From Microbacterium sp. SD291 (GTDB lineage: Bacteria > Actinomycetota > Actinomycetes > Actinomycetales > Microbacteriaceae): a stretch of 64,000 nt of DNA. A program made the translations under genes and the position numbers. Each line of letters starts with the position of its first letter. Position 1 is the first letter of the stretch. The stretch is from positions 62,001-126,000 of the forward strand of contig NZ_JADIJR010000005.1 of the NCBI RefSeq assembly GCF_017355365.1, in the 5' to 3' direction. This document shows, piece after piece, positions 1-64,000 of the stretch. The notes below the pieces were generated by a model that saw only the letters and a list, made by a program, of their open reading frames with translations, had not been told where the DNA came from and made no database searches.

Positions 1-74
1 CGAGCGGCGTGGACGTCGCTGGCATCGGTCTCGTAGGCGAGCTTGGCTGCATAGAAGTCTGCGCGATCGATCAT
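1..74 (-). CDS. Rhodanese-like protein, N-terminal fragment
   Basis: Only the first 24 or so residues lie in the window; the gene continues leftward beyond base 1. The visible start reads MIDRADFYAAKLAYETDAS, which resembles the leader helix of small actinobacterial rhodanese-like (sulfurtransferase) proteins. The catalytic cysteine loop is outside the window, so this is recognition by N-terminus only. The ATG at 74 is supported by a -10-like hexamer TAGGCT (minus strand, bases 86-81) ending exactly six bases before it, suggesting a leaderless transcript. Another small cytoplasmic protein cannot be excluded. Confidence 0.45.
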   Translation of the reverse strand, partial: MIDRADFYAAKLAYETDASDVHAA

Positions 75-156
75 GATCTCAGCCTAGAAGAGGCGCGAGG
101 GTCGCACCCTCGGCTTCCGGTCTGCGATCGGAAGGATTCCGCCATTCCCGGCGGGG

Positions 157-663
157 TCAGAGCTCGACGGTCATCTGCACGCGTCGCGCGTGGGCATCGA
201 GCCCGAGCCGCGACTCGGTCTCCGTGAGCGTGCGCAGGAAGGGCGTCTCGGGGAGGCTCTCCAGGAAGCCGCAGGAGGCGTAGAACGGCGCGTTCCACGG
301 CACCTCGGCATACGTGCGCAGAGTCATCCTGGTGTAGCCGCGCTCGCGCGCCTCGCGCTGCGCGGCAGCGACCAGGCGACGCCCGTACCCCTGTCGTCCG
401 GCATCGGGGAGGACCGAGAGCTGCTCGAGATGCGCATGACCGTCCGCGTCCATGACATGCACGAAGCCGACGGGGGAGCCCTCTGCGGTCTCCGTGAGCA
501 CGAGGACGAACCCGGGTGCTGCGACCCGCTGCAGGCCGTCTCCGGCGGGGGGCCATGCCGTGGTCCCCAGGGTGTCGATGAGAAGAGCATCCGCCGACGT
601 CTCTATCGCCTGGATCAGCTCGGCATCTGCGGCGGTCGCATGTCGTATCGTGATGAGGCTCAT
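157..663 (-). CDS. GNAT family N-acetyltransferase
   Basis: Predicted acetyl-CoA-dependent N-acetyltransferase of about 168 residues, substrate unknown. The GNAT fold is visible as the acetyl-CoA loop LPDAGRQGYGRRLVAAAQ followed by a helix, and the late-strand pattern PFYASCGFLE. I start it at the ATG at 663 rather than the in-frame ATG at 687 because GGAAGGA lies about seven bases upstream of 663. It sits immediately downstream of the qcrB terminator, so it is probably transcribed independently of the respiratory cluster. The family is clear; the specific role is not. Confidence 0.8.
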   Translation of the reverse strand: MSLITIRHATAADAELIQAIETSADALLIDTLGTTAWPPAGDGLQRVAAPGFVLVLTETAEGSPVGFVHVMDADGHAHLEQLSVLPDAGRQGYGRRLVAAAQREARERGYTRMTLRTYAEVPWNAPFYASCGFLESLPETPFLRTLTETESRLGLDAHARRVQMTVEL

Positions 664-687
664 GCGACGATCCTTCCATGGCGACAT

Positions 688-725
688 GAGAGAGGGCCCT
701 GTCCGACTGGACAGGGCCCTCTCTC
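688..725 (-). terminator. Strong rho-independent-type terminator after qcrB
   Basis: Perfect 17-bp inverted repeat: left arm 688-704, GACT loop 705-708, right arm 709-725. It lies 18 bases past the qcrB stop and upstream of the GNAT gene. It should end the ctaE-qcrCAB transcript. The stem is very GC-rich with only weak T content after it, as is usual in high-GC actinobacteria. Confidence 0.85.
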
Positions 726-742
726 GGGGGAGTGCGGCGGAG

Positions 743-2557
743 TTACTCGCCGTCCTCCGACTTCTTCCTGCGGGGCTTCTTCACGGGCTCGGTGGCGATG
801 ACCGTGCTCGGCGTGTTCGGCTGCTCGCCGACGCGGTCCTCGGTGGCGACCAGCGGAGCATCCGGGAATCCGGCGCGCTCATGAGCGCCCTGGATCTCCG
901 CCATCTCGATCTCGTCGTTGTGCTCCGTGACGTGGTGCTGATGGGCATCCGCCACCTCGATCTCGGTCTGCGTCAGCGGTGCGAGACGATCCTCGAAGAA
1001 CCAGCGGGAGATCGACGAGCGGAGGTTCTCCGACCACGGGATGCGGCCCTTGGCGTTCGGGCGCACCACGAGCGGCTCGTAGCCGTCGACATCGATGAGC
1101 TTCCAGCGGTCGTACTGGTCGACCGGCTGGTGCACCTCGATGAACTCGCCGCCGGGGAGACGGACGATGCGTCCGGACTCGAAGCCGTGCAGGACGATCT
1201 CGCGGTCCTTCTTCTGCAGCGCGATGCAGATGCGCTTGGTGACGAAGTAGCCGAGGATCGGCCCCGCGAACAGCAGGATCTGCAGCGAGAGGATCACGCC
1301 CTCCATCGTGAGCATGAAGTGCGTCGCGATGAGGTCGGAGGATGCCGCCGCCCACAGGACCGCGTAGAACAGGACGCCGGCCACGCCGATGGCGGTGCGG
1401 GTCGCCGCGTTGCGCGGACGCTGTGCGAGATGGTGCTCGCGCTTGTCGCCCGTGATCCATGCCTCGAGGAACGGATAGATCGCGACCAGGACGAGGAACA
1501 CGCCGATCGCCACGAGCGGGATCAGGATGCCGAACGACCAGGTGCGGTCCAGGAACACGACGTCCAGGTTCGACGGCGCCAGTCGCAGCGCGCCGTCGGC
1601 GAAGCCGATGTACCAGTCTGGCTGGGTGCCGGCGGAGACCGGGGACGGGTCGTAGGGACCGTAGCTCCAGATCGGGTTGATCTGGAAGAACGTTGCGATC
1701 AGCACGATGGTGCCGAACACGATGAACAGGTAGCCGCCCATCTTCGACATGTACACCGGCATCATCGGGTAGCCGACGACGTTGTCGTTCGTGCGGCCGG
1801 GGCCGGCGAACTGGGTGTGCTTGTTGATCACCATCAGCATCAGGTGCACGACGATCAGCGCGATGACCAGCAGGGGCAGGAGCAGGATGTGCAGCGTGTA
1901 CAGCCGCCCCACGATGTCGGTGCCAGGGAACTCGCCGCCGAAGAGCAGGTACGAGGTCCAGACGCCGATCAGCGGGATGCCCTTGACCATGCCGTCGATG
2001 ATTCGCAGGCCGTTGCCCGAGAGGAGGTCGTCGGGGAGCGAGTAGCCGGTGAAGCCCTCGGCCAGCGCCAGGACGAACAGCACGAAGCCGATCACCCAGT
2101 TGAGCTCGCGGGGCTTGCGGAACGCACCGGTGAAGAACACGCGGAGCATGTGCACGCCGATGCCGGCGACGAAGACGAGCGCGGCCCAGTGGTGGATCTG
2201 GCGGACCAGCAGACCGCCGCGGAGGTCGAACGAGATCGCCAGCGACGACTCGAGCGCCGCGGACATCTCGATGCCGCGCATCGGCGCGTACGCACCGGTG
2301 TAGTGCGTCTCGACCATGGACGCCTGGAAGAAGAACGTCAGGAAGGTTCCCGAGAGGAACACCACGACGAAGCTCCACAGCGCGATCTCGCCGAGCATGA
2401 ACGACCAGTGGTCGGGGAAGATCTTCCGGCCCAGCTCCTTGACGAAGCCGGACAGGCTGGTGCGCTCATCGATGTAGTTCGACGCGGCACCGACGAAGCG
2501 GCCGCCGAGGGGCGCCTTGGTGTCCTTGTCCTGGTTGGACAGCGTTGCGGTGCTCAA
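743..2557 (-). CDS. qcrB: Cytochrome bc1 complex cytochrome b subunit QcrB
   Basis: Di-heme cytochrome b of the actinobacterial menaquinol:cytochrome c oxidoreductase, an integral membrane protein of 604 residues. Multiple hydrophobic helices are visible. Heme-ligand histidine contexts appear in RQIHHWAALVF and GIGVHMLRVFF (one helix) and in LHILLLP and VVHLMLMV (another). The Qo-site region follows in the middle helices, and an IWSYGPYDPSPVSAGTQPDW motif typical of actinobacterial QcrB is present. A charged cytoplasmic C-terminal extension of roughly 150 residues ends in KKPRRKKSEDGE. Its ATG overlaps the qcrA stop by four bases, so the two are translationally coupled. It is the last gene of the ctaE-qcrCAB cluster. 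Confidence 0.97.
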   Translation of the reverse strand: MSTATLSNQDKDTKAPLGGRFVGAASNYIDERTSLSGFVKELGRKIFPDHWSFMLGEIALWSFVVVFLSGTFLTFFFQASMVETHYTGAYAPMRGIEMSAALESSLAISFDLRGGLLVRQIHHWAALVFVAGIGVHMLRVFFTGAFRKPRELNWVIGFVLFVLALAEGFTGYSLPDDLLSGNGLRIIDGMVKGIPLIGVWTSYLLFGGEFPGTDIVGRLYTLHILLLPLLVIALIVVHLMLMVINKHTQFAGPGRTNDNVVGYPMMPVYMSKMGGYLFIVFGTIVLIATFFQINPIWSYGPYDPSPVSAGTQPDWYIGFADGALRLAPSNLDVVFLDRTWSFGILIPLVAIGVFLVLVAIYPFLEAWITGDKREHHLAQRPRNAATRTAIGVAGVLFYAVLWAAASSDLIATHFMLTMEGVILSLQILLFAGPILGYFVTKRICIALQKKDREIVLHGFESGRIVRLPGGEFIEVHQPVDQYDRWKLIDVDGYEPLVVRPNAKGRIPWSENLRSSISRWFFEDRLAPLTQTEIEVADAHQHHVTEHNDEIEMAEIQGAHERAGFPDAPLVATEDRVGEQPNTPSTVIATEPVKKPRRKKSEDGE

Positions 2558-3636
2558 TGGCGCTCCCAGAAGCTCGGGCCGACGGGCTCGGTGAAGTCAC
2601 TGCGTGCGATGAGGTAGCCCTCGTCGTCGACGGTGATGGGCAGCTGCGGCAGCGGACGTGCGGCCGGGCCGAAGATGACCTTGGCGTGGTCCGTGACGTC
2701 GAACTGCGACTGGTGGCAGGGGCAGAGGAGGTGGTGCGTCTGCTGCTCGTACAGCGCCACGGGGCAGCCGACGTGCGTGCAGACCTTGGAGTACGCGACG
2801 ATGCCGTCGTACGACCAGTCCTTGCGATCCTCGGCCTCGTTCAGCTGCTCGGGGCGCAGGCGCATCATCAGCACGATGGCCTTCGCCTTCTCCTCGAGGT
2901 AGCCGTCGTGGTGGCTGAGCTCGGCGAGATCCGCCGGGATCACGTGGAAGGCGGATCCGAGCGTCACATCGGCCGCGCGGATCGGCGTGCCGTCGGGGTC
3001 GCGCACCAGGCGCTGGCCCTTCTCCCACATGGTGTGCTTGAGCAGCGCGACGGGGTCGCCGACGCCGGGGTGATCCGGGTCGCCGTTGGCGTGCGGAGCG
3101 AGCCCGCGGAAGAGGGTGACGCCCGGGATGATCGAGGCGACGATCGCTGCGAAGAGCGAGTTGCGGATCATGGTGCGCCGGCCGAAGCCGGACTCCTCGT
3201 TCGCCTCGGCGAACGCCTGGATCGCGGCCTCGCGCGTGGAGTCGCGTCCGCGGGTCGGGTGACGGTGCTCGATGAACTCCTTGTCGTTCATCAGCGCCTT
3301 CGACCAGTGGATTGCGCCGACACCGAGGGCGAGCAGCGCGAACGCGATGCCCAGGCCGATGAAGAGGTTGTTCTGACGGATGTCGATGAGCGCGCCGCTC
3401 TCGATCGGGAACAGCATGTAGGCGGCGACCGCCCAGATGCTCCCGGCGAGCGAGAGGTAGAACAGGGTGTAGACCGTGCGTGCCGCGGCCTTCTCGGCGC
3501 GCGGGTCCTTGTCGGTCATCCGCGCGCGGTGCGGCGGCAGCCCTGGGTTCTGCACGGGATCGCTGACTGCGACACCCAGCCCCGGAGAGGGCTGGTAGGC
3601 CCTGTCAAGAGCCTGCGAGTCGTCGTCGTGTGCCAT
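2554..3636 (-). CDS. qcrA: Cytochrome bc1 complex Rieske iron-sulfur subunit QcrA
   Basis: Rieske [2Fe-2S] protein of 360 residues. It carries electrons from menaquinol to cytochrome c in the bc1-aa3 supercomplex. Cluster motifs are CTHVGC (C286, H288, C291) and CPCHQS (C305, C307, H308): C286, H288, C305 and H308 fit the ligands, and C291/C307 the usual disulfide. Hydrophobic segments near residues 57-76, 90-110 and 160-178 match the three-helix membrane anchor of actinobacterial Rieske proteins, instead of the single anchor elsewhere. A second in-frame ATG at codon 40 (MTDKDPRAEK) is an alternative start. It lies 36 bases after qcrC. Confidence 0.96.
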   Translation of the reverse strand: MAHDDDSQALDRAYQPSPGLGVAVSDPVQNPGLPPHRARMTDKDPRAEKAAARTVYTLFYLSLAGSIWAVAAYMLFPIESGALIDIRQNNLFIGLGIAFALLALGVGAIHWSKALMNDKEFIEHRHPTRGRDSTREAAIQAFAEANEESGFGRRTMIRNSLFAAIVASIIPGVTLFRGLAPHANGDPDHPGVGDPVALLKHTMWEKGQRLVRDPDGTPIRAADVTLGSAFHVIPADLAELSHHDGYLEEKAKAIVLMMRLRPEQLNEAEDRKDWSYDGIVAYSKVCTHVGCPVALYEQQTHHLLCPCHQSQFDVTDHAKVIFGPAARPLPQLPITVDDEGYLIARSDFTEPVGPSFWERH

Positions 3637-3672
3637 GGTGCTCCTCGTACGTTCCTCTTCGATGAATAAGCG

Positions 3673-4476
3673 TCAGTTGGACTTCGCCGTGATCCACACG
3701 GTGGCGGCGATGAGCGCGCCGATGCCGAAGATCCAGACGAACAGGCCCTCGGAGACGGGGCCGAGGGAACCGAGCGAGAAGCCGCCGACCTGCACCGACT
3801 CCTGCTGGTAGAGCAGTGCCGAGATGAGGTTGCGCTTGTCCTCGTCGGACAGGTTGGTGTCGCCGAAGACCGGCATGTTCTGCGGGCCGGTGACCATGGC
3901 CGCGTACATGTGCAGCGCACTGGTCTCGTTCAGGCCGGGGGCGTACTTGCCCTGGGTGAGGGCGCCACCGGCGGCTGCGACGTTGTGGCACATCGCGCAG
4001 TTGACGCGGAAGAGCTCGGCGCCCTTGGCGACGTCTCCCTCGCCGTCCAGGATGTGATCGTCGGGGTAGGACGGGCCGGGCGCCACCGACTGCACGAACG
4101 AGGCGATCGCGAGGATCTGCTCCTCGGTGAACTGCGGCGTCTTCTGCGGAGCCTGCGGGCCCTGCATCTGCAGCGGCATGCGGCCCGTCGACAACTGGAA
4201 CTCCGTCGCGAGCTCGCCGACGCCGTAGAGGCTCGGTCCGTTCGCGGTGCCCTGCAGGTCGAGGCCGTGGCAGGTCGCGCAGTTCGCCGTGAACAGCTTC
4301 TCGCCGTCCTCGACCGTCAGCTGGGTCGTCGCCGCGGTCTGCGTGTCGGTCGCTGCGAACGCCGCAGAGGCGCCGGCGTACACCGCGCCGGTGATCATGA
4401 GGCCCGCTCCGATGAGGGCGGCCGCGGCCAGGGGGCTGCGACGGCCGTTCGAACGGCGCTTCTTCTCTCGTGCCAT
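3673..4476 (-). CDS. qcrC: Cytochrome bc1 complex diheme cytochrome c subunit QcrC
   Basis: Diheme membrane-anchored cytochrome c of 267 residues, replacing separate cytochromes c1 and c in Gram-positive actinobacteria. Two heme-attachment motifs are visible: CATCH (C66, C69, H70) and CAMCH (C160, C163, H164). A basic N-terminus followed by a hydrophobic stretch (about 15-42) acts as signal/anchor, and a second helix near the C-terminus (about 240-262) is the membrane anchor. I start at ATG 4476 (MAREKKRRSN); longer readings enter ctaE in another frame. It follows ctaE by 20 bases and passes electrons directly to cytochrome aa3. Confidence 0.96.
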   Translation of the reverse strand: MAREKKRRSNGRRSPLAAAALIGAGLMITGAVYAGASAAFAATDTQTAATTQLTVEDGEKLFTANCATCHGLDLQGTANGPSLYGVGELATEFQLSTGRMPLQMQGPQAPQKTPQFTEEQILAIASFVQSVAPGPSYPDDHILDGEGDVAKGAELFRVNCAMCHNVAAAGGALTQGKYAPGLNETSALHMYAAMVTGPQNMPVFGDTNLSDEDKRNLISALLYQQESVQVGGFSLGSLGPVSEGLFVWIFGIGALIAATVWITAKSN

Positions 4477-4496
4477 CTCGGGGATCAGCTCCGCTC

Positions 4497-5150
4497 TTAT
4501 TTCAGGAAGTAGATAACGACGAACAGCACGATCCAGACGACGTCGACGAAGTGCCAGTAGTAGGACACCACGATCGAGGACGTCGCCTCCTTGTGCCGGA
4601 AGTTCTTGACGGCGTACGCGCGGCCGATGACGAGCAGGAACGCGACGAGTCCGCCGGTCACGTGCAGCGCGTGGAAGCCGGTCGTCAGGTAGAACGCGGA
4701 GGCGTACGAGTCGGCGCTGATCGGCATGCCCTCTGCGACCAGCTGCGCGTACTCCCAGACCTGGCCGGAGACGAAGACCGCGCCGAGCGCGAAGGTGAGG
4801 AAGAACCATTCGACCATGCCCCAGCCGAAGAGGCGACGGCGGCCGGCGCCGTTCTTCTGCCCCTTGGCGATGCGGTACGGCTGCAGATCCTCGGCCGCGA
4901 ACACGCCCATCTGGCACGTGAACGAGGAGAGCACCAGGATCGCGGTGTTCACGAACGCGAACGGGACGTTCAGCAGGTCCGTGCGCTCCGCCCACAGTTC
5001 AGGGGAGGTGCTGCGAATGGTGAAGTAGATCGCGAACAGTCCCGCGAAGAACATCACCTCACTGCCGAGCCACACAATGGTGCCGACAGCTACCGGGTTG
5101 GGCCGCTTGATCGTTCTCGCCGCCTGGGCATACGTCGCTGAGGTCGTCAC
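4497..5150 (-). CDS. ctaE: Cytochrome c oxidase subunit III CtaE
   Basis: Subunit III of the aa3-type cytochrome c oxidase, about 217 residues with several membrane helices. Recognisable features are [17 protein letters not shown] in the first helix, the conserved glutamate/histidine region [16 protein letters not shown], and [15 protein letters not shown] near the C-terminus. I use the GTG at 5150 ([11 protein letters not shown]). It is preceded by CATAAT ending six bases upstream, a -10-like hexamer that would give a leaderless mRNA, and no homology-like sequence precedes it. It is first in the ctaE-qcrC-qcrA-qcrB cluster. Subunits I and II are not in this window. Confidence 0.95.
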
Positions 5151-5217
5151 GGTTCCATTATGGCCGATCCGGAGGCGTGATTCTTGCACCGCGGGGCGCC
5201 ATTTCACCCCCTGAAGA

Positions 5218-5233
5218 CTTAGGTGACCCTAAG
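5218..5233. promoter_or_regulatory. DtxR/IdeR-like iron-box candidate
   Basis: Inverted repeat CTTAGG-TGAC-CCTAAG in the divergent ctaE/trpD spacer. Bases 5219-5237 agree with the DtxR/IdeR consensus (TTAGGTTAGCCTAACCTAA) at 14 of 19 positions by eye. It lies about 70-85 bases upstream of the predicted ctaE start and about 100 bases upstream of the trpD -10. Iron control of a heme-rich respiratory operon would be plausible, but this is inference from one site. Confidence 0.4.
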
Positions 5234-5342
5234 AAAACACTGCGAATACCCGGTGAATCCGCGGGAAACGGCGGCGGTCGGCACTCTGACGCGGTTCGCC
5301 GACACGTCTGCACGTTTTCCCGGCGCCGATAGGATCGCACAC

Positions 5343-6407
5343 ATGGCTGATTCCCTGACGTGGCCCGATGTCCTCACCACTCTGCTCGGGCGCCGTGATC
5401 TCAGCGTCTGGGAGTCGACGTGGGCCATGCGGCAGATCATGCGCGGTGACGTCACCCCGGCGCAGCTCGCCGGCTTCCTGGTCGCGCTTCGCGCCAAGGG
5501 CGAGACGATCGACGAGATCGTCGGCTTCCGCGACGCGATCCTCGAAGCAGCGGTGCCGCTTCCCGTCTCCCCGAACGTGCTGGACATCGTCGGCACCGGA
5601 GGGGATCGCGTCGGCACGGTCAACGTGTCGACGACGGCAGCGGTCATCATCGGGGCGGCCGGCATCCCTGTCGTGAAGCACGGCAATCGTGCGGCGAGTT
5701 CGGCATCCGGCTCTTCCGACGTGCTCGGCGCCCTCGGCCTCGAGCTCTCGCTCGATCCGGCGGCCGTCGCCTCGATCCTCGACCGCACCGGCATCACCTT
5801 CGCGTGGGCCGGCGCGTTCCACCCCGGGTTCAAGCACGCGGGGCCGGTGCGCGCCGAACTCGGGGTGCCCACCGTCTTCAACATGCTCGGCCCGCTGTGC
5901 AACCCGGCCCGCGCCGAGGCGAACGCCGTCGGGGTGGCGCAGATCGAGCGGGTCCCGCTCATCACCGGCGTGTTCCGCACCCGTGGCGCGACCGCGCTCG
6001 TGTTCCGCGGCGACGACGGCCTCGACGAGCTCACGACCACCGGTCACAGCCGGATCTGGGAGGTCACGCGCGGCGACGTGCACGAGCACGATCTCGACCC
6101 GCGCGACCTCGACATCCCCCTCGCGGAGCTCGCGGACCTGATCGGCGGATCCCCCGAGCACAACGCCGACGTGCTCAGGCGGACCCTCGCAGGGGAGCAG
6201 GGAGCGGTGCGGGACATCGTGCTGCTGAACGCCGCCGCAGGGATCGTCGCGTTCGAGCTGTCGCAGGATGCCGGGCAGGTCCAGCGTCCGATCCTGGAGC
6301 GCCTGAGCGAGGGATATGAGCGCGCCTCCGCCGCCGTCGACGACGGCAGGGCGGCGGCGAAGCTCGACGAGTGGATCGGCGTGAGCCGCGAGCTCGCCTC
6401 GGCATAG
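5343..6407 (+). CDS. trpD: Anthranilate phosphoribosyltransferase
   Basis: Transfers phosphoribosyl from PRPP to anthranilate in tryptophan synthesis; 354 residues, standard length. Visible motifs are the PRPP-binding glycine loop DIVGTGGDRVGTVNVSTTAA and the KHGNRAASSASGSSD loop. The anthranilate-site region is AWAGAFHPGFKHAGPVRAEL, followed by TVFNMLGPLCNPA. The ATG at 5343 is supported by TAGGAT at 5330-5335, seven bases upstream, so the mRNA may be leaderless. Reading further upstream adds only non-conserved sequence. It stands apart from other trp genes, next to the respiratory cluster, an arrangement common in actinobacteria. Confidence 0.96.
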   Translation: MADSLTWPDVLTTLLGRRDLSVWESTWAMRQIMRGDVTPAQLAGFLVALRAKGETIDEIVGFRDAILEAAVPLPVSPNVLDIVGTGGDRVGTVNVSTTAAVIIGAAGIPVVKHGNRAASSASGSSDVLGALGLELSLDPAAVASILDRTGITFAWAGAFHPGFKHAGPVRAELGVPTVFNMLGPLCNPARAEANAVGVAQIERVPLITGVFRTRGATALVFRGDDGLDELTTTGHSRIWEVTRGDVHEHDLDPRDLDIPLAELADLIGGSPEHNADVLRRTLAGEQGAVRDIVLLNAAAGIVAFELSQDAGQVQRPILERLSEGYERASAAVDDGRAAAKLDEWIGVSRELASA

Positions 6408-6410
6408 GGA

Positions 6411-7403
6411 ATGACGATGGACCCGGTCGCCGCGCTGCTCGAGATCGCCTCGCTGCTCGAGCGGGAGAGGGCGTCCCGGTACCGTGCCAAGGCGTTCCGG
6501 CAGGCCGCCGCCGTGCTGCAGGGGCTTCCCGACGAGGTGCGCGACGACCCGACGAGGCTCCGCGCAGCGAAGGGCATCGGCGAGTCGACCTTCGCCGTGA
6601 TCCGGCAGGCGCAGGCGGGGGAGGTGCCCGGGTATCTCGTGGAGCTGCGCGGTGCGGTCGAGCCCGAGCGCACCTCGGCTCTGCGTGCCCGGCTCCGCGG
6701 CGATCTCCATGCCCACACGGACTGGTCGGACGGGACCACCTCGATCTCGGTGATGGCGGCGGCCGCGCGGGCGCTCGGGCACGAGTACCAGGCGATCACG
6801 GATCACTCGCCCCGGCTGCGGGTCGCCCGCGGTCTCTCCGCCGAGCGGCTGCGCGAGCAGATCCCGCTGGTGCGCACCGAGTCCGGCGACGGGTTCTCGA
6901 TGCTCGCGGGCATCGAGGTCGACATCCTCGAGGACGGCTCCCTCGACCAGGAGGAAGCGCTGCTGGGCGAACTCGACGTCGTGGTCGCATCCGTCCATTC
7001 CCTTCTGCGCATGGAGCCGGGACCGATGACCGCGCGGATGATCGCCGCAGCGTCGAACCCGCGGGTCAACGTTCTCGGGCACTGCACGGGCCGCCTGGTC
7101 GAAGGCAGCAGAGGAACGCGACCGCAGTCGCAGTTCGACGCGGCCGCGGTGTTCGCCGCGTGCGCGGACAACGGCGTCGCGGTCGAGATCAACTCCCGGC
7201 CGGAGCGTCAGGATCCGCCGGACGAGCTGATCGCGATCGCGCTCGAGGCCGGGTGCCTCTTCTCCATCGACTCGGACGCGCACGCGCCGGGACAGCTGTC
7301 GCTGCTCGACCACGGAGCCGAGCGCGCCGAGCGCGCGGGCGTGCCCGCGTCGCGGATCGTGACGACCTGGGGCCTGGACCGGCTGCTCGCCTGGGCGGGC
7401 TGA
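6411..7403 (+). CDS. HHH + PHP domain phosphoesterase (PolX-like without polymerase)
   Basis: Predicted metal-dependent phosphoesterase of 330 residues. Residues about 5-75 form a helix-hairpin-helix module like the N-terminal domain of DNA polymerase beta/X (ERASRYRAKAFRQAAAVLQG, then AAKGIGESTFAVI). Residues about 95-330 are a PHP domain with metal ligands in LRGDLHAHTDWSDG, AITDHSPR, GIEVDIL, VVASVHS, LGHCTGR and SIDSDAHAP. This is the architecture of bacterial family X polymerase ends without the nucleotidyltransferase core. It starts four bases after trpD stops, so they are probably cotranscribed. Likely a 3'-end or phosphate-ester processing enzyme; substrate unknown. Confidence 0.85.
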   Translation: MTMDPVAALLEIASLLERERASRYRAKAFRQAAAVLQGLPDEVRDDPTRLRAAKGIGESTFAVIRQAQAGEVPGYLVELRGAVEPERTSALRARLRGDLHAHTDWSDGTTSISVMAAAARALGHEYQAITDHSPRLRVARGLSAERLREQIPLVRTESGDGFSMLAGIEVDILEDGSLDQEEALLGELDVVVASVHSLLRMEPGPMTARMIAAASNPRVNVLGHCTGRLVEGSRGTRPQSQFDAAAVFAACADNGVAVEINSRPERQDPPDELIAIALEAGCLFSIDSDAHAPGQLSLLDHGAERAERAGVPASRIVTTWGLDRLLAWAG

Positions 7404-7404
7404 G

Positions 7405-8334
7405 TCAGTCCGCGGTGCGCGCGACAGCGGCGATCGCGCGCGTCATCGATGAGCCGAGGTTCCACCTCTCGGCCAGTGCGAGCGCGTGATCCGATTCCGC
7501 GGGGTCCAGGGCCCTGAGTCGCTCCTCCGGTGCGGAGATGTCGAGCGCGGTCGCGACCGCGACGACGGCAGGTGCGACGTCGAGATAGTCGGATGCCGCG
7601 ATGATCTTCGCGCGGACGCCTGCGCTCATGCCCTCCCCGGCCTGCGCCGCGGCGCGGATGCCGTCGAGATCGCCGTGCGCCTGCAGGAGAGTGGCGGCCG
7701 TCTTCTCGCCGACGCCGGCCACGCCGGGGAGCCCGTCGGACGCGTCGCCGCGCATCGTGGCGAAGTCGGCGTACTGGGAGGGGAGGACGCCGTACCTGCC
7801 GGCCACCACCTCGTCGGTGACGATCTCGAGGTTGCTCATGCCCCGGGCGGTGTAGATGACGCGCACGTCCCTGGCGTCGTCCACGAGCTGGAACAGGTCG
7901 CGATCACCCGTGACGATGTCGACGGGCAAAGTCGACTTCGTGGCCAGGGTTCCGATCACGTCATCCGCCTCATGCGCCTCGACCCCGATGATCGGGATGC
8001 GCAGCGCGCCGAGGGTCTCGCGGATCAGGGGGATCTGGGCCTCCAGGGGATCGGGCACCTCCTCGACGTCAGGTGCGCCGGCGACCACCTCTACGACGCG
8101 GTGCGTCTTGTAGCTGGGGATCAGGTCGACCCGCCACTGCGGACGCCAGTCGTCGTCCCAGCAGGCGATGACGTGCGTCGGCTCGTACAGCGTGATCAGC
8201 TTCGTGACGATGTCGAGAAGACCCCGCGCCGCGTTGATCGGCGAGCCGTCCGGTGCGGTGATCTTGTCGGGCACGCCGTAGAACGCGCGGAAGTAGAGGC
8301 TGGCGGTGTCGAGCAGCATGAGACGGTCGGTCAC
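7405..8334 (-). CDS. Stand-alone 5'-3' exonuclease (FEN/Pol I 5' nuclease family)
   Basis: A 309-residue nuclease like the N-terminal domain of DNA polymerase I, without polymerase domain; acts on flap or RNA-primer 5' ends. Acidic metal ligands are visible in LMLLDTASLYFRAFYG, HVIACWDDDW, EAHEADDVIGTLA and VTGDRDLFQLVDD, followed by the helix-3-turn-helix GLPGVAGVGEKTAATLL. I take the GTG at 8334 (VTDRLMLLD). A -10-like CAGACT lies seven bases upstream, and the next in-frame ATG (8319) would trim the first strand. It is convergent with the PHP gene, the stops being one base apart. Confidence 0.92.
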   Translation of the reverse strand: MTDRLMLLDTASLYFRAFYGVPDKITAPDGSPINAARGLLDIVTKLITLYEPTHVIACWDDDWRPQWRVDLIPSYKTHRVVEVVAGAPDVEEVPDPLEAQIPLIRETLGALRIPIIGVEAHEADDVIGTLATKSTLPVDIVTGDRDLFQLVDDARDVRVIYTARGMSNLEIVTDEVVAGRYGVLPSQYADFATMRGDASDGLPGVAGVGEKTAATLLQAHGDLDGIRAAAQAGEGMSAGVRAKIIAASDYLDVAPAVVAVATALDISAPEERLRALDPAESDHALALAERWNLGSSMTRAIAAVARTAD

Positions 8335-8432
8335 GAACGACAGTCTGGCATGCGGGGACGGCGTCCGAACGGGACCTGCCGGGCCGGACGTCACAGTGCC
8401 CGCATCGGCCTGCCGTCGGCCGAGATGTCTGG

Positions 8433-8438
8433 TAGCCT
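8433..8438 (+). promoter_or_regulatory. Candidate -10 of rpsA
   Basis: TAGCCT fits TANNNT and has a weak TGCCGT 16 bases upstream. It would give a leader of about 130 bases before rpsA, containing a GC hairpin. Long leaders are common for ribosomal protein genes. The 8335-8573 spacer holds no gene I can support. Confidence 0.35.
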
Positions 8439-8573
8439 GAAGTGTCACTCGTGGCGTGCACATGCATGCCCTCGTGGCGAGAAAACCAAATCCAATCGCT
8501 GAGAGGCGTGCTTCCGGCCGTGCGCGGCCTTCATCTCCAGCCCGAGTCTCCATTCACAAGGACAACCCACTAC

Positions 8574-10028
8574 ATGACTACCGCAACGACCGCCCCGGCC
8601 ACCAAGCAGGTCGCCATCAACGACATCGGATCTGCTGAGGACTTCCTGGCCGCGGTCGAGAAGACCCTGAAGTTCTTCAACGACGGCGACATCATCGAAG
8701 GCACGATCGTCAAGATCGACCGCGATGAGGTTCTGCTCGACGTCGGATACAAGACCGAGGGTGTCATCCCCTCGCGCGAGCTGTCCATCAAGCACGACGT
8801 CGACCCCAATGAGGTCGTCAAGGTCGGCGACGAGGTCGAGGCTCTCGTTCTCCAGAAGGAGGACAAGGAAGGCCGTCTGATCCTCTCCAAGAAGCGTGCG
8901 CAGTACGAGCGCGCCTGGGGAGACGTCGAGAAGATCAAGGAGAACGACGGCGTCGTCACCGGTACGGTCATCGAGGTCGTCAAGGGTGGACTCATCGTCG
9001 ACATCGGCCTCCGTGGCTTCCTGCCGGCCTCGCTCATCGAGCTGCGCCGCGTCCGCGACCTCACGCCGTACCTCGGCCAGGAGATCGAGGCGAAGATCCT
9101 CGAGCTCGACAAGAACCGCAACAACGTCGTCCTGAGCCGCCGCGCGCTGCTCGAGCAGACGCAGTCGGAGTCGCGCACCACGTTCCTGAACAACCTGCAC
9201 AAGGGTCAGGTCCGCAAGGGCGTCGTCTCGTCGATCGTCAACTTCGGCGCGTTCGTCGACCTGGGCGGCGTGGACGGCCTCGTGCACGTCTCCGAGCTGT
9301 CCTGGAAGCACATCGAGCACGCCTCCGAGGTCGTCGAGGTCGGCCAGGAGGTCACCGTCGAGATCCTCGAGGTCGACCTCGACCGCGAGCGCGTCTCCCT
9401 GTCGCTGAAGGCGACGCAGGAGGACCCGTGGCAGGTCTTCGCCCGCACCCACGCCATCGGTCAGGTCACGCCGGGTAAGGTCACCAAGCTCGTTCCGTTC
9501 GGTGCGTTCGTGCGCGTCGCAGACGGCATCGAGGGCCTCGTCCACATCTCCGAGCTCTCCAGCAAGCACGTCGAGCTGGCCGAGCAGGTCGTGTCGGTCG
9601 GCGAAGAGGTCTTCGTCAAGGTCATCGACATCGACCTCGAGCGTCGCCGCATCTCGCTCTCGCTCAAGCAGGCGAACGAGTCGGTCGACCCGAACGGCAC
9701 CGAGTTCGACCCGGCTCTGTACGGCATGCTCGCCGAGTACGACGAGAACGGCGAGTACAAGTACCCGGAGGGCTTCGACGCCGAGACCGGCGCCTGGAAG
9801 GAAGGCTTCGACGCTCAGCGCGAGGCATGGGAGCAGGAGTACGCTGCGGCCCAGGCTCGCTGGGAGGCGCACAAGGCTCAGGTCACCAAGGCGGCCGAGG
9901 CTGAGGCGGAGGCTGGTGCCGACTTCGGCGGCCAGACCTTCTCCAGCGAGGCGACCGGCGCCGGCACGCTCGCCGACGACGAGGCTCTCGCGGCTCTGCG
10001 CGAGAAGCTCTCGGGCGGCAACGCGTAA
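8574..10028 (+). CDS. rpsA: 30S ribosomal protein S1
   Basis: RNA-binding ribosomal protein S1 of 484 residues. It helps bring mRNA to the 30S subunit. Four S1 (OB-fold) repeats can be read, beginning near residues 35 (GDIIEGTIVKIDRDEVLLDV), 123 (VVTGTVIEVVKGGLIVDI), 208 (VRKGVVSSIVNFGAFVDL) and 293 (VTPGKVTKLVPFGAFVRV). An acidic, lysine- and alanine-containing tail follows. The four-domain form is normal for actinobacteria, against six in E. coli. The start at ATG 8574 is preceded by AAGGA at 8558-8562. A hairpin at 10041-10085 closes the unit. Confidence 0.97.
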   Translation: MTTATTAPATKQVAINDIGSAEDFLAAVEKTLKFFNDGDIIEGTIVKIDRDEVLLDVGYKTEGVIPSRELSIKHDVDPNEVVKVGDEVEALVLQKEDKEGRLILSKKRAQYERAWGDVEKIKENDGVVTGTVIEVVKGGLIVDIGLRGFLPASLIELRRVRDLTPYLGQEIEAKILELDKNRNNVVLSRRALLEQTQSESRTTFLNNLHKGQVRKGVVSSIVNFGAFVDLGGVDGLVHVSELSWKHIEHASEVVEVGQEVTVEILEVDLDRERVSLSLKATQEDPWQVFARTHAIGQVTPGKVTKLVPFGAFVRVADGIEGLVHISELSSKHVELAEQVVSVGEEVFVKVIDIDLERRRISLSLKQANESVDPNGTEFDPALYGMLAEYDENGEYKYPEGFDAETGAWKEGFDAQREAWEQEYAAAQARWEAHKAQVTKAAEAEAEAGADFGGQTFSSEATGAGTLADDEALAALREKLSGGNA

Positions 10029-10040
10029 GCATCACGCTCT

Positions 10041-10085
10041 GAACGGGCCGTCACCTTCTCTTCGGATGAGGGTGGCGGCCCGTTC
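10041..10085 (+). terminator. Terminator after rpsA
   Basis: Inverted repeat with 15-base arms (10041-10055 and 10071-10085) and one mismatch, 12 bases past the rpsA stop. It separates rpsA from coaE. Confidence 0.75.
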
Positions 10086-10176
10086 CGCGTCTTCAGGCCA
10101 GGGCCCGCCGCAGTCGCGGCGTGCCGCGCGCGAACGCTGAAGCTGTGCTCGTCGGCCGCATGCCAGGATGGAGGCC

Positions 10177-10776
10177 ATGCCTCTCATCGCTCTCACCGGC
10201 GGCATCGCCTCCGGGAAGTCGACCATCGCCCGGCGTCTCGCCGAGCACGGCGCGATCATCGTCGATGCCGACAGGATCGTCCGCGACGTGCAGACGCCTG
10301 GTTCCGACGTGCTCAGGCGCATCAGTGTGGCGTTCGGCGATGATGTCGTCTCCGCCGACGGCTCTCTCGACCGTGCGGCGCTCGGAGCGAAGGTGTTCGG
10401 CGACCCCGCGCTGCTCACCCGGCTGAACGGCATCGTGCACCCCGCGGTGCGAGCGGAATCGCAGCGTCGTTTCGATGAGGCGCTCACCGGCGACCCGGAT
10501 GCCGTGGTCGTCTACGACGTCCCGCTCCTGGTCGAGGCGAGAGTCGACGATCCATGGGACCTCATCGTGGTCGCCCATGCCCCGGCATCCGTCCGCCTTC
10601 GCCGGCTGATGGAGCTGCGCGGCATGGACGAGCGCGCAGCCAGGGACCGCATCGACGCCCAGGTCTCGGACGAGCGGCGTCTGGCGATCGCCGACGTCGT
10701 GATCGACACCGCCGGGACCATGGAGGAGACTCTCGCGCGCACCGACGCGCTGTGGCACCGGATCCGCGAACGGTGA
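10177..10776 (+). CDS. coaE: Dephospho-CoA kinase
   Basis: Phosphorylates dephospho-CoA at the ribose 3'-hydroxyl, the last step of CoA synthesis; 199 residues. The P-loop is LTGGIASGKST near the N-terminus. Further family landmarks are DADRIVRDVQTPG, LNGIVHPAVR and VVYDVPLLVEA, with ELRGMDERAARDRIDAQ as the lid. The start is uncertain: the ATG at 10168 is only three codons upstream and both have poor spacing to GGAGG. I favour 10177 because it starts directly at the P-loop strand, and CAGGAT lies seven bases upstream. Position downstream of rpsA and near uvrB is common in actinobacteria. The MFS gene overlaps its stop. Confidence 0.94.
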   Translation: MPLIALTGGIASGKSTIARRLAEHGAIIVDADRIVRDVQTPGSDVLRRISVAFGDDVVSADGSLDRAALGAKVFGDPALLTRLNGIVHPAVRAESQRRFDEALTGDPDAVVVYDVPLLVEARVDDPWDLIVVAHAPASVRLRRLMELRGMDERAARDRIDAQVSDERRLAIADVVIDTAGTMEETLARTDALWHRIRER

Positions 10777-11984
10777 CCTTCGCCGGTCACGCACCAGGGT
10801 CGTCCGCCTACCGCCGCCTCATCGCAGGACTCTTCTTCGCGGGCATCGCCACGTTCGCGCAGCTGTACTCCTCGCAGGCGGTGCTTCCGCAGATGTCGGA
10901 CGAGCTCGCGGTGAGTCCCGCGACGGCTGCGCTCAGCGTCTCCGCGGCGACCCTCGGTCTGGCGGCTGCCGTGATCCCGTGGTCCGCGGTCGCCGACCGC
11001 ATCGGCCGGGTGCCGGCGATGGCCGTCGGCGTGCTCACCGCGACAGCCCTGGGCCTCGCGGCTCCCCTCAGCGACGGCATCGTGATGCTCCTCGCACTCC
11101 GCTTCGCGGAGGGCGTCGCGCTCGGGGCCGTACCCGCCGTCGCGCTCGCCTACCTGAGCGAGGAGGTGAGCGCCAGGCACGCAGCCACCGCGGCCGGCAG
11201 CTACATCGCGGGCACGACCGTCGGCGGGCTGCTCGGCCGCATCGTCTCGGGAATCGTGGGGGAGTGGGCGGGCTGGCGCACCGGCATGTGGTCCGTCGCG
11301 CTGATGTGCGCGGTTGCGGCGGTGGTCTTCCTCCTGCTCTCCCCGCGGGCACAGGGATTCACGCCAGGGCCGGTCACCGGCGCGCGCGGCCAGGGGATGC
11401 TCGAGCGGCTGCGCACCCCGCTGCGCTCGCCCAGGCAGCTCGCGCTGTACGCACAGGGCTTCCTGCTCATGGGCGCCTTCGTCGCGGTCTACAACTACCT
11501 CGGATTCCATCTCGTGGCGGAGCCGTTCATCCTGCCTGCCTGGGTGGTCACGCTGCTCTTCCTCGCCTACCTCGCGGGAACCCTCTCCTCGCCATGGGCC
11601 GGCGCGCTGGCGTCCGCACACGGCCGCTACCCCGTGCTCCTCGCATCGATCGCGGTGATGGCGGCCGGGGCGCTGGCGATGACGGCATCCGCCACCGCCG
11701 CCGTGCTCGCGGGACTCCTCGTGTTCACCGCCGGCTTCTTCGGCGCACACGCGGTCGCCTCCGGCTGGGTTCCGGTCGAGGCGGCTCGAGCGAGCAGGGC
11801 GCAGGCTTCGTCTCTGTACTACTTCGGCTACTACGCGGGCTCGAGCCTGTTCGGCTGGGCGCTGGGCCTCGTCTTCGGGCAGGTGGACTGGACGTGGTTC
11901 ATCGCCGTGGTCGTGGCGATGTGCGCCCTGGCCGCCGGCGCCGCGATCGTCTCGCTCCGCCACGCACCTTCCGGAAGAGCCTGA
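10773..11984 (+). CDS. MFS transporter (YnfM-like exporter)
   Basis: Major facilitator superfamily protein of 403 residues with about twelve hydrophobic segments. The loop motif WSAVADRIGRVPAM after helix 2 is the MFS signature A. Its overall pattern resembles the drug:H+ antiporter group that includes E. coli YnfM, so efflux is more likely than uptake. The substrate cannot be read. The GTG at 10773 overlaps the coaE stop as GTGA, implying coupled translation with coaE. I see no functional link between the two. Confidence 0.85.
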   Translation: MTFAGHAPGSSAYRRLIAGLFFAGIATFAQLYSSQAVLPQMSDELAVSPATAALSVSAATLGLAAAVIPWSAVADRIGRVPAMAVGVLTATALGLAAPLSDGIVMLLALRFAEGVALGAVPAVALAYLSEEVSARHAATAAGSYIAGTTVGGLLGRIVSGIVGEWAGWRTGMWSVALMCAVAAVVFLLLSPRAQGFTPGPVTGARGQGMLERLRTPLRSPRQLALYAQGFLLMGAFVAVYNYLGFHLVAEPFILPAWVVTLLFLAYLAGTLSSPWAGALASAHGRYPVLLASIAVMAAGALAMTASATAAVLAGLLVFTAGFFGAHAVASGWVPVEAARASRAQASSLYYFGYYAGSSLFGWALGLVFGQVDWTWFIAVVVAMCALAAGAAIVSLRHAPSGRA

Positions 11985-12024
11985 GCCGGCTCAGGCGATG
12001 CTGCGACTCTGTCAGAGTTGTCCC

Positions 12025-12816
12025 ATGCGTCCCGCCTACCTCGCCGCCTACGACAGCCAGCTGCGCACGGAATCGGAACTCGCGCACGCCATCCGCACGG
12101 CGGCGCACGGGCCGCTGCGATTCGCTGAGTTTCCAGGCGGACGGGGATTCGTGACATACGCGGGATTGGGCGACGCGGATGTCGCGGCGCTGGACGTGCT
12201 CGTGGACGCCGCCCTCGCGCATTTCCGGTCCGCGCCGGGGATACGCTCCGTCGAGTGGAAGACGCGCGGTCACGACCGGGTCCCAGGCCTTCATGACGCG
12301 CTTGTCGCGCACGGGTTCGTGCCGGAGGAGACGGAATCGATCATGATCGGCGAGGCAGCGCTCCTCGCCACGGACATCGCCCTGCCCGACGGTGTCGGGA
12401 TCCGCCGCGCGCGCACGGACGAGGAGGTGCTCGCGATGGAGGAGATGCAGGGGGTCGTGTTCGAGGACCCGGACTGGCGTGCCCGCGCGGAGACGACGAT
12501 GCGCCGCATCCGCGAGGACGACACCGTGGAGCTCTGGATCGCGGTGGCGGCGGGCGCCGTGGTCAGCGCCGGCCGGCTGGAGCCGGTGGCGGGGACGGAG
12601 TTCGCCGGGCTGTGGGGCGGGGCGACGCTGCCGGAATGGCGCGGCCTCGGCATCTACCGCGCCCTGACAGCCGAGCGCGCACGTTCGGCGCTGGCACGCG
12701 GCAAGCGCTACCTGCAGTCGGACTCGACCGAGTTCTCCCGGCCGATCCTCGAGAGGGCGGGGCTCGTCAAGGTCTCGACGACGACGCCCTACGTCTGGAG
12801 ACCCGCGGACGACTGA
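12025..12816 (+). CDS. GNAT family acetyltransferase
   Basis: About 263 residues; the C-terminal half (about 120-263) is a GNAT domain with acetyl-CoA-binding loop LPEWRGLGIYRALTAERAR and late pattern FSRPILERAGLVKVST. The N-terminal half (FAEFPGGRGFVTYAGLG) looks like a degenerate second GNAT fold, a tandem form common in actinobacteria. I start at ATG 12025 (MRPAYLAAYD); an upstream in-frame start at 11998 adds nine residues. CAGAGT ends six bases before 12025. Its last 28 bases overlap the convergent DUF4126-type gene. Substrate unknown. Confidence 0.8.
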   Translation: MRPAYLAAYDSQLRTESELAHAIRTAAHGPLRFAEFPGGRGFVTYAGLGDADVAALDVLVDAALAHFRSAPGIRSVEWKTRGHDRVPGLHDALVAHGFVPEETESIMIGEAALLATDIALPDGVGIRRARTDEEVLAMEEMQGVVFEDPDWRARAETTMRRIREDDTVELWIAVAAGAVVSAGRLEPVAGTEFAGLWGGATLPEWRGLGIYRALTAERARSALARGKRYLQSDSTEFSRPILERAGLVKVSTTTPYVWRPADD

Positions 12817-13409
12817 TCGGCGTCGCGCTCGCGTCGACGGCGAGAGCGACGACGGATGATCGCGATCACGGCGATCGCCAGCACGACCAGGAGCACTGCG
12901 GCGAGCACTGGCACGAGGATCGCCGCCGCCGCGAGGGCGAAGGACGCACCGTCCTCGGCGGTGCTGAGCACGGGGGCGGCGAGCCCGCCCGTCGTCGCGT
13001 TGGCGGCGACCCGCGTCGTCGCCTTGGCCACGTGCACGACGAGGGCGATCGCGATGCCGACGGCGACCGGCACCCAGGCGTTGTCCGAGAAGAACGAGGT
13101 CGGGTCGTCGACCGCGATGGTCTGGGCTCCCGACCCCGCGCCGAACGCGATCCCTCCCGCGGCGGGGCGCAGGATGCTCTGGACGACGTCGTTCACCGAG
13201 TCGAGCGCGGGGATCTTGTCCGCCACGATCTCCAGCACGAGGAGGACCCCGACGACCCACAGGGCGATGTCGCCGGAGAGCCACGACCATGCGGGAGGGA
13301 GCTCCATCGCGGGCAGGAGACGATCGGCGAGACCGAGCAGGAACAGCGGCATCCAGGCGTTCAGGCCGGCGGAGGCGGCGAGGCTGGTTCCGATGATGAA
13401 CTCGATCAC
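12789..13409 (-). CDS. DUF4126-type membrane protein
   Basis: Integral membrane protein of 206 residues with an N-terminal glycine/alanine-rich helix ([20 protein letters not shown]). A middle part reads [20 protein letters not shown], and two further hydrophobic stretches (about 110-140 and 160-190) precede a very basic C-terminus. This matches the DUF4126 family, whose function is unknown to me. The GTG at 13409 is preceded by TAAAGT ending six bases upstream, so the transcript is probably leaderless. The 3' end overlaps the convergent GNAT gene, so the two transcripts are complementary there. Confidence 0.75.
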
Positions 13410-13474
13410 GCCCCCACTTTAGGCGTTCTCCCGGACCATGCCCCGATGTCGGAGGGGCGGCATACGCTGGAGGT

Positions 13475-15547
13475 ATGCAACCCACGCGCAGTGTCCGCCC
13501 CTTCGAGGTCATCAGCGAGTACTCGCCCGCCGGCGACCAGCCTCAGGCGATCGCCGACCTCGCGGCGCGCATCAACGCGGGTGAGACCGACGTCGTGCTC
13601 CTCGGTGCCACCGGCACCGGAAAGTCGGCCACGACCGCCTGGCTGGTCGAGCAGGTGCAGCGGCCGACCCTCGTGCTCGCGCACAACAAGACGCTCGCGG
13701 CGCAGCTGGCGAACGAGTTCCGCGAGCTGATGCCGAACAACGCGGTCGAGTACTTCGTCTCCTACTACGACTACTACCAGCCCGAGGCGTACGTCCCCCA
13801 GACCGACACCTTCATCGAGAAGGACTCCTCGATCAACGCGGAGGTGGAGCGCCTGCGGCACTCGACCACGAACTCGCTGCTCAGCAGGCGCGATGTCGTG
13901 GTCGTCTCGACGGTCTCGTGCATCTACGGTCTCGGCGCGCCGGAGGAATACCTCAGAGCGATGGTCGCGCTGCAGGTGGGGGAGCGCTACGACCGCGACG
14001 CGCTGATCCGCCAGTTCATCGCGATGCAGTACAACCGCAACGACGTCGACTTCTCCCGCGGCAACTTCAGGGTCCGCGGCGACACGATCGAGATCATCCC
14101 GGTCTACGAGGAGCACGCGATCCGGATCGAGCTGTTCGGTGACGAGATCGAGGCGCTCTACTCGCTGCATCCGCTCACCGGCGAGGTCATCGAGAAGCTC
14201 GACGCCGTCCCGATCTTCCCCGCCTCGCACTACGTCGCGGGTGCCGACGTCATCCAGCGCTCGATCGGCACGATCGAGGCCGAGCTCGAGCAGCGCCTCG
14301 CCGAGTTCGAGCGCCAGGGGAAGCTCCTCGAGGCGCAGCGCCTGCGCATGCGCACGACGTTCGACCTCGAGATGCTGCAGCAGCTCGGGTTCTGCTCCGG
14401 CATCGAGAACTACTCGCGGCACATGGACGGGCGGGCTCCGGGCGAGCCGCCGCACACTCTCCTGGACTTCTTCCCCGACGACTTCCTCCTCGTGATCGAC
14501 GAGTCACACGTCACTGTTCCCCAGATCGGGGCGATGTACGAAGGCGACGCCTCCCGCAAGCGCACGCTCGTCGAGCACGGATTCCGGCTGCCGAGCGCCA
14601 TGGACAACCGCCCGCTGCGATGGGATGAGTTCAAGAACCGGATCGGGCAGACGGTGTACCTGTCGGCGACTCCGGGCAAGTACGAGATGGGCATCGCCGA
14701 CGGCATCGTGGAGCAGATCATCCGCCCGACCGGCCTGGTCGATCCGCAGATCGTCGTCAAGCCGTCGAAGGGCCAGATCGACGACCTGCTCGAGGAGATC
14801 CGGCTCCGCGCCGGGCGTGACGAGCGCGTGCTCGTCACGACGCTCACGAAGAAGATGGCGGAGGAGCTCACCGACTTCCTCGGCGAGCATGGCGTCCGCG
14901 TCCGGTACCTGCACTCCGATGTCGACACCCTGCGCCGTGTCGAGCTGCTCAGCGAGCTTCGGGCGGGCGTCTACGACGTGCTCGTCGGCATCAACCTCCT
15001 CCGTGAGGGACTCGACCTCCCCGAGGTCTCGCTGGTCGCGATCCTCGACGCCGACAAGGAGGGCTTCCTGCGGTCGGGCACGTCGCTGATCCAGACGATC
15101 GGCCGTGCAGCGCGAAACGTCTCGGGCGAGGTGCACATGTACGCCGACCGGGTCACGGATTCGATGGCGAAGGCGATCGAGGAGACCGACCGGCGGCGGG
15201 AGAAGCAGGTCGCCTACAACACCGAGAACGGCATCGACCCGCAGCCGCTGCGCAAGCGGATCGCCGACATCACCGAGGTGCTCGCCCGGGAGGGCGCCGA
15301 CACTGCCGACATGATGGCCGGGCGGGGGCGTGCGAACGGCAAGGGCAAATCCCCGACACCGAACCTGCGTCGCACAGGCATCGCGGCGGAGGGAGCGCAG
15401 CAGCTCGAGGCGACGATCCAGGACCTGTCCGATCAGATGCTCGCGGCAGCCGGTGAGCTCAAGTTCGAGCTCGCCGCGAGGCTCCGTGACGAGGTGCAGG
15501 ACATGAAGAAGGAATTGCGGGCCATGGAGCGTGCCGGGCACGCCTGA
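13475..15547 (+). CDS. uvrB: Excinuclease ABC subunit B
   Basis: DNA-damage-loading helicase-like subunit of nucleotide excision repair, 690 residues. Visible elements are the Walker [15 protein letters not shown], the beta-hairpin region [20 protein letters not shown], helicase motifs such as [15 protein letters not shown] and [12 protein letters not shown], and the motif VI region [21 protein letters not shown]-terminal UVR motif near residues 640-685 is the UvrC/UvrA contact. The ATG at 13475 is six bases after TACGCT (13463-13468); GGAGGT fills the gap, so the mRNA may be leaderless. uvrA and uvrC follow 6.4 kb downstream. Confidence 0.97.
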
Positions 15548-15566
15548 GCAGATCGGAGACGACGGG

Positions 15567-15899
15567 ATGGATGCCGCAGGCGAGGAGCTCGCCGATCGGA
15601 TCAGGGCGCTTCTGAGCGTCGGGACCGAGCTCGAGGAGCGCCGCATGTTCGGCACCAGGGCGTTCCTGCTCGACGGCCGGATCCTCGTCGGAGCACGCAG
15701 GGGCGGTGTTCTCCTCGTGCGGGTCAGCGACGAGAACGGCGCGGCGCTGCTGGTGCGCCCCGGCGTGACGACGGCGGCGATGGGCGCAAAGACGATGGGC
15801 CCGAGCTGGCTCGATGTCGCTCCGTCGGCCGTCGCGGAGGACGACGACCTGATGTTCTGGCTGGACGCCGCGCGCGAGGACAACGCGGCGCTGAGCTGA
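15567..15899 (+). CDS. TfoX/Sxy N-terminal domain-like protein
   Basis: Small protein of 110 residues resembling the N-terminal domain of TfoX/Sxy: the pattern RRMFGTRAFLLDGRILVGAR with a following beta strand (GVLLVRVSDEN) and the terminal DLMFWLDAA. In gamma-proteobacteria TfoX acts in competence; in actinobacteria this isolated domain has no assigned role that I know, so I make no competence claim. The ATG at 15567 has GGAGA about eight bases upstream and lies 19 bases after uvrB, so cotranscription with uvrB is likely. Confidence 0.65.
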   Translation: MDAAGEELADRIRALLSVGTELEERRMFGTRAFLLDGRILVGARRGGVLLVRVSDENGAALLVRPGVTTAAMGAKTMGPSWLDVAPSAVAEDDDLMFWLDAAREDNAALS

Positions 15900-15945
15900 C
15901 GGGCGCTGAGCTGACCGGCGCTGTACTCGGCGGCGCTGAACTGGA

Positions 15946-16188
15946 CTAGGGGCAGTGCATCAGCGGCTTGGGGCCGGAGCGGTCGATCTCGTGCCTGGTC
16001 ATCGGCGCACCGCAGAGCGGGCAGGCTCTCTCCGCGCGCTCGGACGCGCTCGGCGGGGGAGTCTTCTCGTAGGGGCCGACGGATGCGGGGCCTGCGTACC
16101 GGATGAGGGTCTTGTTGATCCAGGCGTAGAGCCCGCCGGCTTCCCTGATCCTGGTGCGGAGTGGGGCGCGCTCGCGGGGTTCGGTCAT
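15946..16188 (-). CDS. Small zinc-ribbon-like protein
   Basis: About 80 residues of unknown function. The C-terminus holds CPLCGAPM and a terminal HCP, a possible metal-binding knuckle with a CxxC pair and one more Cys/His. The N-terminal half is basic with an aromatic segment (GGLYAWINKTLIRYAG). I choose ATG 16188 over ATG 16194 because TACACT (minus strand, 16201-16196) ends seven bases before it. That -10 lies inside the palindrome shared with the divergent ohrR-type gene, so this gene is probably controlled by that regulator. Confidence 0.6.
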   Translation of the reverse strand: MTEPRERAPLRTRIREAGGLYAWINKTLIRYAGPASVGPYEKTPPPSASERAERACPLCGAPMTRHEIDRSGPKPLMHCP

Positions 16189-16192
16189 GTTC

Positions 16193-16215
16193 ATTAGTGT
16201 ACTAATGATTAGTGT
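16193..16215. promoter_or_regulatory. Operator of the OhrR/MarR-type regulator
   Basis: Inverted repeat ATTAGT-GT-ACTAAT at 16193-16206, with a further direct copy ATTAGTGT at 16208-16215. It overlaps the predicted -10 (TACACT, minus) of the zinc-ribbon gene and the -35 region of the regulator, whose -10 TACAGT is at 16221-16226. This is the geometry of a MarR-family autorepressor controlling both divergent promoters. Confidence 0.65.
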
Positions 16216-16232
16216 CGATGTACAGTGGAGCC

Positions 16233-16682
16233 GTGACCGCATCCGATGACATGCTCAAGCTCGAGAACCAGCTCTGCTTCGCTCTCGTCACGGCAGCCCG
16301 CAACGTGGTGGCGATCTACCGGCCGATCCTGGAGCCGCTCGGGCTCACGCACCCTCAGTACCTGGTGATGCTGGCGCTCTGGGAGCGTGCGCCGCGGATG
16401 CTCAACGATCTCGCCGCCGACCTCGCCCTGGAGCCGGCGACCGCCTCGCCCCTCGTGAAGCGGCTCGAGGCGGACGGCCTCGTCACCAGACTGCGCAGCA
16501 TCGAAGACGAACGCCGCCTCGAGATCACCCTGACCGATGCGGGTCGGGCACTGCGTGCGCGGGCCCTCGACGTGCCGGTGCAGGTGATGGCGGCCGTCGG
16601 CATGGACATCGAACGGATCGCCGCGCTCCGCGACGGACTGTCGGATTTCGCGGGACGACGCCCGGCTGAACTCGCGCGCTGA
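16233..16682 (+). CDS. ohrR: MarR family regulator, OhrR type (peroxide sensing)
   Basis: Winged-helix MarR-family repressor of about 149 residues. The N-terminal motif KLENQLCFALVTAAR closely matches the reactive-cysteine segment of OhrR, the organic hydroperoxide sensor; the Cys is residue 13 if the GTG at 16233 is used. The helix-turn-helix lies around LNDLAADLALEPATASPLVKR, and the wing is RLRSIEDERRLEITLT. The start could also be ATG 16218; I favour 16233 because TACAGT ends six bases before it. The peroxidase gene ohr, usually adjacent, is absent here. Regulation by oxidised lipids or hydroperoxides is inferred from the Cys motif only. Confidence 0.82.
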   Translation: MTASDDMLKLENQLCFALVTAARNVVAIYRPILEPLGLTHPQYLVMLALWERAPRMLNDLAADLALEPATASPLVKRLEADGLVTRLRSIEDERRLEITLTDAGRALRARALDVPVQVMAAVGMDIERIAALRDGLSDFAGRRPAELAR

Positions 16683-16700
16683 GCGCTGTTCCCGGCCGGA

Positions 16701-18274
16701 TCAGGCCGTGAGCACCCCGCTGCGGGCGATCAGCTCGGAGATCCGCCCTCGGCATCCGCCGCAGCCGGTGCCGGCCCTGGTCCTCGATCCCACGCACTCG
16801 ACCGTGTCTGCCCCGTCGGCGATGGTGTCGGCGATGCGCTCGACGGTCACGCCGTTGCACCAGCACACCGTCGCCTCAGGGGCGAACGGGTCGCCGGTCA
16901 GCGTCGCGCCGGCGTCGTCGGCATCCAGCCGAAGGAGAGCGCCGCGATCGGCGGGAAGCTCCCCGCCCCGCTCGAACAGCAGCGTCAGCTCAGCGCCGGC
17001 GCGTGGCATCCCGACGGCGACGAACCCCTCCAGCACGCCCGCCCTGGTCACCATCATGGCGTAGGCGCCGCGTGCCGGGTCGAGCCATTGCGTCACCTGG
17101 CGTTCGTGCAGGCAGGTGTCGGCATGCGACTCCTCGTCCCAGGGATCGGCGTCGACCGTGCCCCCGGCCACGACGTCCACCGCCTCCGCCTTGAGCGTGA
17201 CGACGCTCGCACGGTCGACGAACGGCGTGGCCTCCTCGCCGTCGCAGAGCATCGCGGCCAGCGCATCGGCCTGACGCCAGCCGGGGCCGATGAGTCCGGC
17301 AGGGGCGCCGCCGACGTACCCGTCGTCCCTCGCCGAGCCCGGTGCCGCGACATGCGCGCAGTCGCCGATCGCGAACACGTGCGGATCCGACCAGCTGCGG
17401 AGTCGCTCGTCGACGAGGATGCCCGTCGACACCGCCAGATCCGCAGCGGCCGCCAGCTCGACCCGGGGGGATGCTCCGACCGAGAGCAGCAGCAGATCGC
17501 CGTGGACGATCTTGCCATCGGCGCAGACGAGCCCGTCGAAGCGCTGCTCGCCGTCGGGGTCGGTGCGGGTCACGATGCTCTCCGCGACCGAGTGCGGGAG
17601 CAGCTCGATGCCGGCCAGGCGGGCGGTACGCGCCAGCATCCGTCCGCCGTCGCGATCCAGGTTCCGGCCCATCGGGATGTCGCCGGTGTGCACCACGACG
17701 ATCTCGGCTCCCTGCTCGCGTGCGGCGAGCGCGACCTCGAGGCCGAGGACGCCGGCGCCGAGGACGATGATCCGCCGGTGCTGTCGCACGGCGTCCGCGA
17801 CCTGTGCGGCGTCGGTGAGATCACGCAGGGCAGTGACACCCCGCGGCAGCGGGCTCGCTCCCTCGTCGAGGCCCTCCGGTCGCTGCGCGCGGGTCAGCCG
17901 GTGGCGCCGTGCCCTCTCCATCCCGAACAGGGTGGGGATGTTGGCACGGGCTCCGGTCGCGAGGACGAGGTGGTCGTAGTCGATCCGGTCGCCTGACGAC
18001 GTCCGCACGACGCGACGGTGCCGGTCGATCGCGACGGCCGCTTCGCCGAGGCGGATGACCGCCCCTGCATCGGCGGCGGCTGTCGCGCCCGGCAGGTCGA
18101 GCCTTTCCCGCGTCGCCCTGCCGACCGCGTGCTCGGCGATGAGGACCCGGTTGTAGACGTCCTCGCGCTCCGCGCCGAGGACGGTGACGGAAGCCGCGCC
18201 GGCGCGCACCGCGGGGAGGATCCTCTCCACGAACCGGGCACCCACAGGGCCGAAGCCGATCACGACGATCCGGT

Positions 18275-18278
<4 letters not shown>
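16701..18278 (-). CDS. nasB: FAD-dependent electron-transfer subunit of assimilatory nitrate reductase
   Basis: Pyridine-nucleotide-disulfide oxidoreductase of 525 residues with FAD motif IGFGPVGARF at the N-terminus and NAD(P) motif VLGAGVLGLEVALAAREQGA near residue 175. FAD contact AIGDCAHVAAPG lies near 310. The last 60 residues hold CWCNGVT and GCGGCRGRI, a BFD-like [2Fe-2S] cysteine set as in NirB/NasB-type proteins. It probably passes NAD(P)H electrons to the molybdopterin subunit encoded just upstream, whose stop it overlaps (ATGA). No siroheme domain is present, so it is not a nitrite reductase itself. Naming within the Nas family varies. Confidence 0.82.
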
Positions 18279-20334
<2,056 letters not shown>

Positions 20335-20338
<4 letters not shown>

Positions 20339-21741
20339 AGGCGGGTACCCGACCGCCGGCTCGCGCGGACGTAGACCAGAGTGGTGACGGCGATCATCAC
20401 GAGGTATGCGCCGAGGAACCAGGTGAGGCCCGTCGTGTACCCGCCGGTCGTCGACTTGGAGAAGCCGAGCACCTGAGGGATCAGGAAGCCGCCGTATGCG
20501 CCGAGGGCCGAGATGATGCCGAGTGCGGCTGCCGCCTTGCGCTGCGAGCCGATGTCTCCCGCGGTGCGATGCGCGTCATCCGAGCCTGCTCGCCAGGCGA
20601 AGACCGTGGGGATCATCCGGTATGTCGCGCCGTTGCCCATCCCGCTCGCGGTGAACAGCAGCAGGAAGAGCACGAGGAAGCCCCAGAACCCGAGGACCGG
20701 GAGTGTCAGGATCACCACCGACGTGAGCACGGCCATCGCGATGAACGCCGCGAGGGTGATCGTGGATCCGCCGAAGCGGTCGGCGAGCCGACCGCCATAG
20801 GGCCGTGCCAGCGAACCGCACAGGGCGCCGAGGAATGCCAGCGGCACCGCCGCCGACCCGACCTGCAGGGCCGAGAAGTCCGGGAACTGGTCGACGATGA
20901 GCTTCGGGAAGACTCCCGCGAACCCGATGAAGGATCCGAACGTGCCGAGGTACAGGAACGAGAGGATCCACAGATGCGGCTCCCTGAATGCCGCGAGGGA
21001 TGCCGCGAAGTCCGATCGGGCGCTGGACAGGTTGTCCATGCGCAGCGCCGCACCGACCATCGCGACGACGATGAGCGGCACCCAGATCCAGCCGGCCGCC
21101 GGAAGGTTGAGCGTGGCGGCAGCGCCGATCGTGATCACGATCGGGACGATGAACTGAGCCACTGCGGCGCCCAGGTTGCCGCCGGCGGCGTTCACGCCGA
21201 GTGCCCAGCCCTTCTCGCGCTGCGGGTAGAAGTAGGTGATGTTCGACATCGACGAGGCGAAGTTGCCGCCGCCGAGGCCCGCGAGAGCCGCGACGCCGAG
21301 CATCACCGGGAACGGCGTGTCCGGGTCGCCCACGCACAGCGCGAGGCCGATCACCGGCAGCAGCAGGAGCGCGGCGGAGATGATCGTCCAGTTGCGGCCG
21401 CCGAATCGCGGCACCATGAACGTGTAGGGGAAGCGCAGGGTGGCGCCGACGAGGCTGGGCATCGAGATCAGCCAGAAGGTCTGGGTGACGTCGAACTCGA
21501 ACCCGGCGCCGGGCAGGGAGATCACCACGATCGACCACAGCTGCCACACGACGAAGCCGAGGAACTCGGCGAAGATCGACCACCGGAGGTTGCGGCCGGC
21601 GATCCTCCGGCCACCCGACTCCCACTGCGTGTGGTTCTCGGCATCCCAGCCGTCGACCCAGCGGCCGGCCCTGACGGTGAGGGCGCCGACGGCGGGGGTC
21701 GGCTGCGTGCCGAGGCCGGACGAGGTGTCGATCGCGGTCAT
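20335..21741 (-). CDS. narK: NarK-type nitrate/nitrite MFS transporter
   Basis: Major facilitator protein of 468 residues with about twelve membrane helices. Glycine-rich nitrate-signature stretches are readable: ALAGLGGGNFASSMSNITYF and a second FTASGMGNGATYRMIP. A long hydrophilic N-terminus precedes helix 1. ATG 21741 is chosen because GGAG lies about seven bases upstream. It is first in a tightly overlapped operon narK-nasA-nasB, so it would import nitrate for assimilation. A GlnR-like operator lies 55-92 bases upstream and a -10 candidate TAGCTT (minus, 21785-21780) between them. Confidence 0.92.
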
Positions 21742-21795
21742 GCGTTTCTCCGATGCTCGGATGGAGGTGCGTGACTCTGAAGCTAGAGGGGCATT

Positions 21796-21833
21796 GTTTC
21801 CGCGCAGTCGCCGCGTCATATCGGCCGTGTAAC
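21796..21833 (-). promoter_or_regulatory. GlnR-like operator of the nitrate operon
   Basis: On the minus strand the bases read GTTAC-N6-GATAT-N6-GCGAC-N6-GAAAC. This is the half-site order and six-base spacing of the actinobacterial GlnR consensus (gTnAC-n6-GaAAC repeated every 22 bases). Matches by eye: first half-site full, second three of five, third four of five, last full. It ends ten bases before a -10-like TAGCTT of narK, a position expected for an activator. Confidence 0.6.
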
Positions 21834-21921
21834 ACCGATCTCACGGCGCGGATCGGCGCGCGTGAGCTTCCCTGAGCGTCCGCGCGGAGCCGATGTCCGT
21901 GGCCCCTCGTAGACTTGTCCG

Positions 21922-24831
21922 GTGCCCATCGTCCCCGTTGCAACCCCAGGAAAACTCAGTGTTCGCGGTGCCCGCGTCCACAATCTGAAGAATGTCGACA
22001 TCGACATCCCGCGCGACTCCCTGGTCGTGTTCACCGGGCTGTCCGGATCGGGGAAGTCCAGCCTCGCCTTCGACACGATCTTCGCGGAGGGGCAGCGCCG
22101 CTACGTCGAATCGCTGAGCGCGTACGCGCGCCAGTTCCTCGGCCAGGTCGACCGGCCGGACGTCGATTTCATCGAGGGTCTGAGCCCTGCGGTCTCGATC
22201 GACCAGAAGTCAACGAACCGCAACCCGCGTTCGACGGTCGGCACGATCACCGAGATCTACGACTACATGCGTCTGCTGTGGGCGCGCATCGGCATCCCGC
22301 ACTGCCCCCAGTGCGGTGAGAAGATCCAGCGCCAGACGGTGCAGCAGATCGCCGATCAGCTGATCGAGCTGCCCGAGCGCACCCGGTACCAGATCGTCGC
22401 CCCGATCGTGTCGCAGAAGAAGGGCGAGTTCGTCGACCTCTTCCGCGAGCTCGGCGCCAAGGGCTACTCGCGCGCCATCGTCGACGGCGACCTGATCCAG
22501 CTCTCCGAGCCGCCGACGCTGAAGAAGAGCTACAAGCACGACATCGCCGTCGTCGTCGACCGGCTGGTGGCCGCCGACGACATCCTCGGCCGCGTCACCG
22601 ACTCGGTCGAGACCGCGCTCGGCCTCGCCGGCGGCGTGGTGCAGGTCAACCTCGTCGACGAGGAGGGCGACGACGCCTGGCAGACGTTCTCGGAGAAGCT
22701 GGCGTGCCCGAACGGCCACGCGCTCACACTCACCGAGATCGAGCCGCGGACCTTCTCGTTCAACGCGCCGTTCGGCGCGTGCCCTGCGTGCTCGGGTCTC
22801 GGCACCAAGATGTCCGTCGACGTCGACCTGATGCTCGGCGACGAGGAGCTCTCGATCCGCGAGGGCGCCATCATCCCCTGGACGACACAGGGCAAGGGGC
22901 TCTTCCAGTACTACGAGCGCCTGCTCGAGGGCCTCGCGTCCGACCTGAACTTCTCGCTGGACACCCCGTGGCAGGACCTCAGGGTCGACGTGCAGGAGGC
23001 GATCCTCCGCGGCGACGACTACAAGGTCACCGTGAAGTGGAAGAACCGGTACGGCCGCGAGATGCGCTACGCCTCCGGCTTCGAGGGCGTCGTGCCCTAC
23101 ATCGAGCGCCAGTACACGCAGGCCGAGTCCGACACGCAGCGCGCCAGGTGGGCGGAGTACCTCCGCGAGGTGCCGTGCCCGGTCTGCGACGGCAACCGCC
23201 TGAAGCCCGAGGTGCTCGCTGTACAGGTGCACGGGCACTCGATCGCCGAGGTCTCGCACCTCAGCCTCGCCGACGCCCGCGACTTCATGGAGACGCTGAC
23301 GCTCACCGACCGCGAGGCGAAGATCGCCGCCCAGGTGCTGCGCGAGATCCGCCTGCGGCTCGACTTCCTGCTGCAGGTCGGCCTCGCGTACCTCAACCTG
23401 AGCCGCTCCGCCGGCTCGCTGTCCGGCGGCGAGGCGCAGCGCATCCGCCTGGCGACTCAGATCGGCTCGGGGCTCACCGGGGTGCTGTACGTACTGGACG
23501 AGCCGTCGATCGGACTCCACCAGCGCGACAACCGCCGTCTGATCGAGACGCTGCTGAAGCTGCGCGACCTCGGCAACACGCTCATCGTCGTCGAGCACGA
23601 CGAGGAGACCATCGAGTCCGCCGACTGGGTGGTCGACATCGGTCCGGGCGCCGGCGTCAACGGCGGCGAGGTCGTGCACTCGGGGCCGTACTCGGCGCTG
23701 CTCGCGGAGCCCGCGTCGATGACGGGGGAGTACCTGTCGGGCAGACGTGAGATCCCCACGCCGAAGAAGCGGCGCAAGCTCGACCGGAAGCGGATGCTGA
23801 GCGTCGTCGGCGCGCGCGAGAACAACCTGAAGAACGTCAGCGCGGACTTCCCGCTCGGCGTCCTCACCGCGGTCACCGGGGTCAGCGGCTCCGGCAAGTC
23901 GTCGCTGGTCAACGACATCCTCTATCAGGTGCTCGCATCCCGGCTCAACGGGGCGCGCACCGTGCCGGGCAAGCACACCAGGGTGTCCGGGCTCGACAAC
24001 CTCGACAAGGTCGTGCACGTCGACCAGGCGCCGATCGGACGCACGCCGCGATCCAATCCGGCGACCTACACCGGCGTGTTCGACCGCATCCGCACGCTCT
24101 TCAGCGAGACGACCGAGGCCAAGGTGCGCGGCTACCAGCCCGGGCGCTTCAGCTTCAACGTGAAGGGCGGCCGGTGCGACGCCTGCTCCGGCGACGGCAC
24201 GATCAAGATCGAGATGAACTTCCTCCCGGACGTGTACGTCGACTGCGAGGTCTGCCACGGCAAGCGGTACAACCGCGACACCCTGTCCGTGCACTACAAG
24301 GGCAAGAACATCGCCGAGGTCCTCGAGATGCCGATCGCCGAGGCCGCCGAGTTCTTCGAGCCGATCCAGGCGATCCACCGCTACATGAAGACCCTGGTGG
24401 ACGTCGGCCTCGGCTACGTGCGACTCGGCCAGTCCGCCACGACCCTCTCCGGCGGTGAGGCGCAGCGCGTCAAGCTCGCGACAGAGCTCCAGCGTCGAAG
24501 CAACGGGCGCAGCATCTACGTGCTCGACGAGCCGACCACCGGCCTGCACTTCGAGGACGTGCGCAAGCTCCTCGAAGTGCTCAACGGACTGGTCGACAAG
24601 GGCAACACGGTCATCGTGATCGAGCACAACCTCGACGTGATCAAGTCAGCGGACTGGGTCATCGACCTGGGCCCCGAGGGCGGATCCGGCGGCGGCGAGA
24701 TCCTCGCGACCGGCACTCCGGAGCAGATCGCCAGGGTGGAGGAGAGCCACACCGGACGGTTCCTCGCGGAGGTCCTCGGCACTTCGACAGGCTCAGCGAC
24801 CCAGACAGGATCTGTCCGGAAGGCCAGCTGA
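21922..24831 (+). CDS. uvrA: Excinuclease ABC subunit A
   Basis: ATPase that finds lesions and loads UvrB; 969 residues. Two ABC modules are visible: Walker [15 protein letters not shown] and [14 protein letters not shown], each with a signature SGGEAQR later ([26 protein letters not shown]). Zinc-binding cysteines occur in [21 protein letters not shown] and CDACSGDG...CEVCHG. The GTG at 21922 lies six bases after TAGACT (21910-21915), suggesting a leaderless mRNA. The last codons read through a dispersed repeat (24782-24804), giving an unusual tail [15 protein letters not shown]. The stop overlaps the uvrC start by one base. Confidence 0.97.
24782..24804 (+). repeat. Dispersed repeat copy 1, inside the uvrA 3' end
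   Basis: CTTCGACAGGCTCAGCGACC and the next three bases match the copy at 40542-40563 with one difference (G for A). This copy is translated as the C-terminal tail of UvrA. Similar short elements are, from memory, abundant in Microbacteriaceae genomes. Confidence 0.7.
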
Positions 24832-26723
24832 TGGCCGACGTGCTGCCGTACAGGCCGCGGACGGGGGAGATCCCCACCGACCCCGGCGTGTACCGGTTCC
24901 GCGACGCCGAGGGGCGCGTGCTCTACGTCGGCAAGGCCAAGAACCTGCGGCAGCGGCTGTCGAACTACTTCGCGCCGCTGCGCACCCTGCACGAGCGCAC
25001 CAGGCGGATGGTGACCACCGCGGCGTCCGTGGAGTGGACGGTGGTTCCCACCGACGTCGACTCGCTGCAGCTCGAGTACATGTGGATCAAGGAGTTCGAT
25101 CCGCCGTTCAACGTGCGGTACAAGGACGACAAGTCCTACCCGTTCATGGCGGTGACCCTCGGCGACGAGGCGCCGCGGGTCATCGTCACCAGGAACCGGA
25201 AGATCCCCGGCGCGCGGTACTTCGGGCCCTACCCGAAGGTCTGGGCGGTGCACGAGACCATCGACCTGATGGTCAGGGCGTTCCCGATCCGCACGTGCAG
25301 CGACTCCAGCTACCGGCGCGCCATGCAGACGGGCAGGCCGTGCTTCCCCGGGCAGATCGGCAAGTGCGGCGGGCCCTGTTCGATGACGGTGAGCATCGAG
25401 GAGCACCGGGCGATGGTCGACGACTTCATCGCCTTCATGGCGGGCGGGGACGAGCGGTTCACCCGGGACCTGACCAGACGGATGCTGGCGGCATCCGCGG
25501 CGATGGACTACGAGGCGGCAGCGAGGTATCGCGACAAGCTCTCCGCGATCGAGGCCGTCCTCGGCAAGAGCGCACTCGTGCTGGCCGCCGACGAGGACGC
25601 CGACCTCTTCGGGATCGCGGAGGACGAGCTCGCCGCAGCCGTGCAGCACTTCGTGATCCGCGGTGGTCGCGTGCGCGGTGTCAGGGCGCTGACGATCGAG
25701 AAGGAGCTCGACATCTCCACCGCTGACCTGGTCGATCACGTGCTGCAGCGCGCATACGGCGAGGACCAGGACGTGCCAAGGCGCATCCTCGTGCCGACGC
25801 TCCCCGACGACGCGGCGGAGCTCGAGGTGTGGCTCCGGGAGCGCCGCGGCAGGAAGGTCGAGATCGCGGTCGCCCAGCGCGGCCAGCGCGCCGACCTCAT
25901 GCGCACCGCGACGCTGAACGCGCAGCAGGCGCTGATCCGGCACAAGACCCGCCGCACCAGCGACTACGTGGCCCGCACACAGGCGCTCACGGATCTGCAG
26001 GACGCACTGGGTCTGACCGAGGCGCCGCTGCGCATCGAGTGCTTCGACATCTCGCACCTCGGCGGTACCAACGTCGTCGCGTCCATGGTCGTGTTCGAGG
26101 ACGGCCTGCCGCGCAAGGACCAGTACCGGTCGTTCAACATCGCCGAGACGACGGACGACACCGATTCGATGTATCAGGTGCTCCGCCGCAGGCTCGCCCA
26201 CCTCGACCGCCCGGAGCCGGAGGAGGAGCCTTCCTCCGCCGAGACGGGGGAGGAGATCGAGGGCGCACCCAGGAGAAAGCCGCGGTTCGCCTATCCGCCG
26301 CAGCTGCTCCTGGTCGACGGCGGCCAGCCCCAGGTGGAGGCCGCGGCCAGGGCGCTGCGCGACGCCGGCCACACCGAGATCGCGGTGTGCGGCATCGCGA
26401 AGCGGCTGGAGGAGATCTGGCTTCCCGGGGAGGACTTCCCGGTGATCCTGCCGCGCACGAGCGAGGCGCTGTATCTGCTGCAGCGGCTGCGCGACGAGGC
26501 GCATCGCTTCGCGATCACGCATCAGCGCAAGCGGCGCCGGAACGACATCACGACAGTCCTCGCGGAGGTGCCGGGTCTCGGGGCGGCGCGCATCAAGGTG
26601 CTGCTGAAGCACTTCGGCTCGGTGACAGCGCTGCGTGCGGCGCAGCCGGGGCAGATCCAGGAGGTCCAGGGCATCGGCCCGGTGCTCGCGCTCAGCATCC
26701 ATACCCATCTCTCCACTCGCTAG
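24831..26723 (+). CDS. uvrC: Excinuclease ABC subunit C
   Basis: Dual-incision nuclease of excision repair, 630 residues. The N-terminal GIY-YIG domain is readable as [20 protein letters not shown] (about 15-35). A UVR motif near 200-235 includes [20 protein letters not shown]. The C-terminal RNase H-like nuclease includes [20 protein letters not shown] and [16 protein letters not shown] terminal helix-hairpin-helix ([29 protein letters not shown]) binds DNA. An acidic insert near 455-480 ([18 protein letters not shown]) precedes the nuclease strand. It overlaps uvrA by one base (TGATG). Confidence 0.97.
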
Positions 26724-26753
26724 GCTGGTACCGCGGGGGAGAGGGAGAGAACG

Positions 26754-27626
26754 ATGACCGAAGGGGAGAAGGGCGAGTTCCTCATCGTCACGGGGATGTC
26801 GGGCGCTGGGCGCACGACCGTCGCCAACGCGCTGGAGGACCTCGGCTGGTACGTCGTCGACAACCTTCCGCCGCAGATCCTGCGGCCTCTGCTCGACCTC
26901 ACCGACATGGGCGGCGGCGCGCTGCCGAAGGTCGCCGCGGTGGTCGACGTCCGCGGACGGAACCTCTTCGACGACTTCCCTGGCGTCGCCCGCGCGCTGC
27001 GTTCCCGCGGCTCGGTCAGGGTGCTGTTCCTCGACGCCTCCGATGACGTGCTCGTCCGCCGGTTCGAGTCGGTCCGGCGCCCGCATCCGCTGCAGGGGGA
27101 CGGCACGCTGCTCGACGGCATCCGGGTGGAGCGCTCCAAGCTCGCCCCGATCCGGGAGGCGGCCGACCTCGTGGTCGACACGTCAGGGCTGAACATCCAT
27201 CAGCTCGCCACGCAGGTCTCAGAGCTGTTCTCCGAGGAGGGCGCGGCGCGGCATCGCGTCACCCTGATGAGCTTCGGATTCAAGTACGGTCTGCCGACCG
27301 ACGTCGACCTGGTGGCGGACATGCGCTTCCTCCCGAACCCGTTCTGGAACGAGGAGCTGCGGGGCTTCACCGGCCAGGACGATGCGGTCAGGGACTACGT
27401 GCTGTCGCGCGAGGGCGCCGCGGAGTTCCTCGATGCGTACTCGGCAGCGCTCACGCCCGTGCTGGAGGGGTATCAGCGTGAGAACAAGAGCCATTCGACG
27501 GTCGCGATCGGCTGCACCGGCGGCAAGCACCGCTCCGTCGCGATGGCGGAGGAGCTGGCCCGCCGGCTCGCCACGGTCCCCGGGGTCGCCGTGAACGTGC
27601 GGCACCGCGACCTCGGCAGGGAATGA
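26754..27626 (+). CDS. rapZ: RapZ/YvcJ family nucleotide-binding adapter
   Basis: P-loop protein of 290 residues of the RapZ (YvcJ) family. Its N-terminal Walker A is [18 protein letters not shown], and the C-terminal domain contains [27 protein letters not shown] and [18 protein letters not shown]. In E. coli RapZ directs RNase E to the GlmZ small RNA; in Gram-positives the target is unclear. ATG 26754 follows GAGGGAGA. A -10-like TAGGCT (26721-26726) overlaps the uvrC stop, so rapZ may have its own promoter. The usual next gene yvcK is missing; whiA follows after 68 bases. Confidence 0.93.
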
Positions 27627-27694
27627 TCTGCGCGAGCGGCCGGGTAAGCTGGACGTTTGCGCCGCGATCCGGCGCGTGAGCGCGAAGGAGTCTC

Positions 27695-28672
27695 GTGGCA
27701 CTAACCACCGACGTCAAGGCTGAGCTGGTCAGCATCCGCAATGCACCCCCCACTGTGCGCGTCGCGGAGGTCACGGCGATCCTCAGGTTCGCCGGCGGCC
27801 TGCATTCGATCGCCGGGCGGGTCGCGGTCGAGGCCGAGGTGGATGCCGAGGTGCTCGCGCAGCGCGTGGCCCGCGACCTCGCGGAGATCTACGGTGTGCG
27901 TCCCGAGATCGCCCAGGTGCAGTCCAGCACCGCGAACGACGGTGCCCGCTGGGCCGTCCGCGTGATCGCCGCGGGCGAGACCCTGGCTCGCCAGACGGGC
28001 CTCCTCGATCAGCGCCGCCGGCCGGTGCGCGGCCTGCCCAACCGTCTCACCACCGGCTCCCGGGCCGAGGTCGCCGGTCTCTGGCGCGGCGCCTTCCTCG
28101 CGGCGGGCTCGCTCAGCGAGCCCGGCCGCTCGGCGATGCTCGAGGTCTCCTGCCCCTCGTCGGAGGCCGCGATGGCGCTCGTCGGCGCAGCGCATCGCCT
28201 GGGCGTGGCCGCCAAGGCCCGCGAGGTGCGCGGGATGCCGCGAGTCGTCGTGCGCGAGGGCGAGGCCATCCGCACGGTGCTCACCGAGATGGGCGCCCAG
28301 AAGACGGCCGTGGCCTGGGAGGAGATGCGCCAGCGCCGAGAGGTCCGCGCCGGCGTCAACCGCCTCGTGAACTTCGACGACGCGAACCTGCGGCGATCCG
28401 CCCAGGCGGCCGTCGCCGCGTGCGCCCGCGTCGAGCGGGCACTCGAGATCCTCGCCGACGAGGTCCCCGATCATCTGAAGGTCGCGGGGGAGCTGCGTCT
28501 CGCCCACCGCGACGCGAGCCTCGACGAGCTCGGGCACCACGCCGACCCGCCGATGACGAAGGATGCCGTCGCCGGCCGCATCCGCCGCCTGCTGGCGATG
28601 GCCGACAAGCGCGCGCAGCAGGAGGGCATCCCCGGCACGGAGGCGGCCGTGCCGGTGGGACTCGACGTCTGA
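27695..28672 (+). CDS. whiA: DNA-binding protein WhiA
   Basis: Actinobacterial/Firmicute regulator of 325 residues, required for sporulation septation in Streptomyces; in non-sporulating relatives the role is less clear and may concern cell division. The N-terminal two-thirds form a degenerate LAGLIDADG homing-endonuclease-like fold ([20 protein letters not shown]). The C-terminus is a helix-turn-helix ([20 protein letters not shown], then [13 protein letters not shown]). The GTG at 27695 has GAAGGAG seven bases upstream, and a -10-like TAAGCT lies at 27645-27650. A 12-bp hairpin follows at 28709. Confidence 0.95.
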
Positions 28673-28708
28673 CGCGTCGGAGAGCTCCGCGACCCGCGAT
28701 TCCCGAGA

Positions 28709-28736
28709 AGAGCCGGCCCCTGACGGGGCCGGCTCT
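28709..28736 (+). terminator. Terminator after whiA
   Basis: Perfect 12-bp stem (28709-28720 with 28725-28736) and TGAC loop, followed by CTTCGTC. It lies 36 bases past the whiA stop and before the sodA promoter (-10-like TAGGAT, 28785-28790). Confidence 0.8.
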
Positions 28737-28874
28737 CTTCGTCATACGGCGGAAGGTTCCGGTCCGTGCGCGCGTTGTCGTCAGTAGGATGAAATCGTCT
28801 GCTCCGCATCGCACCTCGGTGGTGCGGAGGATCGGCAAGCGCCGCGGCGCGGCGCGGATTGGATGAAAAGCGAC

Positions 28875-29501
28875 ATGGCTACCTACACGCTCCCTGACCT
28901 TCCGTACGACTTCGCTGCCCTCGAGCCGCACATCAGCGGGAAGATCATGGAACTCCACCATGACAAGCACCACGCGGCCTACGTCGCCGGCGCGAACGCG
29001 GCTCTCGACGGTCTCGCGGAGGCGCGCGACAGCGGCAACCTGGCGAACGTCAACAAGCTCGAGAAGGACCTCGCGTTCAACCTCGGCGGTCACGTGAACC
29101 ACTCCATCTTCTGGACCAACCTGTCCCCGAACGGCGGCGGCGAGCCCGAGGGCGAGCTGCGTGCCGCCATCGACGAGTTCTTCGGGTCCTTCGAGAAGTT
29201 CCAGGCGCACTTCACCGCCAACGCCATGGGCATCCAGGGCTCGGGCTGGTCGGTGCTCAGCTGGGACTCGATCGGCCAGCGCCTGATCATCCAGCAGCTG
29301 TTCGACCAGCAGTCGAACACCGCGCAGGGCACCGTGCCGATCTTCCAGCTCGACATGTGGGAGCACGCGTTCTACCTCGACTACCTGAACGTCAAGGCGG
29401 ACTACGTGAAGGCGGCGTGGAACATCGCCAACTGGGAGAACGTGGCGCAGCGCCTCGTAACAGCTCGCGAGAAGACCGCGGGCCTGCTGGTACTGTCGTA
29501 A
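28875..29501 (+). CDS. sodA: Superoxide dismutase (Mn/Fe family)
   Basis: Cytoplasmic superoxide dismutase of 208 residues. The N-terminal hairpin domain has ELHHDKHHAAYV (first metal histidine) and LGGHVNHSIFW (second). The C-terminal domain has GSGWSVLSWD and the Asp/His ligands in QLDMWEHAFYLDY. Mn versus Fe cannot be decided from this reading. I start at ATG 28875 (MATYTLPDLPYD); a start at 28863 would add only MKSD. It is a single-gene unit: -10-like TAGGAT at 28785-28790 and a long hairpin after the stop. Confidence 0.95.
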   Translation: MATYTLPDLPYDFAALEPHISGKIMELHHDKHHAAYVAGANAALDGLAEARDSGNLANVNKLEKDLAFNLGGHVNHSIFWTNLSPNGGGEPEGELRAAIDEFFGSFEKFQAHFTANAMGIQGSGWSVLSWDSIGQRLIIQQLFDQQSNTAQGTVPIFQLDMWEHAFYLDYLNVKADYVKAAWNIANWENVAQRLVTAREKTAGLLVLS

Positions 29502-29547
29502 ACAACGGGCGTCCTGATGGGCGATATGCCCGTCAGGACGCCGTTGT
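29502..29547 (+). terminator. Terminator after sodA
   Basis: Long inverted repeat with arms of about 20 bases (29502-29522 and 29528-29547) and a five-base loop, directly after the sodA stop. The arms carry one unpaired base. Gap expression therefore starts downstream of this hairpin. Confidence 0.8.
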
Positions 29548-29562
29548 CCGTGAAATCCGTAA

Positions 29563-30612
<1,050 letters not shown>

Positions 30613-30622
30613 GCTCATACAC

Positions 30623-31837
30623 ATGACTCTGCGCACCCTGGACTCTCTGGGTTCACTCGAGGGCAAGCGCGTCATCGTCCGTTGTGATCTCAACGTCCCC
30701 CTCCGGGACGGGGTCATAACGGACGATGGTCGTGTTCGAGCCTCGCTGCCGACCCTCAACGCACTCATCAACGCGGGAGCCCGCGTCGTCGTGTGCTCCC
30801 ACCTCGGACGCCCCGACGGCGCCCCCGACCCCCAGTACAGCCTCGAGCCGGTCGCCCAGCGGCTGTCCGAGCTCCTCGGCAAGCCGGTCGCGTTCGCGCG
30901 CGACACGGTGGGCGAGTCGGCGCAGGACGCCGTGACCGCCCTCGAGGACGGCGGGGTCGTCGTCATCGAGAACCTCCGCTTCAACGCCGGCGAGACCGCG
31001 AAGGACGACGCCGTTCGCGGCGAGTTCGCGGCGCAGCTGGCCGAGCTCGGGGACGTCCTCGTGTCCGACGGCTTCGGTGTCGTCCATCGCAAGCAGGCGA
31101 GCGTGTACGAGCTGGCTGAGCTGCTGCCTTCGGCCGCCGGCCTGCTGATCGCCGCCGAGCTCGACGTGCTCGACCGTCTCACCGAGAACCCGGAGCGCCC
31201 CTATGCGGTCGTGCTCGGCGGTTCGAAGGTCAGCGACAAGCTCGGAGTGATCTCGCACCTGCTCCCGCGCGTCGACCGCATCCTGGTCGGCGGCGGCATG
31301 CTGTTCACGTTCCTCAAGGCGCAGGGCCACCCGGTGGCGGCCAGCCTCCTCGAGGAGGACCAGCTGGAGACCGTGCGCGGCTACATCGCCGAAGCGAAGC
31401 GTCGCGGCGTGGAGCTCGTGCTCCCGACCGACGTCGTCGTCGCCGCGTCCTTCGCAGCGGATGCCGCCCACGAGGTGGCGGCGGCGGACGCGATCGAGTC
31501 GACCGCGTCCGGCGCGTCCGGCATCGGTCTCGACATCGGCCCCGACACCGCCGCGCGGTTCGCGGAGGTCATCCGCAGCTCGAAGACGGTGTTCTGGAAC
31601 GGCCCGATGGGCGTGTTCGAGTTCCCGGCGTTCGCGGCGGGGACGAAGACCGTGGCACAGGCGCTGACCGAGGTCGACGGGCTCAGCGTCGTCGGCGGCG
31701 GCGACTCCGCGGCGGCCGTGCGTCAGCTCGGCTTCGGCGACGAACAGTTCGGTCACATCTCGACCGGCGGCGGCGCCAGCCTCGAGTTCCTCGAGGGCAA
31801 GAAACTACCCGGCCTGGAGGTGCTCGGATGGGTCTGA
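30623..31837 (+). CDS. pgk: Phosphoglycerate kinase
   Basis: Substrate-level ATP-forming glycolytic kinase, 404 residues. The N-terminal domain shows KRVIVRCDLNVPL and VVVCSHLGRPDGAPDPQ with 3-phosphoglycerate ligands. The hinge/nucleotide domain shows VVLGGSKVSDKLGVI, FWNGPMGVFEFPAFAAGT and VVGGGDSAAAVRQLGF. It starts ten bases after gap and overlaps tpiA by ten bases (31828-31837), so pgk and tpiA translation is coupled. Standard length. Confidence 0.97.
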   Translation: MTLRTLDSLGSLEGKRVIVRCDLNVPLRDGVITDDGRVRASLPTLNALINAGARVVVCSHLGRPDGAPDPQYSLEPVAQRLSELLGKPVAFARDTVGESAQDAVTALEDGGVVVIENLRFNAGETAKDDAVRGEFAAQLAELGDVLVSDGFGVVHRKQASVYELAELLPSAAGLLIAAELDVLDRLTENPERPYAVVLGGSKVSDKLGVISHLLPRVDRILVGGGMLFTFLKAQGHPVAASLLEEDQLETVRGYIAEAKRRGVELVLPTDVVVAASFAADAAHEVAAADAIESTASGASGIGLDIGPDTAARFAEVIRSSKTVFWNGPMGVFEFPAFAAGTKTVAQALTEVDGLSVVGGGDSAAAVRQLGFGDEQFGHISTGGGASLEFLEGKKLPGLEVLGWV

Positions 31838-32619
31838 ACGCCCGTACCCCGCTGATCGCGGGAAACTGGAAGATGAATCTCGACCACCTGCAGGCGGTCG
31901 CGTTCGTGCAGAAGCTGCACTGGACGCTCAAGGACGCCAAGCACGAGGACGGCTCGGTCGAGGTGGCGGTCTTCCCTCCCTTCACCGACATCCGCAGTGT
32001 GCAGACGCTGATCGACGCGGACAGGATCCCGTTCGCCCTCGGCGCGCAGGACATCTCGGCACACGACTCCGGTGCGTACACCGGTGAGGTGTCGGGGGTG
32101 TTCCTCGCCAAGCTCGACGCGAAGTACGTCATCATCGGACACTCCGAGCGCCGTGAGTACCACGCGGAGTCGGACCAGGTTGTTGCGGCGAAGACGAAGG
32201 CCGCGCTCAAGCACGGTCTCTCGCCCGTCATCTGCGTGGGCGAGACCGCCGAGGACCTGGAGAAGTTCGGCGCCAGCGCCGTTCCTGCCGGCCAGCTGGA
32301 AGCAGCCCTTCAGGGCCTCGCGAAGGACGCGGACATCGTCGTGGCCTACGAGCCGGTCTGGGCGATCGGATCCGGTCAGGCGGCGACTCCGCAGCAGGCG
32401 CAGGACGTCTGCGCGGCGCTGCGCACCGTGATCGCCAAGGTCCTCGGTGACGAGGCCGCCGCACGCACCCGCATCCTCTACGGCGGGTCCGTCAAGTCCG
32501 CCAACATCGCGAGCTTCATGCGCGAGCCGGATGTCGATGGAGCACTGGTCGGCGGTGCGAGTCTCGTCGTCGACGAGTTCGCCGCGATCATCCGCTTCGA
32601 GAAGCACGTCGGCGTCTGA
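31828..32619 (+). CDS. tpiA: Triosephosphate isomerase
   Basis: Interconverts dihydroxyacetone phosphate and glyceraldehyde-3-phosphate; TIM barrel of 263 residues. Catalytic lysine is in AGNWKMN, the histidine in IIGHSERR, the glutamate in VAYEPVWAIGSG, and the phosphate loop in RILYGGSVKSAN. Last gene of gap-pgk-tpiA; a perfect 12-bp hairpin begins at its stop codon. Glyceraldehyde-3-phosphate made by DeoC (encoded 7 kb away) would enter here. Confidence 0.97.
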   Translation: MGLNARTPLIAGNWKMNLDHLQAVAFVQKLHWTLKDAKHEDGSVEVAVFPPFTDIRSVQTLIDADRIPFALGAQDISAHDSGAYTGEVSGVFLAKLDAKYVIIGHSERREYHAESDQVVAAKTKAALKHGLSPVICVGETAEDLEKFGASAVPAGQLEAALQGLAKDADIVVAYEPVWAIGSGQAATPQQAQDVCAALRTVIAKVLGDEAAARTRILYGGSVKSANIASFMREPDVDGALVGGASLVVDEFAAIIRFEKHVGV

Positions 32620-32647
32620 GTGCAGCGGGGCTGCGGCCCCGCTGCAC
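32620..32647 (+). terminator. Terminator after tpiA
   Basis: Perfect 12-bp stem 32620-32631/32636-32647 with TGCG loop, immediately after the tpiA stop. It abuts the secG -10 at 32650, so the secG -35 must lie within the terminator stem. Confidence 0.85.
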
Positions 32648-32649
32648 CG

Positions 32650-32655
32650 TATACT
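32650..32655 (+). promoter_or_regulatory. -10 of the secG-rbpA promoter
   Basis: TATACT, one of the best -10 matches in the window. The expected transcript starts near 32662 and opens with a small hairpin (GGGGCAG 32667-32673 with CTGCCCC 32676-32682) before secG at 32701. Confidence 0.65.
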
Positions 32656-32700
32656 TGACGCTTACCGGGGCAGTCCTGCCCCAGCGAAAGGCTCTACCTC

Positions 32701-32949
32701 GTGGAAATTCTCGAGTTCGTCCTGCAGGTCCTGCTGGGTATCACCAGCGTCCTGCTGACCCTCCTCATCCTGCTCCACAAGGGTCGCGGCGGCGGCCTGT
32801 CCGACATGTTCGGCGGAGGCATGTCCTCGGCCGTCGGCTCGTCCGGTCTCGCTGAGCGCAACCTCAACCGCTTCACCGTCGTGCTCGCACTCGCATGGTT
32901 CGTGGCGATCGTCGCACTCGGTCTCATCACGAAATTCGAGGTGATCTGA
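32701..32949 (+). CDS. secG: Preprotein translocase subunit SecG
   Basis: Small membrane subunit of the SecYEG channel, 82 residues. Two hydrophobic helices (about 3-24 and 57-78) flank the conserved loop HKGRGGGLSDMFGGGMSSA. GTG 32701 lies after AAAGG. The adjacent upstream glycolytic operon is the usual actinobacterial context (gap-pgk-tpiA-secG). Its stop overlaps the rbpA start (TGATG), so the two are coupled. Confidence 0.95.
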   Translation: MEILEFVLQVLLGITSVLLTLLILLHKGRGGGLSDMFGGGMSSAVGSSGLAERNLNRFTVVLALAWFVAIVALGLITKFEVI

Positions 32950-33302
32950 TGGCCACCGGCGGAAACGCGATCCGGGGCACCCGCGTCGGCTCTGGCCCCA
33001 TGGGCGAGCAGGACCACGGCTACCACGCCGACCGCATCGCGGTCTCCTACTGGGACGGCCTCGGCAACGAGACGGTCCGCTATTTCGCGGCAGGTCTTCC
33101 CGAGGAGGAGATCCCGGAGACGATCGATCACCCGCAGACGGGTCTCCCGGCCGGACGCGACAAGGAGAATCCTCCTGCTCTCGCCAAGACCGAGCCGTAC
33201 AAGACGCACCTCGCCTATGTGAAGGAGCGCCGCACGGACGAGGAAGCGGTCCAGCTGCTGGAGGACGCGCTCACGCAGCTGCGTGAGCGCAGGGGTCAGT
33301 GA
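32949..33302 (+). CDS. rbpA: RNA polymerase-binding protein RbpA
   Basis: Actinobacteria-specific transcription factor of 117 residues that binds the principal sigma factor and RNA polymerase and stabilises promoter complexes. The diagnostic part is the C-terminal sigma-interaction domain PYKTHLAYVKERRTDEEAVQ, followed by a helix ending RERRGQ; the basic linker is before it. The central domain lacks the cysteine pair seen in some mycobacterial/streptomycete forms. It is coupled to secG by a one-base stop/start overlap and is followed by a 13-bp hairpin. Confidence 0.92.
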   Translation: MATGGNAIRGTRVGSGPMGEQDHGYHADRIAVSYWDGLGNETVRYFAAGLPEEEIPETIDHPQTGLPAGRDKENPPALAKTEPYKTHLAYVKERRTDEEAVQLLEDALTQLRERRGQ

Positions 33303-33320
33303 CCTCGATCTGACGTCGAA

Positions 33321-33350
33321 GAGGCCGCCGCGAGCATTCGCGGCGGCCTC
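33321..33350. terminator. Bidirectional terminator between rbpA and the HEVGH protein gene
   Basis: Perfect 13-bp stem (33321-33333 with 33338-33350) and GCAT loop, in the 89-base gap between convergent genes. It can serve both strands. Confidence 0.8.
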
Positions 33351-33391
33351 TTCTGCACCCGGTCTCGGTGGTCAGCCGCAGCCACCCGCGG

Positions 33392-34597
33392 TCACCGGCA
33401 TCCGTTCGCGGCGTCGATGTAGGACTGCGGAGGGTACCCGTACGCCCACACCCCGTTGGCGTCATCGGTGAAGCCCATGCTGATGGCCCAGGCCGTGGCC
33501 CATTTCTCGATGCTGTCCTGGGTCGACGAGTCGTAGAGGTCCTCACATTTCACGCTGATCGCGTGACCGACCTCGTGTGCGACGAGGGACTTGCTGCGGA
33601 TGGACGGCCACTGCTCGGCCACCGAGTCCGACAGCTCGATCAGCGCGCGATCCGGCTCGTCCCACCACCAGGTGGTGAGGCCGCCCATGCTGCCGTTCTC
33701 GCCCGCGCCGTTCACGATCCGGTTCCAGTCGAACTCCAGCAGCACCCCGGGTGCCAGCGAGCGTGCGAAGGTCTCGATCTCCAGGCGGACCCGCTCCAGC
33801 GGCCCGGCCTTCTCCGCGAGCTCCGCCTGCTCGGACGCGAGCACCTGGGCCGCCGCTGTCTCGAGCGTGAGGAACGAGTCAGCCGCAGCCTGATCGAGCA
33901 CCGTCGCAGACGAGACCACGGCCGCGGCGTCGCGCAGGGCGATGACCTCGTCGTTCCCGGCGGAGAGATGGGCGGACTCGAAGCCGGCGGCGGATGCCGA
34001 GGCCGTCGCGAGCAGCGCGACACCGGCCTCGTCCACCTCATCGCCCGAAGCCGCGATCGAGTCCGACGCGTTCTCCAGGTCCTGCTCCAGCCGGATCACC
34101 TGCGCGCGCTCGGCGTCGAGCCGACCGGATGCGGGGAAGAGCTCCCAGAACCACAGCGGCTTCTCCCCGGCGGAGGGCACCTCTTCGGCGACGGCGCCGT
34201 CCGCGGCGGAGGCGACGGCCTCGGCATCCGTGAGCGCGACGGCGAGCGAGTCTCCGGTCGCCGCGTCCACGAGCGTTCCGGAGTCGCTCTCAAGGATGAG
34301 GTCGGCGATGTCCGCCGCCGCTTTCAGCTGATCGTTCGCGCCGCGCACCTGCGTGGACGTCGTGATCGCCGATCGCGCGGCGTCGTCGAATGCGGCTTCG
34401 GCGTCGTCGTAGCCGAGACTCGCGCCGACCTGCACGGCAGCGAGGGCCGCCACCACGGCGATTCCGGCGAGCAGACCCAGCACGAGACCGGTGCGCCTCC
34501 TGCCCCGCCGCCGAGGCGGAACGGCATCCGCACCGGAGAAGCGGGACGGGAGTCCGTGATCACCGAGCCCTGCGGCGTCGCTCATCGGCGCGGACAT
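33392..34597 (-). CDS. Membrane-anchored protein with HEVGH zinc-peptidase-like motif
   Basis: I do not recognise a named family. The 401 residues comprise a short basic cytoplasmic N-terminus, one membrane helix (about 36-58), and a long, mainly alpha-helical, acidic extracellular region (about 60-290). The C-terminal domain has VAHEVGHAI (H341, E342, H345). About 20 residues later comes EKWATAWAISMG, reminiscent of the third-ligand helix of ImmA/IrrE-like (M78) metallopeptidases. Two cysteines (KCEDLYD and the terminal NGCR) could form a disulfide outside the cell. The start at 34597 has GGAGGTG 11 bases upstream. Enzyme activity is inference from the motif. Confidence 0.6.
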   Translation of the reverse strand: MSAPMSDAAGLGDHGLPSRFSGADAVPPRRRGRRRTGLVLGLLAGIAVVAALAAVQVGASLGYDDAEAAFDDAARSAITTSTQVRGANDQLKAAADIADLILESDSGTLVDAATGDSLAVALTDAEAVASAADGAVAEEVPSAGEKPLWFWELFPASGRLDAERAQVIRLEQDLENASDSIAASGDEVDEAGVALLATASASAAGFESAHLSAGNDEVIALRDAAAVVSSATVLDQAAADSFLTLETAAAQVLASEQAELAEKAGPLERVRLEIETFARSLAPGVLLEFDWNRIVNGAGENGSMGGLTTWWWDEPDRALIELSDSVAEQWPSIRSKSLVAHEVGHAISVKCEDLYDSSTQDSIEKWATAWAISMGFTDDANGVWAYGYPPQSYIDAANGCR

Positions 34598-34655
34598 TCG
34601 TGGTGCACCTCCGGGTCGACGCGTGAATGACTCGACTCTGCCAGATGAAACGACG

Positions 34656-34683
34656 AAGGCCCTCGCATTCCTGCGAGGGCCTT
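34656..34683 (-). terminator. Terminator of tRNA-Gly
   Basis: Perfect 12-bp stem 34656-34667/34672-34683 with a four-base loop, ten bases downstream of the tRNA 3' end on the minus strand. Reading leftward it is followed by a moderately T-rich stretch. Confidence 0.75.
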
Positions 34684-34692
34684 TCGAAGCCG

Positions 34693-34763
34693 AGGGGCTG
34701 ACGAGAATCGAACTCGCATCATCTGTTTGGAAGACAGAGGCTTTACCACTAAGCTACAGCCCC
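34693..34763 (-). tRNA. tRNA-Gly (anticodon TCC)
   Basis: Full cloverleaf: acceptor GGGGCTG/CAGCCCC, anticodon stem TCTGT/ACAGA with loop CTTCCAA, T-arm loop TTCGATT, and discriminator T. The anticodon TCC reads GGA/GGG glycine codons. CCA is not encoded. A -10-like TATGAT lies upstream on the minus strand (34805-34800). Confidence 0.95.
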
Positions 34764-34799
34764 GGATCGGGGCCTCAGAGGTCCCGCACCGACTCTTCA

Positions 34800-34839
34800 A
34801 TCATAGCGGACAGTCGGAGGTGCTCCCGTCCGTTAGACT
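34800..34839. promoter_or_regulatory. Divergent tRNA promoters
   Basis: Back-to-back -10 elements: TATGAT on the minus strand (34805-34800) for tRNA-Gly, and TAGACT on the plus strand (34834-34839) for tRNA-Pro. No convincing -35 was read for either. Confidence 0.55.
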
Positions 34840-34849
34840 CTACGGGGCT

Positions 34850-34867
34850 GAATCCGCATGCGGATTC
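34850..34867 (+). repeat. 18-bp perfect palindrome in the tRNA-Pro leader
   Basis: GAATCCGCATGCGGATTC ends two bases before the tRNA-Pro 5' end and begins just after its predicted transcription start. As RNA it would fold as a hairpin at the RNase P cleavage site; as DNA it could be a dimeric binding site. Confidence 0.7.
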
Positions 34868-34869
34868 CC

Positions 34870-34943
34870 CGGGGCGTAGCTCAGTTTGGTAGAGCGCCCG
34901 CTTTGGGAGCGGGAGGTCGCAGGTTCAACTCCTGTCGCCCCGA
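34870..34943 (+). tRNA. tRNA-Pro (anticodon TGG)
   Basis: Full cloverleaf: acceptor CGGGGCG/CGCCCCG, anticodon stem CCCGC/GCGGG with loop TTTGGGA, T-arm loop TTCAACT, discriminator A. The anticodon TGG reads CCA/CCG. CCA is not encoded. It lies 63 bases upstream of tig, with no obvious terminator between, so tig may share its promoter. Confidence 0.95.
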
Positions 34944-35006
34944 CACGGCTTCTTCGAGCCCGACAGCCGCGGTTCAGCGCGGAGACCACAAGGAGAACAC
35001 ACCAGC

Positions 35007-36533
35007 ATGGCGAACAGCACCGTCGAGAAGCTGACCCCGACCCGGGTCAAGCTCAGCATCACGGTCACCCCGGACGACCTCAAGCCGAGCATCGCTCACG
35101 CGTACGAGCACATCGCTCAGGACGTCCAGATCCCCGGCTTCCGCAAGGGCAAGGTCCCGGCTCCGATCATCGATCAGCGCATCGGACGTGGCGCCGTCAT
35201 CGAGCACGCCGTCAACGAGGGCCTCGACCAGTTCTTCCGCCAGGCGGCCGCTGAGCACAAGCTGCGCGTCGTCGGCCGTCCGGCGGCCGAGATCACCGAG
35301 TGGCCGAACGAGAAGGACTTCTCCGGAGACCTGCTCGTCGACATCGAGGTGGACGTCCGCCCCGACATCGAGCTCCCGTCCTTCGACGGCATCACGGTGA
35401 CCGTGGACGCCGTCGAGGCCGACGAGGCCGCACTCGATGAGGAGCTGGAGCGGCTGCGCGCGCGCTTCGGCACGCTCGTCCCGGTCGACCGCCCCGCGGC
35501 GAAGGGCGACTTCGTCGAGCTGGACCTCGTCGCCACGATCGACGGCGCCGAGATCGACCGCGCCGAGGGCGTGTCCTACGAGGTCGGCTCCGGCGAGCTG
35601 CTCGAGGGCATCGACGACGCGATCGAGTCGCTCACCGCAGGTGAGGACACCACGTTCCGCTCTTCGCTCGTCGGCGGCGACCACGCCGGCTCCGAGGCCG
35701 AGGTCTCCGTGACGGTCAAGGCCGTCAAGGAGCGCGAGCTCCCCGAGGCGGACGACGACTTCGCGCAGATCGCCAGCGAGTTCGACACGATCGCGGAGCT
35801 GCGTGACAGCCTCGCCGAGCGCGTCGCACAGCAGGGCGTCTTCACGCAGGGCTCGGCCGCTCGCGACAAGCTCGTGGAGACGCTGCTCGAGCAGATCGAG
35901 ATCCCGGTTCCGCCGAAGCTCATCGAGGACGAGGTGCACAACCACCTCGAGGGTGAGGGTCGTCTCGAGGACGACGAGCACCGCGCCGAGGTGACCGAGG
36001 CCAGCGAGAAGCAGTTCCGCACGCAGGTGCTGCTCGACACGATCGCCGAGCAGGCCGACGTGCAGGTCTCGCAGGAGGAGCTCTCGCAGTACCTCATCCA
36101 GTCCGCCTCCCAGTACGGCATGGCGCCGCAGGAGTTCGTCGAGGCGCTGCAGTCCTCGAACCAGCTTCCCGCGCTCGTCGGCGAGGTCGCCCGCAACAAG
36201 GCGCTCGCGATCGCTCTCGGCAAGGTCAATGTCGTCGACACCAACGGCAAGACCGTCGACCTGTCCGACTTCATCGTGACCGACGACGAGGCTGACGCCG
36301 AGGCTGAGGCTCCCGCGGAGGAGAAGCCGGCCAAGAAGGCTCCCGCGAAGAAGCCCGCAGCCAAGAAGGCCGACGACGCTGACGCCGCTGAGAAGCCGGC
36401 AGCGAAGAAGCCCGCTGCGAAGAAGGCGCCCGCGAAGAAGGCCGACGACGCTGAGGCAGCGGAGAAGCCTGCCGCCAAGAAGCCGGCCGCCAAGAAGGCT
36501 CCGGCGAAGAAGGCTGCCGACAAGGCCGAGTGA
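35007..36533 (+). CDS. tig: Trigger factor with lysine/alanine/proline-rich tail
   Basis: Ribosome-bound chaperone and peptidyl-prolyl isomerase. The ribosome-binding N-domain contains [19 protein letters not shown]-type PPIase domain (about 160-245) starts with [15 protein letters not shown], and an alpha-helical chaperone C-domain runs to about 430. Beyond it lies a tail of about 75 residues built from near-repeats of [17 protein letters not shown] separated by ADDA(E/D)A, making the protein 508 residues, clearly longer than usual. The tail resembles histone H1-like tails and is strongly basic with acidic spacers. ATG 35007 has AAGGAG upstream. It is followed by the TPR gene and clpP1-clpP2, the usual quality-control neighbourhood. 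Confidence 0.95.
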
Positions 36534-36551
36534 TCGAACACGATCTCAGGG

Positions 36552-36581
36552 GAGGGGCGGATGCTGCGGCATCCGCCCCTC
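36552..36581 (+). terminator. Terminator after tig
   Basis: Perfect 13-bp stem (36552-36564 with 36569-36581) and TGCG loop, 18 bases after the tig stop, followed by CTCTCG. Confidence 0.8.
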
Positions 36582-36603
36582 TCTCGTGAAGGGACAGCAG
36601 GTG

Positions 36604-37113
36604 ATGGGCGGCGACATGGCGAAGACCTGGGATGAGCGCATCGACGAGGTGTGGACGGACGCGTCGGGCGAGGAGGTCGGCGACGACACGATCGCGCGGA
36701 TCGACGCGCTCGCAGCCGAGCGCGGCAGCGACGACGCGCGAGCCGAGTTCGAACGCGCAGGAGCCAGGGACTCCGCCGGGCGGCCCGCCGAGGCTGTAGA
36801 GCTCTACCGCCGCGCGCTCGCGCTTGGTCTCGACGACGAGCACCGGCCGCAGTGCGTCATCCAGCTGGCGAGCTCGCTGCGCAACCTCGGAGAGTACGAC
36901 GACGCCCTCGCGGTGATCCGCGCCGAGGAGGAGCTTTCCGCAGACGGTCCGTACCGAGACGCCGTGGCCGTCGTCCACGCGCTGATCCTGGCGAGTTCCG
37001 GACGCCCTGCGCACGGTCTGTCGGTCGCGCTCCTGGCACTGGTCCCGCACCTCCCGCGCTATCACCGCTCGATGACGGCGTACGCCCACGAGATCGCAGA
37101 ACTCGACGCCTGA
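36604..37113 (+). CDS. Small tetratricopeptide-repeat-like protein
   Basis: About 169 residues, soluble, helical. The central part has TPR character: SAGRPAEAVELYRRALALGL, then QLASSLRNLGEYDDALAVI, with alternate small and aromatic residues. No catalytic motif is visible; a protein-interaction role is likely. The start is uncertain between ATG 36604 and ATG 36616 (MAKTWDERID). It lies between the tig terminator and clpP1, but has no assigned link to proteolysis. Confidence 0.7.
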   Translation: MGGDMAKTWDERIDEVWTDASGEEVGDDTIARIDALAAERGSDDARAEFERAGARDSAGRPAEAVELYRRALALGLDDEHRPQCVIQLASSLRNLGEYDDALAVIRAEEELSADGPYRDAVAVVHALILASSGRPAHGLSVALLALVPHLPRYHRSMTAYAHEIAELDA

Positions 37114-37194
37114 TATGCCGACGGCGAACACGACCTGAGCGTCGCGTCGTCGCCGGTAGATTCGAATCACTGAAACACGGAATCAGGAGCTGAC

Positions 37195-37791
37195 ATGGCT
37201 GCAGAACCCCTCCTCGCGACGAGCGTCTTCGACAGGCTGCTCAAGGATCGCATCATCTGGCTCGGCTCAGAGGTGCGTGATGAGAACGCCAATGAGATCT
37301 GCGCGAAGATCCTTCTTCTTGCCGCAGAGGACTCTGAGAAGGACATCTACCTGTACATCAACTCGCCCGGTGGCTCGATCACCGCAGGCATGGCGATCTA
37401 CGACACGATGCAGTTCGTCCCGAACGACATCGTGACCGTCGGCATCGGCATGGCCGCTTCGATGGGCCAGCTCCTGCTGACCGCCGGCACCAAGGGCAAG
37501 CGCTACATCACGCCGAACGCGCGGGTGCTGCTGCACCAGCCGCACGGCGGCTTCGGCGGAACCTCCAGCGACATCCAGACGCAGGCCCAGCTCATCCTCT
37601 CGATGAAGAAGCGCCTCGCCGAGATCACCGCCGCGCAGACCGGCAAGTCGGTCGAGCAGATCAACGCCGACGGCGACCGCGACCGCTGGTTCACCGCCGA
37701 CGAGGCGCTGGAGTACGGCTTCGTCGATCACATCCGCGAATCGGCCACCGACGTCATCGGCGGCGGCGGAACCGACCAGGACAGCAAGTAG
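37195..37791 (+). CDS. clpP1: ATP-dependent Clp protease proteolytic subunit ClpP1
   Basis: Serine peptidase ring subunit, 198 residues. Catalytic Ser89 sits in [12 protein letters not shown] and His114 in [11 protein letters not shown]; the Asp follows in the [11 protein letters not shown] helix region. In actinobacteria ClpP1 and ClpP2 form a mixed double-ring that works with ClpX or ClpC. The ATG at 37195 follows CAGGAG, and a -10-like TAGATT lies at 37157-37162. I looked for a ClgR-type CGC-GCG dyad upstream and saw none that convinces. clpP2 begins 21 bases after its stop. Confidence 0.97.
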
Positions 37792-37812
37792 ACGGAAAGC
37801 GAAAGGACTCTC

Positions 37813-38454
37813 ATGTACACACCCACCTTCCGCGCCGCCGGCAACCTGCCCTCCAGCCGCTACGTTCTCCCGCAGTTCGAGGAGCGCACGGCATACGGCT
37901 TCAAGCGCCAGGACCCGTACAACAAGCTCTTCGAGGATCGCGTGATCTTCCTCGGCGTGCAGGTCGACGACGCGTCGGCCGACGACGTGATGGCGCAGCT
38001 CCTCGTCCTGGAGAGCCAGGACTCCGAGCGTGACATCACGATGTACATCAACTCGCCCGGTGGCTCGTTCACCGCGATGACGGCGATCTACGACACGATG
38101 CAGTACGTCGCGCCGCAGATCCAGACAGTCGTGCTCGGCCAGGCGGCATCCGCCGCTGCGGTGCTGCTCGCGGCCGGTGCGCCGGGCAAGCGACTGGCGC
38201 TGCCGAACGCGCGTGTGCTGATCCACCAGCCCGCCATGGGCGAGGCGGGCCACGGCCAGGCCTCCGACATCGAGATCCAGGCCGCGGAGATCCTCCGCAT
38301 GCGGACGTGGCTCGAGCAGACGCTCGCGTCGCACACCAAGAAGTCCGCCGAAGAGGTGAACCGCGACATCGATCGCGACAACATCCTCTCTGCGGAGGCG
38401 GCCCTCGAGTACGGGATCGTCGACCAGGTGCTCACCACGCGCAAGCGCGTCTGA
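37813..38454 (+). CDS. clpP2: ATP-dependent Clp protease proteolytic subunit ClpP2
   Basis: Second ClpP paralogue, 213 residues, partner ring of ClpP1. Ser113 is in LGQAASAAAVLLAAG and His138 in IHQPAMGEAGHGQ. The N-terminal extension (about 1-30, PTFRAAGNLPSSRYVLPQ) is typical of actinobacterial ClpP2 and is removed or used for docking. It is cotranscribed with clpP1 and followed by a perfect 15-bp hairpin, so clpX (5.4 kb further on) is a separate unit here. Confidence 0.97.
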   Translation: MYTPTFRAAGNLPSSRYVLPQFEERTAYGFKRQDPYNKLFEDRVIFLGVQVDDASADDVMAQLLVLESQDSERDITMYINSPGGSFTAMTAIYDTMQYVAPQIQTVVLGQAASAAAVLLAAGAPGKRLALPNARVLIHQPAMGEAGHGQASDIEIQAAEILRMRTWLEQTLASHTKKSAEEVNRDIDRDNILSAEAALEYGIVDQVLTTRKRV

Positions 38455-38465
38455 GCTGCGGTCAC

Positions 38466-38500
38466 CGAAGGGCGCCGGTCTTCTCGACCGGCGCCCTTCG
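38466..38500 (+). terminator. Terminator after clpP2
   Basis: Perfect 15-bp stem (38466-38480 with 38486-38500) and TTCTC loop, 11 bases past the clpP2 stop, followed by TCGT. It separates the clpP operon from the deo operon. Confidence 0.85.
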
Positions 38501-38545
38501 TCGTACCCCGGCGGATGTGCAGCGGGTCGACGCTAGACTGCTCAT

Positions 38546-39541
38546 ATGAGCAGGGCGATGCGCGAACGCGCCCGACGGCCTACTCTGGAGATGAAGGAGG
38601 ATGCCGTGGAAGAAGAGCTGGTCATGGTCCGGGTCGCAGAGCTGTACTACGACGAGGACAAGACGCAGGACGAGATCGGCGCCCTCCTGAAGATCTCCCG
38701 CTGGAAGGTCGGCCGACTCCTCACGCAGGCACGCGAGCGCGGCATCGTGCGGATCGAGATCGTCCACCCGCGGGCGCGACGGCTCGGTCTCGAGCGACAG
38801 CTCACCGATCTGCACGGACTCTCCGCCGCGATCGTCGTCCCGGCACCCGAAGGCGATGAAGGCACGCTCGAACGGGTCGCGCAGGCCGCCGCCGACTTCC
38901 TGACGGCCATGCGCCCCGTGCCGCGCACGCTCGGCGTGAGCTGGGGGCGGACGCTGCGCGCCGTCGCCGAGGCGCTGCCTGACGGCTGGGCCACCGGGGT
39001 CGGTGTCGTGCAGCTGAACGGGGGCGTGAGCCTCAACCGGCGCTCCGGCGGAGCGGCAGGGCTCGCAGTCACGATCGCGCAGCGCGCCTCCGGGCAGGTC
39101 TCCCTGCTCCCGAGCCCGGCGATCCTGGAGCGCGTCGAGACCAAGCAGGCGATCGAGGCCGACCGCACTGTGGCGGCCGTGCTCGAGGAGGCGGCGCACG
39201 CGCAGGCCTTCCTGTTCACCGCCGGCCCCTGCGACGCCACGTCGGCCCATGTCGAGAACGGATACCTGACGGCATCCGACGTCGAGGAGCTGGCCCGCCG
39301 CGGCGCCGTCGGCGATGTCCTCGGACGCTACATCGATGCGGACGGCAACATCGTCGATCCGCAGCTCGACGCCCGCACCGTGGGCGTCGACCTCGGCCGG
39401 CTGCGCGCAGCTGACCGCGCCATCTTCGTCACCGCGGGTGCCGCCAAGCACGACATCGCGCGTACAGTCGTGACCAGCGGCCTGTGCACCGTCCTGGTGA
39501 CCGACGAGATCACAGCACGAGCATTGTTGGAGGAACAGTGA
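38546..39541 (+). CDS. deoR: SorC/DeoR-type sugar-binding transcriptional regulator of the deo operon
   Basis: Regulator of 331 residues: an N-terminal helix-turn-helix (VAELYYDEDKTQDEIGALLK, then ISRWKVGRLLTQARE) followed by a SorC-type sugar-phosphate-binding domain (LGVSWGRTLRAVAEALP ... VDLGRLRAADRAIFVTAGAAK). Being first in an operon with deoC, it most likely senses deoxyribose-5-phosphate or a deoxyribonucleoside, like Bacillus DeoR. ATG 38546 lies six bases after TAGACT (38534-38539), implying a leaderless mRNA. The deoC start overlaps its stop (GTGA). Confidence 0.85.
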   Translation: MSRAMRERARRPTLEMKEDAVEEELVMVRVAELYYDEDKTQDEIGALLKISRWKVGRLLTQARERGIVRIEIVHPRARRLGLERQLTDLHGLSAAIVVPAPEGDEGTLERVAQAAADFLTAMRPVPRTLGVSWGRTLRAVAEALPDGWATGVGVVQLNGGVSLNRRSGGAAGLAVTIAQRASGQVSLLPSPAILERVETKQAIEADRTVAAVLEEAAHAQAFLFTAGPCDATSAHVENGYLTASDVEELARRGAVGDVLGRYIDADGNIVDPQLDARTVGVDLGRLRAADRAIFVTAGAAKHDIARTVVTSGLCTVLVTDEITARALLEEQ

Positions 39542-40539
39542 CCACCAAGGAAATCAGCCGAAGGGCGACGGTGGACGTCCTGGGCGGCGAGCCCGACGAC
39601 GCCACCCTCCGCCGCTTCCTGCACGGACTCCCGGGGGTCGACGCGGTCGGTCTCGAGCAGCGCGCCGCCGGTCTCGGCACCCGCTCGATCAAGACCACCT
39701 CGAAGGCGTGGGCACTGGACACGATCATCAAGCTGATCGACCTCACCACGCTCGAAGGCGCGGACACGCCCGGCAAGGTCCGGTCGCTGGTCGCGAAGGC
39801 GAAGAACCCGGATGCCGGGGATCCCTCCTGCCCGCGGGTCGCGGCCGTGTGCGTGTACGGCGACATGGTCGGCGACGCCGTCGACGCGCTCGGATCGCTG
39901 CACGGCGACCCTGACGACGGCCTGATCTCGGTCGCCGCCGTCGCCACGGCGTTCCCGAGCGGGCGCTCGTCGCTGGCCATCAAGCTCGCCGACACGGCGG
40001 ACGCCGTCGCAGCCGGCGCCGACGAGATCGACATGGTGATCGACCGCGGCGCCTTCCTGTCCGGCCGCTACGGACTGGTCTTCGACCAGATCGCGGCGGT
40101 GAAGGAAGCGTGCCGTCGGCCTGACGGGAGCTACGCCTCGCTCAAGGTCATCCTCGAGACGGGCGAGCTGAACACGTACGACAACATCAAGCGAGCATCC
40201 TGGCTCGGCATCCTCGCAGGCGGCGACTTCATCAAGACGTCGACCGGCAAGGTGCAGCCCGCCGCGACCCTGCCGACCACACTGCTCATGCTCGAGACCG
40301 TGCGCGATTGGCACCGCGGAACCGGCGAAAAGATCGGCGTGAAGCCCGCCGGCGGCATCCGCGCGTCGAAGGATGCGGTGAAGTACCTCGTCACGGTGGC
40401 CGAGACCGTGGGCGAGGAGTGGCTCCAGCCGCACCTGTTCCGTTTCGGCGCATCGAGCCTGCTCAACGACGTGCTGCTGCAGCGCCAGAAGCTCACCACC
40501 GGCCACTACTCCGGCCCCGACTACGTCACGATCGACTGA
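39538..40539 (+). CDS. deoC: Deoxyribose-phosphate aldolase
   Basis: Cleaves 2-deoxyribose-5-phosphate to acetaldehyde and glyceraldehyde-3-phosphate; class I aldolase, TIM barrel, 333 residues (the long form). Schiff-base lysine is in AGGDFIKTSTGKVQPAAT; the second active lysine is in GEKIGVKPAGGIRASKDAV; DEIDMVIDRGAFLSG carries the proton-relay Asp region. The GTG at 39538, preceded by GGAGGAA, overlaps the deoR stop. The next gene, an aldehyde dehydrogenase, would remove the acetaldehyde. A dispersed repeat follows directly after the stop. Confidence 0.95.
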   Translation: MTTKEISRRATVDVLGGEPDDATLRRFLHGLPGVDAVGLEQRAAGLGTRSIKTTSKAWALDTIIKLIDLTTLEGADTPGKVRSLVAKAKNPDAGDPSCPRVAAVCVYGDMVGDAVDALGSLHGDPDDGLISVAAVATAFPSGRSSLAIKLADTADAVAAGADEIDMVIDRGAFLSGRYGLVFDQIAAVKEACRRPDGSYASLKVILETGELNTYDNIKRASWLGILAGGDFIKTSTGKVQPAATLPTTLLMLETVRDWHRGTGEKIGVKPAGGIRASKDAVKYLVTVAETVGEEWLQPHLFRFGASSLLNDVLLQRQKLTTGHYSGPDYVTID

Positions 40540-40541
40540 TG

Positions 40542-40563
40542 CTTCGACAGGCTCAGCAACCCA
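40542..40563 (+). repeat. Dispersed repeat copy 2, between deoC and the aldehyde dehydrogenase
   Basis: CTTCGACAGGCTCAGCAACC and the next two bases, identical to the copy in uvrA (24782-24804) except A for G. It occupies most of the 34-base spacer and precedes the AAGGAA ribosome-binding site. Confidence 0.7.
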
Positions 40564-40573
40564 AGGAATCGAT

Positions 40574-42016
40574 ATGACATTTCTGGAATATGCCCCCGCG
40601 CCCGAGTCCAAGGCGATCCTGAACCTCAGGGACAGCTACGGACTGTTCATCGACGGGGAGTTCGTCGAAGGCTCGGGCAAGAGCTTCACCACGATCTCAC
40701 CCGCCGACGAGACGCGCATCGCGGAGATCTCCGCGGCGAGCGACGAGGACGTCGACCGCGCCGTCGCCGCCGCGCGCCGCGCCTACGAGAAGACCTGGTC
40801 GAGGATGAGCGGACGCGACCGCGGGAAGTACCTGTTCCGCATCGCCCGGCTCGTGCAGGAGCGGGCCCGCGAGCTCGCCGTCGCGGAGAGCCTCGACAAC
40901 GGCAAGCCGATCAAGGAGAGCCGCGACGTCGACGTGCCGCTCGTGGCCTCCTGGTTCTTCTACTACGCAGGCTGGGCCGACAAGCTCGACCATGCAGGTC
41001 TCGGCGCGAACCCTCGCGCCCTCGGCGTCGCCGGTCAGGTCATCCCGTGGAACTTCCCGCTGCTCATGCTCGCGTGGAAGCTCGCCCCGGCTCTCGCCGC
41101 CGGCAATACCGTCGTGCTCAAGCCCGCCGAGACGACGCCGCTCACGGCCCTGATCTTCGCGGAGATCCTGCAGCAGGCCGACCTCCCGGCCGGCGTCGTG
41201 AACATCGTCACCGGCGCCGGGGCGACAGGTGCCGCGCTCGTGCGCCACCCCGATGTCGACAAGGTCGCCTTCACCGGCTCCACAGGTGTCGGCCGCGACA
41301 TCGCGCGTGCCGTCGCCGGGACGAACAAGAAGCTCACGCTCGAGCTCGGCGGCAAGGCCGCGAACATCGTCTTCGACGACGCGCCCATCGACCAGGCGGT
41401 CGAGGGCATCGTGAACGGCATCTTCTTCAACCAGGGGCACGTGTGCTGCGCGGGCAGCCGCCTGCTCGTGCAGGAGTCGATCCACGACGAGGTCATCGAT
41501 CGTCTGAAGAGCCGCCTGTCGACGCTGCGCCTCGGCGATCCGCTGGACAAGAACACTGACATCGGCGCCATCAACTCCGCGGCGCAGCTCGCCCGCATCC
41601 GCGAACTCAGCGACATCGGCGAGTCCGAGGGCGCAGAGCGCTGGACGGCCGACTGCGTCATCCCCGAGAAGGGATTCTGGTTCGCGCCGACGATCTTCAC
41701 CGGCGTCGAGGCCTCGCACCGGATCGCGCGGGACGAGGTCTTCGGGCCGGTGCTGTCCGTGCTCACGTTCCGCACGCCGGCCGAGGCCATCGCCAAGGCG
41801 AACAACACGCCGTACGGTCTCTCGGCAGGCATCTGGTCGGACAAGGGCTCGCGCATCCTCGCCGTCGCCGACCGGCTCCGTGCCGGGGTGATCTGGGCGA
41901 ACACGTTCAACCGATTCGACCCGTCGAGCCCGTTCGGCGGCTACAAGGAGTCCGGTTTCGGCCGAGAGGGCGGACGCCAGGGCCTCACCGCCTACATGAA
42001 GGGAGCGGCAGCATGA
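40574..42016 (+). CDS. Aldehyde dehydrogenase (likely acetaldehyde), ALDH16-like N-terminal half
   Basis: NAD(P)-dependent aldehyde dehydrogenase of 480 residues. Complete catalytic set: oxyanion Asn in VIPWNFPLLMLAWK, cofactor loop FTGSTGVGRDIARAV, general-base Glu in TLELGGKAANIVF, catalytic Cys291 in GHVCCAGSR, and the EVFGPVLSVLTF and NTFNRFDPSSPFGGYK segments. Position in a deoR-deoC operon indicates oxidation of the acetaldehyde from DeoC to acetate. The next gene, a second ALDH-like protein lacking the catalytic domain, overlaps by four bases (ATGA). Substrate is inferred from context. Confidence 0.92.
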   Translation: MTFLEYAPAPESKAILNLRDSYGLFIDGEFVEGSGKSFTTISPADETRIAEISAASDEDVDRAVAAARRAYEKTWSRMSGRDRGKYLFRIARLVQERARELAVAESLDNGKPIKESRDVDVPLVASWFFYYAGWADKLDHAGLGANPRALGVAGQVIPWNFPLLMLAWKLAPALAAGNTVVLKPAETTPLTALIFAEILQQADLPAGVVNIVTGAGATGAALVRHPDVDKVAFTGSTGVGRDIARAVAGTNKKLTLELGGKAANIVFDDAPIDQAVEGIVNGIFFNQGHVCCAGSRLLVQESIHDEVIDRLKSRLSTLRLGDPLDKNTDIGAINSAAQLARIRELSDIGESEGAERWTADCVIPEKGFWFAPTIFTGVEASHRIARDEVFGPVLSVLTFRTPAEAIAKANNTPYGLSAGIWSDKGSRILAVADRLRAGVIWANTFNRFDPSSPFGGYKESGFGREGGRQGLTAYMKGAAA

Positions 42017-42864
42017 GTCGGCGACTGACTGTGCCGAAGACCTACAAGCTCGCGATCGGCGGAGCTTTCCCGCGGAGCGAGTCGGGCCGCACCTACGAGG
42101 TGCTCTCCGCGAAGGGCGCGTTCCTCGCGAACGCCGCGAAAGGCTCCCGCAAGGATGCGCGGGATGCCGTCGTCGCCGCGCGCACCGCAGTGAAGGGCTG
42201 GTCGGGGGCGACCGCCTACAACCGCGGTCAGGTGCTGTACCGCGTGGCCGAGGTGCTCGAGGGCCGCCGCGCCCAGTTCGTCGACGAGATCGTCGCGCAG
42301 GAGGGCGTCTCCGCAGCAGCGGCGGGCGCGCAGGTCGACGAGGCCATCGACCTGTGGGTCTGGTACGCGGGCTGGTGCGACAAGTACGCGCAGGTCGCGG
42401 GCAACGCGAACCCGGTGGCCGGCCCCTACTTCAACATCTCCGTTCCGGAGCCCACCGGTGTCGTCGCGATCGTCGCTCCGCAGGACTCCGCCCTTCTCGG
42501 ACTCGTCTCGGTCGTCGCGCCCGCCCTCGTCGCCGGCAACTCCGTCGTCGTGATCGCCAGCGAACGGCATCCGCTCTCCGCGATCAGCCTCGCCGAGGTG
42601 CTCGCGACGAGCGACGTGCCGGGGGGAGTGGTCAACGTCCTCACCGGCTCGCCGGCTGAGATCGCGCCGTGGCTCGCCTCGCACCAGGACGTGAACGCCC
42701 TCGATCTCGCGGGCGCCGGCGACCTGGACTGGGTCGACATGCAGATCGCCGCGGCGGAGACGCTCAAGCGTGTGCTCGCTCCCGGTGAGGTCATCGCATC
42801 GCCCGAGCGGATCGGCGCCTTCACCGAGGTGAAGACCGTCTGGCACACCAAGAGCATGGTCTGA
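42013..42864 (+). CDS. Truncated ALDH-like protein without catalytic cysteine
   Basis: 283 residues covering the N-terminal (cofactor-binding) part of an aldehyde dehydrogenase fold: YKLAIGGAFPRSESGRTYEV, AVVAARTAVKGWSGATAYNR, SVPEPTGVVAIVAPQDSALL, ALVAGNSVVVIASERHPLSA and VPGGVVNVLTGSPAEIAPWL align with the first 270 residues of a normal ALDH. The oxyanion Asn position reads APQDS instead of PWNF, and the region of the catalytic Glu and Cys is absent. It ends in its own short tail (VKTVWHTKSMV), so it looks purposeful rather than broken. Probably a non-catalytic partner of the preceding ALDH, resembling the second domain of ALDH16 proteins. Confidence 0.8.
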   Translation: MSRRLTVPKTYKLAIGGAFPRSESGRTYEVLSAKGAFLANAAKGSRKDARDAVVAARTAVKGWSGATAYNRGQVLYRVAEVLEGRRAQFVDEIVAQEGVSAAAAGAQVDEAIDLWVWYAGWCDKYAQVAGNANPVAGPYFNISVPEPTGVVAIVAPQDSALLGLVSVVAPALVAGNSVVVIASERHPLSAISLAEVLATSDVPGGVVNVLTGSPAEIAPWLASHQDVNALDLAGAGDLDWVDMQIAAAETLKRVLAPGEVIASPERIGAFTEVKTVWHTKSMV

Positions 42865-42904
42865 CCTCGTCCTGGAGTAGCCGGCGCTCCACCTGATCCG
42901 CGGC

Positions 42905-42941
42905 AAGGCCCCGCCCTCCCCGACCGGGCAGCCGGGGCCTT
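42905..42941. terminator. Terminator between the deo operon and the LysM gene
   Basis: Outer stem AAGGCCCCG/CGGGGCCTT (42905-42913 with 42933-42941), with further GC pairing inside the loop. It lies in the 91-base gap between convergent genes and can work on both strands. Confidence 0.65.
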
Positions 42942-42955
42942 CAGCGGTCTCAGGG

Positions 42956-43753
42956 TCAGGCGAACATCTGGCGCAGCACGTCGAGGTTCCCGGCGGCGAG
43001 CGCCTGCGCGATCAGGTCGGCGTGGGCCGGGTTCGGGAACATGCCGGACAGGCCGTCGGCGAAGACGGCCCGCATGGCATCGACGTCACCGGCGTGTGCC
43101 GCGGTGCTCATCGCCTCGATCGCGTGCTGGTAGGGGATCTGCGGGAAGCCGGCGGCCGCGTCGTCCGGCCCGAAGTAGGGCACCCACGGGATCGAGCTGT
43201 CCGGGTGGAGGAGGAGCACCTCGCCCGGCTGGATCGTCCGTGTGTGGTTGAGGGTCGCGAACGCCCCCGCGTTCGCGACGCAGAATCGCTCACCGATCGC
43301 GAGCAGGGCATCGCCCGGGGCGACGGTGTAGGTCACGACCCGGCCCGCCTCGTCGAGGCCCGCGACACCGGCGGCGAGGTCGCGTGCGCCCCTGTCCACC
43401 AGATCGCCGCTCAGGCTCGCACTCATCGAGCCGATGTGGAGCCACCTCGGCTCCTCGCAACCCGCAGGGCTGCCCTTCGGGATGGCCGTGCCGTTGCCGA
43501 CGTACACGTAGTCGGCGCCGAGCTCATCGAGCATCGCCTGGCCGGTCGGGTCCCCATGTGCGACGCCGGGCTCGGCGGTCTGCTCATCGGCCGGCTCCTC
43601 GGTCGCCACGTCGGTTGCCTCCACGGTCGGCTGGAAGATCGCCCACGACGACAACTCGGCGTAGCCGGCCGACATCGTCGGCGCGGCGAGTGCGACGAGG
43701 CCGCCGACGACGAGCACCACGACTCCCGTCGTGATCTTGGCGGCGAGGTTCAT
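42956..43753 (-). CDS. LysM-domain secreted/membrane-anchored protein
   Basis: 265 residues. The N-terminus has a hydrophobic helix ([20 protein letters not shown]) acting as signal or anchor, then an acidic low-complexity linker (about 45-70). A LysM module is readable at about 145-185 ([19 protein letters not shown] ... [17 protein letters not shown]), the peptidoglycan-binding fold. The C-terminal part is alanine-rich, with no catalytic motif recognised. ATG 43753 lies seven bases after TACCTT (minus, 43766-43761), so it may be leaderless. Likely binds the cell wall; enzyme role unsupported. Confidence 0.75.
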
Positions 43754-43916
43754 GTCAACGAAGGTACTGGGAGACTCGGTGCGCGTGAAGGTCCCGCGCG
43801 GAATCGGGATCGGTTCGCGTCGTGACTCCCGGATCCGACTTCGCGCCAATGCGTCCGTGTGTCGGATGCACCGGTTAGGCTCGGATGACGATCTCGGCAT
43901 CCTGAGGAGGACGCGC

Positions 43917-45181
<1,265 letters not shown>

Positions 45182-45185
<4 letters not shown>

Positions 45186-45718
45186 CGACGAGTCCCGCGC
45201 CCTGGCAGGTCGTCGGCAGCGAGACCGTCGTCGAAGACCGCTGGATCAGCGTGCGCTCGGACGACTGCCGGGACGCCGACGGACGTTCGATCTCGCCCTA
45301 CTACGTCCTCCAGTACGGTGACTGGATCTCCGTACTCGCACTCGACCACGACGAGAACGCGATCGTCGTGGAGGAGTACCGCCACGGAGCCGGGATCGTC
45401 GCACTCGGCACTATCGGCGGAGGAGTCGAGGCCGGCGAGACGCCGTCGGATGCCGCTGCGAGGGAGCTCCTCGAGGAGACAGGCCACGTGGCTGACGAAC
45501 TCGTCGGCCTCGGTGCTACCTGGGCGAACTTCGGCAGCCACACCAACCGAGTGCACCACTTCCTCGCCGTCGGATGCTCTCACGTCGCCGAGCAGTCACT
45601 CGATCACGGGGAGACGATCGCCACGCACGTGCTCTCCCTCGACGGTCTCGGCGAGCACCTCGCGCAGAGCTATCACCAGCTCACCTGGTACAAGGCGATG
45701 GAATGGCTCGACCGCTGA
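45182..45718 (+). CDS. NUDIX hydrolase
   Basis: 178-residue NUDIX protein. The Nudix box is intact: [20 protein letters not shown] followed by ETGHV, matching GX5EX7REUXEEXGU. Preceding strands ([20 protein letters not shown]) and the acidic 3' part suggest an ADP-sugar or nucleoside-diphosphate-linked substrate, but this cannot be decided. The GTG at 45182 overlaps the clpX stop, so it is cotranslated with clpX. The following gene starts inside its last 16 bases. Confidence 0.9.
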
Positions 45719-46500
45719 CCGGAGCGGCGCGCCGGATCGCGACGGCGTTCGCCGTCGTGGCCGCCCTGGTCGTGGCAGGCGCGATCGTCCTCGTCGTCCT
45801 CGTCGTCATCGCCACGCAGGACAGGGACGGCGACGACCTCGCCGAAGATCGGGTGGAACAGGTCGCGCAGAGTCTGGCCGACGATCTCAGCCGAATCCGG
45901 GAACCCATCGACGCCGAGACGGTGGCCGCCGAGCGGTTCAGGTCGGTCGAGGCGACGGTCGAGCCGCTGTCGTGGAGCGGAGACGGCGATGGAGGTCAGG
46001 CGATGATCATCGACGCGCGCATCAGTGCCGCGGTCGCCGCGAACTCGATCGGGGGATATTTCGGGCCGTTCAACTCCGAGGGCTCGGCGGTGATGTGCTA
46101 CCGGTTCTCGGTCGTCGCCCTGCAGGCGTCCGAGTACGAGGAGATCTCCTGCGAGGGCTTTGCGGAGCCGGCAGCGCCGCCGACATCGAGCCGGCCGAGT
46201 GTTCCCGCCGATGCGGCGCAGCGAGTGGAGCGGATACTCTCGACAACGCCGGGAACCGAGCTCGCCGACGCTCTTCGCACCGAGTTCCCCGGAGCGGATT
46301 TCACCGTCGACGCGGTCGAAACGCCCGCACAGGAACTGGTCGCGGCGGTGGGAGTGAGCCCGGGGAGCGATTGCGTGCTCCGAGTACTGCTGCCCTCGGG
46401 CGAGATCATCGCCCCGTCGTGCGATCGGATCTGGCTCGAACCGGGGGGAGCTCGGCTGCTCCACCGTGCTGTACACATCACCTCCGCGCTGAGCGTATGA
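45703..46500 (+). CDS. Single-helix membrane-anchored protein, unknown function
   Basis: I do not recognise this 265-residue protein. A basic N-terminus precedes one strong hydrophobic segment (about 12-38, ATAFAVVAALVVAGAIVLVV), then an acidic extracytoplasmic region with few motifs. Cysteines at four sites (MCYRF, ISCEGF, DCVLRV, SCDRIW) could form two disulfides. The ATG at 45703 overlaps the NUDIX 3' end by 16 bases, so it probably depends on the clpX-NUDIX transcript. Confidence 0.7.
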   Translation: MARPLTGAARRIATAFAVVAALVVAGAIVLVVLVVIATQDRDGDDLAEDRVEQVAQSLADDLSRIREPIDAETVAAERFRSVEATVEPLSWSGDGDGGQAMIIDARISAAVAANSIGGYFGPFNSEGSAVMCYRFSVVALQASEYEEISCEGFAEPAAPPTSSRPSVPADAAQRVERILSTTPGTELADALRTEFPGADFTVDAVETPAQELVAAVGVSPGSDCVLRVLLPSGEIIAPSCDRIWLEPGGARLLHRAVHITSALSV

Positions 46501-46534
46501 AGGGGATGTCGGAGGCCGGGACTAGCGTGACGCC

Positions 46535-47644
46535 ATGCGAAGCTTTCAGCTGTCGATTCCGGACGACGTCGTCGCCGATCTGCGTGCGCGACTCGCTCGC
46601 ACCCGCCTGCTGCCGGACTCTCCACGGCGGCCCCCGAGCGGCCTCTCGTCGGAGCATCTCCGCGCGCTCGTCGACAGCTGGGCGGAATTAGACTGGAGCG
46701 CCCGTGAGCGAGAGCTCAACGAGCATCCGCAGTTCATCGCCGATGTCGGCGGAACGGACATCCACTTCGTCCACCTGCGCTCGGCTCGTCCCGATGCGCC
46801 GGCATTGCTGGTCATGCACGGTTGGCCGCACACGTTCGCGCTCCAGCTCGAGTTCGCCCGGCTGCTGCCGGACTTCCACGTCATCCTCCCCAGCATGCCG
46901 GGGTTCGCGTTCTCCGCTCCGTACGACGGGACCATGACCGAGGCAGTCATGGCGAACCTGATGCACACGCTCATGACCGAGGTGCTGGGGTATTCGCGCT
47001 ACCTCACCTACGGCGAGGACATCTCCGCCAATGTGAGCGACCTCATCGCCGCCAGTCATCCGGAGGCGGTACAGGGCATTCTCGCGACGCATGCGCACTT
47101 CGGCACCGACTTCGAGCGCGACGCGCTGGAAGACCCCGAGGCGCGCGCCTTCTTCGCGCGTCTCTCGGCTCGTGGCGGACCCGACGGCGCCTACGCGCAT
47201 ATCCAGGCGACCCGCCCCGACACACTCGCGGCCGGAGTGAACGATTCGCCCGCAGGGCTCCTCGCGTGGCTCGTCGAGAAACTGATCGAGTGGAGTGACA
47301 CGCCCGCGGGCGACCCCGAGTTCGTCGAGCGGAGGATCTCCCGCGACCGGATCCTCACCGAGGCAACGATCTACTGGGCCACGCAGAGCATCGCGACCTC
47401 GTTCCGACCCTACTTCGACGGCGGCGAGGACGTGCCCATCCCGCCTGTCGAGGTGCCGGCCGCGGTCGCGATCCAGCGGCATGAGCACGACTATCCGGAG
47501 AGCCTGGCCCGCGCGTACTACCGTGACCTTCGCTCTTTCGAGCGGATGCCGGAGGGTGGCCACTTCACGGTCGCAGAGGTCCCGGCAGCCATGGCGGACC
47601 GTATGCGCAGTTTCGCGCGTGAACTCCGGTTGCTTCCTGCCTGA
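46535..47644 (+). CDS. Epoxide hydrolase (alpha/beta-hydrolase, EHN type)
   Basis: 369 residues. An N-terminal EHN-type segment (FQLSIPDDVVADLRARLART, LDWSARERELNEHPQF) precedes an alpha/beta-hydrolase core. The oxyanion motif is HGWPHTFALQ, and the nucleophile region TYGEDISANVSDLIAASHPE offers the Asp of GED; the catalytic His is in EGGHFTVAEVP. In classical members the nucleophile motif is GGDWG, so this is a variant subgroup; the substrate may be an epoxide, but a different hydrolase activity is possible. ATG 46535 lies six bases after TAGCGT, hence probably leaderless. Confidence 0.8.
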   Translation: MRSFQLSIPDDVVADLRARLARTRLLPDSPRRPPSGLSSEHLRALVDSWAELDWSARERELNEHPQFIADVGGTDIHFVHLRSARPDAPALLVMHGWPHTFALQLEFARLLPDFHVILPSMPGFAFSAPYDGTMTEAVMANLMHTLMTEVLGYSRYLTYGEDISANVSDLIAASHPEAVQGILATHAHFGTDFERDALEDPEARAFFARLSARGGPDGAYAHIQATRPDTLAAGVNDSPAGLLAWLVEKLIEWSDTPAGDPEFVERRISRDRILTEATIYWATQSIATSFRPYFDGGEDVPIPPVEVPAAVAIQRHEHDYPESLARAYYRDLRSFERMPEGGHFTVAEVPAAMADRMRSFARELRLLPA

Positions 47645-47712
47645 GGGACCATGCCGATCGGGCCACGGAAGAAGACGGTGCGCCGGACGACCTTTCGCGC
47701 TTCAATGGACCC

Positions 47713-48825
47713 ATGAGCACGACAATGCCGTCGGACGGCGACGACGCCACCACCGCTGAGAGCCTCGCCGAGCGCCTCATCGAGTCGCTCGTTCCGGGGC
47801 TCGAGCTCCTCAGCATCGAATTCGGACGCCGATTGGGGTTGTATGAGGCGGTCGCGGAGGTGGCGGACGTCACGCCGGCTGAACTTGCGACACGGGCGGA
47901 CATCGACGTCCGCATGGCCAGGGAGTGGCTCGAGCAGCAGGCGGCAGCCGGCTTCATCGCGGTCCGAGACGCATCGACGGCGCCGGACGAGCGCCGCTTC
48001 CTGCTCCCTGCTGCTCATCATCCCGTGTTTCTCGACCCCGACCACCCTGCGTATGCGATCGGGACGGGAACGATGTTCGCCGGCACCGCCTCCGCGTTCG
48101 ACGACGTGGTCGAGGCGGCGCGCACGGGCGCAGGCGTGCGTTACGGGGCCTTCGGCACAGGCGTACGCAGGGGGCTGGAGCAGCTCAACAGGCCAGGCTA
48201 CGTCAACGATCTCTCCGGGTGGATCGCGGCGCTTCCAGACGTTCGCGCCACGCTCGAAGACGGCGGAAGGGTCCTCGATCTCGGCGTCGGCACCGGCTGG
48301 TCGAGCGTTGCGCTCGCGAGGGCGTTCCCGCGCGCACAGTTGGTCGCGGTCGATCTTGATCCGGAGTCGGTGGCGGAGGCCGGGGCACTCGTCGATCAGC
48401 AGGGTCTCACAGATCAGATCCTGGTCCGGCGCGCGAACGCGACGGAGCCGGACGACTTCGCCGAGTTCGCTGCCGACGGCTTCGATCTCATCATGTTCTT
48501 CGAGGCACTGCACGACATGAACGACCCGGCTGCCGCGCTGCGGGTGGCGCGCGGTCTGCTGCGCCCCGGCGGTGCGGTGCTCGTCGGGGACGAGAAGGTC
48601 GCCGACGCGTTCACGCCGGACGGCGACTTCCTCGATCGGCTGAACTACGCGTTCAGCGTGCTGCACTGCCTGCCCGCGACGATGGCCGAGGGCGTGCGCA
48701 CCGCCAACGGCACTGTCCTTCGCGCGGCCACGGTGCACGAGTGGGCGGCCGAGGCCGGGTTCACGGGTTCAGAGGTCCTGCCGATCGAGCATCCGCTCTG
48801 GCGGTTCTACCGCCTCGATCCCTGA
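47713..48825 (+). CDS. SAM-dependent methyltransferase with N-terminal winged helix
   Basis: 370 residues: an N-terminal winged-helix dimerisation-type domain (LGLYEAVAEVADVTPAELAT, ADIDVRMAREWLEQQAAAGF) and a C-terminal class I methyltransferase. The SAM loop is VLDLGVGTGWSSVALARAFP, with acidic second motif VAVDLDPESV and FFEALHDMNDPAAAL downstream. This is the layout of O-methyltransferase-like proteins; the acceptor is unknown. It is a separate unit; TTCAAT six bases before the ATG is a weak -10. No link to its neighbours is evident. Confidence 0.82.
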   Translation: MSTTMPSDGDDATTAESLAERLIESLVPGLELLSIEFGRRLGLYEAVAEVADVTPAELATRADIDVRMAREWLEQQAAAGFIAVRDASTAPDERRFLLPAAHHPVFLDPDHPAYAIGTGTMFAGTASAFDDVVEAARTGAGVRYGAFGTGVRRGLEQLNRPGYVNDLSGWIAALPDVRATLEDGGRVLDLGVGTGWSSVALARAFPRAQLVAVDLDPESVAEAGALVDQQGLTDQILVRRANATEPDDFAEFAADGFDLIMFFEALHDMNDPAAALRVARGLLRPGGAVLVGDEKVADAFTPDGDFLDRLNYAFSVLHCLPATMAEGVRTANGTVLRAATVHEWAAEAGFTGSEVLPIEHPLWRFYRLDP

Positions 48826-48845
48826 CGCGGCGAGCGCGTCTTCGG

Positions 48846-50897
48846 TCACGCCTCCAGCCCACGCCGCTTCAGCAGCGGCCCGATCTCCGCGTCACGGCCA
48901 CGGAAGTCGCGGTACGCCTCCAGAGGATCCTTCGAGCCGCCGACGCCGAGCAGGCGCTGACGGAACCGATCGCCGTTCTCGCGGGTGAGCCCGCCGCTCT
49001 CCCTGAACCACTCCACCGTGTCGGCGTCGAGCACCTCGCTCCAGATGTAGGAGTAGTAGCCGGCGCTGTACCCGCCGGAGAAGACGTGCGCGAAGTACGT
49101 CGACGAGTAGCGCGTCGGCACGACGGGATCGTTCAGGCCGATGTCCGCCAGAGACGCCGCCTCGAACGCGGCGACGTCGCCGATCTCGGCATCCGCGTCG
49201 ACGAGGTGCCAGGCCTGATCCAGCCACGCCGCCGCGAGGTACTCGCTGGTCGCATGACCCTGGTTGAACGTCTCGGTGGCGCGGAGTCTCTCGACGACGG
49301 CCGGATCCAGGGGTTCGCCGGTCTCGTGGTGCCTGGCGTAGTCGTCGAGCACCTCCGGCCAGAGGATCCACATCTCGTTCACCTGGCTGGGGAACTCCAC
49401 GAAGTCGCGGAACACGTTGGTGCCCGCGAAATGCGGGTACGTCACGCGTGCGAACAGGCCGTGCAGCGCATGGCCGAACTCGTGGAAGAGCGTGGTCACC
49501 TCATCCAGCGTGAGGAGGGTCGGCTCGCCCTCGCCGGGCTTCGGCACGTTCAGGTTGTTGACGACGACCGGCAGCGTGCCGCGCAGGTGCGACTGGCTCA
49601 CGATCGGGTTCATCCACGCGCCGCCGCGCTTGGTGTCGCGCGTGTACAGGTCAAGGATGTACAGGCCGACGGCGGTGCCATCGGCATCGTGGACCTCGAA
49701 GACCCGCGCGCCGGGGTGATAGGCGATGAGGTCGGGACGCTCGGCGAAGGTCACGCCGTAGAGCTTCGTCGCGGCCGCGAACACGCCGTCCTGCAGCACC
49801 CGCTCGGCTTCGAACCACGGCCGCAGAGCACCGGTGTCGATGTCGTAGCGGGCCGTGCGGACTCTCTCGGTGTAGAACGCCCAGTCGTGGGCCTCGACGG
49901 GGAACGGCTCGTCCTCGGTCTCATCCACGATCGCCTGCAGCGCCGCGCGCTCAGCGACCGCGTTGCGCGCCGCCGGAGGGGCGAGCTGCCGGAGCATCCG
50001 CTCGACCGCCTCCGGGCTGCCCGCCGTCTGGTCAGCGGTGACATAGGCCGCGTGGGATGCGTAGCCGAGGAGCTCTGACCTCTCCGCGCGCAGGCGCACG
50101 ATCTCGGCGAGCACCGGGCGGTTGTCGCTGGCGTTGTCGCGAGAGGCCCTGGTGCGGGAGGCCGCCATGATCCGCCGCCGCGATTCCCGGTCGCGGAGCT
50201 GGGCGAGATAGGGGTGACCGGTGAACAGCGGCAGCGAGATGAGATAGCGGCCCTCGAGCCCGCGCTCCTGCGCGGAGCGCTCAGCCGCCGAGAGCTCGCC
50301 GGTGCTGAGCCCGTCGAGCTCCGCCGGATCGTCGAAGACCACGGCGAGGTCGTTGGTGTCATCGAGCAGGTTGCGCTCGAACGTGTTGCTCAGCGTCGAC
50401 AGCCGCTGGTTCAGCTGCGTCAGGCGCGCCTTCTCGTCGTCGCCCAGGGCGGCCCCGGCGTGCGTCATCTCCCGGTGACGGCGCTCGACGAGGTAGCGCT
50501 GCTCCGGATCGAGCTCCAGCCCGCCCAGCTGAGCATGCACCTGCTGCACGCGCCAGTACAGCGCGCCGTCGAGCGTGACCGCATCCTGGTGCGCGGCCAT
50601 CAGCGGTGCGAGCTGCTCGTCGACCGCCTGTATCTCCGGCGTCGCATCGGCTGAGCTCACCGTGTAGAAGGCGTGCGCGACGCGATCGAGCAGCTCACCC
50701 GAGCGCTCGAGCGCCTCGATCGTGTTCTCGAACGTCGGCATCGAACGCACCATCGTGATCCTGCCGATCTCGCGCAGGTGCTCCTCGAAGGCTGCGCGGA
50801 ACGCCGGAAGATAATGCTGCGGCCTGATCGCGCTGTAGTCCGGGAGCCCGTAGGGAAGGGTGGAGGGCTGGAGCAGCGGATTCGAGGCGTCGGTCAT
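48846..50897 (-). CDS. dcp: M3 family oligopeptidase / peptidyl-dipeptidase
   Basis: Cytoplasmic zinc peptidase of 683 residues, the usual Dcp/OpdA length. The active site is [20 protein letters not shown], with the third-ligand Glu in [11 protein letters not shown]. The C-terminal [16 protein letters not shown] motif supports the substrate-binding region. No signal peptide. It removes dipeptides from, or degrades, short peptides such as those imported by the ABC system encoded further on. It is downstream of and overlaps (four bases, ATGA) the LysR gene, so the two are one unit. Confidence 0.95.
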
Positions 50898-51802
50898 TCT
50901 CTGAGCCTAGCCATCACGCGCTCGAGCGCCTCGACGACGATGCGGACGGAGCGCCTGCGGAGGTTCTCGGGCCGCGCCAGCACGTCGATCATGCGGTGCG
51001 TGCTGACCCCGTGCAGCGGGAGGCGGACGATGTCGCGATCGTCCACGCTGCGAGACGTGTAGCGGGGCAGCATCCCGAGCACCTCTCCGGCGGCGACGAC
51101 GGCCGATACGGCGCCATAGTCGTTGATGCGGTGGCGGATGTCGACCGCTCGTCCTGCGACCGCCGAGACCGCCCGCAGGACGTCGTCGGGGGAGTATCCG
51201 ATGCGGCTCGTCACCCACGGGTGGCCGGCGACCTCCTCAGGCGACACGGTCCGCCGGGAGGCGAGCGGGTGGGATGCCGCGACGGCTACGTCGAGCGGCT
51301 CTCGGACGAGCGTCAGACTGCGAATGCCCTCAGCCGGCCACGGCGCCGAATGCTCCATGCGGTGGGCGAGCACCAGGTCGTAGCGCGCAGTGAGGGCGGG
51401 GAACTCGCTCTGTGCGACGTCCTCGTCGGTCAGGCGGACGGTGGGGGGATCGTCCACCTCGGCGAGCTCGCGGATGAGGGAGCCGAAGAGCACCTGCCCC
51501 ACGCTGTGGAACCCGCTGATCGACACCACGCCGGTGCTGGCACCCTCGAACTCGTCGAGAGCGCTGCGGGCGGCCGCCATCGCGTCGATCGCCTCGGCGC
51601 CCGCAGAGGCGAGCACCTCGCCTGCCGGCGTCAGGGCGAGACGCCGGCCGTCCCTCCGGGTGAGCGGGGTGCGGAATCCGCGTTGCAGCGCGGCGAGATG
51701 CTGCGAGACGGCGGACGGGGTCACGTTCAGGGCGTCGGCGACCGCCGTCACGCTGCCGAGCGCGCCCAGTTCGCGCAGGATCTGGAGCTGGTGGAGTTCC
51801 AT
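50894..51802 (-). CDS. LysR family transcriptional regulator
   Basis: 302 residues: N-terminal winged helix ([35 protein letters not shown]) and a periplasmic-binding-like effector domain beginning near residue 90 ([19 protein letters not shown]). ATG 51802 lies six bases after TAATCT (minus, 51814-51809). It is divergent from tdh (81 bases between starts) and cotranscribed with the M3 peptidase gene. By LysR convention it probably controls tdh-kbl, or its own unit. The effector is unknown. A defined T-N11-A site could not be chosen by eye. Confidence 0.88.
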
Positions 51803-51883
51803 GCCAGAAGATTAGCGAATGCTTCATCGATCGTGCAGCAGACGGCGATTGCTCTACAAGGTCGGATGCGGTGTGATCGAAGC

Positions 51884-52927
51884 ATGAAGGCACTGTTCAA
51901 AGCCGAACGCGCAGCGGGACTCGAACTCGCAGATCGGCCCGACCCCGTCGCCGGCGCCGACGAGGTGGTCATCCGCGTGCTCCGCACGGGAATCTGCGGC
52001 ACGGACCTGCACATCCTCCGCTGGGACGACTGGGCCGCATCCGCCGTGGCCGCCCCGCTCATCCCCGGCCACGAGTTCTACGGCGAGGTCGTCGAGGTCG
52101 GCCCGCTCGTGCACGACATCGCGATCGGCGACCGCGTCTCCGGCGAGGGCCACATCGTGTGCGGCACATGCCGCAACTGCCGTGCCGGCCGCCGGCAGAT
52201 GTGCATCCGCACGATCGGGCTCGGCCTGCAGCGCGACGGCGCCTTCGCCGAGTACCTGGCCCTTCCTGCGACCAACGTGTGGGTGCATCACGCCGAGGTG
52301 AGCCCAGAGCTCGGCGCGATCTTCGACCCGCTCGGCAACGCCGTGCACACCGCGCTCACCTACCCGCTCGTCGGCGAGGACGTCCTGGTCACCGGCTGCG
52401 GTCCGATCGGCCTGATGGCGATCGCCGTCGCGAGGCACGCGGGCGCGCGCTTCATCACCGCCACCGATGTCAGCGCTCCGCGGCTGGAGATGGCGCGCCA
52501 GATGGGCGCAGACGAGGTGGTCGACGTGTCGGTGCGCGACATCCGCGACGCGCAGAAGGCACTCGGGATGCGCGAAGGGTTCGACATCGGGTTCGAGATG
52601 AGCGGCGCGGCATCCGCTCTGCCCGCCATGATCGACAACATGAACCACGGCGGACGCATCGCGATGCTCGGCCTCCCGAGTGCCGGCTTCGGCGTCGACT
52701 GGGGCAAGCTCGTCACGCACATGCTCACCGTCAAGGGCATCTACGGTCGCGAGATGTTCGAGACCTGGAACGCGATGGGGGCGATGCTGCAGACCAGCGC
52801 GACGCTGCGTGAGTCGATCGGTCGCGTGATCGCCGAGGTCATCCCGGCGAGCGACTGGGAGAAGGGCTTCGCCGCGGCGGAGTCCGCCGGCACGGGGAAG
52901 ATCATCCTCGACTGGACGAAGCTGTAG
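51884..52927 (+). CDS. tdh: L-threonine 3-dehydrogenase
   Basis: Zinc-dependent medium-chain dehydrogenase of 347 residues, oxidising threonine to 2-amino-3-ketobutyrate. Catalytic zinc ligands: Cys in [14 protein letters not shown], and His-Glu in [14 protein letters not shown]. The structural zinc lobe is [18 protein letters not shown] motif is [20 protein letters not shown]. The adjacent kbl gene, 29 bases downstream, encodes the next enzyme, which makes the assignment strong. TGTGAT six bases before the ATG is a weak -10. Confidence 0.96.
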
Positions 52928-52956
52928 AGACGAAGCTGTAGAAGACGGAGATTGCG

Positions 52957-54135
52957 ATGTACGGGACATTCCAGAAGCACGTGTCGACGGAGCTGGCGGG
53001 AATCGAGGAGGCGGGGCTCACGAAGCACGAGCGCGGCATCCGCGGACCGCAGAGCGCCGAGATCACCGCCGATGGCGCGGAGGTGCTGAACTTCTGCGCG
53101 AACAACTATCTCGGCCTCGCCGATGACCCGCGCATCCTCGCCGCGGCGAAGAGCGCGCTCGACGAGTGGGGGTACGGCCTCGCCAGCGTGCGCTTCATCT
53201 GCGGAACCCAGGAGCAGCACCTCGAGCTCGAGCGGCGGCTCTCCGGCTTCCTCGGCACGGATGACGCGATCCTCTACTCGTCGTGCTTCGACGCCAACGG
53301 GGGCGTGTTCGAGACGCTGTTCAGCGCGGAGGACGCGATCATCTCCGACGAACTGAACCACGCCTCGATCATCGACGGCATCCGTTTGTCGAAGGCACGC
53401 CGGCTCCGCTACCGGAACCGCGACATGGCGGACCTCGAAGAGCAGCTGAAGGCGGCATCCGACGCCCGCTTCCGCGTGGTCGTCACCGATGGGGTCTTCT
53501 CGATGGACGGCTACATCGCACCGCTGGCCGAGATCTGCGACCTCGCAGAGCGCTACGACGCGCTCGTGTTCGTGGACGACTCGCACGCGGTCGGCTTCGT
53601 CGGCGAGAACGGCCGCGGCACTCCCGAGCTGTGCGGCGTCGCCGACCGGGTGGACATCTACACCGGCACCTTCGGCAAGGCGCTCGGCGGGGCATCCGGA
53701 GGGTACGTCGCCTCGCACGCCGACATCGTGGCGCTGCTGCGTCAGCGCTCGCGCCCTTATCTGTTCTCGAACACCCTCGCCCCCGCGATCGTCGCGGGCA
53801 CGCTCACGGCGCTCGACCTCGTCGAGGGGTCGGCCGATCTGCGTGCCCGGCTGCGCGCGAACGCGGCGCTGTTCCGCGAGCGCATGAGTGCGGAGGGCTT
53901 CGACCTGCTGCCCGGGGAGCATCCGATCGTCCCTGTCATGTTCGGCGACGCCGCCCTCACCGCCCGCATCGCCACGGAGATGCAGGCGCAGGGCATCTAT
54001 GTGACGGCGTTCAGCTTCCCGGTGGTGCCGCGCGGCCTCGCGCGCATCCGAGTGCAGCTCAGCGCGGCGCACACCTCCGCGCAGATCGAGCGCTGCGTCG
54101 CCGCGTTCGTCGCCGCGCGGGCATCCGTGGGCTGA
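52957..54135 (+). CDS. kbl: Glycine C-acetyltransferase (2-amino-3-ketobutyrate CoA ligase)
   Basis: PLP-dependent alpha-oxoamine synthase family enzyme of 392 residues. It splits 2-amino-3-ketobutyrate with CoA to glycine and acetyl-CoA. Landmarks: [72 protein letters not shown], and the PLP-lysine in [17 protein letters not shown]. It follows tdh by 29 bases, together forming the threonine-to-glycine route. Its stop precedes the operator array by only eight bases. Confidence 0.96.
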
Positions 54136-54142
54136 TCGGAGT

Positions 54143-54216
54143 CGCAAAGATACGTTTGCAAAGAAGTACTTGCAAAGAAGTACTTGCAAAGAGGTCTTTG
54201 CAAGCGTATCTTTGCA
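54143..54216. promoter_or_regulatory. 14-bp-periodic TTGCAAAG operator array and large inverted repeat
   Basis: (T)TGCAAAG half-sites start at 54143 (first base C), 54157, 54171 and 54185, exactly 14 bases apart; the opposite orientation (CTTTGCA) is at 54196 and 54210, also 14 apart. The outer 20 bases on each side (54144-54163 and 54196-54215) are reverse complements with one mismatch. The predicted regulator promoter lies in it: -35 TTGCAA (54184-54189), 17-base spacer, -10 TATCTT (54207-54212). AT-rich against a GC-rich background. Confidence 0.8.
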
Positions 54217-54219
54217 TCC

Positions 54220-54843
54220 ATGACGAACGAGACGCAGATCCGCACCCTGGATGCCGGGGCACTGAAGGCACTGGCGCACCCGCTCCGGGTGCGGATCTTC
54301 GACATCCTGGCGGCCCAGGGGCCGCAGACCGCCAGTTCGCTGGCTGCGCTCGTGGGGGAGACCTCGGGCTCGACGAGCTACCACCTTCGCGCTCTCGCAG
54401 CGCATGACCTCATCCATGAGGTCGAGGGCCGGGGAACCGGCCGCGAGCGCTGGTGGGAGCGGCCCAAGGGGCGGATCGACGTTCCCGGCCCGCAGGACGC
54501 GATGTCGCCCGCGAACAGGGCCGCAGCGCAGATCGTGACCGCGGAGTTCTTCCGGCTGCGTCACGAGACCCTGATGGCGTACCTCAACCGACCCCAGTCC
54601 GAGGTGCCTGCGCCGTGGCGTGACGTCGGCCTCACCATGACGACGCACCTCGACATGACCCCGGCTCAGGTGATGTCGCTGCGCGAGGAGATGGAGACGC
54701 TCGTCGAGAGCGCGATCCGGCGCTACCGCGGACAGACCGGTCCTGACGTGCGGCGCGTCTCGATGCGCGCCGAGATCTTCGACCTTCCGATCCAGGTGAC
54801 GCACTCCGACGTCGCACCGACCAGCACCGAGGAGCGATCATGA
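54220..54843 (+). CDS. ArsR-type winged-helix regulator
   Basis: 207 residues. The N-terminal winged helix is readable as ALKALAHPLRVRIFDILAAQ, TASSLAALVGETSGSTSYHL and the recognition-helix end RALAAHDLIHEV, followed by a wing with GRGTGRERWWER. The C-terminal half (about 95-207) is helical with no cysteine metal site, so it is not a classical metal sensor. ATG 54220 lies seven bases after the array -10 TATCTT, indicating a leaderless, probably self-regulated mRNA. The next ORF overlaps by four bases. The target besides its own promoter is unknown. Confidence 0.85.
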   Translation: MTNETQIRTLDAGALKALAHPLRVRIFDILAAQGPQTASSLAALVGETSGSTSYHLRALAAHDLIHEVEGRGTGRERWWERPKGRIDVPGPQDAMSPANRAAAQIVTAEFFRLRHETLMAYLNRPQSEVPAPWRDVGLTMTTHLDMTPAQVMSLREEMETLVESAIRRYRGQTGPDVRRVSMRAEIFDLPIQVTHSDVAPTSTEERS

Positions 54844-55058
54844 CCACCGCAACGCTTCGCCTCGCCACGCCGACGCCCTTCGAGAAGTCGCTGCAGCACC
54901 TCGCGCGGGCACTCTCCCGTCACGTGGATCGTCGCATCGCCGCCAGGGCGGAGCGCCGGGAACTCGCGCTCGACATGCTCCGCGAGCAGCAGGCCCGGAA
55001 GCAGGACCCGCGCGCCGTCGACCTCGCTCTCGCTCAACTCGGACTGCCGCTGCGCTGA
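54840..55058 (+). CDS. Small helical basic protein, unknown function
   Basis: 72 residues, no recognised family. Highly charged and helical (FEKSLQHLARALSRHVDRR, LALDMLREQQARKQDPRAVD). The ATG overlaps the stop of the ArsR-type gene (ATGA), so it is translated with it and probably belongs to the same regulatory unit. It is followed by a terminator at 55072. Confidence 0.65.
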   Translation: MTTATLRLATPTPFEKSLQHLARALSRHVDRRIAARAERRELALDMLREQQARKQDPRAVDLALAQLGLPLR

Positions 55059-55071
55059 GCGGACCGTGACT

Positions 55072-55105
55072 GACGAGACCCCCTGCCGCGGCAGGGGGTC
55101 TCGTC
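55072..55105. terminator. Terminator between the small gene and the valS downstream gene
   Basis: Perfect 16-bp stem (55072-55087 with 55090-55105) around a two-base GC centre, 14 bases after the small gene stop, between convergent genes; it can act on both strands. Confidence 0.8.
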
Positions 55106-55125
55106 GTTCACGGGGTGCGTGGAGC

Positions 55126-55341
55126 TCAGTCTTCGAACGGACGGGCGACGACATCGCCGGATGCCGTCTGCAGGACCTCCCAGCCGGCGTCGAGCTCGGC
55201 GATCGGCCGGCCCTCGAGCCACGTGAGCGTCCAGTGTCCCGACAGCCCGCGGGCCTCGACCTCGGTGATCGCCGGGCGCAGGGCGGCCGGCACGGATGCC
55301 GGAGGCTCGGATCCCGTCGCCCACCGTGTCCCGAGCTGCAT
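55126..55341 (-). CDS. Small conserved-looking protein downstream of valS
   Basis: 71 residues starting MQLGTRWATG and ending VVARPFED. No family recognised; tryptophan-rich (GHWTLTWLEGRP, DAGWEVLQ) and small. Its ATG overlaps the valS stop by one base (TGATG), so it is translationally coupled to valS. Confidence 0.6.
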   Translation of the reverse strand: MQLGTRWATGSEPPASVPAALRPAITEVEARGLSGHWTLTWLEGRPIAELDAGWEVLQTASGDVVARPFED

Positions 55342-57965
55342 CAGACGGACTCGACCGGGGCGAGCTCGATCGCCGTGACGGCGAACTCCTCGGCCTCGGT
55401 GAACTCGAGCTCGGAGATGCGGCCCACAGCGCGCAGGTCGTCCGCGGCGGCGCGCAGCGCCTCGAGCTTCGCGGCGGGAGCTGCGATCGCGGCGTGCGAG
55501 ACCGGAGTCTTCTGAGAGGCCTTCGCCTCGGTCTTCGCACGGCGGATGCCGATCAGCGCCTCGCTCGCGGCGGAGAGCACGGCTGGGTCGCCGTCGACGC
55601 CGAGGGCTTCGGGCCAGGCGGCGGTGTGCACCGAGCCCTCCTCGAACCACGACCATGCCTCCTCGGTCGCGAAGGACAGCACCGGGGCCAGCAGGCGCAG
55701 GAGGGTCGACAGTGCCAGGCGCAGCGCGAGGGCGGCGGAGGCCTGCCCGACATCGGCCTGGTTGTAGGCGCGCTCCTTGACGAGTTCGAGGTAGTCGTCG
55801 CAGAAGGTCCAGAAGAACGCCTCGGTGACTTCAAGCGCCTTGGCCTGGTCGTAGTTCTCGAATGCCTTTGTGGCATCGGCGATCACGCCGTCGAGCGCCG
55901 TCAGCATCGACGCGTCGAGCGCATGCGTGATCTCCGCGCCTTCGGGCACGGGGAACGACAGCACGAACTTCGCGGCGTTCAGCACCTTGATCGCCAGGCG
56001 GCGGCCGATCTTCACCTGGGTCGGGTTCTGCGGGTCGAATGCCGCGTCCATGCCCAGTCGGCTCGACGCCGCCCAGTAGCGCACAGCATCCGATCCGTGG
56101 CTGGCGAGGATGTCGGCGGGCGTGACCACGTTGCCCTTGGACTTCGACATCTTCTTGCGGTCGGGGTCGACGATGAAACCGCTGATCGCGGCGTTCCGCC
56201 ACGGCGTGCGGCCGTCTTCGAGCGTGGAGCGCAGCATGGTCGAGAACAGCCAGGTGCGGATGATGTCCTGCCCCTGCGGACGCAAGTCGAACGGCGCCGT
56301 GAGCTGCCACAGCTCCTCGTCCCGCTGCCAGCCGCCGGCCAGTTGCGGGGTGAGGGAGGACGTCGCCCAGGTGTCGAGGATGTCAGCCTCGGCCTCGAAT
56401 CCGCCTGCCACGCCGCGCTGGTCCTCGGTGTAGCCGGCCGGCAGATCGGTCGTCGGGTCGATCGGGAGCGCTGCGTGATCGGGGATGAGCACGCGGTCGT
56501 AGTCGCGCTCGCCGTTCTCGTCGAGGGCGTACCAGAGGGGGATCGGGACGCCGAAGAATCGCTGGCGCGACACCAGCCAGTCGCCGGTCAGGCCGCCCAC
56601 CCAGTTCTCGTAGCGGACCCGCATGAACTCCGGGTGCCAGGCGAGCTCCTTGCCGTGCGCGAGCAGCTGGTCACGCAGCTCGGCGTCGCGGGCGCCGTTG
56701 CGGATGTACCACTGACGCGTCGACACGATCTCCAGCGGGCGGTCGCCCTTCTCGAAGAACTTCACCGCGTGGTTGAACGGCTTGCCCACGGCGGTCATGT
56801 CGCCGGTCTCCTGCAGCTTCTCCGCGATCGCCTTGCGTGCCGAGAAGACGGTCTTGCCGGCGAGCTCGGCGGCGTACCAGTCGATCGCCTCGGCGTTCGC
56901 GACGATCGACGGAGCGGCGGGCAGGAAGCGCCCGTCCAGGCCGATCGTGGTCATGTTCGGCAGGTCGCGGCCATCCGTCGTGCGGAGTTCCCGCCACCAG
57001 ATGATGTCGGTCACGTCGCCGAAGGTGCAGACCATGGCCGCTCCCGTGCCCTTGTCCGGCTGGGCGAGGTGGTGGCCGTGGACCTCGATCTCGGCGCCGA
57101 AGAAGGGCGTCCGCACCTTCGTGCCGATCAGGTGCTTGTGCGGCCCCTCGGGGTGCGTCACGATCGCGACGCACGCGGGGAGGAGTTCGGGGCGGGTGGT
57201 CTCGATCGTGATCGAGGCGGTGCCGTCCGCGAGCGGGCCGTCGGCGAACGGGAAGTCGATGGTGTGGAACGCGGCCTGCTGATCGCGGTCCTCGAGCTCC
57301 GCCTGCGCGATCGCCGAGCGGAAGTCGATGTCCCACAGCGTCGGCGCGAGGGCCTGGTAGGCCTCGCCCCGCTCGATGTTGCGCAGGAACGCGAGCTGGC
57401 TCTGCCGGATCGTGTCGTCGGAGATCGTGCGGTAGGTCTGCGTCCAGTCGACGCTCAGGCCGAGCTGACGGAACAGCGCCTCGAACTGCTTCTCGTCCTC
57501 GACGGTCAGCCGCTCGCACAGCTCGATGAAGTTGCGGCGGCTGATCGGCACCTGGTCGGCGGCGCGGCTGGACTTGTTGTCCCCGCCCTCGAACGGGGGA
57601 GTGAAGTCGGCGTCGTAGGGGAGCGAGGGGTCGCAGCGCACGCCGTAGTAGTTCTGCACGCGACGCTCGGTGGGCAGGCCGTTGTCGTCCCAGCCCATCG
57701 GGTAGAACACGGTCTTGCCGCGCATCCGCTCGTATCGGGCCTTGACGTCGGTGTGCGTGTACGAGAACACATGCCCGATGTGGAGGGAGCCGGATGCCGT
57801 CGGCGGGGGAGTGTCGATCGAATAGACGCCCTCGCGGCCGGCCTGCGCCGCGCGGATGCGGTCGAAAAGATAGGTGCCCTGCTCGCGCCAGGCAGTGTCC
57901 CACTTCGCTTCGAGACCTTCGAGGGCGGGCTTGTCGGGAATCCGGGTCTGATCGGACGCGGCCAT
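55341..57965 (-). CDS. valS: Valyl-tRNA synthetase
   Basis: Class I aminoacyl-tRNA synthetase of 874 residues. Signature motifs: HIGH as GSLHIGHVFSY near residue 60 and KMSKS as DRKKMSKSKGNVVTP near 600. The editing domain region TIETTRPELLPACVAIVTHP is present, and GWDDNGLPTERRV and WCSAR-equivalent strands are intact. ATG 57965 has AAGGAGACC upstream. The tail has no long coiled coil. The 171-base spacer to the divergent ABC gene holds a minus -10-like TACACT (58036-58031), and I see no T-box. Confidence 0.96.
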   Translation of the reverse strand: MAASDQTRIPDKPALEGLEAKWDTAWREQGTYLFDRIRAAQAGREGVYSIDTPPPTASGSLHIGHVFSYTHTDVKARYERMRGKTVFYPMGWDDNGLPTERRVQNYYGVRCDPSLPYDADFTPPFEGGDNKSSRAADQVPISRRNFIELCERLTVEDEKQFEALFRQLGLSVDWTQTYRTISDDTIRQSQLAFLRNIERGEAYQALAPTLWDIDFRSAIAQAELEDRDQQAAFHTIDFPFADGPLADGTASITIETTRPELLPACVAIVTHPEGPHKHLIGTKVRTPFFGAEIEVHGHHLAQPDKGTGAAMVCTFGDVTDIIWWRELRTTDGRDLPNMTTIGLDGRFLPAAPSIVANAEAIDWYAAELAGKTVFSARKAIAEKLQETGDMTAVGKPFNHAVKFFEKGDRPLEIVSTRQWYIRNGARDAELRDQLLAHGKELAWHPEFMRVRYENWVGGLTGDWLVSRQRFFGVPIPLWYALDENGERDYDRVLIPDHAALPIDPTTDLPAGYTEDQRGVAGGFEAEADILDTWATSSLTPQLAGGWQRDEELWQLTAPFDLRPQGQDIIRTWLFSTMLRSTLEDGRTPWRNAAISGFIVDPDRKKMSKSKGNVVTPADILASHGSDAVRYWAASSRLGMDAAFDPQNPTQVKIGRRLAIKVLNAAKFVLSFPVPEGAEITHALDASMLTALDGVIADATKAFENYDQAKALEVTEAFFWTFCDDYLELVKERAYNQADVGQASAALALRLALSTLLRLLAPVLSFATEEAWSWFEEGSVHTAAWPEALGVDGDPAVLSAASEALIGIRRAKTEAKASQKTPVSHAAIAAPAAKLEALRAAADDLRAVGRISELEFTEAEEFAVTAIELAPVESV

Positions 57966-58094
57966 GGAGGTCTCCTTGAGCGATGTATGCGGCACTGTGT
58001 GAGCGTGCCTGAGTGTGGGTTGTGCCCTCCAGTGTAGCGATCGACTCCGGATGCCGGGCCTGCTGCAGATCGACCCGGTCCAACAATTCGGCCG

Positions 58095-58100
58095 TAGACT
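58095..58100 (+). promoter_or_regulatory. Candidate -10 of the peptide ABC operon
   Basis: TAGACT, with TCGACC 19 bases upstream as a weak -35. The transcript would carry a leader of about 30 bases with TGAGGAA before the ATG at 58137. Confidence 0.4.
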
Positions 58101-58136
58101 GGAGCCATCCCGGCCCGATCTTCCTGAGGAACAGTC

Positions 58137-59747
58137 ATGCCTGCACGCCGAGCGCGTCGTCTTCTTCCCGCAGCCTCTCTCGTCGCGGTCGCCGCGCTGG
58201 CGCTCAGCGCCTGCGCGACCCCGGCATCCGAGTCCGGTGGCGGGGAGGTCGTCTGGTCGATCGAGGGCGCCAACCTCTCGGCCGGTCACATGGACCCGCA
58301 GGTCAGCCAGCTCGACGTCTCCGGCATGGTGCAGCGCGCCGTGCTCGACTCGCTGGTGTTCCAGGAGGACGACGGCAGCTTCTCGCCGTGGCTCGCCACC
58401 GAATGGGAGATCTCCGACGACAGCACGGAGTACACCTTCACCCTGCGCGACGACGTGACGTTCACCGACGGCGAGAAGTTCGACGCTGCGGCGGTCAAGG
58501 CGAACTTCGATCGCGTCGTGGATCCTGCGACCGAGTCGGCGCAGGCCGCGAGCATGCTCGGCGCCGACTTCTACGAGGGCACCGAGGTCGTCGACGAGTT
58601 CACCGTCACGGTGACCTTCACCCAGCCGTACGCGCCGTTCCTGCAGGCCGCCAGCACACCGCAGCTCGGCTTCTACTCGCCGAAGGTGCTCGAGGAGTCC
58701 GGCGACGAGCTCAAGGCGGGCGGACCGGGTGTCACGGTCGGCACCGGACCGTTCGAGCTCACCGAGTACACGCCGGATCAGGAGATCGTGTACACCCGCA
58801 ACGACGACTATGCCTGGGGCCCGAACGGCGCCGAGGCTCCGAAGTTCGAGACGCTGCGCGTCGAGATCCAGCCGGAGGCCTCGGTGCGCGCCGGCGTCGT
58901 CGAGAGCGGTGAGGCCGACCTCGCGAGCAACATGCCGCCGAACCTGGCGGGCGACCTCGGCGACGGCATCACCGTCGACTCTGTCGAGTACCCGGGCCTG
59001 CCGTACTCGCTGTACCTGAACGAGAAGCACGGCGTCTTCGCAGACGAGAAGGTGCGTCAGGCGTTCGCGCGGGGTATCGACGTCGACGCCGCCGTCGAGG
59101 AGATCTTCTTCGGCCAGTTCCCGCGGGCGTGGAGCATCCTCGGCTCGACCACCCCCGGCTACGACGCCGGGCTCGAGGGCAGCCGGCCGTTCGACCAGGA
59201 CGCGGCGAACGCGCTCCTGGACGAGGCGGGCTGGACCGAGCGCGACGCCGACGGCATCCGCATGAAGGACGGCCAGCGGCTCTCCGCGCGCTGGATCGCC
59301 TGGACCCCCGTGCCCGACGATCGTGCGGCCCTCGCCAACGCCATCCAGTCCGACCTCAAGGGGATCGGCTTCGAGGTCGTGCGCGAGGTGCTCGAGCCCG
59401 GTGCCTACAACGAGCAGTACGGGCCCAAGACGTTCGACCTCACCGACTGGGGCTTCTCCGGCGTCGACGCCGACTTCCTGCGCAACCACCTGCACACCGA
59501 GGGCTTCCAGAACGCCTCGCAGGTGACCGACCCCGAGATCGACGCGCTGCTCGAGACGGCCGTCGCCTCCAGCGACCAGCAGGAGCGCAACGACATCTAC
59601 ACCGAGCTGCAGGAGTGGAACGCCGACTACACGGCTATCGTGCCGCTGTACAGCCCGTCGGCGATCACCGCGGTCGGCGAGCGCGTGCAGGGTCTCGACT
59701 ACGACCTCTACGGCCGGCCGCTGTTCTACGATGTGAGCGTCGGCTGA
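58137..59747 (+). CDS. Peptide ABC transporter substrate-binding lipoprotein
   Basis: Extracellular solute-binding protein (family 5), 536 residues. The lipoprotein signal ends in the lipobox ALALSAC after a basic start and hydrophobic core. SBP5 features are visible: SQLDVSGMVQRAVLDSLVF, GTGPFELTEYTPDQEIVY, VRQAFARGIDVDAAVEEIFF and DWGFSGVDADFLRNHLH. Peptides, dipeptides or other oligo-substrates are possible; specificity cannot be read. First gene of a four-gene importer operon. Confidence 0.92.
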   Translation: MPARRARRLLPAASLVAVAALALSACATPASESGGGEVVWSIEGANLSAGHMDPQVSQLDVSGMVQRAVLDSLVFQEDDGSFSPWLATEWEISDDSTEYTFTLRDDVTFTDGEKFDAAAVKANFDRVVDPATESAQAASMLGADFYEGTEVVDEFTVTVTFTQPYAPFLQAASTPQLGFYSPKVLEESGDELKAGGPGVTVGTGPFELTEYTPDQEIVYTRNDDYAWGPNGAEAPKFETLRVEIQPEASVRAGVVESGEADLASNMPPNLAGDLGDGITVDSVEYPGLPYSLYLNEKHGVFADEKVRQAFARGIDVDAAVEEIFFGQFPRAWSILGSTTPGYDAGLEGSRPFDQDAANALLDEAGWTERDADGIRMKDGQRLSARWIAWTPVPDDRAALANAIQSDLKGIGFEVVREVLEPGAYNEQYGPKTFDLTDWGFSGVDADFLRNHLHTEGFQNASQVTDPEIDALLETAVASSDQQERNDIYTELQEWNADYTAIVPLYSPSAITAVGERVQGLDYDLYGRPLFYDVSVG

Positions 59748-59775
59748 TCCCAGTCGCTGAGCGGAGGCCGGTGCT

Positions 59776-60720
59776 GTGAAGGCTGCGCTCATCCGGATCG
59801 CCGGCCTCGCAGCATCCGTCGTCGTCGTGCTCTGGGGCGCGGCCACCCTGGTCTTCCTCGCGTTCCGGGTGATCCCGGGCGACCCGGTGTCGGTGATGCT
59901 CGGGCCGCAGGCCCAGGTCAGTGAAGAGGTCAAGGACGGCATCCGCGCCGAGCTCGGCCTCGACAGGCCGCCGCTCGAGCAGTACCTGACCTTCATCGGG
60001 CAGCTCGCCAGGGGCGACCTCGGCGAGTCGTATCAGCTGCGGATGCCCGTCACCGACGTGATCGGGCGGCAGCTGGGTGCGACCCTGCAGCTCTCGGTCC
60101 TCGCGCTGGTCATCGCGGTGATTCTCGCGCTCGCGGTGTCGCTGTTCGTCCGCGGTCAAGCCGGGCGAGCGGTCGCCGCGGGCATCGAGCTCATCGTGCT
60201 GTCGTCGCCGGTGTTCTGGATCGGGCTCCTCCTGCTCAGCGTGTTCGCCTTCGGGCTCGGGTGGTTCCCGATCTCGGGGGCGAGGAATCCGGCGACCATC
60301 GTGCTGCCCGCGATCACGCTGGCTCTTCCCGTGGCGGCGCTGCTCAGCCAGGTTCTGCGCGACGGGCTCGTGCAGGCCGAGCGGATGCCGTTCGCCGAGA
60401 CCGTGCGCGCCCGCGGCGCGGGGCCGACCTGGTTCACGGTGCGGCACGGCCTGCGACACGGCGCATCAGGGGCCCTCACACTCGCCGCCTACCTCACTGG
60501 GTCGGTCCTCGGCGGCGCGGTCCTCGTCGAGACGGTGTTCGCGCGGCCGGGGCTGGGGCGAGTGACGCTCACCGCGATCAGCGACCGCGATCTGCCCGTG
60601 ATCACCGGGATCATCCTGCTCAGTGCCGTCGTCTTCGTCGCGGTGAACCTGATCGTGGAGGTGCTGCATCCGCTCATCGACCCTCGTCTCGCGGTCCGCG
60701 CAGCCGGGAGCCACCGATGA
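59776..60720 (+). CDS. Peptide ABC transporter permease (DppB type)
   Basis: Inner-membrane permease of 314 residues with about six hydrophobic segments. DppB/OppB-type landmarks are VIPGDPVSVMLGPQAQVSEE near the N-terminus and the EAA loop around RARGAGPTWFTVRHGLRHG. The GTG at 59776 follows GGAGG upstream. The next permease overlaps by four bases (ATGA). Confidence 0.93.
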   Translation: MKAALIRIAGLAASVVVVLWGAATLVFLAFRVIPGDPVSVMLGPQAQVSEEVKDGIRAELGLDRPPLEQYLTFIGQLARGDLGESYQLRMPVTDVIGRQLGATLQLSVLALVIAVILALAVSLFVRGQAGRAVAAGIELIVLSSPVFWIGLLLLSVFAFGLGWFPISGARNPATIVLPAITLALPVAALLSQVLRDGLVQAERMPFAETVRARGAGPTWFTVRHGLRHGASGALTLAAYLTGSVLGGAVLVETVFARPGLGRVTLTAISDRDLPVITGIILLSAVVFVAVNLIVEVLHPLIDPRLAVRAAGSHR

Positions 60721-61520
60721 GGCGCGCTCTGCTCTGGATCGCGGTCGCGGCGCTGCTCGTGATCGGGTTCGCGGCGCTGCTGCCCGGCGTCCTCGCGACC
60801 CACGATCCGCTGCAGACGGACGTGCGCTCCGCGCTGCTCCCGCCGAGCGCGGAGCACCTGTTCGGCACCGATCAGAGCGGGCGGGACGTGTACTCGCGCG
60901 TCGTGTTCGGAGCGGGGCGCTCGCTGGGCATCGGCCTGCTCGCCACCGGGATCGCGCTGCTCGCGGGACTCCTGATCGGATCGCTCGCCGGCGTCGCGCC
61001 ACGGGCCGTGGACGTCTCCCTGATGCGCGTCAACGACGTCCTGATGGCGTTCCCGGAGTTCCTCGTGGCGCTCGTCGTCGTCGCCGTCCTCGGCCCGGGC
61101 CCCGTCAACATCGCGATCGCCGTGACGATCGCGGCGGTCCCGGTCTACATCCGGCTGGCGAGGGTGCAGACACGGACGCTGCGGGTCGCAGAGCACGTCG
61201 AGGCGGCCCGCATCCTCGGCGTGCCGCGGCTGCGCGCCTTCCGCCGGCATGTCGCGCCAGGGGTGCTCGGCGCGCTCAGTGTGCTGGCGACGATCGGCAT
61301 CGGCTCCAGCATCCTCGCCGCCGCCGGCCTCAGCTTCCTCGGGCTCGGGCCGTCCGAGCCGACCCCCGAATGGGGGCTCATGCTCGCCGGCGGGCGCAAT
61401 GTGCTCGGCCGCGCATGGTGGATCTCGGTGTTCCCCGGCATCGCCATCACCGTCACGGTGATCGCCGCGACCGTGGTCGGACGGATGCTGCGTGCCGGCG
61501 CAGACGGGGGACGATCATGA
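60717..61520 (+). CDS. Peptide ABC transporter permease (DppC type)
   Basis: Second permease, 267 residues. Typical DppC start: an N-terminal helix then EHLFGTDQSGRDVYSRVVFG. EAA loop AARILGVPRLRAFRRHVAPG and the GLGPSEPTPEWGLMLAGGR segment follow. It forms the heterodimeric channel with the preceding gene. The ATPase gene overlaps its stop (ATGA). Confidence 0.93.
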   Translation: MRRALLWIAVAALLVIGFAALLPGVLATHDPLQTDVRSALLPPSAEHLFGTDQSGRDVYSRVVFGAGRSLGIGLLATGIALLAGLLIGSLAGVAPRAVDVSLMRVNDVLMAFPEFLVALVVVAVLGPGPVNIAIAVTIAAVPVYIRLARVQTRTLRVAEHVEAARILGVPRLRAFRRHVAPGVLGALSVLATIGIGSSILAAAGLSFLGLGPSEPTPEWGLMLAGGRNVLGRAWWISVFPGIAITVTVIAATVVGRMLRAGADGGRS

Positions 61521-63022
61521 CCGCCCTGGAGATGGAGGGCCTGCGGATTCGCTTCGGCGGCCGGCAGGTCGTCGACGGCGTCTCCCTCGCGGTCGACCGC
61601 GGAGAGGTCGTGGCGATCGTCGGCGAGTCCGGTGCCGGGAAATCACTCACGGCGCGGGCGCTGCTGGGCCTCACGCCGGCGGACGCGGTGGTCGAGGTCG
61701 GGCGCCTCTCGATCGACGGGACGGATGCCGCGGCAGCGAGCGAGCACCAGTGGAGGACGCTGCGCGGTTCGAGGATCGCCCTGGTCTCGCAGGACGCCCT
61801 GGTGTCGCTCGATCCGCTGCAGCGGATCGGCACGGAGGTCGCCGAGCCGCTGCGGCTGCACAGGGTCGTGAGCGGTCGCACGGCGCTGCAGACGCGCGTG
61901 CGCGAGCTGCTGCAGAGAGTGTGGATGCCGGACGCGGAGCGCAGGGCCCGTCAGCATCCGCACGAGCTCTCCGGAGGACTCCGGCAGCGCGCCCTCATCG
62001 CCTCCGCGCTCGCCGCACAGCCAGGGGTGCTCGTCGCAGACGAGCCGACCACGGCACTCGACGCCACCGTGCAGGCGCGCATCCTCGGCCTGCTGCGCGA
62101 GATCGCCGACGCCGGCACCGCGGTCGTGTTCGTCAGTCACGACTTCGCCGCCGTCCGGCGCCTCGCCGACAGGGTGCTGGTGATGCGGAACGGCTCGGTG
62201 GTCGAGTCGGGAGCCGTCGCCGCGGTGCTCGAGTCGCCGCAGCACGAATACACGCGCCAGCTCATCGCGGCCACGCTGCACCAGCCGAGGGGCGTGCAGC
62301 CGGCGGCATCCGGGGTCGCGCTGGTGGTCGAGGGGCTGACGAAGAGCTTCGCCGGCGTCCCGGCCGTGCGGGACGCCTCGTTCTCGGTGGCGGAGGGCCG
62401 CACCCTCGGGATCGTCGGAGAGTCGGGGTCTGGCAAGACGACCCTCGCGCGGATGATCGTCGGCGTCGAGCGCCCCGACGAGGGCGCGCTCAGGTGGTCG
62501 GCGCCGAGCCGGGTGCAGCTGGTGCATCAGAATCCGCTCGGCGCGTTCGATCCGCGGTGGAGCATCGGCCGATCCCTGCGTGAGGCTCTCGAGGCCGGCG
62601 GGGTACCGCGCGGACGGCGTGCGGAGCAGGCCGCCGCGCTGCTCGCGGAGGTCGGGCTCGAGCCCGAGCTCGCGACGCGCCGACCGCGGTCCCTCTCCGG
62701 CGGGCAGCGTCAGCGCGCGGCCATCGCGCGTGCTCTCGCCGCAGATCCCTCGGTGCTGGTGCTCGACGAGCCCGTGTCCGCACTCGACCCGTCGGTGCGG
62801 GAGCGGGTGCTGCGGCTGCTGCTGCGTCTGCAGCGCTCGCGCGGGCTCACGATGATCTTCGTGTCGCACGACCTCGATGTGGTCGGAGCGGTCGCCGACG
62901 ATGTGCTGGTCATGCAGGACGGGCTCGTGGTGGAGCAGGGTGCGACGGCCGAGGTGTTCGCGGCGCCGCAGCATCCGTTCACCAGGGAGCTCCTCGCGGC
63001 GAACGGTCCGATCCCCGGCTGA
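61517..63022 (+). CDS. Fused dual ATPase of the peptide ABC transporter (DppD-DppF fusion)
   Basis: 501 residues with two complete ABC ATPase domains, driving the importer from the cytoplasm. First domain: Walker A VGESGAGKSLTARALLG, signature ELSGGLRQRALIASAL, Walker B GVLVADEPTTALDA. Second (from about residue 270): Walker A VGESGSGKTTLARMIVG, signature SLSGGQRQRAAIARAL, Walker B VLVLDEPVSALDP. A separate dppD and dppF are usual; a fusion as in GsiA/YejF is also known. The ATG at 61517 overlaps the permease stop. Confidence 0.94.
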   Translation: MTALEMEGLRIRFGGRQVVDGVSLAVDRGEVVAIVGESGAGKSLTARALLGLTPADAVVEVGRLSIDGTDAAAASEHQWRTLRGSRIALVSQDALVSLDPLQRIGTEVAEPLRLHRVVSGRTALQTRVRELLQRVWMPDAERRARQHPHELSGGLRQRALIASALAAQPGVLVADEPTTALDATVQARILGLLREIADAGTAVVFVSHDFAAVRRLADRVLVMRNGSVVESGAVAAVLESPQHEYTRQLIAATLHQPRGVQPAASGVALVVEGLTKSFAGVPAVRDASFSVAEGRTLGIVGESGSGKTTLARMIVGVERPDEGALRWSAPSRVQLVHQNPLGAFDPRWSIGRSLREALEAGGVPRGRRAEQAAALLAEVGLEPELATRRPRSLSGGQRQRAAIARALAADPSVLVLDEPVSALDPSVRERVLRLLLRLQRSRGLTMIFVSHDLDVVGAVADDVLVMQDGLVVEQGATAEVFAAPQHPFTRELLAANGPIPG

Positions 63023-63050
63023 ATCCCGCTGTGCTCTCCTCCGCCGGGCC

Positions 63051-63701
63051 TCAGTCCCTGATCTGGATGCCGAGACCCGCGGCGATCACGGCGGCGAGCT
63101 GCTGGACCTGGAACCCGGTCAGGGTCGTGCCGCGCAGGCTGTTGGCGTCGAGGTAGGACAATGCATCGAGCCCGCGCAGATCGACGTCGACCGCGCGCAT
63201 CCCGCGGGGGTCGACCTCGTCGCTGGTCGAGCCGGTGAACCGGACCCTGGTGAGCTCGGCCTGCGGCATGTCGATCGTGCGGATGCCGCAGCCGGAGATC
63301 TCGACGTCGGTGGCACGGGCGCCGCCGAGGTTCAGGTAGTCGACGCGCAGGTCGCTCAGCCGCAGCTCGTCGATGCGGGCGCCGCTCAGGTCGAGGGTGC
63401 CGATGCGGCCGCCGGTGATGCTGAGGCGGCGGATCCCGGCCCCCCGCATCTTCAGGGAGGCGATGCGGACGCCGGTCATGCCGACGTCGAGGATCGTGGC
63501 GCCGGTCAGGTCGACGCTGTCGGCGTCGGCGCCGACCGTGCACTGCTCGAGCGAGGCGTAGGCGAGGTCGGCCGTGCCGGTGAGGTCGAGGCTCGCGGCG
63601 AGGAGGTCCGCGCTGCGCGCCGGCGTCGCGGGCACCAGATCATCGGGAAGGTCGGGCGCCGAGGCGCGCGGCGCGGCGGGGGAGTCGGTGGTGCGGGCCA
63701 T
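63051..63701 (-). CDS. Pentapeptide-repeat-like protein
   Basis: 216 residues, mostly a right-handed beta-helix-like repeat with every fifth position hydrophobic: ADSVDLTGATILDVGMTGVR, IRRLSITGGRIGTLDLSGAR, IDELRLSDLRVDYLNLGGAR and ATDVEISGCGIRTIDM. A short acidic N-terminal region precedes the repeats. Some pentapeptide proteins mimic DNA and protect gyrase; nothing here shows that function. ATG 63701 lies seven bases after TACGCT (minus, 63714-63709). Convergent with the ABC ATPase gene, stops 28 bases apart. Confidence 0.75.
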   Translation of the reverse strand: MARTTDSPAAPRASAPDLPDDLVPATPARSADLLAASLDLTGTADLAYASLEQCTVGADADSVDLTGATILDVGMTGVRIASLKMRGAGIRRLSITGGRIGTLDLSGARIDELRLSDLRVDYLNLGGARATDVEISGCGIRTIDMPQAELTRVRFTGSTSDEVDPRGMRAVDVDLRGLDALSYLDANSLRGTTLTGFQVQQLAAVIAAGLGIQIRD

Positions 63702-63759
63702 GGGTTCGAGCGTAGGCCGTGCCGGGGACACGCCGGCCGGCTCCCGCGGCCGGCACGGG

Positions 63760-63827
63760 GTCGCAGATTCGCTTCGAGGTCGCAGGGTTCGGCTCAAGTC
63801 CCTGCGACATCACCGCGATTCTGCGAC
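63760..63827. repeat. Nested inverted repeat (GTCGCAG family)
   Basis: Outer arms 63760-63772 and 63815-63827 (12 of 13 paired) enclose inner arms 63779-63787 and 63800-63808 (9 of 9). Each arm has GTCGCAG or its complement. It lies in the 235-base divergent spacer at the right end of the window (63702-63936), which holds no gene I can support. Confidence 0.7.
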
Positions 63828-63936
63828 GCGCGACTCTTTCTGCACCGTCCTCGAGTGCTCTGATCGATCCACAATTCTCGGTCCGCAATACGGTTTCGGG
63901 CGTCCGCTGAGGATCGGGAACAGGCATCATCACGGG

Positions 63937-64000
63937 ATGCTGGAACGAAGGCGAGCACGGATGCTGGCGGCGATGAGCGAAGTGAAGGGCGTTGCTCGCA
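63937..64000 (+). CDS. Start of an unidentified gene (N-terminal fragment)
   Basis: About 21 codons reading MLERRRARMLAAMSEVKGVA before the window ends. The basic leader and KGVA motif resemble starts of actinobacterial AbiEi-like/DUF559-type proteins (winged-helix head before a nuclease-like domain), but this is a guess from very little sequence. CATCAT ends six bases before the ATG. Confidence 0.35.
   Translation, partial: MLERRRARMLAAMSEVKGVAR

Follow-up and report, generated by a model that had tools for sequence, protein, structure and literature searches.

A ladder of six TTGCAA-type cores, repeated at a step of 14 bp, occupies the predicted promoter of a gene encoding an ArsR-type regulator in Microbacterium sp. 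SD291, and its register is kept in 57 orthologous loci. The ladder (54142..54217, no strand assigned) lies in the window, which here means the whole stretch of 64,000 nucleotides that was analysed, and the start codon of the regulator gene (54220..54843, + strand, 207 aa) is located 2 bp past the end of the ladder. The regulator gene in turn shares an ATGA overlap with a gene for a 72-aa protein (54840..55058, + strand). With a probability of about 0.8, as judged from sequence comparison, this ladder is the operator through which a non-metal ArsR/HTH_20 regulator cooperatively represses its own gene along with that of the co-translated 72-aa protein.

The six cores read TCGCAA at 54142-54147, TTGCAA at 54156-54161, 54170-54175, 54184-54189 and 54198-54203, and TTGCAT at 54212-54217, with their GC at 54144, 54158, 54172, 54186, 54200 and 54214, hence in a single register with members exactly 14 apart. 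When basic spacings from 7 to 40 were tested in the 64-kb window, only 14 chained more than one core (six cores), with its multiple 28 giving a chain of three, and the longest chain among 60 Markov-1 simulated sequences of 64 kb contained two cores. The array is thus confirmed; it greatly exceeds what chance would produce, and its spacing is stricter than the first description had it. The preliminary description had recorded six TGCAAAG half-sites with a 14-base step, four forward followed by two inverted, and a strikingly AT-rich composition. The six copies, their step and the composition (39% GC in the array versus 69% in the window) were all recovered, with five words exact and the copy at 54143 reading CGCAAAG with one mismatch. 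The two orientations apply to the flanks, since AAG is found to the right of cores 1-4 and CTT to the left of cores 5-6, but the TTGCAA core is itself a palindrome and all cores share one register. Likewise, the outer 20 bases had been described as mirroring each other with one mismatch, but a direct reading of 54143-54162 against 54197-54216 reveals two, and part of this mirroring simply follows from the repetition of a palindromic core in a fixed register.

One of the main structural features of the ladder is its fusion with the promoter. This emerged from the comparison of the window with 56 loci fetched with the regulator, 51 from Microbacterium and 5 from Arthrobacter and other Micrococcaceae, all 57 of which contain the arrangement TTGCAA-17 nt-TANNNT-6/7 nt-ATG/GTG with at most one core mismatch. 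The predicted -35 box (54184..54189, + strand) is core 4 itself, reading TTGCAA in 55 loci and TTGCAT in 2, while the predicted -10 box TATCTT (54207..54212, + strand; TATCTT in 42/57 loci, TANNNT in 57/57) runs into core 6. The start codon follows the -10 box after 7 nt in 46 loci and 6 nt in 11 loci, and from this distance transcription is predicted to start at the A of the ATG (54220, + strand), yielding a leaderless mRNA. The 17-nt distance between the two boxes is also retained in 26 of 29 more distant loci, some of them from genomes as large as those of Streptomyces, and none of them has 16 or 18 nt. A -35/-10 pair inside the array had been proposed at the outset, and it is upheld by this comparison and not by a consensus sigma-70 scan, which returned no promoter in the array region. 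Counting from the first base of the -10 box, the conserved cores are positioned at -37, -23, -9 and +5, of which the core at -23 is the -35 box, that at -9 fills the spacer and that at +5 overlaps the -10 box and the start. Because of this overlap, the ladder looks like the operator of an autorepressor, on a promoter that is itself predicted. The pair -23/-9 exhibits the highest mean palindromy among the four adjacent core pairs (7.63 of 10) and its symmetry in the spacer is modest, with all three flanking pairs matched in 15/57 loci; in the window this most symmetric dyad, TTGCAAAGAGGTCTTTGCAA (54184..54203, no strand assigned), is a candidate for the primary dimer site. A coding function of the array was also considered and is unlikely, since the start codon lies 6 nt past the -10 box in some loci and 7 nt in others, a difference that shifts the reading frame.

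Conservation of the ladder follows that of the regulator. At least two cores are present upstream in all 57 loci and at least three in 55 of them. The common form has four cores, and the six of the window, with two cores upstream of the conserved four, constitute the longest ladder of this set. When the loci were aligned on the -10 box, 225 cores with at most one mismatch fell on the 14-bp phase and 0-3 at each of the 13 other phases, and exact cores were spaced 14, 28, 42 or 56 apart and at no other distance. Using an orthologue threshold of E <=1e-40 and a three-core ladder as the pattern in 119 Microbacterium genomes, the ladder was found in 87 of the 88 genomes with a regulator orthologue and in 0 of the 31 without it, with a reversed-pattern control matching in one genome. 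This removes the concern, raised in the preliminary description, that relatives keeping the regulator might lack the array. Pattern-only scans, extended to the order and the phylum, yielded 26 matching genomes out of 248, with all 20 newly fetched loci adjoining a homologous regulator, and 15 out of 396, with 12 beside a homologous regulator and 3 representing unrelated repeats. Regulator-adjoining ladders outside the genus probably include Streptomyces. The ladder is hence both adjacent to the regulator gene and inherited together with it, as expected of a one-component repressor acting on its own gene. In its own genome the ladder is single, as a search allowing up to two mismatches gave 11 matches, five of them being the array, versus 10 in the control, and therefore direct control by the regulator probably extends to its own operon alone. 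At one of the loci from the order (L260, about 1060-1620) a distance of about 415 bp, which includes a small ORF, separates the ladder and the regulator; the promoter architecture is the same, and the small gene apparently comes first, in an mRNA that is not leaderless.

As far as the protein is concerned, the regulator scores 46 bits against PF12840 (HTH_20, cut-off 27) and 24.2 bits against PF01022 (cut-off 22), which together with the retention of the ladder sustains the earlier reading of an ArsR-type regulator with a multi-site operator over its promoter. Its AlphaFold2 model (pLDDT 86, 43 sequences, high confidence in the HTH) places an ArsR-type winged helix ahead of a C-terminal region that has two long helices, and matches the folds of CadC, CzrA, NolR and SmtB with Z of about 8-9, which indicates a shared fold and no more. 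The best solved fold match is Kfla_6221 from Kribbella flavida (PDB 4g6q), with an alignment that spans almost all of the protein (Z 10.8, rmsd 5.2, 163 residues), although it shares 15% identity with the regulator and its entry title gives no operator or ligand. Pyrococcus PH1932 (1uly, 2cwe) and the heat shock regulator 2p4w likewise join an ArsR-type head to a helical part at the C-terminus, with Z of about 8; unlike the regulator described here these proteins are archaeal, and the comparison concerns their folds. There is no cysteine among the 207 residues, and the score against the metalloregulator model NF033788 (40.7 bits) lies below its cut-off of 55, and hence the regulator is not a classic metal sensor. 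A metal-sensing ArsR/SmtB repressor was accordingly rejected on these two grounds, and also on the presence of four to six half-sites versus one short dyad.

The 72-aa protein encoded downstream has 26 aligned homologues in which length and frame are kept, with a median dN/dS of 0.22 and no pair above 1, and so it represents a real gene. This protein is basic and under purifying selection, and searches with it against Pfam and NCBIfam gave no match; it may act together with, or modulate, either the regulator or the missing exporter. Such an exporter, of the MFS type (Pfam MFS_3/MFS_1), is encoded behind the regulator in about 36/119 Microbacterium genomes, and no orthologue was found anywhere in the own genome of the window at E<=1e-40, suggesting that this genome lost the MFS gene or never had it. 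Thus, the initial remark that no transporter is located next door is true of the window, whose operon is no regulator-plus-efflux operon, but it does not extend to the genus. Ladder-bearing regulators are also found beside a divergent ABC transporter (L132) and beside an MFS gene (L146). On the upstream side, kbl (52957..54135, + strand), encoding glycine C-acetyltransferase, is the neighbour in 23/57 loci and is regarded as lying outside the system.

These features suggest a mechanism in which the basic unit would be a 20-bp dyad of two TTGCAA half-sites 14 bp apart, a size that fits one winged-helix dimer. That one dimer reads two half-sites with this spacing is suggested by a paralogue with a single dyad (see below) and by the highest palindromy of the pair -23/-9, and the pairing of half-sites is ambiguous because the core itself is a palindrome. 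Four of these half-sites (-37, -23, -9 and +5) form part of the predicted leaderless promoter, and a ladder filled with dimers would exclude RNA polymerase from the regulator's own promoter. Both the regulator and the 72-aa protein, whose translation is coupled to it, would thereby be repressed tightly and probably cooperatively, until an inducer releases the repressor. This inducer would presumably be a small organic compound, because the regulator is without a cysteine metal site. The two additional half-sites present upstream in the window should strengthen or sharpen the repression. Where an exporter gene follows the regulator, as in some relatives, the same arrangement would make up a classic drug- or metabolite-responsive efflux operon. 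Cooperative or multimeric binding to the array, as originally put forward, can thus reasonably be inferred. A step of 14 bp is 1.33 turns of the helix, which sets each half-site about 120 degrees away from the one before it and brings every third back to the same face, and dimers may hence wrap around the DNA. This rotation also speaks against the model, as neighbouring dimers on B-DNA would not share a face and it is not evident that all half-sites can be occupied at once.

Regarding the extent of the operator, it is conceivable, if somewhat doubtful, that the four universal cores constitute the operator, and that the two upstream cores of the window arose by neutral tandem duplication of a 14-bp unit and have no effect. 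This would agree with the identity of units 2 and 3 of the window, which both read TTGCAAAGAAGTAC, and with the presence of a core with at most one mismatch at -51 in just 15/57 loci and at -65 in 3/57. However, in-phase upstream additions occur in several lineages (L029, L052, L057 and L058), and the AG flank to the right of forward cores is found at -51 in 24/57 loci while the CT flank to the left is found in 3. A regulator acting as an activator, or with a dual role, such that binding to the upstream cores recruits polymerase instead of blocking it, is improbable. It could draw on the cores situated upstream of the -35 box (-37, -51 and -65), but all except one of the four universal cores overlap the -35 box, the spacer and the -10 box. 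An operator overlapping these elements occupies a position typical of repressors. Autorepression hence remains the preferred function, and the regulator may in addition bring about activation at low site occupancy. It is very hard to maintain that the conserved block acts mainly as a promoter with an unusual sequence, as a terminator or as another RNA structure, and not as an array that binds protein. The -35 and -10 boxes do account for part of the conservation, and a hairpin-like dyad with two terminator-like predictions is located at 54182-54205, but the cores beyond the promoter hexamers (-37, -9 and +5) are conserved in phase, the 14-bp step is kept in paralogues with other letters, and no genome without the regulator contains the ladder. 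A terminator or RNA role in particular was rejected, as the hairpin is not followed by a proper T run and loci without kbl upstream also have the array. Scarcely credible is the divergent promoter that had been proposed inside the array to drive leftward transcription toward kbl, as the AAGATA present at 54148-54153 in the window (TATCTT when read leftward) is found upstream of the -35 box in just 3/57 loci and kbl, adjacent in a minority of loci, is transcribed rightward, so that leftward transcription would run antisense to this gene.

Ladders with the same 14-bp step are not restricted to the TTGCAA core. Other HTH_20 regulators in the genus are preceded by ladders with the core TTGCGCAA, and a class-wide pattern scan for this ladder gave matches in 14 out of 297 genomes, with every fetched locus adjoining an HTH_20-type regulator. 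Further cores recognised by eye include ATGAAAG / TTGCGCAA / CTTTCAT, TGTGCA and a single dyad of two half-sites, TTGCGAAGAGTTCTTCGCAA. Across these regulator groups the core tracks the recognition helix, which reads E(S/T)SG(S/A)TSYHLR in the TTGCAA group, PANxxSFHLR with TTGCGCAA, TN(T/S)GATSYHLR with TGTGCA and SPASCSFHLR with the mixed form. Individual TTGCGCAA ladders are located upstream of HTH_20 genes at L156, L174, L177-L192, L211, L213 and L216-L218, in Microbacterium and other Actinobacteria, with the helix PANxxSFHLR in most. At L203, L206, L212 and L215 three mixed boxes (e.g. TATGAAAG, TTGCGCAAG and CTTTCATA) follow each other in a register of about 14 bp upstream of HTH_20 regulators, and at L198, L200 and L205 TGTGCA boxes about 14 bp apart precede HTH_20 regulators with the helix TN(T/S)GATSYHLR. 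By eye, no TTGCAA ladder was seen in front of the two most closely related paralogues from this genome (L002 and L003), and most other HTH_20 genes sampled have no ladder upstream. The ladder hence characterises a single clade of full-length regulators, as opposed to HTH_20 proteins at large. It may be entertained, rather tentatively, that this actinobacterial clade binds open-ended ladders with an unvarying 14-bp step, polymerising along the DNA across its own promoter, with core letters that are read by the recognition helix and vary by group.

Among known systems, a consensus of (A/T)TTAG-N9-A(T/A) is quoted for NolR and an operator of ATTCG-N15-CGAAT for RexT, both of the ArsR/SmtB family (PMC8960804). 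NolR has a winged-helix fold, as here, and from its consensus the half-sites can be read as roughly 13-14 bp apart, close to the step of the ladder; however, the NolR and RexT operators are described as single motifs of two half-sites (PMC8960804), in contrast to the four to six half-sites that run in one 14-bp register through the promoter in the present case. A precedent for fixed-spacing operators with multiple boxes exists in the IclR family, for which comparative genomics described tandem and three-box sites with fixed spacing, read as binding of tetramers or alternative dimers (PMC8222616). These belong to another protein family and have tandem palindromes 18-22 nt apart, about two helical turns, as compared to 14 bp or 1.33 turns here (PMC8222616). 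In the open-access literature searched, no description of TTGCAA or TTGCGCAA motifs or of ladder-type ArsR operators was found, which is weak evidence for novelty. An autorepressor with repeated operator sites is known, and what is new is the conserved, promoter-fused ladder with a fixed step and its spread to other cores. With its fixed step and a core that identifies the group, such a ladder is a recognisable mark in the DNA of a large set of uncharacterised actinobacterial regulators, whose promoters it singles out without annotation. If dimers fill the ladder cooperatively, its variants would offer a natural series of 2 to 6 sites in a single register relating site number to the sharpness of an autorepressor, and the matched recognition helices and cores supply material for a specificity code in the ArsR fold. 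The window itself presents a context in which the regulator's ladder and the small partner gene are kept and the exporter gene is absent.

Some additional repeats were observed in and around these loci. In the own genome of the window, two close variants of the dyad TTGCAAC-N6-GTTGCA, separated by 33 bp, are located at about 1500-1555 of L094 (C29:16004-16056), upstream of a small gene that by reading is SRPBCC-like and is followed by an ArsR/HTH_20 gene. At L245 a strong 22-bp direct repeat (26/28 positions) precedes an HTH_20 gene. In the window, the small gene is followed by a perfect 32-bp palindrome, ACGAGACCCCCTGCCGCGGCAGGGGGTCTCGT (55073..55104, no strand assigned), read from the sequence, which is G+C-rich, has no T run, lies between convergent genes and is a possible bidirectional terminator.
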